DNA of 36,477 bases from a virus: the IMG/VR virus record IMGVR_UViG_3300011432_000034, positions 1 through 36,477 of that record; one strand, 5' to 3'. The notes beneath the pieces are model-generated. The model had not been told where the DNA came from. It did no database searches and saw nothing but the letters and a program-made list of their open reading frames with translations. A program made the position numbers and the translations under genes. Shown here one piece after another: positions 1 through 36,477 of the stretch (the stretch's first letter is position 1; the number at the start of each line of letters is the position of its first letter).

Positions 1-1
1 C

Positions 2-115
2 ATAATCGCGGCATTCATATTTGCAGCATTTATTGCAAACGCTATCCCGGTGGATATCGAATACGACGAAGACGCTTTGCATATTACAACTAGGCATATG
101 GAGATTTCAAAATGA
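2..115 (+). CDS. C-terminal part of a small signal-peptide protein (continues from window end)
   Basis: The frame is open from the left edge to a TGA at 113-115. The window-end sequence CATAA (36473-36477) equals the first five bases; merging them makes the ATG at 36444 read in frame into this ORF, giving a protein of about 47 residues. The joined N-terminus has a KKK start and a long hydrophobic run ending in ANA, like a signal peptide or one membrane span, followed by a short acidic tail (VDIEYDEDA). The next gene overlaps its stop as ATGA. The family is unknown. An exported or membrane-anchored small phage protein is an inference. Confidence 0.6.
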   Translation: MIAAFIFAAFIANAIPVDIEYDEDALHITTRHMEISK

Positions 116-291
116 CGACATTTATCCCAGGATCAGAGCAATTGGTATATCAACGCGTCAGTTATCTGCGCGATGTGCTCGATTTAATCAAACATGGATC
201 AGATATGGAGTGCTGGGAAGCAAACGAAGAGCAAGATAACCTGATTGCATCGATCAATGCCAGGATAGAGGAACTTTTGGCGTCTATCTAA
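112..291 (+). CDS. Small hypothetical protein, 59 aa
   Basis: The ATG at 112 overlaps the stop of the preceding ORF (ATGA), which argues for translational coupling. The protein is soluble, with many acidic residues and a predicted helical C-terminal half (ASINARIEELLASI). I see no cysteine pairs or catalytic motif and do not recognise the family. It is the last gene of the rightward run that crosses the circular junction, and it ends a few bases before a GC-rich hairpin that separates it from the convergent gene at 327-2186. A longer ORF in another frame (21-239) is judged a shadow because it lacks this coupling. Confidence 0.6.
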   Translation: MTTFIPGSEQLVYQRVSYLRDVLDLIKHGSDMECWEANEEQDNLIASINARIEELLASI

Positions 292-317
292 AAAAGAGGG
301 GCCGTTTTCAGGCCCCC
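290..317 (-). terminator. Rho-independent terminator of the leftward fibre-like gene
   Basis: GGGGCC (298-303) pairs with GGCCCC (311-316) around a 7-base loop. Read leftward, the stem is followed by TCTTTTTT (complement of 290-297), a proper U-tract. It lies just past the stop of the 327-2186 gene. On the plus strand the stem is followed only by a weak T run, so it may also slow rightward transcription from the junction genes. Confidence 0.8.
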
Positions 318-326
318 ATTTCATCG

Positions 327-2186
327 TCATTCAGTTGCAGAGAAAGTCAGAGAAGCCAGCGTAGCATTTGAGCTATTGGGCACGGCTGCATAGCCTAGAT
401 CAATGTTTTTTTGTATACCGCTTTGATCCTTGTAGAAGACTCTGAAGTGATACTTCTTTGAATCTGTTGTCGTCTCAACAACGCTGGCTTGGATCATTCC
501 GTTTGAATCCGGTAGGAATCTTTGATCTTGTGGCTGCATGAGCGTTGCCGTGTCGCTGTAAAAGAATGATGTTTCTAGCTCTATTGAAAGTTCAACATCT
601 GTTCCGTCAACGTTGCCTAAGAGATCGCCAACAAATGCATAGATGACACATTCGTCTGGGGTAGCTGCCTCTGCAAAAAAGTTGTAGTCAAAACTGACTG
701 AGGTTAGAAGTGATCTGGTTTGGCCATCAGAGCTAAATACCGCACGCACCAGGACTTCATCGATACCGGCTGAGAGATCAAGGCTTGAGGCATTCGTGTT
801 GATTTCAGCAGCGGTGTTTGCTTGAGAATAGGTGCCATCAGACGTCGCCCAGGCACTTCCGTTCCAGTACTTTAATGTTCCATCAAGGCTCATTTGATAT
901 TTTATCGTTGCAGGAGAATCATCGGTTTGTGAACTAGAAAAACTTGCCAACCCATCTGCGCCGACTCCCTGGCCAGCGTTTTGAATCATGTAGGGGTTAT
1001 CTGTCGCATAGATCTGACCAGTGTAGCCAACAACAATGTCGTCCACAATTCCTTGGGTATTGCTAGAAGCTGTGACAACCTTAACTGCTAGGGTATCTGA
1101 TGCCGGCAATGAACCAATATTTGTGTTCACATCAGCCTTGCTCGTTGACTCTGAAGGACCAGTTGAAGTTGCCCAAGCGGGGTCATCCCAAAATTTACCG
1201 TTTAGAATGTAACTCACAGAACCAGTTTCGGTTGCGGTAAATGATGTGAATGCCTGAACGTCTCCAACGGTTGAGTAGGTCATTGTTGGGCAAGTAATTG
1301 TATCTTGCAGATATATCGTTGAGCTTGGGACTGTGCTTGGCGCACTGTAATTTCCGGTATGTTGTACCGCACTAAATATCTGAATATATCCAACCTTAAA
1401 GTTGGAGCTAGAAAGCGATGCGTTCCAGGTATTGCCAATCCTGAGTAAACCGATGTTTGCAGAGTTTCTGGTACCTGTTGATACAATTGTCGAACCCTTT
1501 TGAGTCCCGTCGATAAATAAGCGGGTAGCTCCCGTTGTAATATCCATGTTGAATTCAAATTCATAGGTTGTGCCTGCCGTTGGGGACCAGGCTCCAAAGT
1601 TGGTACTTGAAATTGCTCCGTTTGCATCGTTATAGATGGCAATTAGGATATTGCCGCCGGAGTCATGGTCCAAGAGGATGCCGTTGTCTCTGGTATCGGC
1701 TACCTTAGAAATCGCAAACAAACCCTGCTTGGTGCCTGGACTTCCAGTGTAGTTAGGGATGATGGTCATGCGCACACAAAGGGTTTGGGCGGATGATGCG
1801 TTAGACAGTGCGTTATATGATACGTATTTTGTTCCTCCCGTAAGATCTAAGGTATTGCTGGTAATTGTTGGAGATCCTGTTCCAGTCCCGGTTGTTGTCC
1901 CATCGCCCCAGTTTCCGTTGATATCTGAATCGTAAGATGCGAAGAAAGTCGCTCCCGCTGGCCTTTGATCGTCCTGAGTCAGCGTGCCAGATATTGTTGA
2001 CTTAGATGCCGTGTAGGTAAACCCAGTGTCATCGGCGAAGTCTTCGGTAAATGTTTGGCTGGGGTTTGATTGCAGCTTTAGCCTCGCCGTATTGCTTGCA
2101 ATTTCCAAATCAGTTGAGTCATAAGTAAAGTTGCCGCTTGCACTTGTCGAATAAAGAACGGTTTTCGTCAGTAAACTTCCTGGCAT
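327..2186 (-). CDS. LamG/concanavalin-like fibre or adhesin protein
   Basis: This 619-residue protein starts at an ATG (2184-2186) preceded by GGAGA at good spacing. A start 16 codons upstream at 2234 exists but lacks a ribosome site. Residues of about 75-290 resemble the LamG/concanavalin A-like domain of phage structural proteins (LDLTGG, KYVSYNAL, FIDGTQKGS). After it come two copies of a repeat of about 75 residues, recognisable by FWDDPAWATS and YWNGSAWATS followed by VNTN or EINTN and a V-rich strand. The C-terminal region is a beta-rich sandwich. It is probably a receptor-binding fibre or decoration protein. Unlike the other structural genes it is transcribed leftward, alone, with its own terminator, which fits an acquired or separately controlled gene. 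Confidence 0.65.
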   Translation of the reverse strand: MPGSLLTKTVLYSTSASGNFTYDSTDLEIASNTARLKLQSNPSQTFTEDFADDTGFTYTASKSTISGTLTQDDQRPAGATFFASYDSDINGNWGDGTTTGTGTGSPTITSNTLDLTGGTKYVSYNALSNASSAQTLCVRMTIIPNYTGSPGTKQGLFAISKVADTRDNGILLDHDSGGNILIAIYNDANGAISSTNFGAWSPTAGTTYEFEFNMDITTGATRLFIDGTQKGSTIVSTGTRNSANIGLLRIGNTWNASLSSSNFKVGYIQIFSAVQHTGNYSAPSTVPSSTIYLQDTITCPTMTYSTVGDVQAFTSFTATETGSVSYILNGKFWDDPAWATSTGPSESTSKADVNTNIGSLPASDTLAVKVVTASSNTQGIVDDIVVGYTGQIYATDNPYMIQNAGQGVGADGLASFSSSQTDDSPATIKYQMSLDGTLKYWNGSAWATSDGTYSQANTAAEINTNASSLDLSAGIDEVLVRAVFSSDGQTRSLLTSVSFDYNFFAEAATPDECVIYAFVGDLLGNVDGTDVELSIELETSFFYSDTATLMQPQDQRFLPDSNGMIQASVVETTTDSKKYHFRVFYKDQSGIQKNIDLGYAAVPNSSNATLASLTFSATE

Positions 2187-2210
2187 GGTTTTGTCTCCAT
2201 TGGGTTGGTA

Positions 2211-2240
2211 AATATAGTGATTGTAGCGTACCACGATAAA
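2211..2240 (-). promoter_or_regulatory. Possible promoter of the leftward fibre-like gene
   Basis: On the minus strand TTTATC (2235-2240) lies 18 bases from TATATT (2211-2216), which matches five of six bases of the -10 consensus. It sits 25-54 bases ahead of the ATG at 2186 in the divergent gap between this gene and the terminase operon. The -35 match is poor. I found no convincing rightward promoter in the same gap. Confidence 0.3.
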
Positions 2241-2286
2241 TTAGTGCATACTTAATGATAGATCAACTTGACAGGTAGGAACTTTT

Positions 2287-2667
2287 ATGGCCGTTGGGCG
2301 TCCATCAAAATATAAACCGGAGTACTGTCGAGCGATAGTCGATAGCGCAAAGTCTGGATCTTCTATCGCAGCTTTCGCTGCAGAAGTAGGGGTTTCCCGC
2401 CATAGACTCAATGAGTGGGCGAAAAAACACAGGCAATTTCGTGACGCTATGGAGATCTCTCAAAGTATAGCTCAGAGGTTCTGGGAGTCGCGATTACATA
2501 AGGCCGCACTCGGAATTATTGAAAAGATAGATGGTATTCCATTAAAAAATCCAAACGCTTCGTTGATCATGTTTATCATGAAAAACCGATTCAGGGACGA
2601 TTACGGCGATCAGATTAGGGTCGATCAGGGCGATTTAGAATATGAGACGCCAGCAAGCCTTAGTTAA
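2287..2667 (+). CDS. terS: Terminase small subunit
   Basis: This 126-residue protein begins with GRPSKYKPEY, the usual opening of phage small terminase subunits. A helix-turn-helix-like segment follows (SIAAFAAEVGVSRHRLNEW, about residues 28-46). The rest, including AALGIIEK and MFIMKNRFRDDYGD, is typical of the family's oligomerisation region. It would bind the packaging start and load the large subunit. AGGA lies 8 bases before the ATG. The gene overlaps the large subunit by 26 bases. It opens the late operon. Confidence 0.9.
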   Translation: MAVGRPSKYKPEYCRAIVDSAKSGSSIAAFAAEVGVSRHRLNEWAKKHRQFRDAMEISQSIAQRFWESRLHKAALGIIEKIDGIPLKNPNASLIMFIMKNRFRDDYGDQIRVDQGDLEYETPASLS

Positions 2668-3910
2668 AAAAAACCCAAAACAAGTTGCCGCCTATAATTC
2701 TAGGAGTCGAAACAACTTGATCCTTGCCGGCCGCCGCGGCGGCAAGACCTATTGCATGACCGAACGCGCAATCCGCCGAATTGGCAATTCCCCAAAAATG
2801 GCAAAGATCTTTTTTGTCGGCCCAACACACGGTCATGCTGAGGAATTGTTTTGGGATCATCTGGCCATGAGGTTTAACCAACTCGGTTGGAAATATAGGC
2901 CTAGGCTATCTAAGAAGCATTATGAGCTCGCAGATAAGAGGAAGGTCTATGTGATTGGGGCCGAACGGTTTGACCTTATGCGGGGCCATGGGATCTGGCA
3001 TGTGGCATTTGATGAGATCGCCTACTTCAGAGAAGACCTATCAAAGATCTGGCGTGCCGTGCGTCCTGCCCTTTCCGATTTTAAGGGCACATCGGATTGG
3101 GGATCAACGCCTGATGGTAAGGGATCCCAGGCCTACGAGTTCTATAACCACTACAAGGGAAAGCTTGAGTGGTCATATCATCACTGGGTTACTCTTGATA
3201 ACCCCTACATGGATCCAGGAGAAATAGAGGAAGCCAAGCGTGATCTGGACGAAGTTTCCTTCAAGCAGGAGTATGAGGCGTCATGGGAAACCTTTTCTAT
3301 GCTCGCCTATTACAACTATCAGGAATCAGTTCACAGAAAGCAACAGGCACCGATTAACCCAGCCGTTCCCGTGCACATGGCGTTTGATTTCAACGTCAAC
3401 CCGACGACACTTCTTTTGTCACAGTACCAAGACCAGACTATGCGCTATGTGAAGGAATACAGCTTTAACGACTCATCAACAGAGCGAACAATTAAGTCTT
3501 TTTGTGAAGACAACCAACATTTGAAAGATTCCGTATTATTTAAGGTGCGAGGGGATGCAACGGGAGACAATCGAAAGTCAAATACTGGAAAGACTGATTA
3601 TCAGTACGTAAGGGACGTTCTTGGATATTATGGGTTCAATTATAAATATGAGGTTCGGGCATCTAACCCTGCGATCGTGGATCGTGTTAAAATCGTCAAT
3701 GGATGGTTAAAGCCGATTGCCGGTAGACACCGCGTTGAACTTGATCCAAGCTGTATTGAGCTGCACAAAGATTTTGACGGACAGAAATCGGACGGTAGGA
3801 TACCATCTCCCGAAGGAAATAGAGGACACAAAGCGGACGCAGCCGGATACGATATTTATTGGCAGTATTGCGTCGACAACCGTAAGCCAAGTGGAGTTAT
3901 ACAACTATGA
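2642..3910 (+). CDS. terL: Terminase large subunit (packaging ATPase/nuclease)
   Basis: The protein has 422 residues. The Walker A motif is G30-RRGGK-T36. Walker B is the hydrophobic strand ending in D124-E125. A coupling motif STP lies at 155-157. The C-terminal RNase H-like nuclease shows D249 (AFDFNVN), GDATGD and a final HKADAAGYD. It would cut replicated DNA and pump it through the portal. Length and order of domains are normal. The start lies inside terS, and the last codons overlap the portal start by 4 bases, so translation is probably coupled on both sides. Confidence 0.95.
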   Translation: MRRQQALVKKNPKQVAAYNSRSRNNLILAGRRGGKTYCMTERAIRRIGNSPKMAKIFFVGPTHGHAEELFWDHLAMRFNQLGWKYRPRLSKKHYELADKRKVYVIGAERFDLMRGHGIWHVAFDEIAYFREDLSKIWRAVRPALSDFKGTSDWGSTPDGKGSQAYEFYNHYKGKLEWSYHHWVTLDNPYMDPGEIEEAKRDLDEVSFKQEYEASWETFSMLAYYNYQESVHRKQQAPINPAVPVHMAFDFNVNPTTLLLSQYQDQTMRYVKEYSFNDSSTERTIKSFCEDNQHLKDSVLFKVRGDATGDNRKSNTGKTDYQYVRDVLGYYGFNYKYEVRASNPAIVDRVKIVNGWLKPIAGRHRVELDPSCIELHKDFDGQKSDGRIPSPEGNRGHKADAAGYDIYWQYCVDNRKPSGVIQL

Positions 3911-5337
3911 GCCTACGCGATGATATGGATTTAATCATCGAATATTTTAAGTCACATCGATATGACTTTTACGTAAACAACATGCTGATCGATATATTTG
4001 AGGGGAACCTTAAGCCATATGTCCTGAAGGAGTTACAAAAGACTCTTTCGGAAAAGGCTTTTGAGCAAATCAAAGATCGAATTGCACCAGTCAACGTTTT
4101 AAAAAAGATCGTCGATAAGTTATCTGCGATTTATACCGTCGCACCACAAAGAAAGATTCTAAACGGTGCGGCGAATGATCAGGATACGCTGGTTCTTTAC
4201 GAGAAGGAGATGGGGATAAATCGCGCAATGAAACAGGCGGCGTCTCTTTACTCGCTTTCTCGCTCATGCCTTCTGCAGCCATACATTAACAACGGAGTAC
4301 CTCAAGCAAGATCTGTCCCTAATGATCGGTTTTTTGTTCTCGGGCAGAATCATATTGACCCGATGAAACCGACTCACGTTGTCACATTTGAATGCTATGG
4401 TCACGATAAGTATAGATTCTATGCCTATACTGACACCGAGTTTTTGATATTTGAGATGGATAAAAATATTCGTTTCGATCTTATGGGCCAGCTAGATAAT
4501 TCCGCTGGTATTAATCCATACGGGGCGATTCCTTTTGTCTATGCTAATAGCTCTACTCTTAAGCTTTGGCCAACGCCTGATGAAACCAAAATCGCAATGA
4601 CTCTGCTGATTCCAATCCTTTTTAGCGATTTAAACTTTGCCGTGAAGTTTCAGTGTTTCTCTATGATCTACACGATAGACGTCGATAGTCAAAACCTTGT
4701 CCTTTCTCCAAACGCTATCTGGGATTTGAAATCAGACGCCACGTCTGAAACTAAGCCAGAAGTTGGACAGATAAAGCCACAGGTTGACATTGATCAGGTG
4801 TTGACCTTGATTCATTCGGAAGTAGCTCTTTGGCTTAACTCTATGGGCCTTCGCCCTGGATCTGTCGGCCAGCTCACCAAGGATAGCTTTGCCTCTGGTA
4901 TTTCTAAGTTGATTGATGAATCGGATACCTACGAGGCGCGTCTTGATCTTTCCGATTCGTTTGGGGAGATAGAGCGTCAATTCTGGGATCTTTTGATGAA
5001 CAAGATGAATCCTGTGTGGGTTTCTACAGGCCAATTGCAGGCAAATATCGATTTTGATTCCATGTCTGAAGTCTCAGTCAACTATACCTTAACACCCGCC
5101 GCACAAAACCGAGCCTCTCTTGTGCAGGAGCTCGAGGCAGAGGTTAAGGCTGGGTTTATGTCCCAAAGAATGGCTCTTAAAAAGCTATATCCTGACTACT
5201 CAGACGCTGAAATCGATGCTTTAATGTTAGAAATAAACGGCGAAAAAGAGGAGCCAGAAGATGGCGGCCAAATGGCAGAAGATGAGGCTGGAGATTCCGG
5301 AGGATCTGAGCCCGGAGCAGAGGGCGCAGCTAGCTGA
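3907..5337 (+). CDS. Portal protein
   Basis: This 476-residue protein lies directly after the large terminase. The sequence shows the usual portal layout: a helical N-terminal region, a central beta-rich part, a long helix (LTLIHSEVALWLNSMGLRP, followed by GSVGQL and ASGISKLIDESD), and a C-terminal acidic Gly/Glu tail. The segment MSQRMALKKLYPDYSDAEID is typical of siphovirus portals. It forms the dodecameric channel at the capsid vertex. The acidic tail (from about residue 450) is encoded by the stretch that overlaps the next gene by 77 bases, so its composition may partly reflect that double coding. Confidence 0.85.
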   Translation: MSLRDDMDLIIEYFKSHRYDFYVNNMLIDIFEGNLKPYVLKELQKTLSEKAFEQIKDRIAPVNVLKKIVDKLSAIYTVAPQRKILNGAANDQDTLVLYEKEMGINRAMKQAASLYSLSRSCLLQPYINNGVPQARSVPNDRFFVLGQNHIDPMKPTHVVTFECYGHDKYRFYAYTDTEFLIFEMDKNIRFDLMGQLDNSAGINPYGAIPFVYANSSTLKLWPTPDETKIAMTLLIPILFSDLNFAVKFQCFSMIYTIDVDSQNLVLSPNAIWDLKSDATSETKPEVGQIKPQVDIDQVLTLIHSEVALWLNSMGLRPGSVGQLTKDSFASGISKLIDESDTYEARLDLSDSFGEIERQFWDLLMNKMNPVWVSTGQLQANIDFDSMSEVSVNYTLTPAAQNRASLVQELEAEVKAGFMSQRMALKKLYPDYSDAEIDALMLEINGEKEEPEDGGQMAEDEAGDSGGSEPGAEGAAS

Positions 5338-5716
5338 TGACGTTATCGAATATATCGTTGACCGCACGAAAAAGGGTTACGACTGGCGCGGACGAAAATT
5401 TCCCGGCTATTCTCCCGACTATATCAAAAGCCTCGATTTCAAAATCGCCGGTAAATCAAGAAGTCGTATCGACTTAACGCTGTCTGGAGAAATGCTTGCA
5501 GATCTTAAACTCATTTCGCACAAGCCTGGCTCTCTTCTCATCGGATTTGAGGCAGGATCTGAATCTAATGCTAAAGCAGAGGGAAACATATTGGGTTCTT
5601 ACGGTGGTAGCCCTAAGCGGAGTCGCGCTAGGGATTTTCTTGGCATTACAGATCGGGACTTTCAACGAATCCTAGAGCCATACGAGATGGAGGGGGCCGG
5701 TGAGTCAGAAGAATGA
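5261..5716 (+). CDS. Phage virion morphogenesis / tail-completion protein (Mu gpG-like)
   Basis: The protein has 151 residues. The start is supported by GAGGAG seven bases before the ATG, although this places 77 bases inside the portal gene. Features typical of the morphogenesis family are WRGRKFPGYSPDYIKS, LTLSGEMLADL and the C-terminal RDFLGITDRDFQRIL. Family members act in head completion or joining of head and tail. The related protein at 5842-6333 shares the LTLxGxML core, so the phage carries two paralogues side by side. Exact step unknown. Confidence 0.7.
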   Translation: MAAKWQKMRLEIPEDLSPEQRAQLADDVIEYIVDRTKKGYDWRGRKFPGYSPDYIKSLDFKIAGKSRSRIDLTLSGEMLADLKLISHKPGSLLIGFEAGSESNAKAEGNILGSYGGSPKRSRARDFLGITDRDFQRILEPYEMEGAGESEE

Positions 5717-5858
5717 TCTGTGCACGGCTAATCTATGCTGTCCCTATTGTAAGTATGAGTACCACTGGGTTTGGCAATCTAGCAAAATTATGCTCGAATG
5801 CCCGGCTTGTAAGCAATACTTTAAAGTTGCGGAGTCTGTAGTTGGCCAACAAGACTAA
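5700..5858 (+). CDS. Small zinc-ribbon protein, 52 aa
   Basis: GTG start at 5700 with a strong purine site (GGAGGGGG) just upstream. The ORF overlaps the ends of both neighbours, 17 bases on each side, which fits a real coupled gene. Cysteines are arranged as CCPYC, about 18 residues, then CPAC, a four-cysteine zinc ribbon with an aromatic middle (YEYHWVW). Phage Mu has a small zinc-finger protein, Com, near its head genes, but I cannot show homology. A role in RNA or protein binding is inference. The gene is easily missed because of its size and GTG start. Confidence 0.7.
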   Translation: MSQKNDLCTANLCCPYCKYEYHWVWQSSKIMLECPACKQYFKVAESVVGQQD

Positions 5859-6333
5859 CATTGCGAAGGTTTTTCAAAATATCCGCAAACGATTCGATAG
5901 GGTCATTGCTGATTCCATAGAGCCGATGGGCCGCGAGGCAATTCGTCTGCTGGTAGTCCGCACCAGGCTTGGGTATGGGGTTTCGCGTCAAGAAGGTAAC
6001 CGAGGAAAGCTTAAATCCTTAAGTCCTGCCTATGTACAGTTTAGGCAGCGATATAGAAACTTATCTCCTTTTACACGGCCTAGGCGCTCAAACCTAACTC
6101 TGACTGGACAGATGCTTGATTCTATGCAAATTATAAAAGCATCAAATCGTACAGTTATTATTGGGCCTAAGGGTCGACGCAGGGATGGCGAGAATAATGA
6201 GGACATTGCCAAGTGGGTTCAAAAGGCGGGGCGTCCCTTCCTTAACATCTCTCGCACTGAGCAAATCCAACTTATTCGCTTTTATCGACGGACGTTTGGC
6301 GATCTCGCCAGAAACCGACGGTTGACATTTTAG
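5842..6333 (+). CDS. Second virion morphogenesis / minor capsid-tail protein
   Basis: This 163-residue protein uses a TTG start at 5842 with GGAG seven bases upstream. It has the layout of phage head-tail completion proteins: a helical N-terminus, TRLGYGVSRQEG, KSLSPAYVQFRQRY, NLTLTGQMLDSM, then a beta strand (TVIIGPKGR) and NEDIAKWVQKAGRPFLNIS near the end. The core resembles the gene at 5261, which suggests an old duplication. It probably works at the neck or as a tail-completion factor. The strongly basic content (many Arg) is normal for the group. Confidence 0.65.
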   Translation: MANKTNIAKVFQNIRKRFDRVIADSIEPMGREAIRLLVVRTRLGYGVSRQEGNRGKLKSLSPAYVQFRQRYRNLSPFTRPRRSNLTLTGQMLDSMQIIKASNRTVIIGPKGRRRDGENNEDIAKWVQKAGRPFLNISRTEQIQLIRFYRRTFGDLARNRRLTF

Positions 6334-6357
6334 GTACAATCAAAGGAGAATGAATTA

Positions 6358-6978
6358 ATGTCTACAAAGCCAGATCCAAATGTCCCTGGTGGGGACGATT
6401 CAGGTAAGGTTGATCCTCCTGATGAAAACCAGGATCAAAACCAACAAGACGGCAAAGTCGATTACGATGTGCACAGACGTCTTCTGGACCAACGAAAGAA
6501 GGACCAGGCGCGGATTCGCGATCTCGAGGCAGCGCAGAAAAAGCGTGAGGACGATGAGCTAAAGCGTAAGGGCGATGTTGAGAAGATGCTTGAAAACGAG
6601 CGGGCTGAAAAAGCAAAGCTTGTAGAAAAGCTAGGTCTTCACGAAGAACGTGAGAAGGCAAGGACAAAGGCTAATGCAGTGGCAAAGGCCCTGGGCAAGT
6701 TCTGGAATCCAAAGCTTGTTAACCTTGTCGATTACGAGAACGTCATTGTTGATCCTGACTCGGGCGATGTAGACGAGCTATCGGTTAAGAAAGAAGTGGA
6801 CCGCTTAAAGAAGGAATGGCCTGAACTTGTCGTTGAACGACGTAGTCCGGGTTTGCCGCCAGGCGCTCCGCCTGCTCCGCCTGAAAATGGTGGACGGGTT
6901 ACAGAGTCCAAATGGCGCTCACTCCCTCTAGCGGAAAAGAAAAAATTCAAAATTAATCAAATTGAATGGGGAGTATAA
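6358..6978 (+). CDS. Capsid scaffolding protein
   Basis: AGGAG precedes the ATG. The 206 residues are dominated by charged helix: an acidic disordered N-terminus with GGDD and QNQQD, a coiled coil from about residue 35 to 115 (RRLLDQRKKDQARIRDL, LENERAEKAKLVEKLG), a short ordered piece, a Pro-rich linker (GLPPGAPPAPPE) and a basic C-terminus. This composition, and the position directly before the major capsid protein, mark a scaffold that guides procapsid assembly and then leaves. I see no protease motif, so release without a cognate protease or cleavage by a host enzyme is possible. Confidence 0.75.
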   Translation: MSTKPDPNVPGGDDSGKVDPPDENQDQNQQDGKVDYDVHRRLLDQRKKDQARIRDLEAAQKKREDDELKRKGDVEKMLENERAEKAKLVEKLGLHEEREKARTKANAVAKALGKFWNPKLVNLVDYENVIVDPDSGDVDELSVKKEVDRLKKEWPELVVERRSPGLPPGAPPAPPENGGRVTESKWRSLPLAEKKKFKINQIEWGV

Positions 6979-6981
6979 ACT

Positions 6982-7839
6982 ATGAGTCAGACAGAACTAG
7001 CAAACGTCACTAATCAGATCCAAAAGTATTGGGCACCTTTGTTCACGGAAGAACTTAGATCCTCTTTGCTTTTGGGTTCTCTTGTTAACCGCGACTACCA
7101 AGGTCAGATCAAAAAGGGTGGAGACACCGTTCGGGTATCTCAGGTCAACGCACCTACTGGCCAGCTTTTGACCGTCGGTACCGATGCCGATGCATTTAGC
7201 CCATCGGCGATGTCAACCTCATACATCGATATCGTGGCAGATCGCCGCGCTGTTGCATCGTATGAGTTTGAAGACCTTGTTGACTTGCAAAGCCAGCTTT
7301 CTAACGAGAACCCAGCTATTATCAGTTCTCTGAAGTACGCAATGGAAAAGCAAATCAACGATTATCTTTACACCCTGGTTAATCCGTCAACGTCTTCGCC
7401 AGATCATTTGATCAACGGCATTACCGACATGAGTGCTTCTCAGCTGTCTGCTTTGCGAGTCCTTGCTGGTCAGGCAAAGTGGCCACACGATAAGCCTTGG
7501 TACGGTCTGCTTGATCCTCAGTACTATGCCGACGTGATGGATGACACCACGCTTGCATCTACTGAGTACGGTGGAAGCGATGCGCCTATGGTTGGCGGAC
7601 AGTTGGCAAAACCTCGTTTCGGCTTTATGCTGCTTGAGGACAATAGCCGATCTGCTGATTACGGCTTGTTTTTCTATCCTGATTGGTTGCACATGGTTAT
7701 GCAAAAAGAAGTCACGATCAAGGTTTCAGATCTTCACTCAAATAAGCAATTTGGGTACGTTCTGAGCGTTGACGTGGTCTTCGGTGCAGATCTTGGTATC
7801 AGCGGCGATGAAAAGCATATCAAGGTTTACAATACCTAA
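6982..7839 (+). CDS. Major capsid protein
   Basis: The 285-residue protein follows the scaffold gene by three bases. Its sequence reads like the family of capsid proteins starting with a helical segment (YWAPLFTEELRSSLLLGSLVNRDY), a beta stretch (GGDTVRVSQVNAPTG), then YEFEDLVDLQSQ and MEKQINDYLYTLV, as in P22-type/HK97-fold coat proteins of phages. The C-terminal part (YGYVL-like QFGYVLSVDVVFGADLGI) forms the typical last strands. No delta domain or cleavage site is visible, in keeping with a separate scaffold gene. Fold assignment rests on motif memory and gene order. Confidence 0.85.
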   Translation: MSQTELANVTNQIQKYWAPLFTEELRSSLLLGSLVNRDYQGQIKKGGDTVRVSQVNAPTGQLLTVGTDADAFSPSAMSTSYIDIVADRRAVASYEFEDLVDLQSQLSNENPAIISSLKYAMEKQINDYLYTLVNPSTSSPDHLINGITDMSASQLSALRVLAGQAKWPHDKPWYGLLDPQYYADVMDDTTLASTEYGGSDAPMVGGQLAKPRFGFMLLEDNSRSADYGLFFYPDWLHMVMQKEVTIKVSDLHSNKQFGYVLSVDVVFGADLGISGDEKHIKVYNT

Positions 7840-7855
7840 TTTGGAGTAAGTGCAA

Positions 7856-8047
7856 ATGTATGAGTTAAAGGCTGGTCAGGTTATTAAAAGTGTTTCGGCT
7901 AGGACCGATCAAGAACTTAGCGAAGAACTGGGTAAGCTGCCCAAGCCTTTAACCGTTCTTGCGTTAGTGCCAAAGGGCACAAGGGTTTGTTGTTATTATA
8001 TCGGCGAGGCGCAGAAAAAACCTGTGCCTTCGCCAAAACCAATTTAA
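7856..8047 (+). CDS. Small hypothetical head-region protein, 63 aa
   Basis: I chose the ATG at 7856 because GGAG (7843-7846) lies nine bases upstream; a GTG at 7850 is too close to it. The protein has a helical middle (TDQELSEELGKLPKP), a beta-like hydrophobic segment (TVLALVPKGTRVCCYYIG) and a Lys/Pro-rich tail. It sits between the capsid and the decoration-like genes, so it is probably an accessory head protein, but no family was recognised. Confidence 0.55.
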   Translation: MYELKAGQVIKSVSARTDQELSEELGKLPKPLTVLALVPKGTRVCCYYIGEAQKKPVPSPKPI

Positions 8048-8073
8048 GTAATTTTTTTAAGGAGTAATGCATT

Positions 8074-8484
8074 ATGGCAAGTTTATCCAATCACAAAACG
8101 GTCAGCGCAGCGCCGTTTTCAAACGATGTTGAAATCATCCGCGTTCAGTACGACTTTGCAAACGATGCTGGCGCGACCGGCGCTCTCGATGTTTTGACCT
8201 GTACCGAAGCTTGCGTCGTTAGATTCAAGCACGGCGTGGTCAAGACGGAATGTACTTCTGGCGGGTCTGCAACCCTGATTCTAGGATTAAGTGGTGGCGA
8301 TACCGATGCGTTCTTGGATGCAACCTCGGGCGCAGTGGCTAACCTCACTGGTTCCGCCATTATCCAGCCAGAGGCTACCAACCCAGTTTATGTAGCTGCT
8401 GCAGGTAAGATTATCCAAACTATCGGTACTGCTACATTTACCGCTGGTAAGATTGAGTATGTTTTTGAGATAATGAAGCCCTAA
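8074..8484 (+). CDS. Capsid decoration-like or head accessory protein
   Basis: The 136 residues are rich in Ala, Thr, Gly and Val with alternating hydrophobic strands (VVRFKHGVVKTE, GSATLILGLSGGDTDAFL, GKIEYVFEIMKP). This is the composition of small beta-rich head decoration proteins, and it lies two genes after the capsid protein and just before a terminator. Purines (AAGGAG) precede the ATG. The assignment comes mainly from position and composition. If right, it would be displayed on the outer capsid surface, next to the sugar-modification genes downstream. Confidence 0.5.
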   Translation: MASLSNHKTVSAAPFSNDVEIIRVQYDFANDAGATGALDVLTCTEACVVRFKHGVVKTECTSGGSATLILGLSGGDTDAFLDATSGAVANLTGSAIIQPEATNPVYVAAAGKIIQTIGTATFTAGKIEYVFEIMKP

Positions 8485-8519
8485 AACGTTTCCTTATCCA
8501 TGAGAATCTCTGAAAGAGG

Positions 8520-8557
8520 GGAGGGCCTGTAAACTGTTGCGGGCCCTTCTTTTTTTT
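8520..8557 (+). terminator. Rho-independent terminator after the head genes
   Basis: AGGGCC (8522-8527) pairs with GGCCCT (8542-8547) around a 14-base loop and is followed by TCTTTTTTTT. It separates head genes from the glycan cassette. I found no clear promoter between it and the ATG at 8572, so partial read-through probably serves the genes behind it, including the tail genes. Confidence 0.85.
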
Positions 8558-8571
8558 GTCACTATGTTCAC

Positions 8572-9318
8572 ATGAAAATCTCTTGGGTAATCCTTACATA
8601 CAATCGCGATACTAAGGTTGAAAAATCTGTTCGCCACAACATAGAAAATGCTGGCTCAGACTGGCACGAGATGGTTTGGGTTGATAACGGATCTACAGAT
8701 GGTGTGCGCGATGTGATGAAGTCTTTTAACCCAGACGTTTCTGTGCTTCACAAGGAGAATCGCGGTGTTGCTATTGGATACAATACAGGAATGGTCCTTG
8801 CTCGTGGTGATTACATTGTCATTACTGGCTGTGACATGCTCATGCCTGCTAATTGGCTGGCGACTTTTAAGGAGTATGTTACGAGAATTCCTGAAACGGG
8901 AGTTGCGTGCATGTATTCAGGACCACTTTCCTGGGTTCCTGAAAGAATCAGAGGAGAAGAGGCGATCCTTAGAGGTTTACGAGTTAGACCAGCGATGCCA
9001 ATTGGTCGAAGAATATTCAAACGTGAATTGATTAAGCACATAGGTTATTTCCATGAGGGCTTTGGTCTTTACGGTTATGATGATCTTCATTGGGGCTATA
9101 GGGCCGAGCGGGTGTGTAAAGAGCTCGGGTTGATTTATTATGTTATCCCAGATCAAATAGCCGAACACCTTGGTACAGAAGGCGTTCATGCATTTGATCA
9201 GAAGGACGAATCGAGTTACCATAAGTTTAAACAAGAGGAAGTGGCAATGGACTATAAGCAAAAGCTTTTGCAGTCATTGCAGCTTCAGGGATGGCCAAAA
9301 TTTTCCCCTTACCCATAA
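8572..9318 (+). CDS. Glycosyltransferase family 2 (GT-A)
   Basis: The protein has 248 residues. The N-terminus ISWVILTYNRD and the nucleotide-binding VDNGSTDG (37-44) are classic for GT2 enzymes. Next come NRGVAIGYNTGMVLARGDYIVI (about 63-84) and D88 in ITGCDMLM, at the place of the DxD metal site; here only one Asp is present. A C-terminal acceptor segment (GLYGYDDLHWGYR) follows. It would transfer a sugar from a nucleotide sugar to an unknown acceptor in the cytoplasm. First gene of a six-gene cassette; overlaps the next gene by 28 bases. Confidence 0.85.
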   Translation: MKISWVILTYNRDTKVEKSVRHNIENAGSDWHEMVWVDNGSTDGVRDVMKSFNPDVSVLHKENRGVAIGYNTGMVLARGDYIVITGCDMLMPANWLATFKEYVTRIPETGVACMYSGPLSWVPERIRGEEAILRGLRVRPAMPIGRRIFKRELIKHIGYFHEGFGLYGYDDLHWGYRAERVCKELGLIYYVIPDQIAEHLGTEGVHAFDQKDESSYHKFKQEEVAMDYKQKLLQSLQLQGWPKFSPYP

Positions 9319-10025
9319 AAGAGTTCAATGAGGACGGGTTCGCTCGTATTCGTGGCGTGTTCACGAAAGAGGAGGCTGATTCCATGCGCCTTGAAGCATA
9401 TGGGTGTTTAGATAAGATTGTTGGGAATGAAACAAGGCTGCAGATGGTTAATGGGCATCCATCTCTTTTATTTTGGCCAAGGAATATCTCTTCTGTGCTT
9501 GCCGGGTATGCAGACGATGACCGTATGAAGCACATTGTTAGATCGTTTCTTGGGGACGACGTTTTACAGCTTAACAATCAGGTTTACTTTCGCGAGTCAT
9601 GGGATGGGGACGAGTTTAATTGGCATCAAGATATTTGTTTTAGAACACCGCCTGAGGATTTCCCCAATATTGAAGATGGTGGTTATTTACAAACCGTAAT
9701 CGCAATTGATGAAATTCGATCTGATAACGGTGCGGTTGAGTTCATTCCAGGATCCCACAAGCTTGGGGTAATGGATCTTGTGCCAAGGGATAACAGCGAA
9801 AGGGGTCTTAGGAAGTTTGACCGTCGCGGTTGGAGCGGGGTTAAGCTAGAGGCAGACCCTGGCGATGTGATGATTTGGTCGCTTCTGGTCGTTCATGGCT
9901 CTGAGCAAAATAGATCCTTAAGAAACAGGGCGACGTATATGAACGGTTTTGCCAAGGCGTCTGCGGTTAATCCCAAGCGTTGGTTTCCGACCTATATGAA
10001 GGGCCAAGATGCAGCCATTAGATGA
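9291..10025 (+). CDS. Phytanoyl-CoA dioxygenase-like Fe(II)/2-oxoglutarate oxygenase
   Basis: The 244-residue PhyH-family protein has an iron triad visible as H112-x-D114 (WHQDICF) and H202 (VVHGSEQN), and a 2-oxoglutarate-binding Arg at 213 (NRATYMNGF). EFNEDGFARIRGVFTKEEAD at the start and FIPGSHKLG (151-159) are also typical. Members hydroxylate small molecules, sugars or lipids. Sitting between a glycosyltransferase and a methyltransferase, it probably oxidises a glycan or glycan-linked group. All catalytic residues seem intact. It overlaps both neighbours (28 and 17 bases), so the cassette is tightly coupled. Confidence 0.85.
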   Translation: MAKIFPLPIKEFNEDGFARIRGVFTKEEADSMRLEAYGCLDKIVGNETRLQMVNGHPSLLFWPRNISSVLAGYADDDRMKHIVRSFLGDDVLQLNNQVYFRESWDGDEFNWHQDICFRTPPEDFPNIEDGGYLQTVIAIDEIRSDNGAVEFIPGSHKLGVMDLVPRDNSERGLRKFDRRGWSGVKLEADPGDVMIWSLLVVHGSEQNRSLRNRATYMNGFAKASAVNPKRWFPTYMKGQDAAIR

Positions 10026-10509
10026 AATTGAGAGGCACTATGCCAACCCAGATCCATGGGGATATCAGGCAAGTCCTGCCGATGCCGAGCGAAAAGCTAC
10101 GATCCTTGATGCCCTAAATATGTTTGGGCCTTATCAGAGGGGCCTAGACATTGGCTGCGGAGAAGGCTGGATCACAAAGGATATTCCTGCAGATGAAATC
10201 CATGGGTTTGAATGCTCAAATAATGCCGCTGAAAGATTCCCGCCAAACGTCAAACGCGTGCTTAAGCCAGAGGGTAAGTATGATCTTGTGATGGCAACGG
10301 GCATTATGTATCAGCATTATAATTGGGAAAAGTTTCTGTATTTGATCAACTACCATTCGTCGCTCGATATCCTTACTTGCAACATAAAGGCATGGGAGAT
10401 CCCCATGCTCCAATCAAAGATCAAGGCACGTCAAGTAGTTGACATGGAATTTGACTACTGTCCTGGTAACGAAAGGTTCACTCAAAAGCTTAGGATATTT
10501 CAAGTTTGA
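10009..10509 (+). CDS. SAM-dependent methyltransferase (NodS-like)
   Basis: The protein has 166 residues. The opening YANPDPWGYQASPADAERKA resembles NodS-type methyltransferases, which N-methylate chitooligosaccharides. Motif I is GLDIGCGEG (45-53), followed by an acidic position after the second strand (GFECSNNA) and a motif IV-like strand YDLVMATGIMY. It is shorter than many relatives and lacks a large acceptor lid. Paired with a deacetylase gene immediately downstream, it recalls the NodB/NodS pair that frees and then methylates an amino group on a sugar; this is inference from family resemblance. Confidence 0.75.
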   Translation: MQPLDEIERHYANPDPWGYQASPADAERKATILDALNMFGPYQRGLDIGCGEGWITKDIPADEIHGFECSNNAAERFPPNVKRVLKPEGKYDLVMATGIMYQHYNWEKFLYLINYHSSLDILTCNIKAWEIPMLQSKIKARQVVDMEFDYCPGNERFTQKLRIFQV

Positions 10510-11000
10510 AGCTACTGCATAATATCGGTCCTAGATATAACAGCAATTATAATACGATCGAGGAAATCCTCGCGTACGATGGACCAATTAGCTTTGATGG
10601 GGTTTACAAGAATGTTTTTGAGCATGCCCATAGGTTGGTTGGTAAAGATATAACGTTATTTGTTATGGGTAATTATGTCGGAAAAGATAATAGCTTCGAT
10701 GTTGGGCAGCGGCCAGAAACATACTGTACATGGGACGAAATAATCAGTTTATGCGAGATTTTGCAGTGTAAGCTGGCTTGGCACACATGGTCGCATGAAA
10801 ATCTAACACTTCTCACCGATGAAGAAATCATCCGCGAAATTACTCCACCGTTTTACATGAAATCCATTGCTTATCCCTACGGCAACGTTGACTCCCGCGT
10901 CGCCAAACTCGTTGAGAAAGCTGGCTATGAGGAAGCTTGGTCAGTGACGCAAGGTGACGGATCAAGATTTCAGCGCAAAAGATCATATTTAAACTGGTGA
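10506..11000 (+). CDS. Polysaccharide deacetylase (NodB-like), possibly atypical
   Basis: TTG start at 10506 overlapping the previous stop (TTGA). The protein has 164 residues. Motif 2 is H93-TWS-H97, the metal-binding pair of carbohydrate esterase family 4, and motif 3 is AYPYG (122-126). Motif 1 reads SFDGV (29-33) where TFDDG is expected, so one of the two Asp residues is absent and activity or metal binding may differ. The protein ends soon after motif 3, shorter than full NodB domains. It would remove acetyl from an N-acetyl sugar. An inactive or differently acting member is possible. Confidence 0.7.
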   Translation: MKLLHNIGPRYNSNYNTIEEILAYDGPISFDGVYKNVFEHAHRLVGKDITLFVMGNYVGKDNSFDVGQRPETYCTWDEIISLCEILQCKLAWHTWSHENLTLLTDEEIIREITPPFYMKSIAYPYGNVDSRVAKLVEKAGYEEAWSVTQGDGSRFQRKRSYLNW

Positions 11001-11064
11001 TTTCAAAATTGCCGTGCTAGGTATATATAACAACAAATCAACTATATTTTAGGTCATTCAAATA

Positions 11065-12051
11065 ATGAAAAAGATTCTAGTACTCGCTCCGACTCCATCG
11101 GATGCAACCTCATTTTGGCGCGCATTTGGTCCGTTCTCTCAGATTAAAGATCCAAGGTTTCAAATAGATTTTAATTATATGGATCAAATCGACTGGGCAG
11201 TCCAGGCACCGCACGATATTGTTTTTGCTCAAAGGTTTTTCACTAGACAACATCAAAATGTTTTAGAGTTCGCTAAAAGTTTTAACAAGAAGATCTGGCT
11301 TGACTACGATGATCTTGTCACGGCACTGCCGAGATCAAATCCAGCCTATAAAACCTATGAAAATGACGAATCAAAACAAGCACTGGGGAAAATATTAAGG
11401 CTAGCAGATGTTATTACTGTTTCTACAGAAGACATTAAGGAGCATTTCAAAGCGCTGACTCAGGCTCCCATTAAAGTTGTCCCTAACGCTTGGCCAGATC
11501 ACTTGCTGCCATTTAATCCAAAGCCTTTTAAGAAGCATAAACGCATTTTCTGGCGCGGTGGGCCGACGCATTTTGAAGATCTTTGGAACATTAAAGAAGA
11601 ACTAAAGCAGCTGGCTTCAGATCTTCCTGATTACCAGTTTTTGTTTGTCGGGCATATGCCCTATTTTATTCCAGAGGTTATTCCTAAGGAGCAGGTTGGA
11701 TATATTGATAACCTTGGAATCGTCAAATTCTACAACGTGCTTAGAGCTATGGAGGCTGATTTGGCAATTGTTCCGCTTAATGATTCTCCATTTAATCGCT
11801 GCAAGTCGGCCATTGGTTGGCTTGAGGCGACCTTTGCAGGAGCGGCGACGGTAGCACCTGATTTTAGGGAATGGCAAAACATGGCCATTTCTCGCTATAA
11901 ATCAGGCGTTGCTGGTGATTTTAGAAACGTTGTTCTTCAAACCCTTGAGGAAGCTAAGGGACACTACGAGTTATCTTGTAAATTGATAAAAAAGTCTTTT
12001 CTCCTTTCAGAAGTTAACAAATTTCGCGTGGAGCTACTAAAAACGCTATGA
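11065..12051 (+). CDS. GT-B glycosyltransferase (GT4-like)
   Basis: The 328-residue protein begins KKILVLAPTPSDATSFWR and has two Rossmann-like halves. The linker VVPNAWPDHLLPF and the donor-side strand IFWRGGPTHFEDL resemble GT4 enzymes. DLAIVPLNDSPFNRCKSAIGWLEATFAG (about 248-275) matches the sugar-nucleotide-binding region, where an Asn/Lys/Glu cluster replaces the usual ExxxxE order. A 64-base gap with AT-rich sequence (TATATATAAC) precedes it, the only real gap in the cassette, and could hold a weak promoter. Acceptor unknown. Confidence 0.8.
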   Translation: MKKILVLAPTPSDATSFWRAFGPFSQIKDPRFQIDFNYMDQIDWAVQAPHDIVFAQRFFTRQHQNVLEFAKSFNKKIWLDYDDLVTALPRSNPAYKTYENDESKQALGKILRLADVITVSTEDIKEHFKALTQAPIKVVPNAWPDHLLPFNPKPFKKHKRIFWRGGPTHFEDLWNIKEELKQLASDLPDYQFLFVGHMPYFIPEVIPKEQVGYIDNLGIVKFYNVLRAMEADLAIVPLNDSPFNRCKSAIGWLEATFAGAATVAPDFREWQNMAISRYKSGVAGDFRNVVLQTLEEAKGHYELSCKLIKKSFLLSEVNKFRVELLKTL

Positions 12052-13073
12052 GAGTTTTAATCACCGGTAGTGCTGGATTTGTCGGATCTCACTTGGTCGA
12101 TCACTTACTGCAGAATACCGATTGGGACATTATAGGGATCGACTCATTTAAGCACCGAGGGGACGCAATCCGTGTTGTGGATAACTCCCGCTATAAGATC
12201 ATTTGCTCGGATCTTTCTGCCCCTATTAGCGCTCGGATCATGGGGCAGATCGGGGATGTTGACTATGTTATCAATATGGCATCTGAGAGCCATGTGGATC
12301 GCTCTATTGAGGATCCGGTATCATTCATCCAAAACAATGTAAATCTAGCCTTACATGTGTTTGAGGCTTGCCGCGTTTGGAAGCCAAAGCATATCGTTCA
12401 AATCTCCACCGATGAAGTCTATGGTCCTGCGCCAGAGGGAAAGGATCATACCGAGTGGTCGGAGATCTTACCCTCAAATCCCTACTCTGCATCCAAGGCA
12501 TCCCAAGAAGCGATAGCGATATCGTACTGGCGCACCTATGGCCTGCCTATTACGATCACAAACACGATGAACATGATCGGAGAACGGCAAGATCCTGAAA
12601 AATATGTTCCAAAGATCATATCTGCCGTTGTTAACGGTAAGCTATTAACTGTGCACGGTAATCGGAGCTATATTGGCAAAAGGCATTATCTTCACGCCAG
12701 AAATCACGCCGATGCTCTTTTATATCTTTTGGAGAATACAGAGCCTTCCCTTTATACAGATTCCTCCAATGAGGGATTCGGCCTTTATGGTTATAATGAG
12801 ATTGTCCCAAAGCCCTCGCGCTACAACATCGTCGGGGACGTTGAGCTAAATAATTTGGAAATTGCCAAATGGGTCGCAGAATTTGTCGGTAAGCCTCTAA
12901 ATTTTGAGCTCGTTGACTTTCATGCCATGACTACTCGTCCTGGGCACGATAGGCGATATTCCCTTTGCGGTAAAAAGCTTCGTGATTTAGGATGGAATGC
13001 ACCAGTATCCCTATATCAATCGCTTGAGAACACGGTAAAATGGTACTTAGACAACCCTCACTGGCTAAGGTAG
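12048..13073 (+). CDS. RmlB-like dTDP-glucose 4,6-dehydratase / NAD-sugar epimerase
   Basis: The protein has 341 residues in the extended SDR family. NAD-binding G7-SAG-F-VG13; MASESHVDRSI (78-87); catalytic T121-D-E123 in STDEVYG; Y146-xxx-K150 in NPYSASK; and a C-terminal RPGHDRRY typical of RmlB. The Thr-Asp-Glu triplet points to a dehydratase rather than a simple epimerase. It would make a 4-keto-6-deoxy nucleotide sugar for the two transferases upstream. It overlaps the GT-B gene by 4 bases and is followed after 10 bases by a structural gene, so the cassette lies inside the late operon. Confidence 0.9.
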   Translation: MRVLITGSAGFVGSHLVDHLLQNTDWDIIGIDSFKHRGDAIRVVDNSRYKIICSDLSAPISARIMGQIGDVDYVINMASESHVDRSIEDPVSFIQNNVNLALHVFEACRVWKPKHIVQISTDEVYGPAPEGKDHTEWSEILPSNPYSASKASQEAIAISYWRTYGLPITITNTMNMIGERQDPEKYVPKIISAVVNGKLLTVHGNRSYIGKRHYLHARNHADALLYLLENTEPSLYTDSSNEGFGLYGYNEIVPKPSRYNIVGDVELNNLEIAKWVAEFVGKPLNFELVDFHAMTTRPGHDRRYSLCGKKLRDLGWNAPVSLYQSLENTVKWYLDNPHWLR

Positions 13074-13083
13074 GCCTAAAAAA

Positions 13084-13908
13084 ATGCGATACACCCAACG
13101 CGTAATCTATAACGGTTCTGATATTTCTAAAGAGATTAACGATTTTCGTAGTGGAACAAGCGTTATTCCGGTAACAACCAGTCAATATCTCTATATTGGC
13201 TCAGAAGTTCCTTTTAACAATCTTTGGATTGACGTAGCAGTTCCCAACGCAGAAACATCGGCTCTTACTCCTTACATCTGGTTTGGCAATGAATGGGTTG
13301 TCGCTGTTGATATTGACGATGAAACGAAATCATCTGGCGTTACCCTTGCCCAGGACGGTCGCCTTAATTTTATGACCGATCGGCTTAAGGGTTGGGATAT
13401 AGAGCAAACGACCGAGGATGTCTCAGGCCTTACCAGTTTCAAGATCTATAACATGTACTGGATTCGTCTTGCGGTGTCTGCAAACTTGAGCTCAACGACG
13501 GCGATTAAATATATTGGCCAGAAGTTCTCAAACGATGCCGACCTTTACTCCCTCTATCCCGACCTACAAAATCAAAATCTCATGACTGCCTTTTCCTCTG
13601 GAAAGCAGAGTTGGGAGGAGCAAGCCTACATTGCGGCTGAACAGATCATTATGGATCTAATCGCTCGTAATTTGATTCAGTCTCGCGGCCAAGTCCTTGA
13701 CTGGCGCGTGTTTCAGAACCCCTCGATCCATAAGGTTGCTGAGATCTGTTTTGGCGGGATGGGAAAGGCCTACGAGGAAAGAAAAAAGGACGCTCATGCA
13801 GCCTATAAAGAGGCAATGAACGTTAAAAACTTTAGGCTGGACGAGAATAAGGACGGAAAACTCTCTGGGCCAGAAAAAAGGTCATCGACGGTGTTTCTCA
13901 GACGATGA
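13084..13908 (+). CDS. Head-tail adaptor protein with C-terminal EF-hand-like loop
   Basis: The 274-residue protein has an N-terminal beta-rich half (to about residue 160) with YLYIGSEVPFNNLWIDV, as seen in several phage connector proteins. The C-terminal half is helical (WEEQAYIAAEQIIMDLIAR, then a gap, then GMGKAYEERKKDAHAAYKEA), like gp6-type head-tail connectors. At 253-264 the sequence DENKDGKLSGPE fits a calcium-binding EF-hand loop (D1, N3, D5, G6, L8, E12). It would form the ring under the portal. Calcium use is inference. It overlaps the next gene as ATGA. Confidence 0.6.
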   Translation: MRYTQRVIYNGSDISKEINDFRSGTSVIPVTTSQYLYIGSEVPFNNLWIDVAVPNAETSALTPYIWFGNEWVVAVDIDDETKSSGVTLAQDGRLNFMTDRLKGWDIEQTTEDVSGLTSFKIYNMYWIRLAVSANLSSTTAIKYIGQKFSNDADLYSLYPDLQNQNLMTAFSSGKQSWEEQAYIAAEQIIMDLIARNLIQSRGQVLDWRVFQNPSIHKVAEICFGGMGKAYEERKKDAHAAYKEAMNVKNFRLDENKDGKLSGPEKRSSTVFLRR

Positions 13909-14084
13909 TTAGGCTTAGACTGCAAAACGGCGTTTCCCTGGAGAAGGACGACGATGGTGTCTGGGTTGTGCTTACAACTAATGATGGTTCCCAGGTTTCC
14001 TTCCATCTAGATCCTGCTGGCGAGATCTCAGGTGCGGTTTTAAAGAAGTGGACGGCTGAAAATATGTGGGGTTCTCACGGATGA
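13905..14084 (+). CDS. Small hypothetical connector-region protein, 59 aa
   Basis: The ATG at 13905 overlaps the preceding stop (ATGA), and the next gene's ATG at 14081 overlaps this stop the same way. The protein is a compact beta-like unit (IRLRLQNGVSLEKDDDGVWVV, then SQVSFHLDPAGEI) with a tryptophan-containing tail. I do not recognise the family. Place and coupling between connector and tail-terminator genes suggest a head-tail joining accessory. Its codon pattern matches its neighbours. Confidence 0.65.
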   Translation: MIRLRLQNGVSLEKDDDGVWVVLTTNDGSQVSFHLDPAGEISGAVLKKWTAENMWGSHG

Positions 14085-14542
14085 GTTCGATTTCAACGAT
14101 TTACGATAACCTTTTATCCCTTGTCTCCACGGCTATAGGCGGATCTGGTGAAGGCTACATAGAACTTCCAAACCCCTATAACCTCGCAGACAATAATCAG
14201 CTGTTTTTAAAAAAGGGATACGGGGTTGCCATCGGACCTGGCGTGGGCCTTGAGCTGCATGTTGGTTGCCGGATTTCTTATGAGCGGATTTTCACGGTGG
14301 TTCTGACCAAAGAGATGGCGACCACTGATCATAACATCACGGCAAGGACTTCATTTAACAAGGAACTTATCGAAGATTTTGTTTTAGTGCGAAGGGCACT
14401 AGAAGATGATCCGACTCTTTCTCAGGCTTGCATAAAAACTCAATATACGGCAGATTCAGGGTTAGAATTTACCGCAACAGACACACAAAGATTTATTAGC
14501 GTAAGCATTGATGTTATCATACAATACGAGGAAAATCTTTAA
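14081..14542 (+). CDS. Probable tail terminator / tail completion protein
   Basis: The protein has 153 residues from the coupled ATG at 14081 (a GTG five codons upstream is less likely). It starts with a helix (ISTIYDNLLSLVSTAIGG), then LPNPYNLADNNQLFLKKGYGVAIGPG and strands ending in TQRFISVSIDVIIQYEENL. This alpha-beta layout, size and position between connector and major tail protein match tail terminators that cap the tube. The final strand ISVSIDVIIQYE is typical of such proteins. Confidence 0.6.
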   Translation: MSSISTIYDNLLSLVSTAIGGSGEGYIELPNPYNLADNNQLFLKKGYGVAIGPGVGLELHVGCRISYERIFTVVLTKEMATTDHNITARTSFNKELIEDFVLVRRALEDDPTLSQACIKTQYTADSGLEFTATDTQRFISVSIDVIIQYEENL

Positions 14543-14582
14543 AGCCACACATCCATAGAAACCTAGGGAAGGGATCAAAAAT

Positions 14583-16100
14583 ATGGCTAACATTATTACC
14601 AGATCAAGTGTTTTGGCTCTTGTCATCGAGACGACTGAAGGCACGCTTAAGGCGCCATCTTCTACTGGCGACTATATTGCGTTGCAGACAGATTTTGCGA
14701 TGACTCCTGAATTTGAAGTGTTGACCAACGATGAAATTCGTTCGTCCATCGCGCAAGGAAAGCCGATCCTTGGATTGGAAAATCCATCGGCAAACTTCTC
14801 TCATTACTTGCGCCACAGCGGTACTGAAGGAGCTGCTGCAAACTACTCAAAAAAGCTTCTTTATGCAGCGTTTGGCGGCGAGGAAGTTGAATCAACCGAA
14901 TACAATACGGTTAACTCATCTACTACAAGCGTAATCAACGTTGACACTGGTGAGGGTGCAGACTTTAGAAAGGGCGAAGCTCTTCTTATTAAAGACGGGA
15001 CAAACGGTTATTCAATTCGTCCGGTCCATAGCATTTCATCCGACGCCTTAACAATGGGCTTTAATATCGACACCGCACCTTCCTCTGGCGTCAACTTGGG
15101 TAAGGCAATTACCTACTACCCGGCTAATACTGGCCATTCAACGCTTTCTCTGTGGCACTACCTTGGTAACGGTGGAGCGATCCAAGCCCTTGCTGGTGGG
15201 CGTGTAACCGATTGTTCAATTAGTTTCGAAGCTGGTCAGATGATCAATACCAGCTACACCGTCGAAGGCGTTTCTTACTACTTCAACCCATTTATCATTA
15301 CGTCAGCAAACAAGTACCTGGATTTCAATCAGGGCGGATCTGAGCTAAATGCAACGGTTACCGAAGCAGTTTACAAAGACCCACATGATCTTGCTTCTGC
15401 CGTTCAGACTGCGATGAATGCAGTTGGTACCGGAATCACTGTCACCTACTCTGATTCAACCGGAAAGTTTACGATCGTTAAGGCTAGTGGCACACTAGAG
15501 CTACTTTGGAAGACGGGTGTTCACGGTTCGGATAATACCGATACTCATATCGGCTCAACGCTTGGTTACACTGATTCTGCGAACGATACCGGCGGTCTGA
15601 CCTACACGGCTGATAGTGTGATTGATATCGATTCTCCGCAAACGCCAAGCTATGACGACACAGACCCTCTGGCAGCCAAGGACAATACTGTTTTTATCGG
15701 CGATGCCGATGATAACGTATGTTTCGCAGCTTCTAGCGTAAACTTCACGATGTCTACCCCTAAGGCTGATCTTCTTTCAGTCTGTGAGGAATCGGGCAAG
15801 GCAGGATCGGTGATTAGCAGCCGCGAGGTTACAATCGAAGTGTCTGCTCGTCTTGCGCAGTACGACGTGTCAAAGTTTTTGCGCTTCCGTGAGAACACAG
15901 AAACTAGGTTTATGTACAACTTCGGTGTTAAATCCGGTGGAAACTGGGTTGCTGGAAAGTGCGGTTGTTTGTACGTCGCGGCGGCGACGATCTCAAGCTT
16001 TGAGGTTGCCGATGAAGACGGCCTAGTTATCCTTAACTTCACACTCTCGGCTTTTGCCCCATCTGATGGCACTGGCGAGGTATTTTTAAGCTTCGTTTAA
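14583..16100 (+). CDS. Major tail (tube) protein with inserted domain
   Basis: The 505-residue protein sits where the major tail protein is expected, just before the tail assembly chaperones. The outer parts (residues about 1-237 and 350-505) are beta-rich and contain VSFEAGQ-like and FTMSTPKADLLSVCEESGKAG segments common in tube proteins. Residues 238-345 form a separate module starting ITSANKYLDF and ending DTGGLTYTAD. A related module occurs in the tail protein at 19359. The insertion probably projects from the tube surface. Tube proteins are often half this length, so the size is accounted for by the insertion. Confidence 0.75.
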   Translation: MANIITRSSVLALVIETTEGTLKAPSSTGDYIALQTDFAMTPEFEVLTNDEIRSSIAQGKPILGLENPSANFSHYLRHSGTEGAAANYSKKLLYAAFGGEEVESTEYNTVNSSTTSVINVDTGEGADFRKGEALLIKDGTNGYSIRPVHSISSDALTMGFNIDTAPSSGVNLGKAITYYPANTGHSTLSLWHYLGNGGAIQALAGGRVTDCSISFEAGQMINTSYTVEGVSYYFNPFIITSANKYLDFNQGGSELNATVTEAVYKDPHDLASAVQTAMNAVGTGITVTYSDSTGKFTIVKASGTLELLWKTGVHGSDNTDTHIGSTLGYTDSANDTGGLTYTADSVIDIDSPQTPSYDDTDPLAAKDNTVFIGDADDNVCFAASSVNFTMSTPKADLLSVCEESGKAGSVISSREVTIEVSARLAQYDVSKFLRFRENTETRFMYNFGVKSGGNWVAGKCGCLYVAAATISSFEVADEDGLVILNFTLSAFAPSDGTGEVFLSFV

Positions 16101-16114
16101 TTTGAAAGGGTATC

Positions 16115-16453
16115 ATGCTTTTTAAGGAAATCGCCTATAAGCCACAAAATCAAGGTTGGTCTGGATCTGTCACGCTGAAGGTTCCGACCTATAAGGATCG
16201 TCTCAAGATGGCTCAACAGCTTGGTATTTCGAAGGATCTTATGAACGATCCTGACAAGCAGATGGCTCTTGCAGATACCCTTTTTTCCAAGGTTGAAGAG
16301 CACGTATCAAAAGTAGATCTAAAATGGGGCGATGAGGAATTTAAGAGCCTTGAGGAATTGGGATACTTCGAAGAAGGCACGGAAGTCGTAAATGAATTGG
16401 CTGCTTGTCTTTGTCAGGGTATCAGCTTGGGAAAGAGATCGCCGCTGCCTTAA
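16115..16453 (+). CDS. Tail assembly chaperone, upstream ORF (lambda gpG-like)
   Basis: The 112-residue protein is encoded right after the tail tube gene and right before the tape measure region, the place of the G gene of lambda. AAAGGG precedes the ATG. It is a helical, charged protein (YKDRLKMAQQLGISKDLM, DTLFSKVEEHVSKVDLKW). A slippery heptamer GGGAAAG at 16429-16435 lies six codons before the stop, in the right phase for -1 frameshifting into the following ORF. The unshifted product ends at 16453. It would bind the tape measure protein during tail assembly. Confidence 0.85.
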   Translation: MLFKEIAYKPQNQGWSGSVTLKVPTYKDRLKMAQQLGISKDLMNDPDKQMALADTLFSKVEEHVSKVDLKWGDEEFKSLEELGYFEEGTEVVNELAACLCQGISLGKRSPLP

Positions 16454-16713
16454 AGAAACAGATCCGGATATTAAACCGGGTCATGTCTGGCAAGGTAGAT
16501 TTAAGACCAGAAGATATAAACGAAGCGGCATCGCCTTTCATTGCAGAGTTCTGGTCTAGACAAAAGCTTGCTAAACTAGGCTATGTGGAACCATTTGATC
16601 AATTAGATTGCCTGACAGCCGAAGCATTGCTTACAATCGATGCAGAAATAGATGCAATCAAATCTGAGGAAATGGAAAAGTTGGCCAAAAAAACTGGGCC
16701 AAGAAAACGCTAG
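16405..16713 (+). CDS. Tail assembly chaperone, downstream frameshifted ORF (gpT-like)
   Basis: This ORF is in the -1 frame relative to 16115-16453 and overlaps its end. Its only early start is a TTG without ribosome site; expression as the tail of a fusion is more likely. A -1 slip on GGGAAAG joins residue 107 of the first ORF to GAG at 16435, giving a product of about 199 residues read as 16115-16435 plus 16435-16713. The shifted part is helical (KEIAAALKKQIRILNRV, EFWSRQKLAKLGYV) and ends in basic residues. It would work with the shorter form in coating the tape measure protein. Confidence 0.85.
   Translation: MSLSGYQLGKEIAAALKKQIRILNRVMSGKVDLRPEDINEAASPFIAEFWSRQKLAKLGYVEPFDQLDCLTAEALLTIDAEIDAIKSEEMEKLAKKTGPRKR
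16429..16435 (+). promoter_or_regulatory. Programmed -1 ribosomal frameshift slippery site GGGAAAG
   Basis: In the frame of the upstream ORF the bases read G-GGA-AAG, the X-XXY-YYZ pattern, and the heptamer is the same as that used in lambda genes G and T. After the slip the codons are GGG-AAA-GAG. The site lies in the overlap of the two chaperone ORFs, six codons before the zero-frame stop. Confidence 0.88.
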
Positions 16714-16725
16714 CTGAGGCAGACG

Positions 16726-19362
16726 ATGGCCGAAGAAATTTTAATCCCGGTAAATGTCGATACAAAAGGCGCAGAAAAGGGCTTTGATAAGCTAGAAAAG
16801 TCCACTGAAAAGTCAATCGATCGACTTATCGGTGGATTTAAAACTTTAGCGGCGGTCGCAGTTGCTGCGTTTGCTGGCAGAGAATTGCTTCAGGGGATGA
16901 ATTCGGCAATTAGGGCTGCGGCGGAGCAAGAACAGGCTTTTCAAAATCTCTCTATTGCGCTTAAGAACACAGGAAACTTTTCAAAAGAAGCTGTAGAGGG
17001 CTTTGGAAAGTTAGCTTCAGAATTACAGAAAACATCGGTATTCGCAGACGATGTTATCCTAAATCAAATCGCCCTTGCTCAGCAATTTGGTGTAACAAAT
17101 CAGCAAGCCGAAAAATTAATTCGTGCGGCTGTCGATCTTTCTGCCGCTACCGGCCAGGATTTAAATACATCCGTTGAACAGCTAGGGAAAACGATGTCTG
17201 GAAGCATTGGTCTTCTTGGCAGGAGTAATAAGGAACTTCAGGGCCTTTCGAAGGCTGCTCTGCAATCTGGCGCGGCCATAGATATTCTTGGTAAGAAGTT
17301 TGCAGGGGCCGCTGCGGGACAGATTAAAACATTCAACGGCGCTACTACCCAGCTAGGTCACACATTCGGAGATATGTTAGAAGAAATCGGCAACGTTATA
17401 GTTAAAAATCCAGTGATTATTGGCGCGATAAGCGCTTTGACGAAGGTTATTGAATCACTCACAGCTATTATCGTTGAGAACCAGAGGCCAATCACTGATT
17501 TTGTTTCAACTCTTGTCATAATGGGAATAAAAACTATCCCCTATGTGATCGACGGAATAAAGTTTCTTGGCAACGCATTCTTATTCTTGAGAGAAATAGC
17601 ACTTCAGTTTGGTTTAGTGTTTGCTTCTGTATTGTCTGGTTTACTTGAAATAAAAGCCGTGCGTGCGGTTTTTAAGTTCTTTTTCGATTATTTTAAAGAG
17701 CAGATATTAATCTCGATATCACTTCTTTCTGGACTTCTAGGTGCTTTGGCAAAGATTCCAGGTGCGGGAAAATTTCTTGATCCTATAGTTGAAAAACTAG
17801 ATGGCCTTGGCGGCGCGATAGCTGGCGTCGCAGCTGACGATGCTCTTGGAAAAGTTACTAGTGGTATCGATAAGCTTGGCGTTTCCATGGCCAAGTCTTT
17901 GAATGAATCAGATGATCTTTTCGATTCATTCAATAAAAACGCTGAAAAAGCCAAGTCATTCACAGAAGGTCTAATAGACTCGGTTAAAAACTTTAGTACC
18001 GAATCATCCTCGGCATTTGCTGGTAGTAAGGGCCCACTTCAGATTTCTGATGAATTAAAGGACAAACCAAAAGACAAAGAAGAAAAGAGTCCTAAAAAAG
18101 TTGCCGAGGAAGCTGGCATAAGTATATTTGAAGCAATATCTAAAGGCGGCCAATTCCTAGCCGACACCCTTTCCGGTAAATTCCTTACCGAGATTCAATC
18201 AAGTGTTGAACTTCTAGGCGGATTTCCAAAGCAATTTTCAAAGGCCCTAACCGCACTTCCCGAGACGATCGATAAGCTTACTCAGAGTATACCGAAGGTG
18301 CTTGATAAGCTGTTATCCAAGGCCCCGGCTCTGTTTTCTCGCATAGCAAATTTTTTACCGTTATTTGTAACAACCATCATCGATGCATTTGGAAAGATCG
18401 CAGACATCATTGCAGCCAATGCCCCAAAATTGGCGGGCGCGATTTTGGATGGGATTATAGCCCTTGTTGAAGCGGCACCTATGATCATCGATAAACTCGC
18501 CAAAGGGCTTCCTAAGCTGTTTAGAGTGGTGCTTCAAAAGATACCTGCGCTCATTGGCGCAATCTCACGAGCAATTCCGGCTCTGGTCAGGACATTTGCA
18601 GAAGTCTTGCCTGAGCTAATTGTGGTTCTTATTGAGGAAATGCCAAACATAGTTCAGGCGCTGATAGAGGGAATTATCACTGCAGCTCCTGCAATCGTGT
18701 TTGCTCTGGTCGATGCGCTTATTCTAAAGGGCGGCATATTTAAAATCATCGTGGCACTGATTAAGGCAATTCCTCAGCTTATCATTGCGATTGTTTCAGG
18801 ACTTGCAAATGGGCTTAAGGGAATACTTCCGGGGATATTTGGTAATCTCGGCAAAGCCTTTACTAGCGGCATAAAATTCCCACAACTTTCGCTTCCAAAG
18901 CTTGGGCTCTCAGAAAACCTCAAAGATATCCTGACTGGTAAAAAGTTTGGTGAGGCAATTAAGAAAAAGTTTGATGAGATCATCCAAAAGATTAAAGATG
19001 CCTTATCATTCAAAGTCGGCGGAAAAAAGAACGGTGTCGGAGGGACCATTGGTAAGGTCTTTGGCGGAAGTGACGGACGGGCCTTTGCGACCGGCGGAAC
19101 GATCCCCACAGGATTTCCAAATGATACATTCCCGGCACGCCTAACATCTGGCGAAATGGTTGTTCCTAAGGATGATGTTTCTCGTCTTAGCGATTTTCTT
19201 GACAACCAAAGTAACGGTGGACATGGAATCGACGTCAGAGCGCTTGCCGCAGCTCTTGCGGAGGTTATAAACGCACGTCCTATGCAGGTGTCGGTAGAAA
19301 TCGGAGAACAGCAGCTGGCAACGGCTGTCTTTAATGCAAAGCGCAGAGGGTTTAGGATATGA
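16726..19362 (+). CDS. Tape measure protein
   Basis: This 878-residue protein is the longest in the window. The N-terminal 150 residues are helical and typical (KGFDKLEKSTEKSIDRL, AEQEQAFQNLSIALKNTGNF). Several hydrophobic stretches lie around 235-345, and a very hydrophobic repetitive section (about 550-710) contains IPALIGAISRAIPALV and PELIVVLIEEMPNIVQALI. The C-terminus has the common FATGGTIPTGFPNDTFPARL and LTSGEMVVPKDD motif. The protein sets tail length and may form a membrane channel at DNA entry. By the usual relation of about 1.5 angstrom per residue the tail would be near 130 nm. Confidence 0.93.
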   Translation: MAEEILIPVNVDTKGAEKGFDKLEKSTEKSIDRLIGGFKTLAAVAVAAFAGRELLQGMNSAIRAAAEQEQAFQNLSIALKNTGNFSKEAVEGFGKLASELQKTSVFADDVILNQIALAQQFGVTNQQAEKLIRAAVDLSAATGQDLNTSVEQLGKTMSGSIGLLGRSNKELQGLSKAALQSGAAIDILGKKFAGAAAGQIKTFNGATTQLGHTFGDMLEEIGNVIVKNPVIIGAISALTKVIESLTAIIVENQRPITDFVSTLVIMGIKTIPYVIDGIKFLGNAFLFLREIALQFGLVFASVLSGLLEIKAVRAVFKFFFDYFKEQILISISLLSGLLGALAKIPGAGKFLDPIVEKLDGLGGAIAGVAADDALGKVTSGIDKLGVSMAKSLNESDDLFDSFNKNAEKAKSFTEGLIDSVKNFSTESSSAFAGSKGPLQISDELKDKPKDKEEKSPKKVAEEAGISIFEAISKGGQFLADTLSGKFLTEIQSSVELLGGFPKQFSKALTALPETIDKLTQSIPKVLDKLLSKAPALFSRIANFLPLFVTTIIDAFGKIADIIAANAPKLAGAILDGIIALVEAAPMIIDKLAKGLPKLFRVVLQKIPALIGAISRAIPALVRTFAEVLPELIVVLIEEMPNIVQALIEGIITAAPAIVFALVDALILKGGIFKIIVALIKAIPQLIIAIVSGLANGLKGILPGIFGNLGKAFTSGIKFPQLSLPKLGLSENLKDILTGKKFGEAIKKKFDEIIQKIKDALSFKVGGKKNGVGGTIGKVFGGSDGRAFATGGTIPTGFPNDTFPARLTSGEMVVPKDDVSRLSDFLDNQSNGGHGIDVRALAAALAEVINARPMQVSVEIGEQQLATAVFNAKRRGFRI

Positions 19363-20483
19363 GTACTATTTACACCTGTGCTGAGGATTATTTAGACAGC
19401 GCAACGCGAACAGTGTCGTCTGAGGACAGCGAATTTCCCGACTCTAACCTCTATGATCAATCGATTCGTGGCAAGGTTTGGCGCTCGGCCGGGTATTTTG
19501 TCATTACTTCTGCCAACAAGGGCATTGTATTTAATATAGGAGCTGGCGACGTAACAGCAAACATTGCCGAGGCTTCCTATACAAACATCACGACATTTCT
19601 AGCCGCTGTTGTAACAGCGCTAAATGCGGCAGCTGCCGGGACTTATACGGCAACTCAAAATGCTACAACTAAAAAGATAGTTCTCACTAAAAGCGCAGGT
19701 ACATTTAGCCTGCTATGGACCGACGCAGGCTCTACGGCCGCTGATGTCTTGGGTTTTGATACTGGAGCAGACGATACCGGCGCTCTAACATATACGGCTG
19801 ATGTTGTCCGTATTCACACCGAAGAATGGATCAAATGGGACTTAGGAGCGTCTTCTAACCCAGATATTTTTATTGCGATCGGGAAAAAGAGTCAGGCCAT
19901 TAAAATAAGTGAGTCGGCAACCTTAAAGCTGCAGGGCAATAGTTCCGACTCTTGGGCGTCCCCCTTATACGAGCAAACGCTTACCTATGATGAACTTGCA
20001 ATCATGGATATCAAAACCTCTGGCGATGAAGGGTTGCATAGTTCTGCGCTTCGCTACTGGCGACTCTCGATTATAGACAAGGCCAATTCAAATGGGTACG
20101 TGGAGCTCTCCAACGTTTATTTGGGCGAGTACTACGCACCAAGCCAAGGTGTTCCTCAATTTCCCATAAGTTGGTCTGGCATAGATTATTCTAGTAAGAA
20201 TAGATTTCAATCTGGCGCGCAATCGGCGATTAGGAGAAATCGCTCGGAGGGGTTTAGTGTCAAGTGGTTTGCGCTGACCAATACAGAAAAAGAACAATTT
20301 GATTCGTTTAACCTGGATGTTGGCGACTCTAAACCGCTCTATCTAGTTATGGACCCTGATGCGGTATTTAGTTCATCTCAGAATTACAGCGTGCGGTATG
20401 TGAAGTTTAATCAGCCAATGTCTATGAGTTTAGATCTTCCGGGGAAGTGGTCCTCTGATTGGTCATTAGAGGAAATGACATGA
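19359..20483 (+). CDS. Distal tail / minor tail protein with inserted module
   Basis: The 374-residue protein overlaps the tape measure stop (ATGA). Residues 1-46 and 150-250 look like one beta-sandwich of discoidin-like type (WRSAGY then EEWIKWDLGASSNPDIFIAI and KISESATLKLQGN). Residues 47-148 are an inserted module starting FVITSANKGIVF and ending DTGALTYTADV, clearly related to the module in the major tail protein. The C-terminal part (IRRNRSEGFSVKWFALTNTE) resembles phage distal tail proteins. It probably forms the ring at the tail tip. Confidence 0.65.
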   Translation: MSTIYTCAEDYLDSATRTVSSEDSEFPDSNLYDQSIRGKVWRSAGYFVITSANKGIVFNIGAGDVTANIAEASYTNITTFLAAVVTALNAAAAGTYTATQNATTKKIVLTKSAGTFSLLWTDAGSTAADVLGFDTGADDTGALTYTADVVRIHTEEWIKWDLGASSNPDIFIAIGKKSQAIKISESATLKLQGNSSDSWASPLYEQTLTYDELAIMDIKTSGDEGLHSSALRYWRLSIIDKANSNGYVELSNVYLGEYYAPSQGVPQFPISWSGIDYSSKNRFQSGAQSAIRRNRSEGFSVKWFALTNTEKEQFDSFNLDVGDSKPLYLVMDPDAVFSSSQNYSVRYVKFNQPMSMSLDLPGKWSSDWSLEEMT

Positions 20484-20971
20484 CTTGGAGTGTTTATGGA
20501 AAGCCCTATGCAGCTGATTCTGATCTTACTGATACCAGCATATTCCAGCCGCTAAAGTTTGATTACCCTGTTGTACTTAAAGCTGTCCGTGTGTGGCTTA
20601 TCGTCATGGGAAGCCCTACTTTTACAAGCCTTTCAATGAAGATCTATACGGATGATGCCGAGCAAGCGACAAGAACGCCTAATGTTTTGCTTCATACGTC
20701 TACCAATTCGCCAACAAAGGCTGAGTTGATTACCCTTAACCATGGGATAAAAGAAACTTATTTTGAGTTTTCAAACCCAAACCTAGCTGCAGAAACCTAT
20801 TACAACTTTGTAATTAACGCCTCTGGTTATAGCGGTGCATCCGATAGTTCGCATCTCGCCTGGCGTATCGATTGGCCAGATCCCATCTACACGGACGGTG
20901 TAACCGAGGGAAGCATCGCTACCTATCCGCTCTCGATCTATCCGATATTTGCGAGGTTTAACGAAGCATGA
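20480..20971 (+). CDS. Hypothetical tail-tip protein, 163 aa
   Basis: The ATG at 20480 overlaps the previous stop (ATGA) and has AGAGGA seven bases upstream; a TTG start at 20459 is less likely. The protein is beta-rich with YPVVLKAVRVWLIVMGSPTF and ETYYNFVINASGY, resembling carbohydrate-binding or jelly-roll-type strands in phage tail accessory proteins. I found no catalytic motif. It lies between distal tail and hub genes, so a tip or adsorption role is plausible. It overlaps the next gene by 4 bases. Confidence 0.55.
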   Translation: MTWSVYGKPYAADSDLTDTSIFQPLKFDYPVVLKAVRVWLIVMGSPTFTSLSMKIYTDDAEQATRTPNVLLHTSTNSPTKAELITLNHGIKETYFEFSNPNLAAETYYNFVINASGYSGASDSSHLAWRIDWPDPIYTDGVTEGSIATYPLSIYPIFARFNEA

Positions 20972-23103
20972 CCTACGCAACCAATATTGAAAAAGACAAT
21001 ATTGAAATCAACTATCTCGTTCGTCTCGGATGTAGATTTACATTTTCATCGTCATGGACGCTTGTCAGTGGCACTAGCTATTATGTGACCGATTGGGACG
21101 ATAGGCCCGTCGATAACGTTCGCTGGACCGTTTCTGACGTTTTACAGCCATGGACCATACGCCCAGCTGCATCGTATAGCGCTCTTAGCGCTACAGTGAG
21201 CGGGATGCAATTTAATGGTGTATTTCATGACCAAAAAGAAAAAAAGCTTTATTTATTTTTGATTGGCGGGAGTAATCCTAACACGGCCGGTGTTGAAATG
21301 TATGGAGAACGCCTTTACTTCTTTTCGACAAAACACGTTGGCTTTCACCTCAAACCTGATAATTCAGCTTACGCCGACGTTCAATATCAAGGGACGCTAA
21401 GTAATGTTCCTGAAATAGTATCCTCAACTAATGAGGTTATTTATGGATTTGTGCCGTCCCAATCTGGAACCATTACCGTAAATAATGACGATGGATATTT
21501 GTCCTCTAATTTTTTCACTGGTTCAGTATCTAATTGTATGTTTGAAATTTACAGGGTTGTTGGAACGTTTAGTTCAGAAAACACTCAGCTTTGCTTTAAG
21601 GGATTCACTAGAAATGTCTCATATAACGAGACAGACGTAACCATTAACTATATGGATGCGTCATTGCTTTTAGATAATTCAATAAATGGCATACTCGCAA
21701 AGGGTGGATCAACCGCACAACCAGACGCGGTAGATCAATATTTAAGATCTCCTATTTGCGGGGAATTAAGCAGGCAGCTTGGAATTGTCTCCTCATCGTA
21801 TGATGCAAGCAAGGCAAATACCACAAATAGAAATTGGAGTTTTGGCCAGCGCTTTTCACCAGCGCAAGGGACCGGTGGAAATAATCAGCGCGCAAAGTAT
21901 GAAACAACAGATGCTTCTGTGGGGTCTAACACAACGACTAGGACCTACCTTGACAGCCTTACCGGCCTTGAGGTTGGTACATGGCTTTTAAAAAACTCAA
22001 CAACAACGGCAACCTATGAAGTGACAGCGATTGGAGCTGATTATATAGACCACACAGCCCTTGCCGCTCCGTTAGGCACAACTGATTATTTTCAAAAATC
22101 AAAAACACAGGCCATTTACATTTTTGAGAAATCAACCGGAACAACCTATACAGTTCCCTATTCAGAACTGAGTACGAATAGCGATAACACTGCTAGCGTC
22201 ACCTTAAAAACGAGTGCAGAGACAACGCTTGGAATGACTGATTTTATTCATCCAGAAGATTGTCTCGTATATGCGACGGTTCAGGTCGGGGTTGGAAGAT
22301 GCTTATTTCCATCGACAGGGGCAATGCTTGGATCTGTCAATAGCACAACAAACTACAATGATAACCCCGTCCAGGTCATCTATGAATTGCTTTTCCAAGC
22401 AGGGTTTTATGACAATGAGGACTATTACGACACCGACAGTTTTGAAGCGGTGTCTGCGGCTATTGATATAACAATTTCCGCAGCGAATCCGAGAAATGCT
22501 TACGATAGTTCGCGTTCTACCTACAGGGAAGTTCTCGCTAAGGTCTGCGAAACAGCAATGCTCAAAGTCTTTATGAAAAACGGCAAGTGGTTTGTTGATA
22601 TGATTGAGCCGCTTGGCTCTGCTGATTATTCAATTGGCATTGAAAACGTTCGAGATGGCATGTCATACGATATTATAGGAGAGGAAATCGTCCAGGAAAC
22701 GATAGTTAGATATAACTTTGGTGAGGTTAACGAAATAAATGAGAATACAGAGCATTACAGCTATGTTTCATCAGAAAACTCTGTAACAGAGGCTTTGAAT
22801 AACAATACGAAGTCTTTAACTCTTGATCTTTATTTGAGTGACGAAACAATCTCCCAAACTGTCTGCGATCGTTACAATTACCTTTTTTCCTATCCTGTTG
22901 GAACGCTTACTCTGGAATTTGACCTTTCAAAAATAGATATAAATCTAGGCGATGTAATTGAGGTTAGAACTGAAGGTTTTGGCGAATTGCCTTTTTCTTC
23001 TGACAAAAAGTTTTCGGTTGTTTCAATACGCGAAAAGTCAGACTCTATAACAGTAGAATTATTTGACCAGCGTGGAATCGAAGAAAACTCAGGGAGTTGG
23101 TAA
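20968..23103 (+). CDS. Tail hub / tail-associated protein
   Basis: This 711-residue protein starts at a coupled ATG. It carries VTINYMDASLLLDNSINGILAKG in the middle and a C-terminal section SYDIIGEEIVQETIVRYNFGEV, followed by LEFDLSKIDINLGDVIEVRTEGFG and SVVSIREKSDSITVELFDQ. The last segment, a strand pair that closes a hub-like domain, is common in baseplate or tail-tip proteins. No peptidoglycan hydrolase motif was found. It probably forms the central tip under the tube. It ends directly before the fibre gene with no gap. Confidence 0.65.
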   Translation: MTYATNIEKDNIEINYLVRLGCRFTFSSSWTLVSGTSYYVTDWDDRPVDNVRWTVSDVLQPWTIRPAASYSALSATVSGMQFNGVFHDQKEKKLYLFLIGGSNPNTAGVEMYGERLYFFSTKHVGFHLKPDNSAYADVQYQGTLSNVPEIVSSTNEVIYGFVPSQSGTITVNNDDGYLSSNFFTGSVSNCMFEIYRVVGTFSSENTQLCFKGFTRNVSYNETDVTINYMDASLLLDNSINGILAKGGSTAQPDAVDQYLRSPICGELSRQLGIVSSSYDASKANTTNRNWSFGQRFSPAQGTGGNNQRAKYETTDASVGSNTTTRTYLDSLTGLEVGTWLLKNSTTTATYEVTAIGADYIDHTALAAPLGTTDYFQKSKTQAIYIFEKSTGTTYTVPYSELSTNSDNTASVTLKTSAETTLGMTDFIHPEDCLVYATVQVGVGRCLFPSTGAMLGSVNSTTNYNDNPVQVIYELLFQAGFYDNEDYYDTDSFEAVSAAIDITISAANPRNAYDSSRSTYREVLAKVCETAMLKVFMKNGKWFVDMIEPLGSADYSIGIENVRDGMSYDIIGEEIVQETIVRYNFGEVNEINENTEHYSYVSSENSVTEALNNNTKSLTLDLYLSDETISQTVCDRYNYLFSYPVGTLTLEFDLSKIDINLGDVIEVRTEGFGELPFSSDKKFSVVSIREKSDSITVELFDQRGIEENSGSW

Positions 23104-24219
23104 ATGAGCATTAGAAAATATGACTTTACAAGTGTTGGGGTTGAAACGGGAACGGCGCCGACTAACACCGAACCAAGCGCAAGCACTGATCTAGCAACGA
23201 AGAACTACGTTGATACTTACGCGGTTTTAATTGCTGGCGCCCAAAGCGTAACCGGGGCCAAAACATTCACCGACAACGTTTCAATTGATAACCAAAAAGA
23301 ACTAAGATTCTACGAAACGGACGCGAACGGAACCAATTACATTGGGATCAAAGCGCCTGCATCGGTTACCGCCGATAAGACATTTATACTTCCGAACGGT
23401 GATGGTTCAGCGTCGCAGGTTCTTGGGACTAACGGTAGTTTGCAGCTTCAGTGGCAGACCGTGGCGACGGTGGAATCAACTATTGATGCAGCGGCTGGCA
23501 CATCTGGGGTAACCCTGACAACCGCCGACGAAAGTATTCACGTCTTTACACCTTCAACGGCAATTACAGTTAAGCTTGACAACAGTTTCACGGCGGGCCG
23601 CGTTATTCATTTATATAACGATGGAACAAATGATATCACGCTAACCGCTAATGACAACTCAACAATAAGAACTATTTATAGAAAAACATGCGGCATTGTG
23701 GCCTGTAAATCTTCAACCCCAACAACTAACACCAGTTGGCTTGGCTTAAATAAAGTTGTATCAGGTCCAATCGTAAGAACGTCAGATTATACAGTCACTA
23801 ACTTCGGCTCTGTTGCGAACACCTTCATTTCTGAAAGGCGCGACGGGAAAATACTTGAGCTTGAAGGAAGATTTACAGCCGGAACAATTGCCGCATCGGT
23901 TCAATCAATCGATATAAGATCAGGAATAACCGTAGAAACCGACTTCTACACGCCTTCAGGGACCTTGGCGAACACGTCAATTTTGGGAATGTTTTATTCA
24001 ATGAGAAATAGCGCTGGCAATATCTATTCAGGTGATAACGGCGGCGCATTGTTTTTTGACGGTTCCGACACTAATTCAATTTTCTTTGCAATTTCAAGCG
24101 GTGGTTCGGCGCTACAATTCACGAAAACCGCTGGAGTGGGTAACTTTGCCGGCAACAACAGCGGCATTTCGTTTTGGTGTAGGTTTCACGTTAATGAGTG
24201 GGAAGAATTTTCAGGATGA
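23104..24219 (+). CDS. Tail fibre / receptor-binding protein
   Basis: The 371-residue protein contains TDLATKNYVDTYA (28-40), a motif common in phage tail fibres, followed by beta-rich sections. GAKTFTDNVSIDNQKEL and LPNGDGSASQVLGTNGSLQLQW belong to a frequent fibre shaft type. A trimeric-looking body with a phase of Thr, Ala and Asn follows, and the C-terminus (ISFWCRFHVNEWEEFSG) is probably the tip. It is the second fibre candidate, with the leftward gene at 327-2186. The start follows the previous stop after one base. Confidence 0.7.
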   Translation: MSIRKYDFTSVGVETGTAPTNTEPSASTDLATKNYVDTYAVLIAGAQSVTGAKTFTDNVSIDNQKELRFYETDANGTNYIGIKAPASVTADKTFILPNGDGSASQVLGTNGSLQLQWQTVATVESTIDAAAGTSGVTLTTADESIHVFTPSTAITVKLDNSFTAGRVIHLYNDGTNDITLTANDNSTIRTIYRKTCGIVACKSSTPTTNTSWLGLNKVVSGPIVRTSDYTVTNFGSVANTFISERRDGKILELEGRFTAGTIAASVQSIDIRSGITVETDFYTPSGTLANTSILGMFYSMRNSAGNIYSGDNGGALFFDGSDTNSIFFAISSGGSALQFTKTAGVGNFAGNNSGISFWCRFHVNEWEEFSG

Positions 24220-25157
24220 AAAAACATCTTACAATTTTGTGTTTTTTGCTAGTAGCTTGCGGCACTGAGAAAAACGACGCGACGCGCACGCGGGATGATT
24301 TCCCGGATCTTATAGAGCAAAAAGGGGTTTACCTTGAGAAAGCAGGAACCGTCCAAGACAAATACGGATGGATCGAAACAGAAGAATGTGACGCGCTTTT
24401 ATTTACCGGACTTTCCATGTCAGCCGGGCTCAAAGGAGTTGAAATTGAAAAAGGGCGCGACGATTCTGGACGTTGGAACAGACGGCCGCAGGGCGGTTGT
24501 TACGGTGGCTTATTAAAAGAAACCGGCTCAAACTTTAATAAGACCAATCCTAATTCAAACTTGCTAGCCGGAACAATCTCCCGCGACATGCTCATTGGCC
24601 TAATGTGGGGTGCTTGGGCAACGGGCAAGCAATATATACTAGATGACCTTTACGACTACGGAAAATCTCATAACTGGAAAATGGGAGACGGGGATATTGA
24701 TACCGTTTATTTCACGCCGAACATGATCAATACGCTTCGGATATTAATTGGCAAGGACGACAATATTCCTGAAATATGGGTAGACCCAAGAAAAGACCAT
24801 CAGCGTCACGTTGTCGCACTAAACATTATCCTTCGCGGCGAGGTTGAAAAAAACATTAGAGATGACCAACTTAGCGTCTTAAAAAAGATGGCTAAAGCAC
24901 AACCCAAAAATGCTCTTTTTCGCTATGGAGTCCATAGGTTTACCGATGGCGACCAATCAGCTGCTATTGAAATACTTAGGGACCAAAACCTCTGTCCGGC
25001 TAAGCGCCTGCCAAACACTAGCGAAAGGTGTACTCGCTGGCTTTGGGAACGCCGTGAATGGTCCGATAACTGGGAGCCTTGCCCCAAAGAAAAAAGAACC
25101 CATTCCGGAATGGACTGCGCTTTTTTGATCAGCCTACTAGAAAACTCCCTCCTATGA
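24216..25157 (+). CDS. Lipoprotein of unknown function, 313 aa
   Basis: The ATG at 24216 overlaps the fibre stop. The first 20 residues are a clear lipoprotein signal: two lysines, a hydrophobic run and the lipobox LVAC-G at the cleavage site. Gly after Cys favours the outer membrane. The mature part has several Cys (ECDALLF, GGCYGGLL, RCTRWLWERREW, EPCPKEKR) and no recognised domain. It lies between tail fibre and lysis genes, where some phages carry superinfection-exclusion or lysis accessory lipoproteins; that function is only a guess. It overlaps the following gene (ATGA). Confidence 0.65.
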   Translation: MKKHLTILCFLLVACGTEKNDATRTRDDFPDLIEQKGVYLEKAGTVQDKYGWIETEECDALLFTGLSMSAGLKGVEIEKGRDDSGRWNRRPQGGCYGGLLKETGSNFNKTNPNSNLLAGTISRDMLIGLMWGAWATGKQYILDDLYDYGKSHNWKMGDGDIDTVYFTPNMINTLRILIGKDDNIPEIWVDPRKDHQRHVVALNIILRGEVEKNIRDDQLSVLKKMAKAQPKNALFRYGVHRFTDGDQSAAIEILRDQNLCPAKRLPNTSERCTRWLWERREWSDNWEPCPKEKRTHSGMDCAFLISLLENSLL

Positions 25158-25411
25158 GCGATACAATAGAGGCAGATAACCCGGAATGGAAAACCATGAC
25201 TGATCATCAAGGCCCTGAATGGCGTGAGTGCTCTATGTTCGTTTTGGACAAGCTAAGAAGCATCGACGAAACGACACAAGCGCTTTTGAAAAATCAGGGA
25301 GCAATGAAGACCGAAGTAGCCGTTATCAAAGCCAAGGCGGCCACGGCCGGCGGTCTAGCTAGCGCTTTATTACTCGGTGCGGTAGAATTGTTTAAATACT
25401 TCGCCAAATAA
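25154..25411 (+). CDS. Small membrane protein, possible holin/XhlA-like
   Basis: The 85-residue protein starts at a coupled ATG. A polar, helical N-terminal part (ECSMFVLDKLRSIDETTQALL) is followed by one C-terminal hydrophobic helix with a Lys end (AGGLASALLLGAVELFKYFAK). This topology resembles XhlA-type phage proteins that act with a holin and endolysin. It lies four genes before the endolysin. No sequence homology could be verified. Confidence 0.6.
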   Translation: MSDTIEADNPEWKTMTDHQGPEWRECSMFVLDKLRSIDETTQALLKNQGAMKTEVAVIKAKAATAGGLASALLLGAVELFKYFAK

Positions 25412-25423
25412 TAGGAGCAAGAC

Positions 25424-25690
25424 ATGGACGTCAAGAACACACTTGAAATTTTCGATCTTCTTATCAACGCATGTGAAAAAGCTGCAGCCGCTAAAGCTAA
25501 TGACGGCAAAATCTCAGCCTATGAAGCCCTTGAGATGGTTGTATCGTCATCTGGTGATCTGATGAATGCCTACAAAGATGCAGATCAAGTGGTTGCCGAG
25601 ATGAAAGACATCGACCTTGAGGAAGCCAAGCAATTGGGCGCTAAGGGTTTGATGCTTAAGGATGCGATTGTAAAACTGGTTAAAGCATGA
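25424..25690 (+). CDS. Small helical hypothetical protein, 88 aa
   Basis: AGGAG lies six bases ahead of the ATG. The protein is almost wholly helical and acidic, with NDGKISAYEALEMV around residues 27-40. This looks like the second half of an EF-hand loop (D, G, I, S, E at the right spacing), but the first ligands are missing. It belongs to the lysis block between membrane-protein genes and overlaps the next ORF as ATGA. No family recognised. Confidence 0.6.
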   Translation: MDVKNTLEIFDLLINACEKAAAAKANDGKISAYEALEMVVSSSGDLMNAYKDADQVVAEMKDIDLEEAKQLGAKGLMLKDAIVKLVKA

Positions 25691-25860
25691 TCCCGCAATG
25701 GATCTACCTAGCCATTTTTCTGATCAAGGAAGCGCCTGGTATCTATCGGGCGCTTAAAAAGCTTTGGGATGATGAGGATGATCCTAGCAAGTTTATTAAA
25801 GAAGCCTGTGACACTCTAAAGTGCCCGGAGAAGCGCCAGGCTTTGGTTATCCATAAATGA
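25687..25860 (+). CDS. Small hypothetical lysis-block protein, 57 aa
   Basis: The ATG overlaps the previous stop, and the ATG of the next gene overlaps this stop. The N-terminus MIPQWIYLAIFLIKEAPGIY is amphipathic/hydrophobic and could insert in the membrane. The rest is charged (LWDDEDDPSKFIKEA) with CDTLKCPEKR near the end. It is one link in a chain of four genes joined by ATGA overlaps leading to the endolysin, which supports it despite its size. Function unknown. Confidence 0.6.
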   Translation: MIPQWIYLAIFLIKEAPGIYRALKKLWDDEDDPSKFIKEACDTLKCPEKRQALVIHK

Positions 25861-26030
25861 TGTACTTCTGGGCGATAGTCGCTGTAGCGATCATCTGGGG
25901 AATCAGAGGGATCGTTCGCTGGTGGAATTTGCCTGCCGTCGTAGAAGCCAGGGCTAAACGCGTTGAGGCACGTCGCAAGTGGCGTGCTGAGCATGGTCTT
26001 TTTGGCTGGCGACGTCGAAAGAAACAATGA
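25857..26030 (+). CDS. Small single-span membrane protein with basic tail, 57 aa
   Basis: The protein starts MMYFWAIVAVAIIWGIRGIV, one N-terminal membrane span, followed by a strongly basic cytoplasmic tail (ARAKRVEARRKWRAEHGLFG, then WRRRKKQ). This resembles small holins or inner-membrane spanins placed directly before an endolysin gene. It is coupled by ATGA to the genes on both sides. No catalytic motif. A holin role is a positional inference. Confidence 0.6.
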   Translation: MMYFWAIVAVAIIWGIRGIVRWWNLPAVVEARAKRVEARRKWRAEHGLFGWRRRKKQ

Positions 26031-26380
26031 GCAAATTCTTTTCAAAAGAAGAGCTGGCCTGCCCCTGTTGTGGGCAAATGAATATGCCTGAAAATATTCA
26101 AATCAAATTTGACGAGATCAGGGTTGAATATGGCCTGCCGATCAAGCCTAATAGCGCCTGCCGATGCCATAAGCATAATGCAGAAGTACATGGCGCGAAA
26201 GATTCGGCACACCTTTACGGACTGGCTATGGATATTCCATGCCCCGAGAATGTACATAGGTTTAAGTTGTTACGTGCGGTTATGAAGACTGAACCCTGGT
26301 TTGTTGAGGTTCATCAAAGGTTTATACACGTGGACTTTCGCCCACGCGCTGCGCAATCTTTTAGCCTAAAACTAGGCTAG
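26027..26380 (+). CDS. Endolysin, M15-type peptidase (zinc D-Ala-D-Ala carboxypeptidase family)
   Basis: The 117-residue protein opens with FSKEELACPCCG and then shows SACRCHKHNAEVHG, H62 and D69 (SAHLYGLAMDI), and H101 in FIHVDFRP. These are the zinc ligands of the M15_3 peptidase family, which cuts the peptide part of peptidoglycan. There is no signal peptide, so export would need the holin-like genes upstream. It ends the rightward late operon and overlaps the convergent gene at 26372 by nine bases. Confidence 0.88.
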   Translation: MSKFFSKEELACPCCGQMNMPENIQIKFDEIRVEYGLPIKPNSACRCHKHNAEVHGAKDSAHLYGLAMDIPCPENVHRFKLLRAVMKTEPWFVEVHQRFIHVDFRPRAAQSFSLKLG

Positions 26381-26602
26381 TCCGTGATTTTTAAGGAACT
26401 TTTTGGCCTTGCGATGAGATTTTACTAATCTTTTCAGGCCCAAATGTAGCCGCAATCTCAACAAAAAAGGGTGCGCCCAAACTGCGGTAGAGATTTCCTT
26501 TTCGCCCTCGCTGAGACAGAGAACAAACCAGGGTTTTGGCCTATGGCCGTTGTGGATAAGTTCTTGCTCCATTGAAAATGCAGTTCCTTCGGGTAGCTTC
26601 AT
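26372..26602 (-). CDS. Small basic hypothetical protein, 76 aa
   Basis: The ATG at 26602 has a full AGGAGG site six bases upstream, much better than the TTG at 26608. The protein has a positively charged C-terminal half (LRLRLHLGLKRLVKSHRKAKKFLKN) and a helical beginning. The ribosome site lies inside the last codons of the upstream gene (26605-26796). Last gene of the leftward early operon; convergent with the endolysin and overlapping its end. A perfect DnaA-box sequence (26551-26559) lies inside it. Confidence 0.6.
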   Translation of the reverse strand: MKLPEGTAFSMEQELIHNGHRPKPWFVLCLSEGEKEISTAVWAHPFLLRLRLHLGLKRLVKSHRKAKKFLKNHGLA

Positions 26603-26604
26603 AG

Positions 26605-26796
26605 TCAACCTCCTTGTTTAGCTATGTAGATAAATGTTAGAGCAAGCATCGGCATGAATACAAACGGGGAGAACGTGACTAGAAGCGCGTCCCAAGGTTC
26701 GCCCATGAAGATGCCTATGTTTAATACTATACAGCATAGGCAAGCGATGGCACAAATCCAGGTTAAAAGTGTTTCGAGGAAGCCTTGTTTATTCAT
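26605..26796 (-). CDS. Small two-span membrane protein, 63 aa
   Basis: The protein starts MNKQGFLETLLTWICAIACL and has two hydrophobic segments (about residues 8-28 and 37-59) with a short EPWDAL loop between them, then IAKQGG at the end. This is the shape of a small inner-membrane protein. It is in the early leftward operon rather than next to the endolysin, so a host-takeover or exclusion role is as likely as a holin role. The start overlaps the upstream stop as ATGA. Confidence 0.6.
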   Translation of the reverse strand: MNKQGFLETLLTWICAIACLCCIVLNIGIFMGEPWDALLVTFSPFVFMPMLALTFIYIAKQGG

Positions 26797-27011
26797 TCTT
26801 CCAGTGCCTTTCGTGCTATCTCACCACACATTAGCCTTGCCTTGTAGTTTTGAATTTCGTTGATCACAGAAAGCCCTTGGATTGAATGCAGCGCTGCCCA
26901 AGCTTTTTCTAGCTCGGAGCATGCCCAGAGTAATTCTGTATAGTTAATAACCCAGTCTTTAGGGTCTTTAAGCTTCGTATTGAGATTAGACAGTCGCTCT
27001 TTTTTGTTCAT
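26793..27011 (-). CDS. Small helical hypothetical protein, 72 aa
   Basis: The protein starts MNKKERLSNLNTKLKDPKDW and is largely helical, with WACSELEKAWAALHSIQG and a charged ending (CGEIARKALEE). No family recognised. Its ATG overlaps the stop of the upstream fragment at 27008, and its own stop overlaps the next start, so it is part of a tightly packed chain. Typical small early phage protein. Confidence 0.55.
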   Translation of the reverse strand: MNKKERLSNLNTKLKDPKDWVINYTELLWACSELEKAWAALHSIQGLSVINEIQNYKARLMCGEIARKALEE

Positions 27012-27204
27012 TTCTCAAATTCCCTATGCTTCCATTCTTCAAATTGCATGCGCAGTGTTGTTGCAGCCAGCTCTAGATTAACGGCCACTTGATACATTTC
27101 CTTGGCATTCGCCTCGCACATAAATTGACGCGTATGCTCTATAAGGTCGCTTCAACTACAACTGGTTTTTTCTTGAATTTCATCCCTCTGCCCCCAGTTT
27201 CCAT
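27008..27204 (-). pseudogene. Broken small gene with a conserved phage N-terminus
   Basis: From 27183 leftward the ORF reads MKFKKKPVVVEATL then TAG at 27139-27141. That opening is very common in small phage proteins (PGDYG-type relatives usually begin MKFRKKPVVVEA). In the neighbouring (-1) frame the sequence continues LIEHTRQFMCEANAKEMYQ and runs to REFEK with a stop at 27008-27010. A frame change near 27140-27149 would join the two into one protein of about 58 residues. The region upstream (METGGRG from 27204, in frame with MKFKKK) also looks like old coding sequence. I see no slippery site, so an indel or sequence error is more likely than recoding. Confidence 0.45.
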
Positions 27205-27248
27205 TAACCCGACTTATCGGGAAGTATATTTGCCGTTGCAGGTTTCAT

Positions 27249-27452
27249 CTAAAGCCTTGCAAGCGCCGCCTTTAATCTCTTGATCGGCCCGCTATGTTCA
27301 TCACCGCCGTAATAGGCTTCGCAATCCTTCGCCGCTTCGACAACCTCTAGCAGAAGGGAGATATAGTATGAATCGATCGTTATCATCTCCGATATTCGAT
27401 CGATAGATGTGGGATCGTATTGGATCTTTTTTATCTGCTCAAGGCGATTCAT
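27249..27452 (-). CDS. Small hypothetical protein, 67 aa
   Basis: I chose the ATG at 27452, which has GAGG six bases upstream, over a start 14 codons earlier. The protein starts MNRLEQIKKIQYDP and is helical and amphipathic, with YYISLLLEVVEAAKDCEAYY and a basic C-terminus (PIKRLKAALARL). The start overlaps the end of the upstream gene by 14 bases. No family recognised. Behind it comes a 45-base tiny ORF and a short hairpin (CCCGA with TCGGG, 27208-27221). Confidence 0.55.
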   Translation of the reverse strand: MNRLEQIKKIQYDPTSIDRISEMITIDSYYISLLLEVVEAAKDCEAYYGGDEHSGPIKRLKAALARL

Positions 27453-27585
27453 CCTTAACCTCATAAAAAACTTCACTACCATCGACCATGTCAACCCTCA
27501 GTTCTCTAGCAAACCAGACTGGTTGTATGCCAGAGTCAGGGTCTTTGGATAAAAGGTATAGTAGAAATATTTGGCAGCCAGTCAT
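27439..27585 (-). CDS. Small hypothetical protein, 48 aa
   Basis: The ATG at 27585 overlaps the stop of the zinc-finger gene upstream (ATGA), and its own end overlaps the next gene by 14 bases. It begins MTGCQIFLLYLLSKDPDSGI and ends with ELRVDMVDGSEVFYEVKDES, a plausible beta hairpin with an acidic tail. The coding pattern reads well, and both overlaps argue that the gene is real although very short. Function unknown. Confidence 0.55.
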   Translation of the reverse strand: MTGCQIFLLYLLSKDPDSGIQPVWFARELRVDMVDGSEVFYEVKDESP

Positions 27586-27701
27586 GAGTAAAACACGTTA
27601 TTTTTTCCGGCACAAACCTTCCCACATTTTTTCTTAATACTGGTCTTGCTTCTAAGTTTGCGACCACAAAAACGACACTTAGTTTGCTTCTTTGTTTTCA
27701 C
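27582..27701 (-). CDS. Small zinc-finger protein, 39 aa (DUF6011-like)
   Basis: GTG start at 27701 overlapping the stop of the gene upstream (GTGA). The sequence has CRFCGRKL, then SIKKKCGKVC, giving four cysteines in the pattern C-x2-C, about 13 residues, C-x3-C. This pattern (CGR-L followed by SI and GxxC) is that of small bacterial/phage zinc proteins I know as DUF6011. It is basic, so nucleic-acid binding is possible. Its short length and GTG start make it easy to miss. Confidence 0.6.
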   Translation of the reverse strand: MKTKKQTKCRFCGRKLRSKTSIKKKCGKVCAGKNNVFYS

Positions 27702-28441
27702 GAAAATGCCTCGTCTAACGCCTTGGATTCTTCTACCACGGCTTTTACTATTTCCTTGGCCTGGGTTTTTTCTTTGCCATCAAGTCTTTTAATTATTTCC
27801 TGCCATAGTTCTGGCAGAACGCCTTCGCGCTTTAAAAAGCCCTCAAGTTTTTTTGTTTCATCGGCGTCTTTTGAGCTGAATACGACTGGCTTTTCTGCTT
27901 TTTCCTGTCTTTGTGCCTGTGGCTTAGGCGCGGTTTTTTGCGATGGCTGGACGTGTACATCAACCCCATCCATTTCCTCTGCAGGAGTTGCGGAATAACC
28001 AGCAAGGGTTACGATCCAACCGAACGCTCCGCGATACGCCTTGCCCGTCGCTCGGGTAATGGCCATGCTTCGGCGGGAGAATTTGGGTTTGGTGTTCCAA
28101 TTTGGTTCATCCATCCCGCAATAACTAGATGCCCCACCGACTACGATGCCGGTTTTCATGTTTATGAGTTCCATTTCTGCCTCGAATGAGCCGTCAGGAT
28201 ACTCGGTTACCCTTTTTTCTTTAGGTAAAATCCCTAAGATAGTCCCGAGTGTCTGCCATCCTTCGACCTGGATATGTTTTTTTTGCTTGAAAAATGTATA
28301 AAGCTTTTGTGTTTCAATTATATTGCTCAACACATTGGCGATTTCCGTCGCCTGCTCAACCATATTCTTCGGCCCCAGACTAAAAAAATCAGACTGCCTT
28401 TGCGGCAGCGCCCTCTCTGCTACAACCAATTCATCAGACAC
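27698..28441 (-). CDS. Conserved early phage protein, possible ssDNA-annealing recombinase
   Basis: GTG start at 28441 with GGAGG seven bases upstream. The protein has 247 residues. The central part reads HIQVEGWQTLGTILGILP, then MDEPNW and RRSMAITRATGKAYRGAFGW followed by IVTLAGYSATPAEEM. The SMA-x-TRATGKA-R pattern resembles the helical core of Rad52/Erf/RecT-type annealing proteins, though assignment to one family is uncertain. A linker rich in Gln, Lys and Pro and a helical C-terminal region (about 195-247) follow. As the second gene of the early operon it would fit recombination-dependent replication. Confidence 0.5.
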   Translation of the reverse strand: MSDELVVAERALPQRQSDFFSLGPKNMVEQATEIANVLSNIIETQKLYTFFKQKKHIQVEGWQTLGTILGILPKEKRVTEYPDGSFEAEMELINMKTGIVVGGASSYCGMDEPNWNTKPKFSRRSMAITRATGKAYRGAFGWIVTLAGYSATPAEEMDGVDVHVQPSQKTAPKPQAQRQEKAEKPVVFSSKDADETKKLEGFLKREGVLPELWQEIIKRLDGKEKTQAKEIVKAVVEESKALDEAFS

Positions 28442-28480
28442 GGGTAACCTCCCAAAGGTTTATCAGTAATAATGTTGACA

Positions 28481-28509
28481 TGTCTACTTATTTACACTAA
28501 CAAAGTCAA
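28481..28509 (-). promoter_or_regulatory. Promoter for the leftward annealing-protein gene
   Basis: On the minus strand TTGACT (28504-28509) and TAGACA (28481-28486) are 17 bases apart. The start of transcription would be near 28474, about 33 bases before the GTG. The inverted pair GTTGACAT (28474-28481) and GTCAACAG (28505-28512) flanks the promoter and resembles the repeats at 28697-28720, so it may be controlled by the same repressor. Confidence 0.5.
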
Positions 28510-28679
28510 CAGGTCTTACGCTTTTTTTTAGGGGCCTTGGTCAATTTATCAAGGTAATCAGTGATTATCGTTCGGAAAAACTCCGATGCATTCTTGCCTT
28601 CAAGGTGCAAATGCGATAGAAGCTGTCTTTTTTCTTGTTTAGGAATGTAAACTGTGAGTCGATCTACTTCTGGTTTCAT
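28506..28679 (-). CDS. Ribbon-helix-helix regulator, 57 aa
   Basis: The ATG at 28679 has AGGA upstream. Residues 6-12 (DRLTVYI) form the DNA-contacting strand, and LLSHLHLEGKNASEFFRTII the two helices of a CopG/Arc-like fold. The C-terminus is very basic (LTKAPKKKRKTC). It is the first gene of the leftward operon, next to the divergent control region, which is where an early repressor is expected. It is too short for the 60-residue ORF lists. Binding to the adjacent repeats is inference. Confidence 0.7.
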   Translation of the reverse strand: MKPEVDRLTVYIPKQEKRQLLSHLHLEGKNASEFFRTIITDYLDKLTKAPKKKRKTC

Positions 28680-28696
28680 AATATTTTATCCTTTCT

Positions 28697-28720
28697 GTCA
28701 ACGAGTGGACAAGTCGACAA
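28697..28720. repeat. Three contiguous 8-bp repeats, candidate operator
   Basis: GTCAACGA (28697-28704), GTGGACAA (28705-28712) and GTCGACAA (28713-28720) follow each other without gaps, consensus GTSRACRA. They lie 18-41 bases upstream of the RHH gene and just before the rightward -35 box. Related GTCAACAG/GTTGACAT sites flank the annealing-gene promoter. RHH proteins bind short repeated sites of this kind. Confidence 0.5.
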
Positions 28721-28723
28721 ATG

Positions 28724-28752
28724 TTGCGCGATTATCAACATAACGCTATATC
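28724..28752 (+). promoter_or_regulatory. Rightward early promoter
   Basis: TTGCGC (28724-28729), 17 bases, then TATATC (28747-28752). Both boxes are moderate matches. It would start near 28759 and serve the gene at 28780 and the replication module behind it. The three octamers end four bases upstream, a natural place for control by the RHH protein. Confidence 0.45.
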
Positions 28753-28779
28753 ACAGATTAGGCAAAGGCGGTACTAATT

Positions 28780-29253
28780 TTGGCAAAATACGTAATTGGC
28801 AAAGGACCAAATGGGGACATTTTAAAGGATGAGGCCGATCTTACAGCAAGTGAGATGTATTTGCTGAATCAAATTCATCAGGCAGATCGAGAATACAGAA
28901 AGCTAGTTGATGATATCGGATTTTCATTAAAAGATTTGTATAACGAAAACGAACGATACAGGAAAGATGCAAAAATAGCAGAGCGCGGTTTCATTATGGC
29001 GAAACGACTCCTCGAACTTATTGCAGAACAATTTGTTGATATAAATAAATGCAATGACGATATCGACTTTGCAATGAGAACTTTAACTATATCTTTGTGG
29101 ACATTGGCATATAGATCATTTTATGACATGACGCTTCCGGAAATCGACGTTGAACGACAATGTAAGTTTTATCCAAAAAAATACTTGATAGAAAAATATA
29201 TCGACAAGAAAGAAACAGTGTCGCACCCAGACTTTGATAAGGCCCCTTTTTAA
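28780..29253 (+). CDS. Hypothetical early protein, 157 aa
   Basis: TTG start at 28780 with a purine-rich AAAGGCGG about ten bases upstream. The protein is helical and highly charged: SEMYLLNQIHQADREYRKLV, NENERYRKDAKIAERGF, then LTISLWTLAYRSFYDM and a basic/aromatic region FYPKKYLIEKYI. I do not recognise the family. As the first gene of the rightward replication operon and overlapped by the helicase ATG (TAATG), it is likely an early accessory such as a loader or host-interaction protein; that is inference. Confidence 0.6.
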   Translation: MAKYVIGKGPNGDILKDEADLTASEMYLLNQIHQADREYRKLVDDIGFSLKDLYNENERYRKDAKIAERGFIMAKRLLELIAEQFVDINKCNDDIDFAMRTLTISLWTLAYRSFYDMTLPEIDVERQCKFYPKKYLIEKYIDKKETVSHPDFDKAPF

Positions 29254-29351
29254 TGCTTAGACCGTATCAACAAAAATCCATCGATGAGATACGGAGGTTA
29301 TACCAGGCCGGTTGCAAACGTGTATTACTACACGCTGCGACTGGCTCCTAA
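29253..29351 (+). pseudogene. N-terminal fragment of the SF2 helicase
   Basis: The ATG at 29253 overlaps the previous stop (TAATG). The 32 codons read LRPYQQKSIDEIRRLY and then HAATGS before TAA at 29349-29351. This is the normal start of an SF2 helicase, with a Q-motif-like PYQ and the first half of the P-loop. The matching second half, G-K-T-V-V-F-C, continues in the +1 frame from 29356. Removal of the seven bases 29349-29355 would restore a perfect ATGSGKT. Confidence 0.7.
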
Positions 29352-30702
29352 GGCCGGTAAAACAGTTGTATTTTGCGAAATGGTAAAACGTGCGGCTGAC
29401 AAGGGAACAAGAGTCCTTATCACTGTGCGCGGCATTAAATTGGTGGAGCAAGCCTCTGAAAGGCTGAGACGAGAAGGGGTTGGGCATGGCGTGCTGCAAG
29501 GAAACAATTCGACGGGTATCCATCATGACACTCTTGTTACTAGTATCGATACTCTTTACGCTCGCCGCCTCGCTCCGGAAGCGGATTTTGTGGTCGTTGA
29601 CGAGGGGCACTTATCATCTGGAGCGGCATTTAAATGGTTTTTGGAACAATATAAGGGAAAATTTATTTTAGCGGTCTCTGCAACACCGCACCTTAAAAGC
29701 GGGATGCGTCATATTGCCGATGCTATCGTCTACCCTATATCAATGAAACAACTTATCGATCAGGGATACCTGTGTCCCTTGCGCTACTTCGCTCCCACCG
29801 AAATCGATTTATCTCAAGTTAATATCTCAAGATCATTTGATGACTACGTTGAGAGGGAACTAGAAGATGTCATGACCAAGCCAAAGATCATGGGAGACAT
29901 CGTTAAAAATTGGATCGAAAAAGGCGAAAATCGGCCAACGCTTTTGTTTTGTGCCACGATAAAACAATCAAAAAAAATGAGGGAGGAATTTGCAAGTGCA
30001 GGAATTAGAGCGGAACACATTGATGCAAATACACCTAAAGCGGTGCGCAACGATCGTATTAATCGGCTGGTGTCAGGTGAAATTAACATTATTACTAATG
30101 TTAACGTGCTTTCTGTCGGTGTGGATATACCTGATCTGTCTTGCATTATCTCTGCAAGACCAACTCGTAGTTACAATTTGTGGATACAGCAGTTGGGCCG
30201 AGGTACGAGGATTGCTTCTGGAAAAACGGATACGCTCGTATTCGACCACGCCAATAACACGATGGAACATGGGTTTATCGAGGACGAAAAGATCTGTGAG
30301 CTCGACGGTAGGGAAGAAGCCTCAACTAAGGATTGTTCGCTAGAGCGTGCGGTTAGATGTGAAGCCTGCTTTGCGATGTATCCATGGAAGGGAAACGGTG
30401 CGGTTTGCCCCTGCTGCGGAAATAAGAATACAAAAAACGTCGATCGCACTCCGCTAAACGATAAAAAAGCAATTCTTTCAGAAATAAAGCTAGAGCCTTG
30501 GGAGATAGAACTAAATAGACTTATTGCCACTGCCCGGGCACGCCGATTGCGCAAGGGCTTCATCTACTATAAAATGAAAGAAAAGTACGGCGAACAAATT
30601 GCGGAGCGTGCATGGGCCAGGGTGAAGGTCATAAGAGGGTGGCCAAAAAAAGAGGCGGCGCACAAAACGCCGAGCACGAATCCCTTCTCCACGAAATCCT
30701 AA
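29284..30702 (+). CDS. SF2 DEAD/DEAH-type helicase, P-loop interrupted by a frame change
   Basis: The long ORF covers 472 codons, but its first 24 residues are probably not native; the true N-terminus is in the frame from 29253. From G25-K26-T27 on all motifs are intact: motif II D106-EGH, motif III SATP (132-135), motif VI QQLGRGTR near 300, and a four-cysteine zinc finger (CEACFAMY, CPCCG) followed by a basic helical tail. The domain order is that of SF2 helicases used by phages in replication or recombination. Without correction or recoding the Walker A sequence is disrupted (APKAGKT), so activity is doubtful. The remainder shows no decay, suggesting a recent change, a sequence error or +1 recoding. 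Confidence 0.8.
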   Translation: MRYGGYTRPVANVYYYTLRLAPKAGKTVVFCEMVKRAADKGTRVLITVRGIKLVEQASERLRREGVGHGVLQGNNSTGIHHDTLVTSIDTLYARRLAPEADFVVVDEGHLSSGAAFKWFLEQYKGKFILAVSATPHLKSGMRHIADAIVYPISMKQLIDQGYLCPLRYFAPTEIDLSQVNISRSFDDYVERELEDVMTKPKIMGDIVKNWIEKGENRPTLLFCATIKQSKKMREEFASAGIRAEHIDANTPKAVRNDRINRLVSGEINIITNVNVLSVGVDIPDLSCIISARPTRSYNLWIQQLGRGTRIASGKTDTLVFDHANNTMEHGFIEDEKICELDGREEASTKDCSLERAVRCEACFAMYPWKGNGAVCPCCGNKNTKNVDRTPLNDKKAILSEIKLEPWEIELNRLIATARARRLRKGFIYYKMKEKYGEQIAERAWARVKVIRGWPKKEAAHKTPSTNPFSTKS

Positions 30703-31013
30703 TCCACTACGGATCATCTCCCTTCCTTCGTATCTTCAAACAAACCACCGGAAAAGGTGTTATGAACGGCCGCTGGATTCACTTTGGATCTCGGGGCATG
30801 TCTGATCTTTTTGGTTTTACAAGAATCGGTCAAGCGTTCTTTGTCGAAATCAAAACAGGGTCTGCAAAACTCTCAAAAGTTCAGCAAAACTTTCGACGGG
30901 TTGTACTGGAATTTGGCTGTTTATATCTAGAGTGCCGAAACCTAGAGGACTTTGCCGAGTTTCACGATAAGTTATCCACAAATATTACACAGATTGCTAA
31001 CAGGCGCCTTTAA
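30612..31013 (+). CDS. VRR-NUC domain nuclease
   Basis: The protein has 133 residues. The ATG at 30612 has GGAG five bases upstream; a GTG at 30639 is also possible. The nuclease core is FGSRGMSDLFGF (D65), FFVEIKTG (E79-x-K81) and a Gln at 91 (KVQQNF), matching the VRR-NUC branch of the PD-(D/E)xK superfamily. It overlaps the helicase by 91 bases. A role in processing replication or recombination intermediates is likely, as in other phages with helicase/VRR-NUC pairs. A perfect DnaA-box sequence lies near its end (30972-30980). Confidence 0.85.
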   Translation: MGQGEGHKRVAKKRGGAQNAEHESLLHEILIHYGSSPFLRIFKQTTGKGVMNGRWIHFGSRGMSDLFGFTRIGQAFFVEIKTGSAKLSKVQQNFRRVVLEFGCLYLECRNLEDFAEFHDKLSTNITQIANRRL

Positions 31014-31057
31014 AAAAGCGGTTGAGATTTGTGTGCACATGTTGAAATATCTCCACC

Positions 31058-31810
31058 ATGATAATCAGTATTTCGAAATCAAATCGCCCGGAAGGCTGGG
31101 CGCATAAATTTTTTACACCAAAAAAAATAGCAACCATCTCTGAAATGAGACAAGCGTTGCTTAACCATCATTGGTCACCAATACTCTGGAAAGACGGCAT
31201 AAGAAAATCAGATAACTTTTTATCGGCTGAGCTCTGTGTTTTAGATTTTGATGACGGGAACACAACGCTTAAAGGATTTTGTGAAAGCCTTGGGACACTA
31301 GGCTACCGCGCCGTTGTTGGTATTACCAAATCACATCAAAAAGAAAAAGATGACAAACCTGCCTGTGATCGTTTCCGTGCGGTATTATGGTTTAAGGAAG
31401 CCATCCTTTGTCAGCATCAGTTTAAACAAAACATGATGAGAGTTGCTAAGTGTTTTGGTTCTGACATCCAGGCAACAGATGCTGCAAGAAAGTATGCCCC
31501 GTGCTTAGAAATTCAGGCCATCATGCCTGGCGATAAAAAGCTTCTCGTTGAACCCTATAAGGAAAAACCCGTGTGGCTAAACCCCTCACATTTCATCGGC
31601 GAAAAAAATGTACCACACTGGATAAAAGATATCTTGACACAAGGTATAGCGTCCGGGTTTCGCAATGCCACTTTATATAGGGCCGTAAGATCTCTTAAAA
31701 AAAGACTCTTTACTGAAGAAGAAGTTTTGGGCTTAATCACTGGTTCAGCAATCGATCTATCAGAAGAAGAAATCAGAAATACCGTGCGGTCTGCGTTCTT
31801 GCGGTCGTAA
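31058..31810 (+). CDS. Archaeo-eukaryotic-type primase (AEP)
   Basis: The 250-residue protein carries the metal motif VLDFDDG (61-67), the KSH motif at 91-93 and DRFRAVLWF (104-112), and an Arg-containing DAARKYAP (141-148), which are typical of small AEP primases. The C-terminal 60 residues (GFRNATLYRAVRSLKKRLFT, ITGSAIDLSEEEIRNTVRSA) look like a PriCT helical domain. It would make primers for phage replication together with the SF3 helicase that follows. The start has no strong ribosome site. The inverted repeat at 31783-31818 overlaps its stop. Confidence 0.8.
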   Translation: MIISISKSNRPEGWAHKFFTPKKIATISEMRQALLNHHWSPILWKDGIRKSDNFLSAELCVLDFDDGNTTLKGFCESLGTLGYRAVVGITKSHQKEKDDKPACDRFRAVLWFKEAILCQHQFKQNMMRVAKCFGSDIQATDAARKYAPCLEIQAIMPGDKKLLVEPYKEKPVWLNPSHFIGEKNVPHWIKDILTQGIASGFRNATLYRAVRSLKKRLFTEEEVLGLITGSAIDLSEEEIRNTVRSAFLRS

Positions 31811-31818
31811 ACCGCACG
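31783..31818 (+). repeat. Perfect 8-bp inverted repeat around the primase stop
   Basis: CGTGCGGT (31783-31790) and ACCGCACG (31811-31818) are separated by 20 bases and surround the primase stop (TAA at 31808-31810). No T-tract follows, so it is probably not a terminator; an mRNA hairpin that tunes expression between primase and helicase is possible. The same octamer pair forms the longer repeat at 34146-34224. Confidence 0.45.
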
Positions 31819-31849
31819 ATAAACCCGTACCCAAAGGAGAGCGTTTCCA

Positions 31850-33283
31850 ATGAGCGAATTTGAAGATGAAGGCGCAAAGAAGAATGGTCAAGTCCTAAAT
31901 ATGGAAGAAGCCAAAAAAAAGATCCAAGACCCCAACGCGGCCCTTGCTGCCAACAAGAAGGCCCCACTTCCCGATAAATCCAAGATCAAAAAGATGGATG
32001 TCTACAAGGTCATCGTCCATATGATGAACGGTGGGAAGGGCCGATACGCGGCGTTTCCGAAGAAATACCACATTAAAAGGGATGATCCTGGCGAACATTC
32101 ATATCTGCTTGAAATGGATGGGCAGGTGCTGCGCTATGTTTCGACTAGACACATTTCTGATCACATCGTGCGGTATGCTGAGAGTTTTCAGCACAAGGAC
32201 TTTGATCTTACCTATGAAAATGCCAAGACTTGTCTTGACTACTGGGCATCCCTAAAACCCGATATCGAGGGCGAGATTGCCCCTGTGAGGCAAAAATCAG
32301 AAGCGGGCTATACCTTCCATAGGCTGCCCTTTGATTTCGCTGCGGGTGAAACTCCGCTCTTTGATGAGCTGATGTCTCGAACGACCAATGCCAATGCCCT
32401 GCAAAGCTGGATAGGATCCCTTTTTGATCCTGATTCCGATAGGCAGCAATACGTTTGGATTTACGGTCAGGGGAAGAACGGTAAGGGTACGCTTGCTCGT
32501 TTTTTAACCAATGCGTTGAAGTCTGCCGTGCGCTGGGATCAGGTGCCGCCCCATAATAAGGGCAATTATCACGTCGATAAATTCTGGACTTCTGGTTTTC
32601 TAGGCAAGCGTTTGGTCATTTTTGGGGATTGCAACGATTACGGGTTTCCAGTTTCTGGTTTGTTCAAATCTCTATCTGGCGGGGATCATCAGAGGGTTGA
32701 AGAAAAAAACCGTCCCAGCCGCTCTGAGCCGCTCCAGGCGAAGTTTTTATTCCTGTCCAATGATACGCCCATGGTCAGCTCACAAAAGGCTGATATGCGG
32801 CGTGCGATCTTTTGTCACATGTCTGAGATCGTTAATGATGTGGGTCCGGTTTATGAGAAGCTGCTATGGGATGAAGCTGCCCATATTTTGCACAAATGCA
32901 TTATGAGCTATCAGCTCGATATGGAGTTTAGCAACGGCGTCATCCCGGTTGATACGGAAGCTTTGGAAGCAATTGCTTCTCAAACTGAGGAACCCATGGA
33001 AACAACTTTTGCCGAGAACTTTGAAGTCTGTGACGATCCTACAAAGTGGGTCGCCCCGATGGCTATGCAAAGGATTCTCAGAGACTGTGGAATGGTAAGT
33101 AATTCTCAGCAACATCGATTCCTAAGATTCATGAGCGAAAAATATGGCGTCGTAAAAAAGCGGATTAATAAAAACAAATGTAAAGATCGCGAATGGAGAT
33201 ATGCCGGGATTCGAGAGTTATCCACAGATGAAGTCGACTTTTCAAAGCATAAGCACATAAAACCTGGTCCTAGATGGCCCTGA
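31850..33283 (+). CDS. SF3 replicative helicase (D5-like)
   Basis: AAAGGAGAG precedes the ATG. The protein has 477 residues. The N-terminal 180 residues hold a D5-like region. Walker A is G206-QGKNGKG-T214, Walker B is LVIFGDCND (255-263), and the SF3 motif C is AKFLFLSND (297-305) followed by an Arg pair (MRRAIF, 316-321). The order is that of SF3 helicases (phage/plasmid type). Its neighbours, a separate AEP primase upstream and an iteron-like origin downstream, match. A perfect DnaA-box sequence lies near the 3' end (33218-33226). Confidence 0.88.
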   Translation: MSEFEDEGAKKNGQVLNMEEAKKKIQDPNAALAANKKAPLPDKSKIKKMDVYKVIVHMMNGGKGRYAAFPKKYHIKRDDPGEHSYLLEMDGQVLRYVSTRHISDHIVRYAESFQHKDFDLTYENAKTCLDYWASLKPDIEGEIAPVRQKSEAGYTFHRLPFDFAAGETPLFDELMSRTTNANALQSWIGSLFDPDSDRQQYVWIYGQGKNGKGTLARFLTNALKSAVRWDQVPPHNKGNYHVDKFWTSGFLGKRLVIFGDCNDYGFPVSGLFKSLSGGDHQRVEEKNRPSRSEPLQAKFLFLSNDTPMVSSQKADMRRAIFCHMSEIVNDVGPVYEKLLWDEAAHILHKCIMSYQLDMEFSNGVIPVDTEALEAIASQTEEPMETTFAENFEVCDDPTKWVAPMAMQRILRDCGMVSNSQQHRFLRFMSEKYGVVKKRINKNKCKDREWRYAGIRELSTDEVDFSKHKHIKPGPRWP

Positions 33284-33590
33284 GTAAATAATAATCAGTG
33301 CCAGCCTGAAAGCCATGAGGCTCAAGGGTTGTCCTGATTACCCTATATGTCCTTAGGTTTCCTATTGCTCTATAGTTTTTTTTTAGTGTTTTTTGCACTC
33401 TTTTTAATCATATTTACAATTATTTCTACAATATATATATAGGACATATAGGACATATAGTACAAGCTATGATACTCAAGGGTTTTACGCGTCCTAGTTT
33501 AATTTTTATACTAGGACAATGTAGGACAAAGTTATCCACAGACGAAAAAGGATGCTGGGGGACTTTCTTGAATGCATTTGGGAGATTTTG
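33284..33590. other. AT-rich non-coding region, candidate replication origin
   Basis: No convincing gene is present in about 300 bases. The stretch contains AGGACA at 33441, 33450, 33513 and 33523, the inverse TGTCCT at 33330 and 33348, and a GTCCTAG at 33491. The copies at 33441 and 33450 are a direct repeat AGGACATAT. They lie next to T-rich and TATATATA segments and one perfect DnaA box TTATCCACA (33532-33540). Adjacent to the SF3 helicase gene, this is the usual place for an origin. A short hairpin (AGCC/GGCT, 33311-33322) begins the region. Confidence 0.6.
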
Positions 33591-33755
33591 ATGTACGAGG
33601 AATCTGATGAAAAATTGTTCACTGAAATATGTTCGCTCTACATGAGATTTCGCGCCAATACCGGAGGCCGTGCCGCTGCGGCAATCATGGTCGCTATTTT
33701 CGTTGCCATCAAATATTTCAAAAACGCCTCGGCAGACGTCTCAATAGAGGAATAG
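33591..33755 (+). CDS. Small membrane-associated hypothetical protein, 54 aa
   Basis: The ATG at 33591 has GGGAG six bases upstream. A start at 33552 is possible but lacks spacing from its AGG. The protein begins MYEESDEKLFTEICSLYMRF and has one hydrophobic segment (AAAAIMVAIFVAIKYF, about residues 27-42) and an acidic end. It is a likely single-span membrane protein. It comes right after the candidate origin and before an XRE regulator. Function unknown. Confidence 0.55.
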   Translation: MYEESDEKLFTEICSLYMRFRANTGGRAAAAIMVAIFVAIKYFKNASADVSIEE

Positions 33756-33780
33756 AGCTCCTCATGATACCCTTCCGGTC

Positions 33781-34104
33781 ATGGACGACCTTGCAGAATT
33801 TAAGCGCGCCCTAGGCGATCTAATAAGGCGAGAACGCCTAATCCGGGGAATCGGACTAAATGCCATGGCTAAACATTTGGGCATTTCCTCAAGTTCGATC
33901 TCACGGCTGGAACGAGGTACCAGAATTCCGACCTGGCGAGTTCTAGTGGTCATCCTTACCTTTCTGCAGGTCAAGGTTGTAGGGGCCGGGGAGGGGCATT
34001 CGTGGGATGCCCAATTTTCGTGCAGACGTTGCCAGTGCCTGAACGATCTCAGGATAGATTCCAAAAAAAAGAAAGTTTTTTTGTTGCGAAATTCTGACAG
34101 CTAG
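33781..34104 (+). CDS. XRE-family helix-turn-helix regulator, 107 aa
   Basis: Residues about 5-60 form an XRE/Cro-type domain: FKRALGDLIRRERLIRGIGL, then LNAMAKHLGISSSSISRLER (recognition helix) and GTRIPTWRVLVVIL. The C-terminal part (CRRCQC) has three cysteines and ends in a basic stretch (SKKKKVFLL). No ribosome site is evident before the ATG, which could mean weak or leaderless translation. An imperfect 20-bp palindrome overlaps its stop, possibly its operator. Confidence 0.75.
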   Translation: MDDLAEFKRALGDLIRRERLIRGIGLNAMAKHLGISSSSISRLERGTRIPTWRVLVVILTFLQVKVVGAGEGHSWDAQFSCRRCQCLNDLRIDSKKKKVFLLRNSDS

Positions 34105-34120
34105 GTAACTTGTTGCCTAG
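34101..34120. promoter_or_regulatory. 20-bp imperfect palindrome, candidate XRE operator
   Basis: CTAGGTAAC and GTTGCCTAG are separated by TT, a nine-base inverted repeat with one mismatch. It overlaps the stop of the XRE gene and precedes the leader of the gene at 34251. XRE proteins usually bind such dyads. A weak rightward promoter may follow (TTGTTG, 17 bases, TATGTT). Confidence 0.4.
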
Positions 34121-34145
34121 TCAATACGTGTATATGTTGACTGCC

Positions 34146-34224
34146 CGTGCGGTGGGTGGTTCTTAATTAACAAAAATAGCCCAAAGCTGTTTTTCTGATT
34201 GGGGGATCTGCCATTCACCGCACG
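34146..34224 (+). repeat. Perfect 9-bp inverted repeat in the leader of the gene at 34251
   Basis: CGTGCGGTG (34146-34154) matches CACCGCACG (34216-34224) with 61 bases between. It spans most of the non-coding gap 34105-34250. In RNA it could close a large stem-loop 26 bases before the ATG at 34251. The loop contains AT-rich sequence (TTAATTAAC) and a T-run. Confidence 0.4.
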
Positions 34225-34250
34225 CTTTTAAACTGAAAGGATTTTCGCGG

Positions 34251-34478
34251 ATGCAGGACTTTGTTTGTTATGATGAGGAATTTATCAGTTCAGATTTGAG
34301 GGTCGTTTTTAATCCCATTGAAAATTATGCAAGCCTGACAATAACCGACGATGACGGCAGATATTTAAAGGTTCAATTTGATAGCGCCAAGCGCCTTCGC
34401 AAACTTGCCGGAGCCCTAAACAAGGCTGCCATGGCAATCGAAGATATGGACCGTCACGCACGTAGGGCCGCGCCGTGA
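34251..34478 (+). CDS. Small hypothetical protein, 75 aa
   Basis: AAAGGA lies nine bases before the ATG. The protein begins with a beta-rich part (SSDLRVVFNPIENYASLTIT, DDDGRYLKVQFD) and ends in a helix (AKRLRKLAGALNKAAMAIED) with a basic tail. No family recognised. The fold looks like a strand-turn-strand unit with one helix, common in small regulators. It is coupled to the next gene through GTGA. Confidence 0.55.
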   Translation: MQDFVCYDEEFISSDLRVVFNPIENYASLTITDDDGRYLKVQFDSAKRLRKLAGALNKAAMAIEDMDRHARRAAP

Positions 34479-34693
34479 TCGAACAAACCCTAGAGCGCCT
34501 ATTCTTCACCCTTGCCTCAGATCTCGGCTATAGCCTCTCACGGGACGAATACCGCACCTATGTTGGAGAGCTCAAAGATTTTGGTTTGAACAAGATCTGT
34601 GAAGCGGTGCTTGATATGCATAACCGCGATTATCCTGCCGGGATGTTTCCCTCTGTTGCAGAATTCAAGAAAGTCATCGGAGATCAAATATGA
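34475..34693 (+). CDS. Small helical protein, possible helicase-loader-like
   Basis: GTG start overlapping the previous stop. The protein has 72 residues, mostly helical, with RDEYRTYVGELKDFGLNKIC and YPAGMFPSVAEFKKVIGDQI at the end. The FPSVAEFKKVIG segment resembles the N-terminal region of small replication or helicase-loader proteins, where a short motif FPS-x-AEF is frequent. This is weak evidence. It overlaps the next start (ATGA). Confidence 0.5.
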   Translation: MIEQTLERLFFTLASDLGYSLSRDEYRTYVGELKDFGLNKICEAVLDMHNRDYPAGMFPSVAEFKKVIGDQI

Positions 34694-34959
34694 GACGACG
34701 AAAAAACAAAACCCAACCATCGCCCAGAGCTAGCAGGCTTCTAGAAGCCTTGAGCGAACATCATCCTAAGCCAGTTTCACGCGAGCATTTGATCAAACGC
34801 GTGTATGGGGTTTCCCTTAAGGAATCAAGCCCTGATTATCAGTTATGCCTGAAGCGCAACATTAACAAGCTGATTAGCCGGTATAGAAATATGGATGAGC
34901 GAAAATTTATCATTTTCGATAGCCGCTACGACGCTTATAGGCTGGTAATACAAGCATAA
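34690..34959 (+). CDS. Winged-helix (OmpR-type) DNA-binding protein, 89 aa
   Basis: ATG coupled to the previous stop (ATGA). After a basic leader (RRRKNKTQPSPR) the sequence follows the trans_reg_C pattern: LLEALSEHHPKPVSREHLIKRV, then a loop, LCLKRNINKLISRYRN and a C-terminal hairpin FIIFDSRYDAYRLV. This is the winged helix-turn-helix found in OmpR/PhoB regulators, here without a receiver domain. A transcriptional role is likely; target unknown. Confidence 0.65.
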   Translation: MRRRKNKTQPSPRASRLLEALSEHHPKPVSREHLIKRVYGVSLKESSPDYQLCLKRNINKLISRYRNMDERKFIIFDSRYDAYRLVIQA

Positions 34960-35003
34960 TTTATATTATAGTGGTTCAAACTTTTAACTAACGGGGTGCA
35001 AGG

Positions 35004-35420
35004 ATGCGACTGATTTTAACTCTGATTTTGGGTTTAGGATTAATTTCCTGCGGGTATTTAGAGGGCGAAGACGGCAAGGATGGAGCAAAAGGCCCTAAGG
35101 GTAAGCAAGGCCCGGCCGGTAAACACCATGAACACGATGAAATTATTTCGGCAAAGAATTGCCATGTCGATCTAGTTTACAAGGGCGATCCGGCAGCATA
35201 TCGGATGTCCTATTCCGAGATTTTGCTTGTAAGTAAAGACGTGATCGCTTCTCTGAAATACTACCAAGCCAAAAGCAAGAAAGTGATCTTTCAAGAGTCT
35301 GCCGTTTTCGCGCCTGGGGAAACCGTTCGCATTGAAAGTCCAAGTTGGCAAGTTGAAGCCGGCGTGTTGATGCATAAGCCGACTGGGAAAAAATATAATT
35401 TTAAGTGCAAGGCTTCCTAA
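35004..35420 (+). CDS. Collagen-like lipoprotein, 138 aa
   Basis: A lipoprotein signal (MRLILTLILGLGLISCG) ends in the lipobox LISC; Gly after Cys favours the outer membrane. Directly behind it lies a short collagen-like Gly-x-y run (GEDGKDGAKGPKGKQGPAGK, about residues 21-40), then His-rich HHEHDE and a beta-rich domain with a Cys pair (NCHVDLVY and FKCKAS). It would sit on the cell surface, so surface exclusion or adhesion during infection is possible. It is not a typical virion protein. AAGG is directly before the ATG. Confidence 0.65.
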   Translation: MRLILTLILGLGLISCGYLEGEDGKDGAKGPKGKQGPAGKHHEHDEIISAKNCHVDLVYKGDPAAYRMSYSEILLVSKDVIASLKYYQAKSKKVIFQESAVFAPGETVRIESPSWQVEAGVLMHKPTGKKYNFKCKAS

Positions 35421-35942
35421 GTGGAAATCGTTACAGTTCCAATCGAGAATTTAATTCTCGATCCCAGTAACGCCAGAAAGCACGGTGAAAAAAACCTGGA
35501 AGCGATCAAAGGATCGCTTTCTCGTTTTGGCCAGCAAAAGCCAATCGTTATTAAGGATGGCGTCGTTGTTGCTGGTAATGGAACGTTAGAGGCAGCAAAA
35601 CGACTTGGCTGGTCGCATGTTCACGTTGTTGAAACCAACTTATCAGGCGCTGATTTAGTTGCATATGGAATCGCTGACAATCGTACTGGTGAAATTTCTG
35701 AATGGAATGATGGCGTTCTTTCTAAATTGCTCCTCGGTTTGCAGGGCGATGATTACGATCTCAAATCGATTGGTTTTGATGAAGACGATTTAAAAAGTCT
35801 TTTGTCTGACGAAGAACCAATCAAAGTAGAAAATGAAAAGCAGGAACAATTCCGAATTGTTATAGAGTGTTCAAATGAGACCGAAAGGTCAGACCTAGTT
35901 AGCGAACTTGAGGAAAGATCAATCCGCTACAAAATTCCCTAA
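35421..35942 (+). CDS. ParB/sulfiredoxin-domain protein, standalone
   Basis: GTG start one base after the previous stop. The protein has 173 residues. VPIENLILDPSNARKHGEKN and IKGSLSRFGQQKPIVIKDG, then VVVAGNGTLEAAKRLGW are the ParB N-terminal domain. ADNRTGEISEWNDGVLSKLL and SIGFDEDDLKSLL resemble the region that often precedes a DNA methylase in phage ParB-methylase fusions, but no methylase follows. The C-terminal part (FRIVIECSNETERSDLVSEL) is an independent beta-alpha unit. Function could be nuclease or partner of a methylase; no ParA gene is present. Confidence 0.75.
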   Translation: MEIVTVPIENLILDPSNARKHGEKNLEAIKGSLSRFGQQKPIVIKDGVVVAGNGTLEAAKRLGWSHVHVVETNLSGADLVAYGIADNRTGEISEWNDGVLSKLLLGLQGDDYDLKSIGFDEDDLKSLLSDEEPIKVENEKQEQFRIVIECSNETERSDLVSELEERSIRYKIP

Positions 35943-35974
35943 GGTTTTCCCCAATAATACCGATAACCGCTCAA

Positions 35975-36003
35975 AGCCCTTAGCCCTCATGGCTTTAAGG
36001 GCT
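35975..36003. repeat. Hairpin after the ParB-domain gene
   Basis: AGCCCTTA (35975-35982) pairs with TAAGGGCT (35996-36003), with an inner AGCC/GGCT pair. No T-tract follows on either strand, so the role as a terminator is uncertain. Its core, read on the minus strand (AAAGCCATGAGG), also occurs at 33309-33320 after the SF3 helicase gene. Confidence 0.5.
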
Positions 36004-36013
36004 GTCTAAACAT

Positions 36014-36042
36014 TTGACATTACCAAAAAATATAGGTAATGA
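36014..36042 (+). promoter_or_regulatory. Promoter with embedded inverted repeat
   Basis: A perfect -35 TTGACA (36014-36019) is followed after 17 bases by TAATGA (36037-36042), a weak -10. Within it the exact inverted repeat CATTACC (36018-36024) and GGTAATG (36035-36041) with a 10-base A/T spacer looks like an operator. It would drive the small genes at 36122 onward across the circular junction to 291. Confidence 0.5.
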
Positions 36043-36121
36043 GGGCGGTCATTTGCCTATTGAGGCTAAAGTTTTTTCTGAGGATGCCGATAGGTGGTAT
36101 GTAAGCAAGGGGGAACAGGCC

Positions 36122-36334
36122 ATGAAAAAAACCGCCTACTATTTAACCTTCGGGCAGACTTCACCAGCTAGAAACGGCTTTGTTCTAATTTATGCAAGAG
36201 ATCATGACGAGGCCCGAGCCATCGCCATTGAAACGTATGGAAGTGCATGGTCTAGGGTCTACCATTGGGGCGAATTCGACGGAAGCCGCCTTCCTGCGGG
36301 TAACCTAGATACACTTGGGAGGGAAGACACATGA
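36122..36334 (+). CDS. Small conserved-looking phage hypothetical, 70 aa
   Basis: The ATG at 36122 has AAGGGGG eight bases upstream; the longer frame from a TTG at 36014 would start inside the -35 box of the promoter and is unlikely. YYLTFGQTSPARNGFVLIYA, then DHDEARAIAIETYGSAWSRV and YHWGEF match a pattern I recall from small phage proteins that have no known function. Predicted alpha-beta fold. It overlaps the next gene by four bases. Confidence 0.65.
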   Translation: MKKTAYYLTFGQTSPARNGFVLIYARDHDEARAIAIETYGSAWSRVYHWGEFDGSRLPAGNLDTLGREDT

Positions 36335-36447
36335 GGGAACTACTTATAAGCGCCGTTATCGCCTTGTTGATTGTCGTTGGCATTCCGACCTGCAGAGGAA
36401 AGTGGCCTGAGCCGAACAGGGATGTTCTGGGGAGAATCGTACCATGA
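36331..36447 (+). CDS. Small membrane protein, 38 aa
   Basis: The ATG at 36331 overlaps the previous stop (ATGA), and the next ATG (36444) overlaps its own stop in the same way. The N-terminus MRELLISAVIALLIVVGIP is a membrane span, followed by a short tail with TCRGKWPEPNR. Two such tiny membrane proteins in a row resemble spanin- or holin-like accessory genes, but they are far from the endolysin, so the role is open. Confidence 0.55.
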   Translation: MRELLISAVIALLIVVGIPTCRGKWPEPNRDVLGRIVP

Positions 36448-36477
36448 AAAAGAAAATTCTAACGTCATTAGCCATAA
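36444..36477 (+). CDS. N-terminal start of the small signal-peptide protein crossing the junction
   Basis: The ATG at 36444 overlaps the previous stop (ATGA). The ten codons here read MKKKILTSLA and run into the window edge. Joined through the shared CATAA they continue into the ORF ending at 115. Without the overlap the frame would stop two codons past the edge, so the overlap is what makes a sensible protein. Confidence 0.6.
   Translation, partial: MKKKILTSLAI

Follow-up and report, generated by a model that had tools for sequence, protein, structure and literature searches.

A six-gene candidate glycan cassette in a variable slot behind the capsid genes of a phage

The window, by which we mean the whole 36,477-nucleotide stretch of viral DNA analyzed here (IMG/VR record IMGVR_UViG_3300011432_000034), carries six intact open reading frames on the plus strand between positions 8572 and 13073, exactly the span in which a sequence-only reading had placed a glycan cassette. 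They encode, in order, a GT2 glycosyltransferase, a PhyH dioxygenase, a NodS-like methyltransferase (MT), a NodB-like deacetylase, a GT-B-like transferase and an RmlB-like dehydratase. Neighboring frames overlap by 28, 17, 4, and 4 bp, which bears out the tight packing described earlier apart from a single intergenic gap of 64 bp between the NodB and GT-B genes. Capsid and decoration genes and a terminator lie upstream and a conserved gene lies downstream, a position corresponding to the structural region. Short repeats were the only ones found around the cassette and no mobile-element boundary was visible; Rfam and tRNA searches of the window gave no matches.

The upstream head genes are confirmed by the major capsid protein (MCP; 6982–7839, plus strand), which matched the major head protein family phrog_267 at 7.4e-12. 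Behind it, 8074–8484 on the plus strand encodes a 136-amino acid protein that is called decoration-like from its position. It matched no family and its structure model had a pLDDT of 47, but its homologues sit behind the MCP gene in L025 and in all of L050–L057. Both proteins are candidate acceptors for a glycan. The predicted terminator that separates the cassette from the decoration-like gene (approximately 8514–8557, plus strand) proved to be a strong hairpin followed by a U-tract (z = −4.28 against shuffled sequences); a consensus terminator scan missed this hairpin, and the shuffle-based folding comparison supported it. Similar hairpins were found behind the MCP or decoration genes of L025, L014, and L015. 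The corresponding position in L051, which lacks a cassette, also holds a hairpin with a T-run, and the terminator therefore looks ancestral to the backbone. On the right edge, the gene at 13084–13908 (plus strand) has homologues in relatives and had been read as a connector gene; its position agrees with that assignment but it matched no family.

All six cassette proteins could be assigned to an enzyme family, with varying precision. The GT2 protein (8572–9318, plus strand, 248 amino acids) matched Pfam Glycos_transf_2 at 3e-17, and relatives 43–68% identical to it are located in capsid and packaging operons of other phages. The PhyH-family Fe(II)/2-oxoglutarate dioxygenase (9291–10025, plus strand, 244 amino acids; Pfam PhyH 5e-25) retains the HxD...H iron triad and the 2-oxoglutarate-binding Arg, since His112, Asp114, His202, and Arg213 are invariant among its homologues. 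The next gene (10009–10509, plus strand, 166 amino acids) encodes a class I SAM methyltransferase (Pfam Methyltransf_23 7e-5) for which the NodS label holds weakly; its match to NCBIfam NodS (E = 0.003, 17.3 bits) falls far below the equivalog cut-off of 300, and a distant bacterial relative (L044) matches Pfam NodS at 7.5e-9. The GT-B-like transferase (11065–12051, plus strand, 328 amino acids) gave no match in a Pfam search and matched the glycosyltransferase family PHROG 7162 at 1.8e-27; its relatives occupy the equivalent cassette position in L014, L015, L025, and L130. The last gene (12048–13073, plus strand, 341 amino acids) encodes a nucleotide-sugar 4,6-dehydratase of the RmlB type (Pfam Epimerase 6.7e-48) that keeps the catalytic Asp-Glu and YxxxK motifs (STDEVYG and YSASK) and matches dTDP-glucose 4,6-dehydratases in the PDB at 5e-51. 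Its match to TIGR01181, dTDP-glucose 4,6-dehydratase, at 1.9e-72 scores 244 bits, where the equivalog cut-off is 365.

The deacetylase gene (10506–11000, plus strand, TTG start, 164 amino acids) matched Pfam Polysacc_deac_1 at 1.8e-8. An AlphaFold2 model with a pLDDT of 95.9 predicts the NodB (CE4) fold, and the best PDB matches include the CE4 deacetylases BC0361, PplD, IcaB, and PgaB. Asp31, His93, and His97 are invariant among 19 homologues, the two histidines forming the metal-binding H-x3-H of motif 2. Motif 1, an Asp-Asp pair (TFDD), reads FDG in all homologues, with the first Asp kept and the second replaced by Gly. The CE4 protein 2j13 carries FDN at this site, so the altered motif leaves activity possible.

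Transmembrane-like segments were found in none of the six proteins, and the enzymes could therefore act on cytoplasmic acceptors. All six genes are under purifying selection, with pN well below pS in the comparison between the window and its collinear sibling L025.

We compared gene order among relatives with and without the cassette. A TerL scan of viral contigs recovered no relative of the window, and backbone relatives were found by scanning the contigs with the MCP (38–65% identical to that of the window). In L051, L056, and L057 the homologue of the downstream gene follows the decoration gene directly, leaving the slot empty in an otherwise identical gene order. In L052, L053, and L055 the homologue lies behind slot cargo, and in these three phages and L050 the slot is filled by fiber, head-decoration or lectin-like proteins. 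The cargo of L050 matched a YadA stalk (1.8e-9), DUF2793 (1.9e-15), PHROG head decoration (4.4e-6) and a PHROG structural protein (3.9e-21); that of L055 is laminin-G/lectin-like (2.3e-4), and those of L052 and L053 are tail-fiber-like by weak matches. Judged by gene order, the cassette is cargo in an appendage slot that varies within this phage lineage, and the comparison supports modification of the virion. The cargoes of the sister phages may belong to the tail rather than the head. In all four gene trees built with FastTree the window paired with L025, indicating that their cassettes share recent ancestry. When MCPs and decoration proteins of phages with and without the cassette were compared, no residues specific to the cassette-bearing phages were visible as acceptors.

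Related cassettes also lie behind the MCP gene in very different backbones. In L015 and L130 the cassette follows the MCP gene directly or after one small gene, and in L014 a small gene and a radical SAM gene intervene. By BLAST, neither L014 (MCP, TerL, and portal) nor L015 (MCP) resembles the window in these backbone proteins, whereas the GT2, PhyH, MT, and NodB proteins, where homologous, are 44–60% identical across these backbones; by these sequence comparisons, the cassette has spread to unrelated-looking phages. The RmlB gene is missing from the cassettes of L014, L015, and L130. The combination with a 2-oxoglutarate oxygenase had been thought unusual. An independent search with PhyH alone found MT, NodB, and PhyH together in 57 of 64 viral loci, in two gene orders, and the three genes are, on this evidence, a conserved and recurrent phage module within the cassette. 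A search for the PhyH family in 198 genomes of one bacterial phylum (E ≤ 1e-40, run without a positive control) found none, and the open-licence literature yielded no description of phage modules that join PhyH to a deacetylase or glycosyltransferase. Several phages carry related genes at other late-region sites, downstream of TerL in L028 and L029 and upstream of it in L026, and in larger phages the module lies 12–15 kb from TerL near replication genes. A role confined to the capsid is therefore not general. In small genomes, any cassette has a sizeable chance of falling within the structural region.

Taken together, the slot position, the recurrence behind capsid genes, the lack of membrane segments, purifying selection, the linkage of the module and a mycobacteriophage precedent lead us to favor, with some reserve, a pathway of soluble, cytoplasmic enzymes whose product, a de-N-acetylated, methylated, oxidized sugar, is placed on a head protein of the virion. 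From the genes we infer the enzyme order, sugar, acceptor and activities as follows. The six genes would form a late-expressed, wholly cytoplasmic pathway with the MCP or the decoration protein as acceptor. The RmlB-like enzyme would first provide a nucleotide-linked 4-keto-6-deoxy sugar, to be finished by host or later enzymes, and the GT2 protein, the GT-B-like protein or both could move one or two sugars onto the structural protein. NodB would take the N-acetyl group off an amino sugar, the MT would methylate the freed amine or a hydroxyl, and PhyH may oxidize the sugar or its methyl group. Read-through of the terminator behind the capsid and decoration genes would keep enzyme levels low. 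The chemistry proposed in the sequence-only reading, a 6-deoxy sugar that is made, attached, deacetylated, methylated, and hydroxylated, is plausible, but the sub-cut-off RmlB match, the absence of this gene from three cassettes and the missing second Asp in NodB weaken it.

The precedent comes from mycobacteriophages, in which capsid and tail-tube proteins carry glycans (Che8, Corndog, and Myrna) that have been attributed to phage glycosyltransferases (Freeman et al. 2023, according to the accounts citing it, PMC12363180 and PMC12619734). The window, a phage known here from its virus record, likewise encodes glycosyltransferases; it differs in its tailoring enzymes (deacetylase, methyltransferase, dioxygenase, and dehydratase), which travel together into a slot beside the capsid genes. 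The closest parallel in layout is Caudoviricetes sp. ctQWt234 (MW202801.1), in which GT2, PhyH, MT, NodB, and a GT follow the MCP in the order seen here. The backbone of that phage is of the podovirus type and shares no BLAST similarity with the window, and the cassette has an additional radical SAM/SPASM gene and no RmlB; its cassette is annotated, and we found no described function for it. The Nod-factor enzymes NodC-NodB-NodS also combine a GT2, a CE4 deacetylase and a methyltransferase that could act on the freed amine. However, the GT2 of the window is small and soluble rather than a membrane chitin synthase like NodC, the six genes include a dioxygenase and no acyltransferase (NodA), and the MT and deacetylase are only distant relatives.

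The main rival is remodeling of the host surface, the other half of the earlier proposal, in which an O-antigen, capsule or host glycoprotein is altered during infection and superinfection is blocked or release aided. Bacterial relatives of MT-NodB in L045 and L049 lie directly behind Wzt in ABC-exporter clusters for O-antigen or capsule, and share the MT-NodB order, the 4-bp overlap and the NodB motif FDG[VI]Y; in the larger phage L020 the module sits among other sugar genes. These bacterial clusters, and the lack of a visible acceptor site, count against virion glycosylation. In the bacteria, however, NodB forms a fusion with GT2 (in L044 with GT41 as well), the PhyH of this cassette family is not alongside, and an export system is present. 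Phage gtr systems for O-antigen conversion resemble the cassette in having glycosyltransferases that potentially modify surface glycans, but the six cassette proteins include no flippase and no lipid-linked or integral-membrane transferase. With the repeated location behind capsid genes and the placement in an appendage slot, this makes host remodeling unlikely.

We give even less weight to another intracellular acceptor (for example a tail or scaffold protein, or one of the host) or a soluble metabolite as the product, in which case the capsid location would reflect only a site downstream of a terminator that tolerates insertions. That the slot tolerates them is clear, as it is empty or holds several unrelated cargoes, and no acceptor motif was seen, but the cargoes in relatives resemble virion appendages and the cassette also follows the MCP gene in other backbones. 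Assembly of a sugar on a DNA base by the transferases and tailoring enzymes is disfavored and very improbable: hypermodification of DNA by phage glycosyltransferases is known (Pyle 2024, as cited in PMC12619734) and some larger phages carry the module near RecA- and polymerase-like genes, but thymidylate-synthase-like hydroxymethylases, TET/JBP proteins and C5 DNA methylases are absent from the window and from nearly all related records tested. Equally little credence attaches to NodB as a capsid component that deacetylates host surface glycans, as proposed for the HFTV1 turret (PMC12494034). In its favor, NodB matches the CE4-like turret deacetylase in Foldseek (8qpg, E = 1.5e-3). The turret deacetylase, however, is a virion protein that also has parts for carbohydrate binding and attachment, whereas the 164-residue NodB is a bare, cytoplasmic-type domain in fixed overlap with a SAM methyltransferase gene and adjoins 2-oxoglutarate and nucleotide-sugar enzymes, whose cofactors are cytoplasmic.

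Glycosylation of phage particles is documented in few phages, where it goes with glycosyltransferases, and the cassette is most likely a new and elaborate variant of it. A bolder version, which we put forward tentatively and consider doubtful, is a mobile, self-contained capsid-coat island in which MT-NodB-PhyH and interchangeable glycosyltransferases build an undescribed N-methylated, oxidized amino sugar on phage heads, replacing the protein appendages of related phages, with sugar and protein as alternative solutions for one slot. If virion glycosylation is correct, the cassette would draw attention to unusual enzymes, namely a compact NodB whose motif 1 is altered and a PhyH linked to sugars, and many environmental phages would possess a transferable route to an elaborate glycan on the head. 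A single genome slot would then alternate between protein appendages and sugar chemistry, and why phages decorate their heads would become a testable question.

The window, a 36,477-base IMG/VR virus record, carries a siphovirus-like late operon ordered TerS, TerL, portal, scaffold-like, MCP (6982-7839, +), a conserved small gene, a decoration-like gene (8074-8484), the cassette, a conserved gene (13084-13908), tail genes and the tape measure protein. The MCP matched the PHROG 267 major head protein (7.4e-12). The six cassette genes (8572-13073, +) were recovered at exactly the coordinates and strand of the sequence-only reading, confirming its observation of a six-gene cassette. Its gene labels fared well for GT2, PhyH, NodB-like and SDR dehydratase (RmlB-like), which have good family support, and moderately for GT-B-like, from PHROG alone; the NodS label of the methyltransferase (MT) was weakly supported. 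The PhyH protein retains its iron and 2-oxoglutarate residues, and the RmlB-like protein keeps its motifs and scores below the equivalog cut-off. The NodB-like protein was modeled confidently as a CE4 deacetylase fold and its metal histidines are invariant, yet motif 1 reads FDG, not FDD, in 19 of 19 homologues, at a position where the aligned solved structures have FDD or FDN. The protein is thus probably, though not certainly, active as a deacetylase.

We compared relatives with and without the cassette, as the sequence-only reading had proposed. In all the relatives identified through the MCP (L050-L057), the portal is followed by two small genes and then by scaffold, MCP, (small gene), decoration and a variable slot; a homologue of the 13084 gene and tail genes come next wherever the contig extends that far. 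L054 ends too early for the slot comparison. L051 and the near-identical pair L056 and L057 have nothing in the slot. Other genes fill it elsewhere: YadA-stalk/DUF2793 plus head-decoration or structural-protein matches in L050, a laminin-G/lectin-like protein in L055, and weak fibre-like matches in L052 and L053. The slot thus takes up genes that resemble those of virion appendages, be they of head or tail, and in the window and L025 it holds the glycan cassette. The window itself encodes a 635-aa homologue of the L055 slot protein (37% over 464 aa), next to TerS and on the other strand (327-2234, -).

The sibling L025 is collinear with the window through scaffold, MCP, decoration and all six cassette genes, in each of which pN (0.13-0.40) is far below pS (0.72-0.87, near or at saturation). 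A strong terminator sits between the decoration-like gene and GT2. A hairpin with a T-run occupies the corresponding place in L051, whose slot is empty, so the terminator seems to predate the cassette. Transcription reading through it would yield few copies of the enzymes for many of the capsid protein.

Searching with PhyH alone returned 64 viral loci, near-duplicates included, so that independent cases are fewer. The MT and NodB families adjoin PhyH in 57, as MT-NodB-PhyH (49), with an RmlB-like gene in front (5), as PhyH-MT-NodB-GT (2) or window-like (1). Five of the other seven are cut by a contig end, L151 has NodB farther off on its contig, and L042 remains. In 57 of the surveyed loci the module travels with a GT2 of about 206 aa, which in L020 matches Pfam GT2; this short family (L130-L188) stands in for the window GT2 at the same position in L130. 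Wherever the overlap of MT with NodB was measured in phages it spans 1-20 bp; the bacterial overlap is 4 bp. In L018 (8499-11141), a GT-like gene, a PIG-L-type deacetylase-like protein and an ATP-grasp-like protein, as read from sequence, lie 3' of MT-NodB, so that the module there includes a second type of deacetylase.

The cassette also follows capsid genes in other backbones. The annotated podovirus L014 (MW202801.1) has GT2-PhyH-MT-NodB-GT 3' of its MCP, separated from it by one small gene and by a gene for a radical SAM/SPASM enzyme (19640-20704), which could add a sugar- or peptide-tailoring step. GT2-NodB-GT lies immediately 3' of the MCP in L015, and L130 has a capsid-like gene, one small gene, a GT2 of another family and PhyH-MT-NodB-GT. 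No BLAST similarity to the window was found for the L014 MCP, TerL and portal or the L015 MCP; the L130 TerL is weakly similar to that of the window. The L014 and L130 MCPs are 28% identical, which argues that these two are not fully independent cases. GT2, PhyH, MT and NodB are 44-60% identical across these phages where homologous, and GT-B is more divergent (about 25%). GT2 is found 3' of TerL in L028, L029 and L032, with MT and NodB alongside in the first two, and before TerL in L026. In L029, TerL is preceded by genes for an RmlB-like protein (60% identical), a GT-B-like protein and a DNA methyltransferase (2271-7840), and is followed by GT2-MT-NodB.

In bacterial genomes the NodB-family domain comes first in NodB-GT2 proteins, with MT encoded in front of them; PhyH of the cassette family was not found beside these genes. 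In L045 and L049 they sit behind Wzt, which suggests that the MT-NodB pair acts on polysaccharide sugars in cells and keeps alive modification of host polysaccharide as an alternative. One bacterial protein, a cyanobacterial NodB-GT2-GT41 fusion (L044, 9848-13981), adds GT41, the O-GlcNAc transferase family, which acts on proteins. O-antigen conversion is disfavored by a cassette without flippase or membrane transferase, a virion-borne deacetylase by a NodB-like protein without an attachment domain, and DNA modification by the finding of no base-hydroxymethylating enzymes in the window.

Since all six cassette proteins look soluble, the acceptor would most simply be a cytoplasmic protein. NodB would expose an amine for methylation by MT, which is chemically sensible by analogy with NodB/NodS. 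Antibiotic pathways offer known examples of PhyH-type enzymes that act on sugars, and the cassette PhyH weakly matches EvdO2. The sequence-only reading had proposed a glycan pathway for virion or host surface; this interpretation is not proven, but its virion side is strengthened, as the appendage-slot position and the place behind capsid genes point to the virion as the target.
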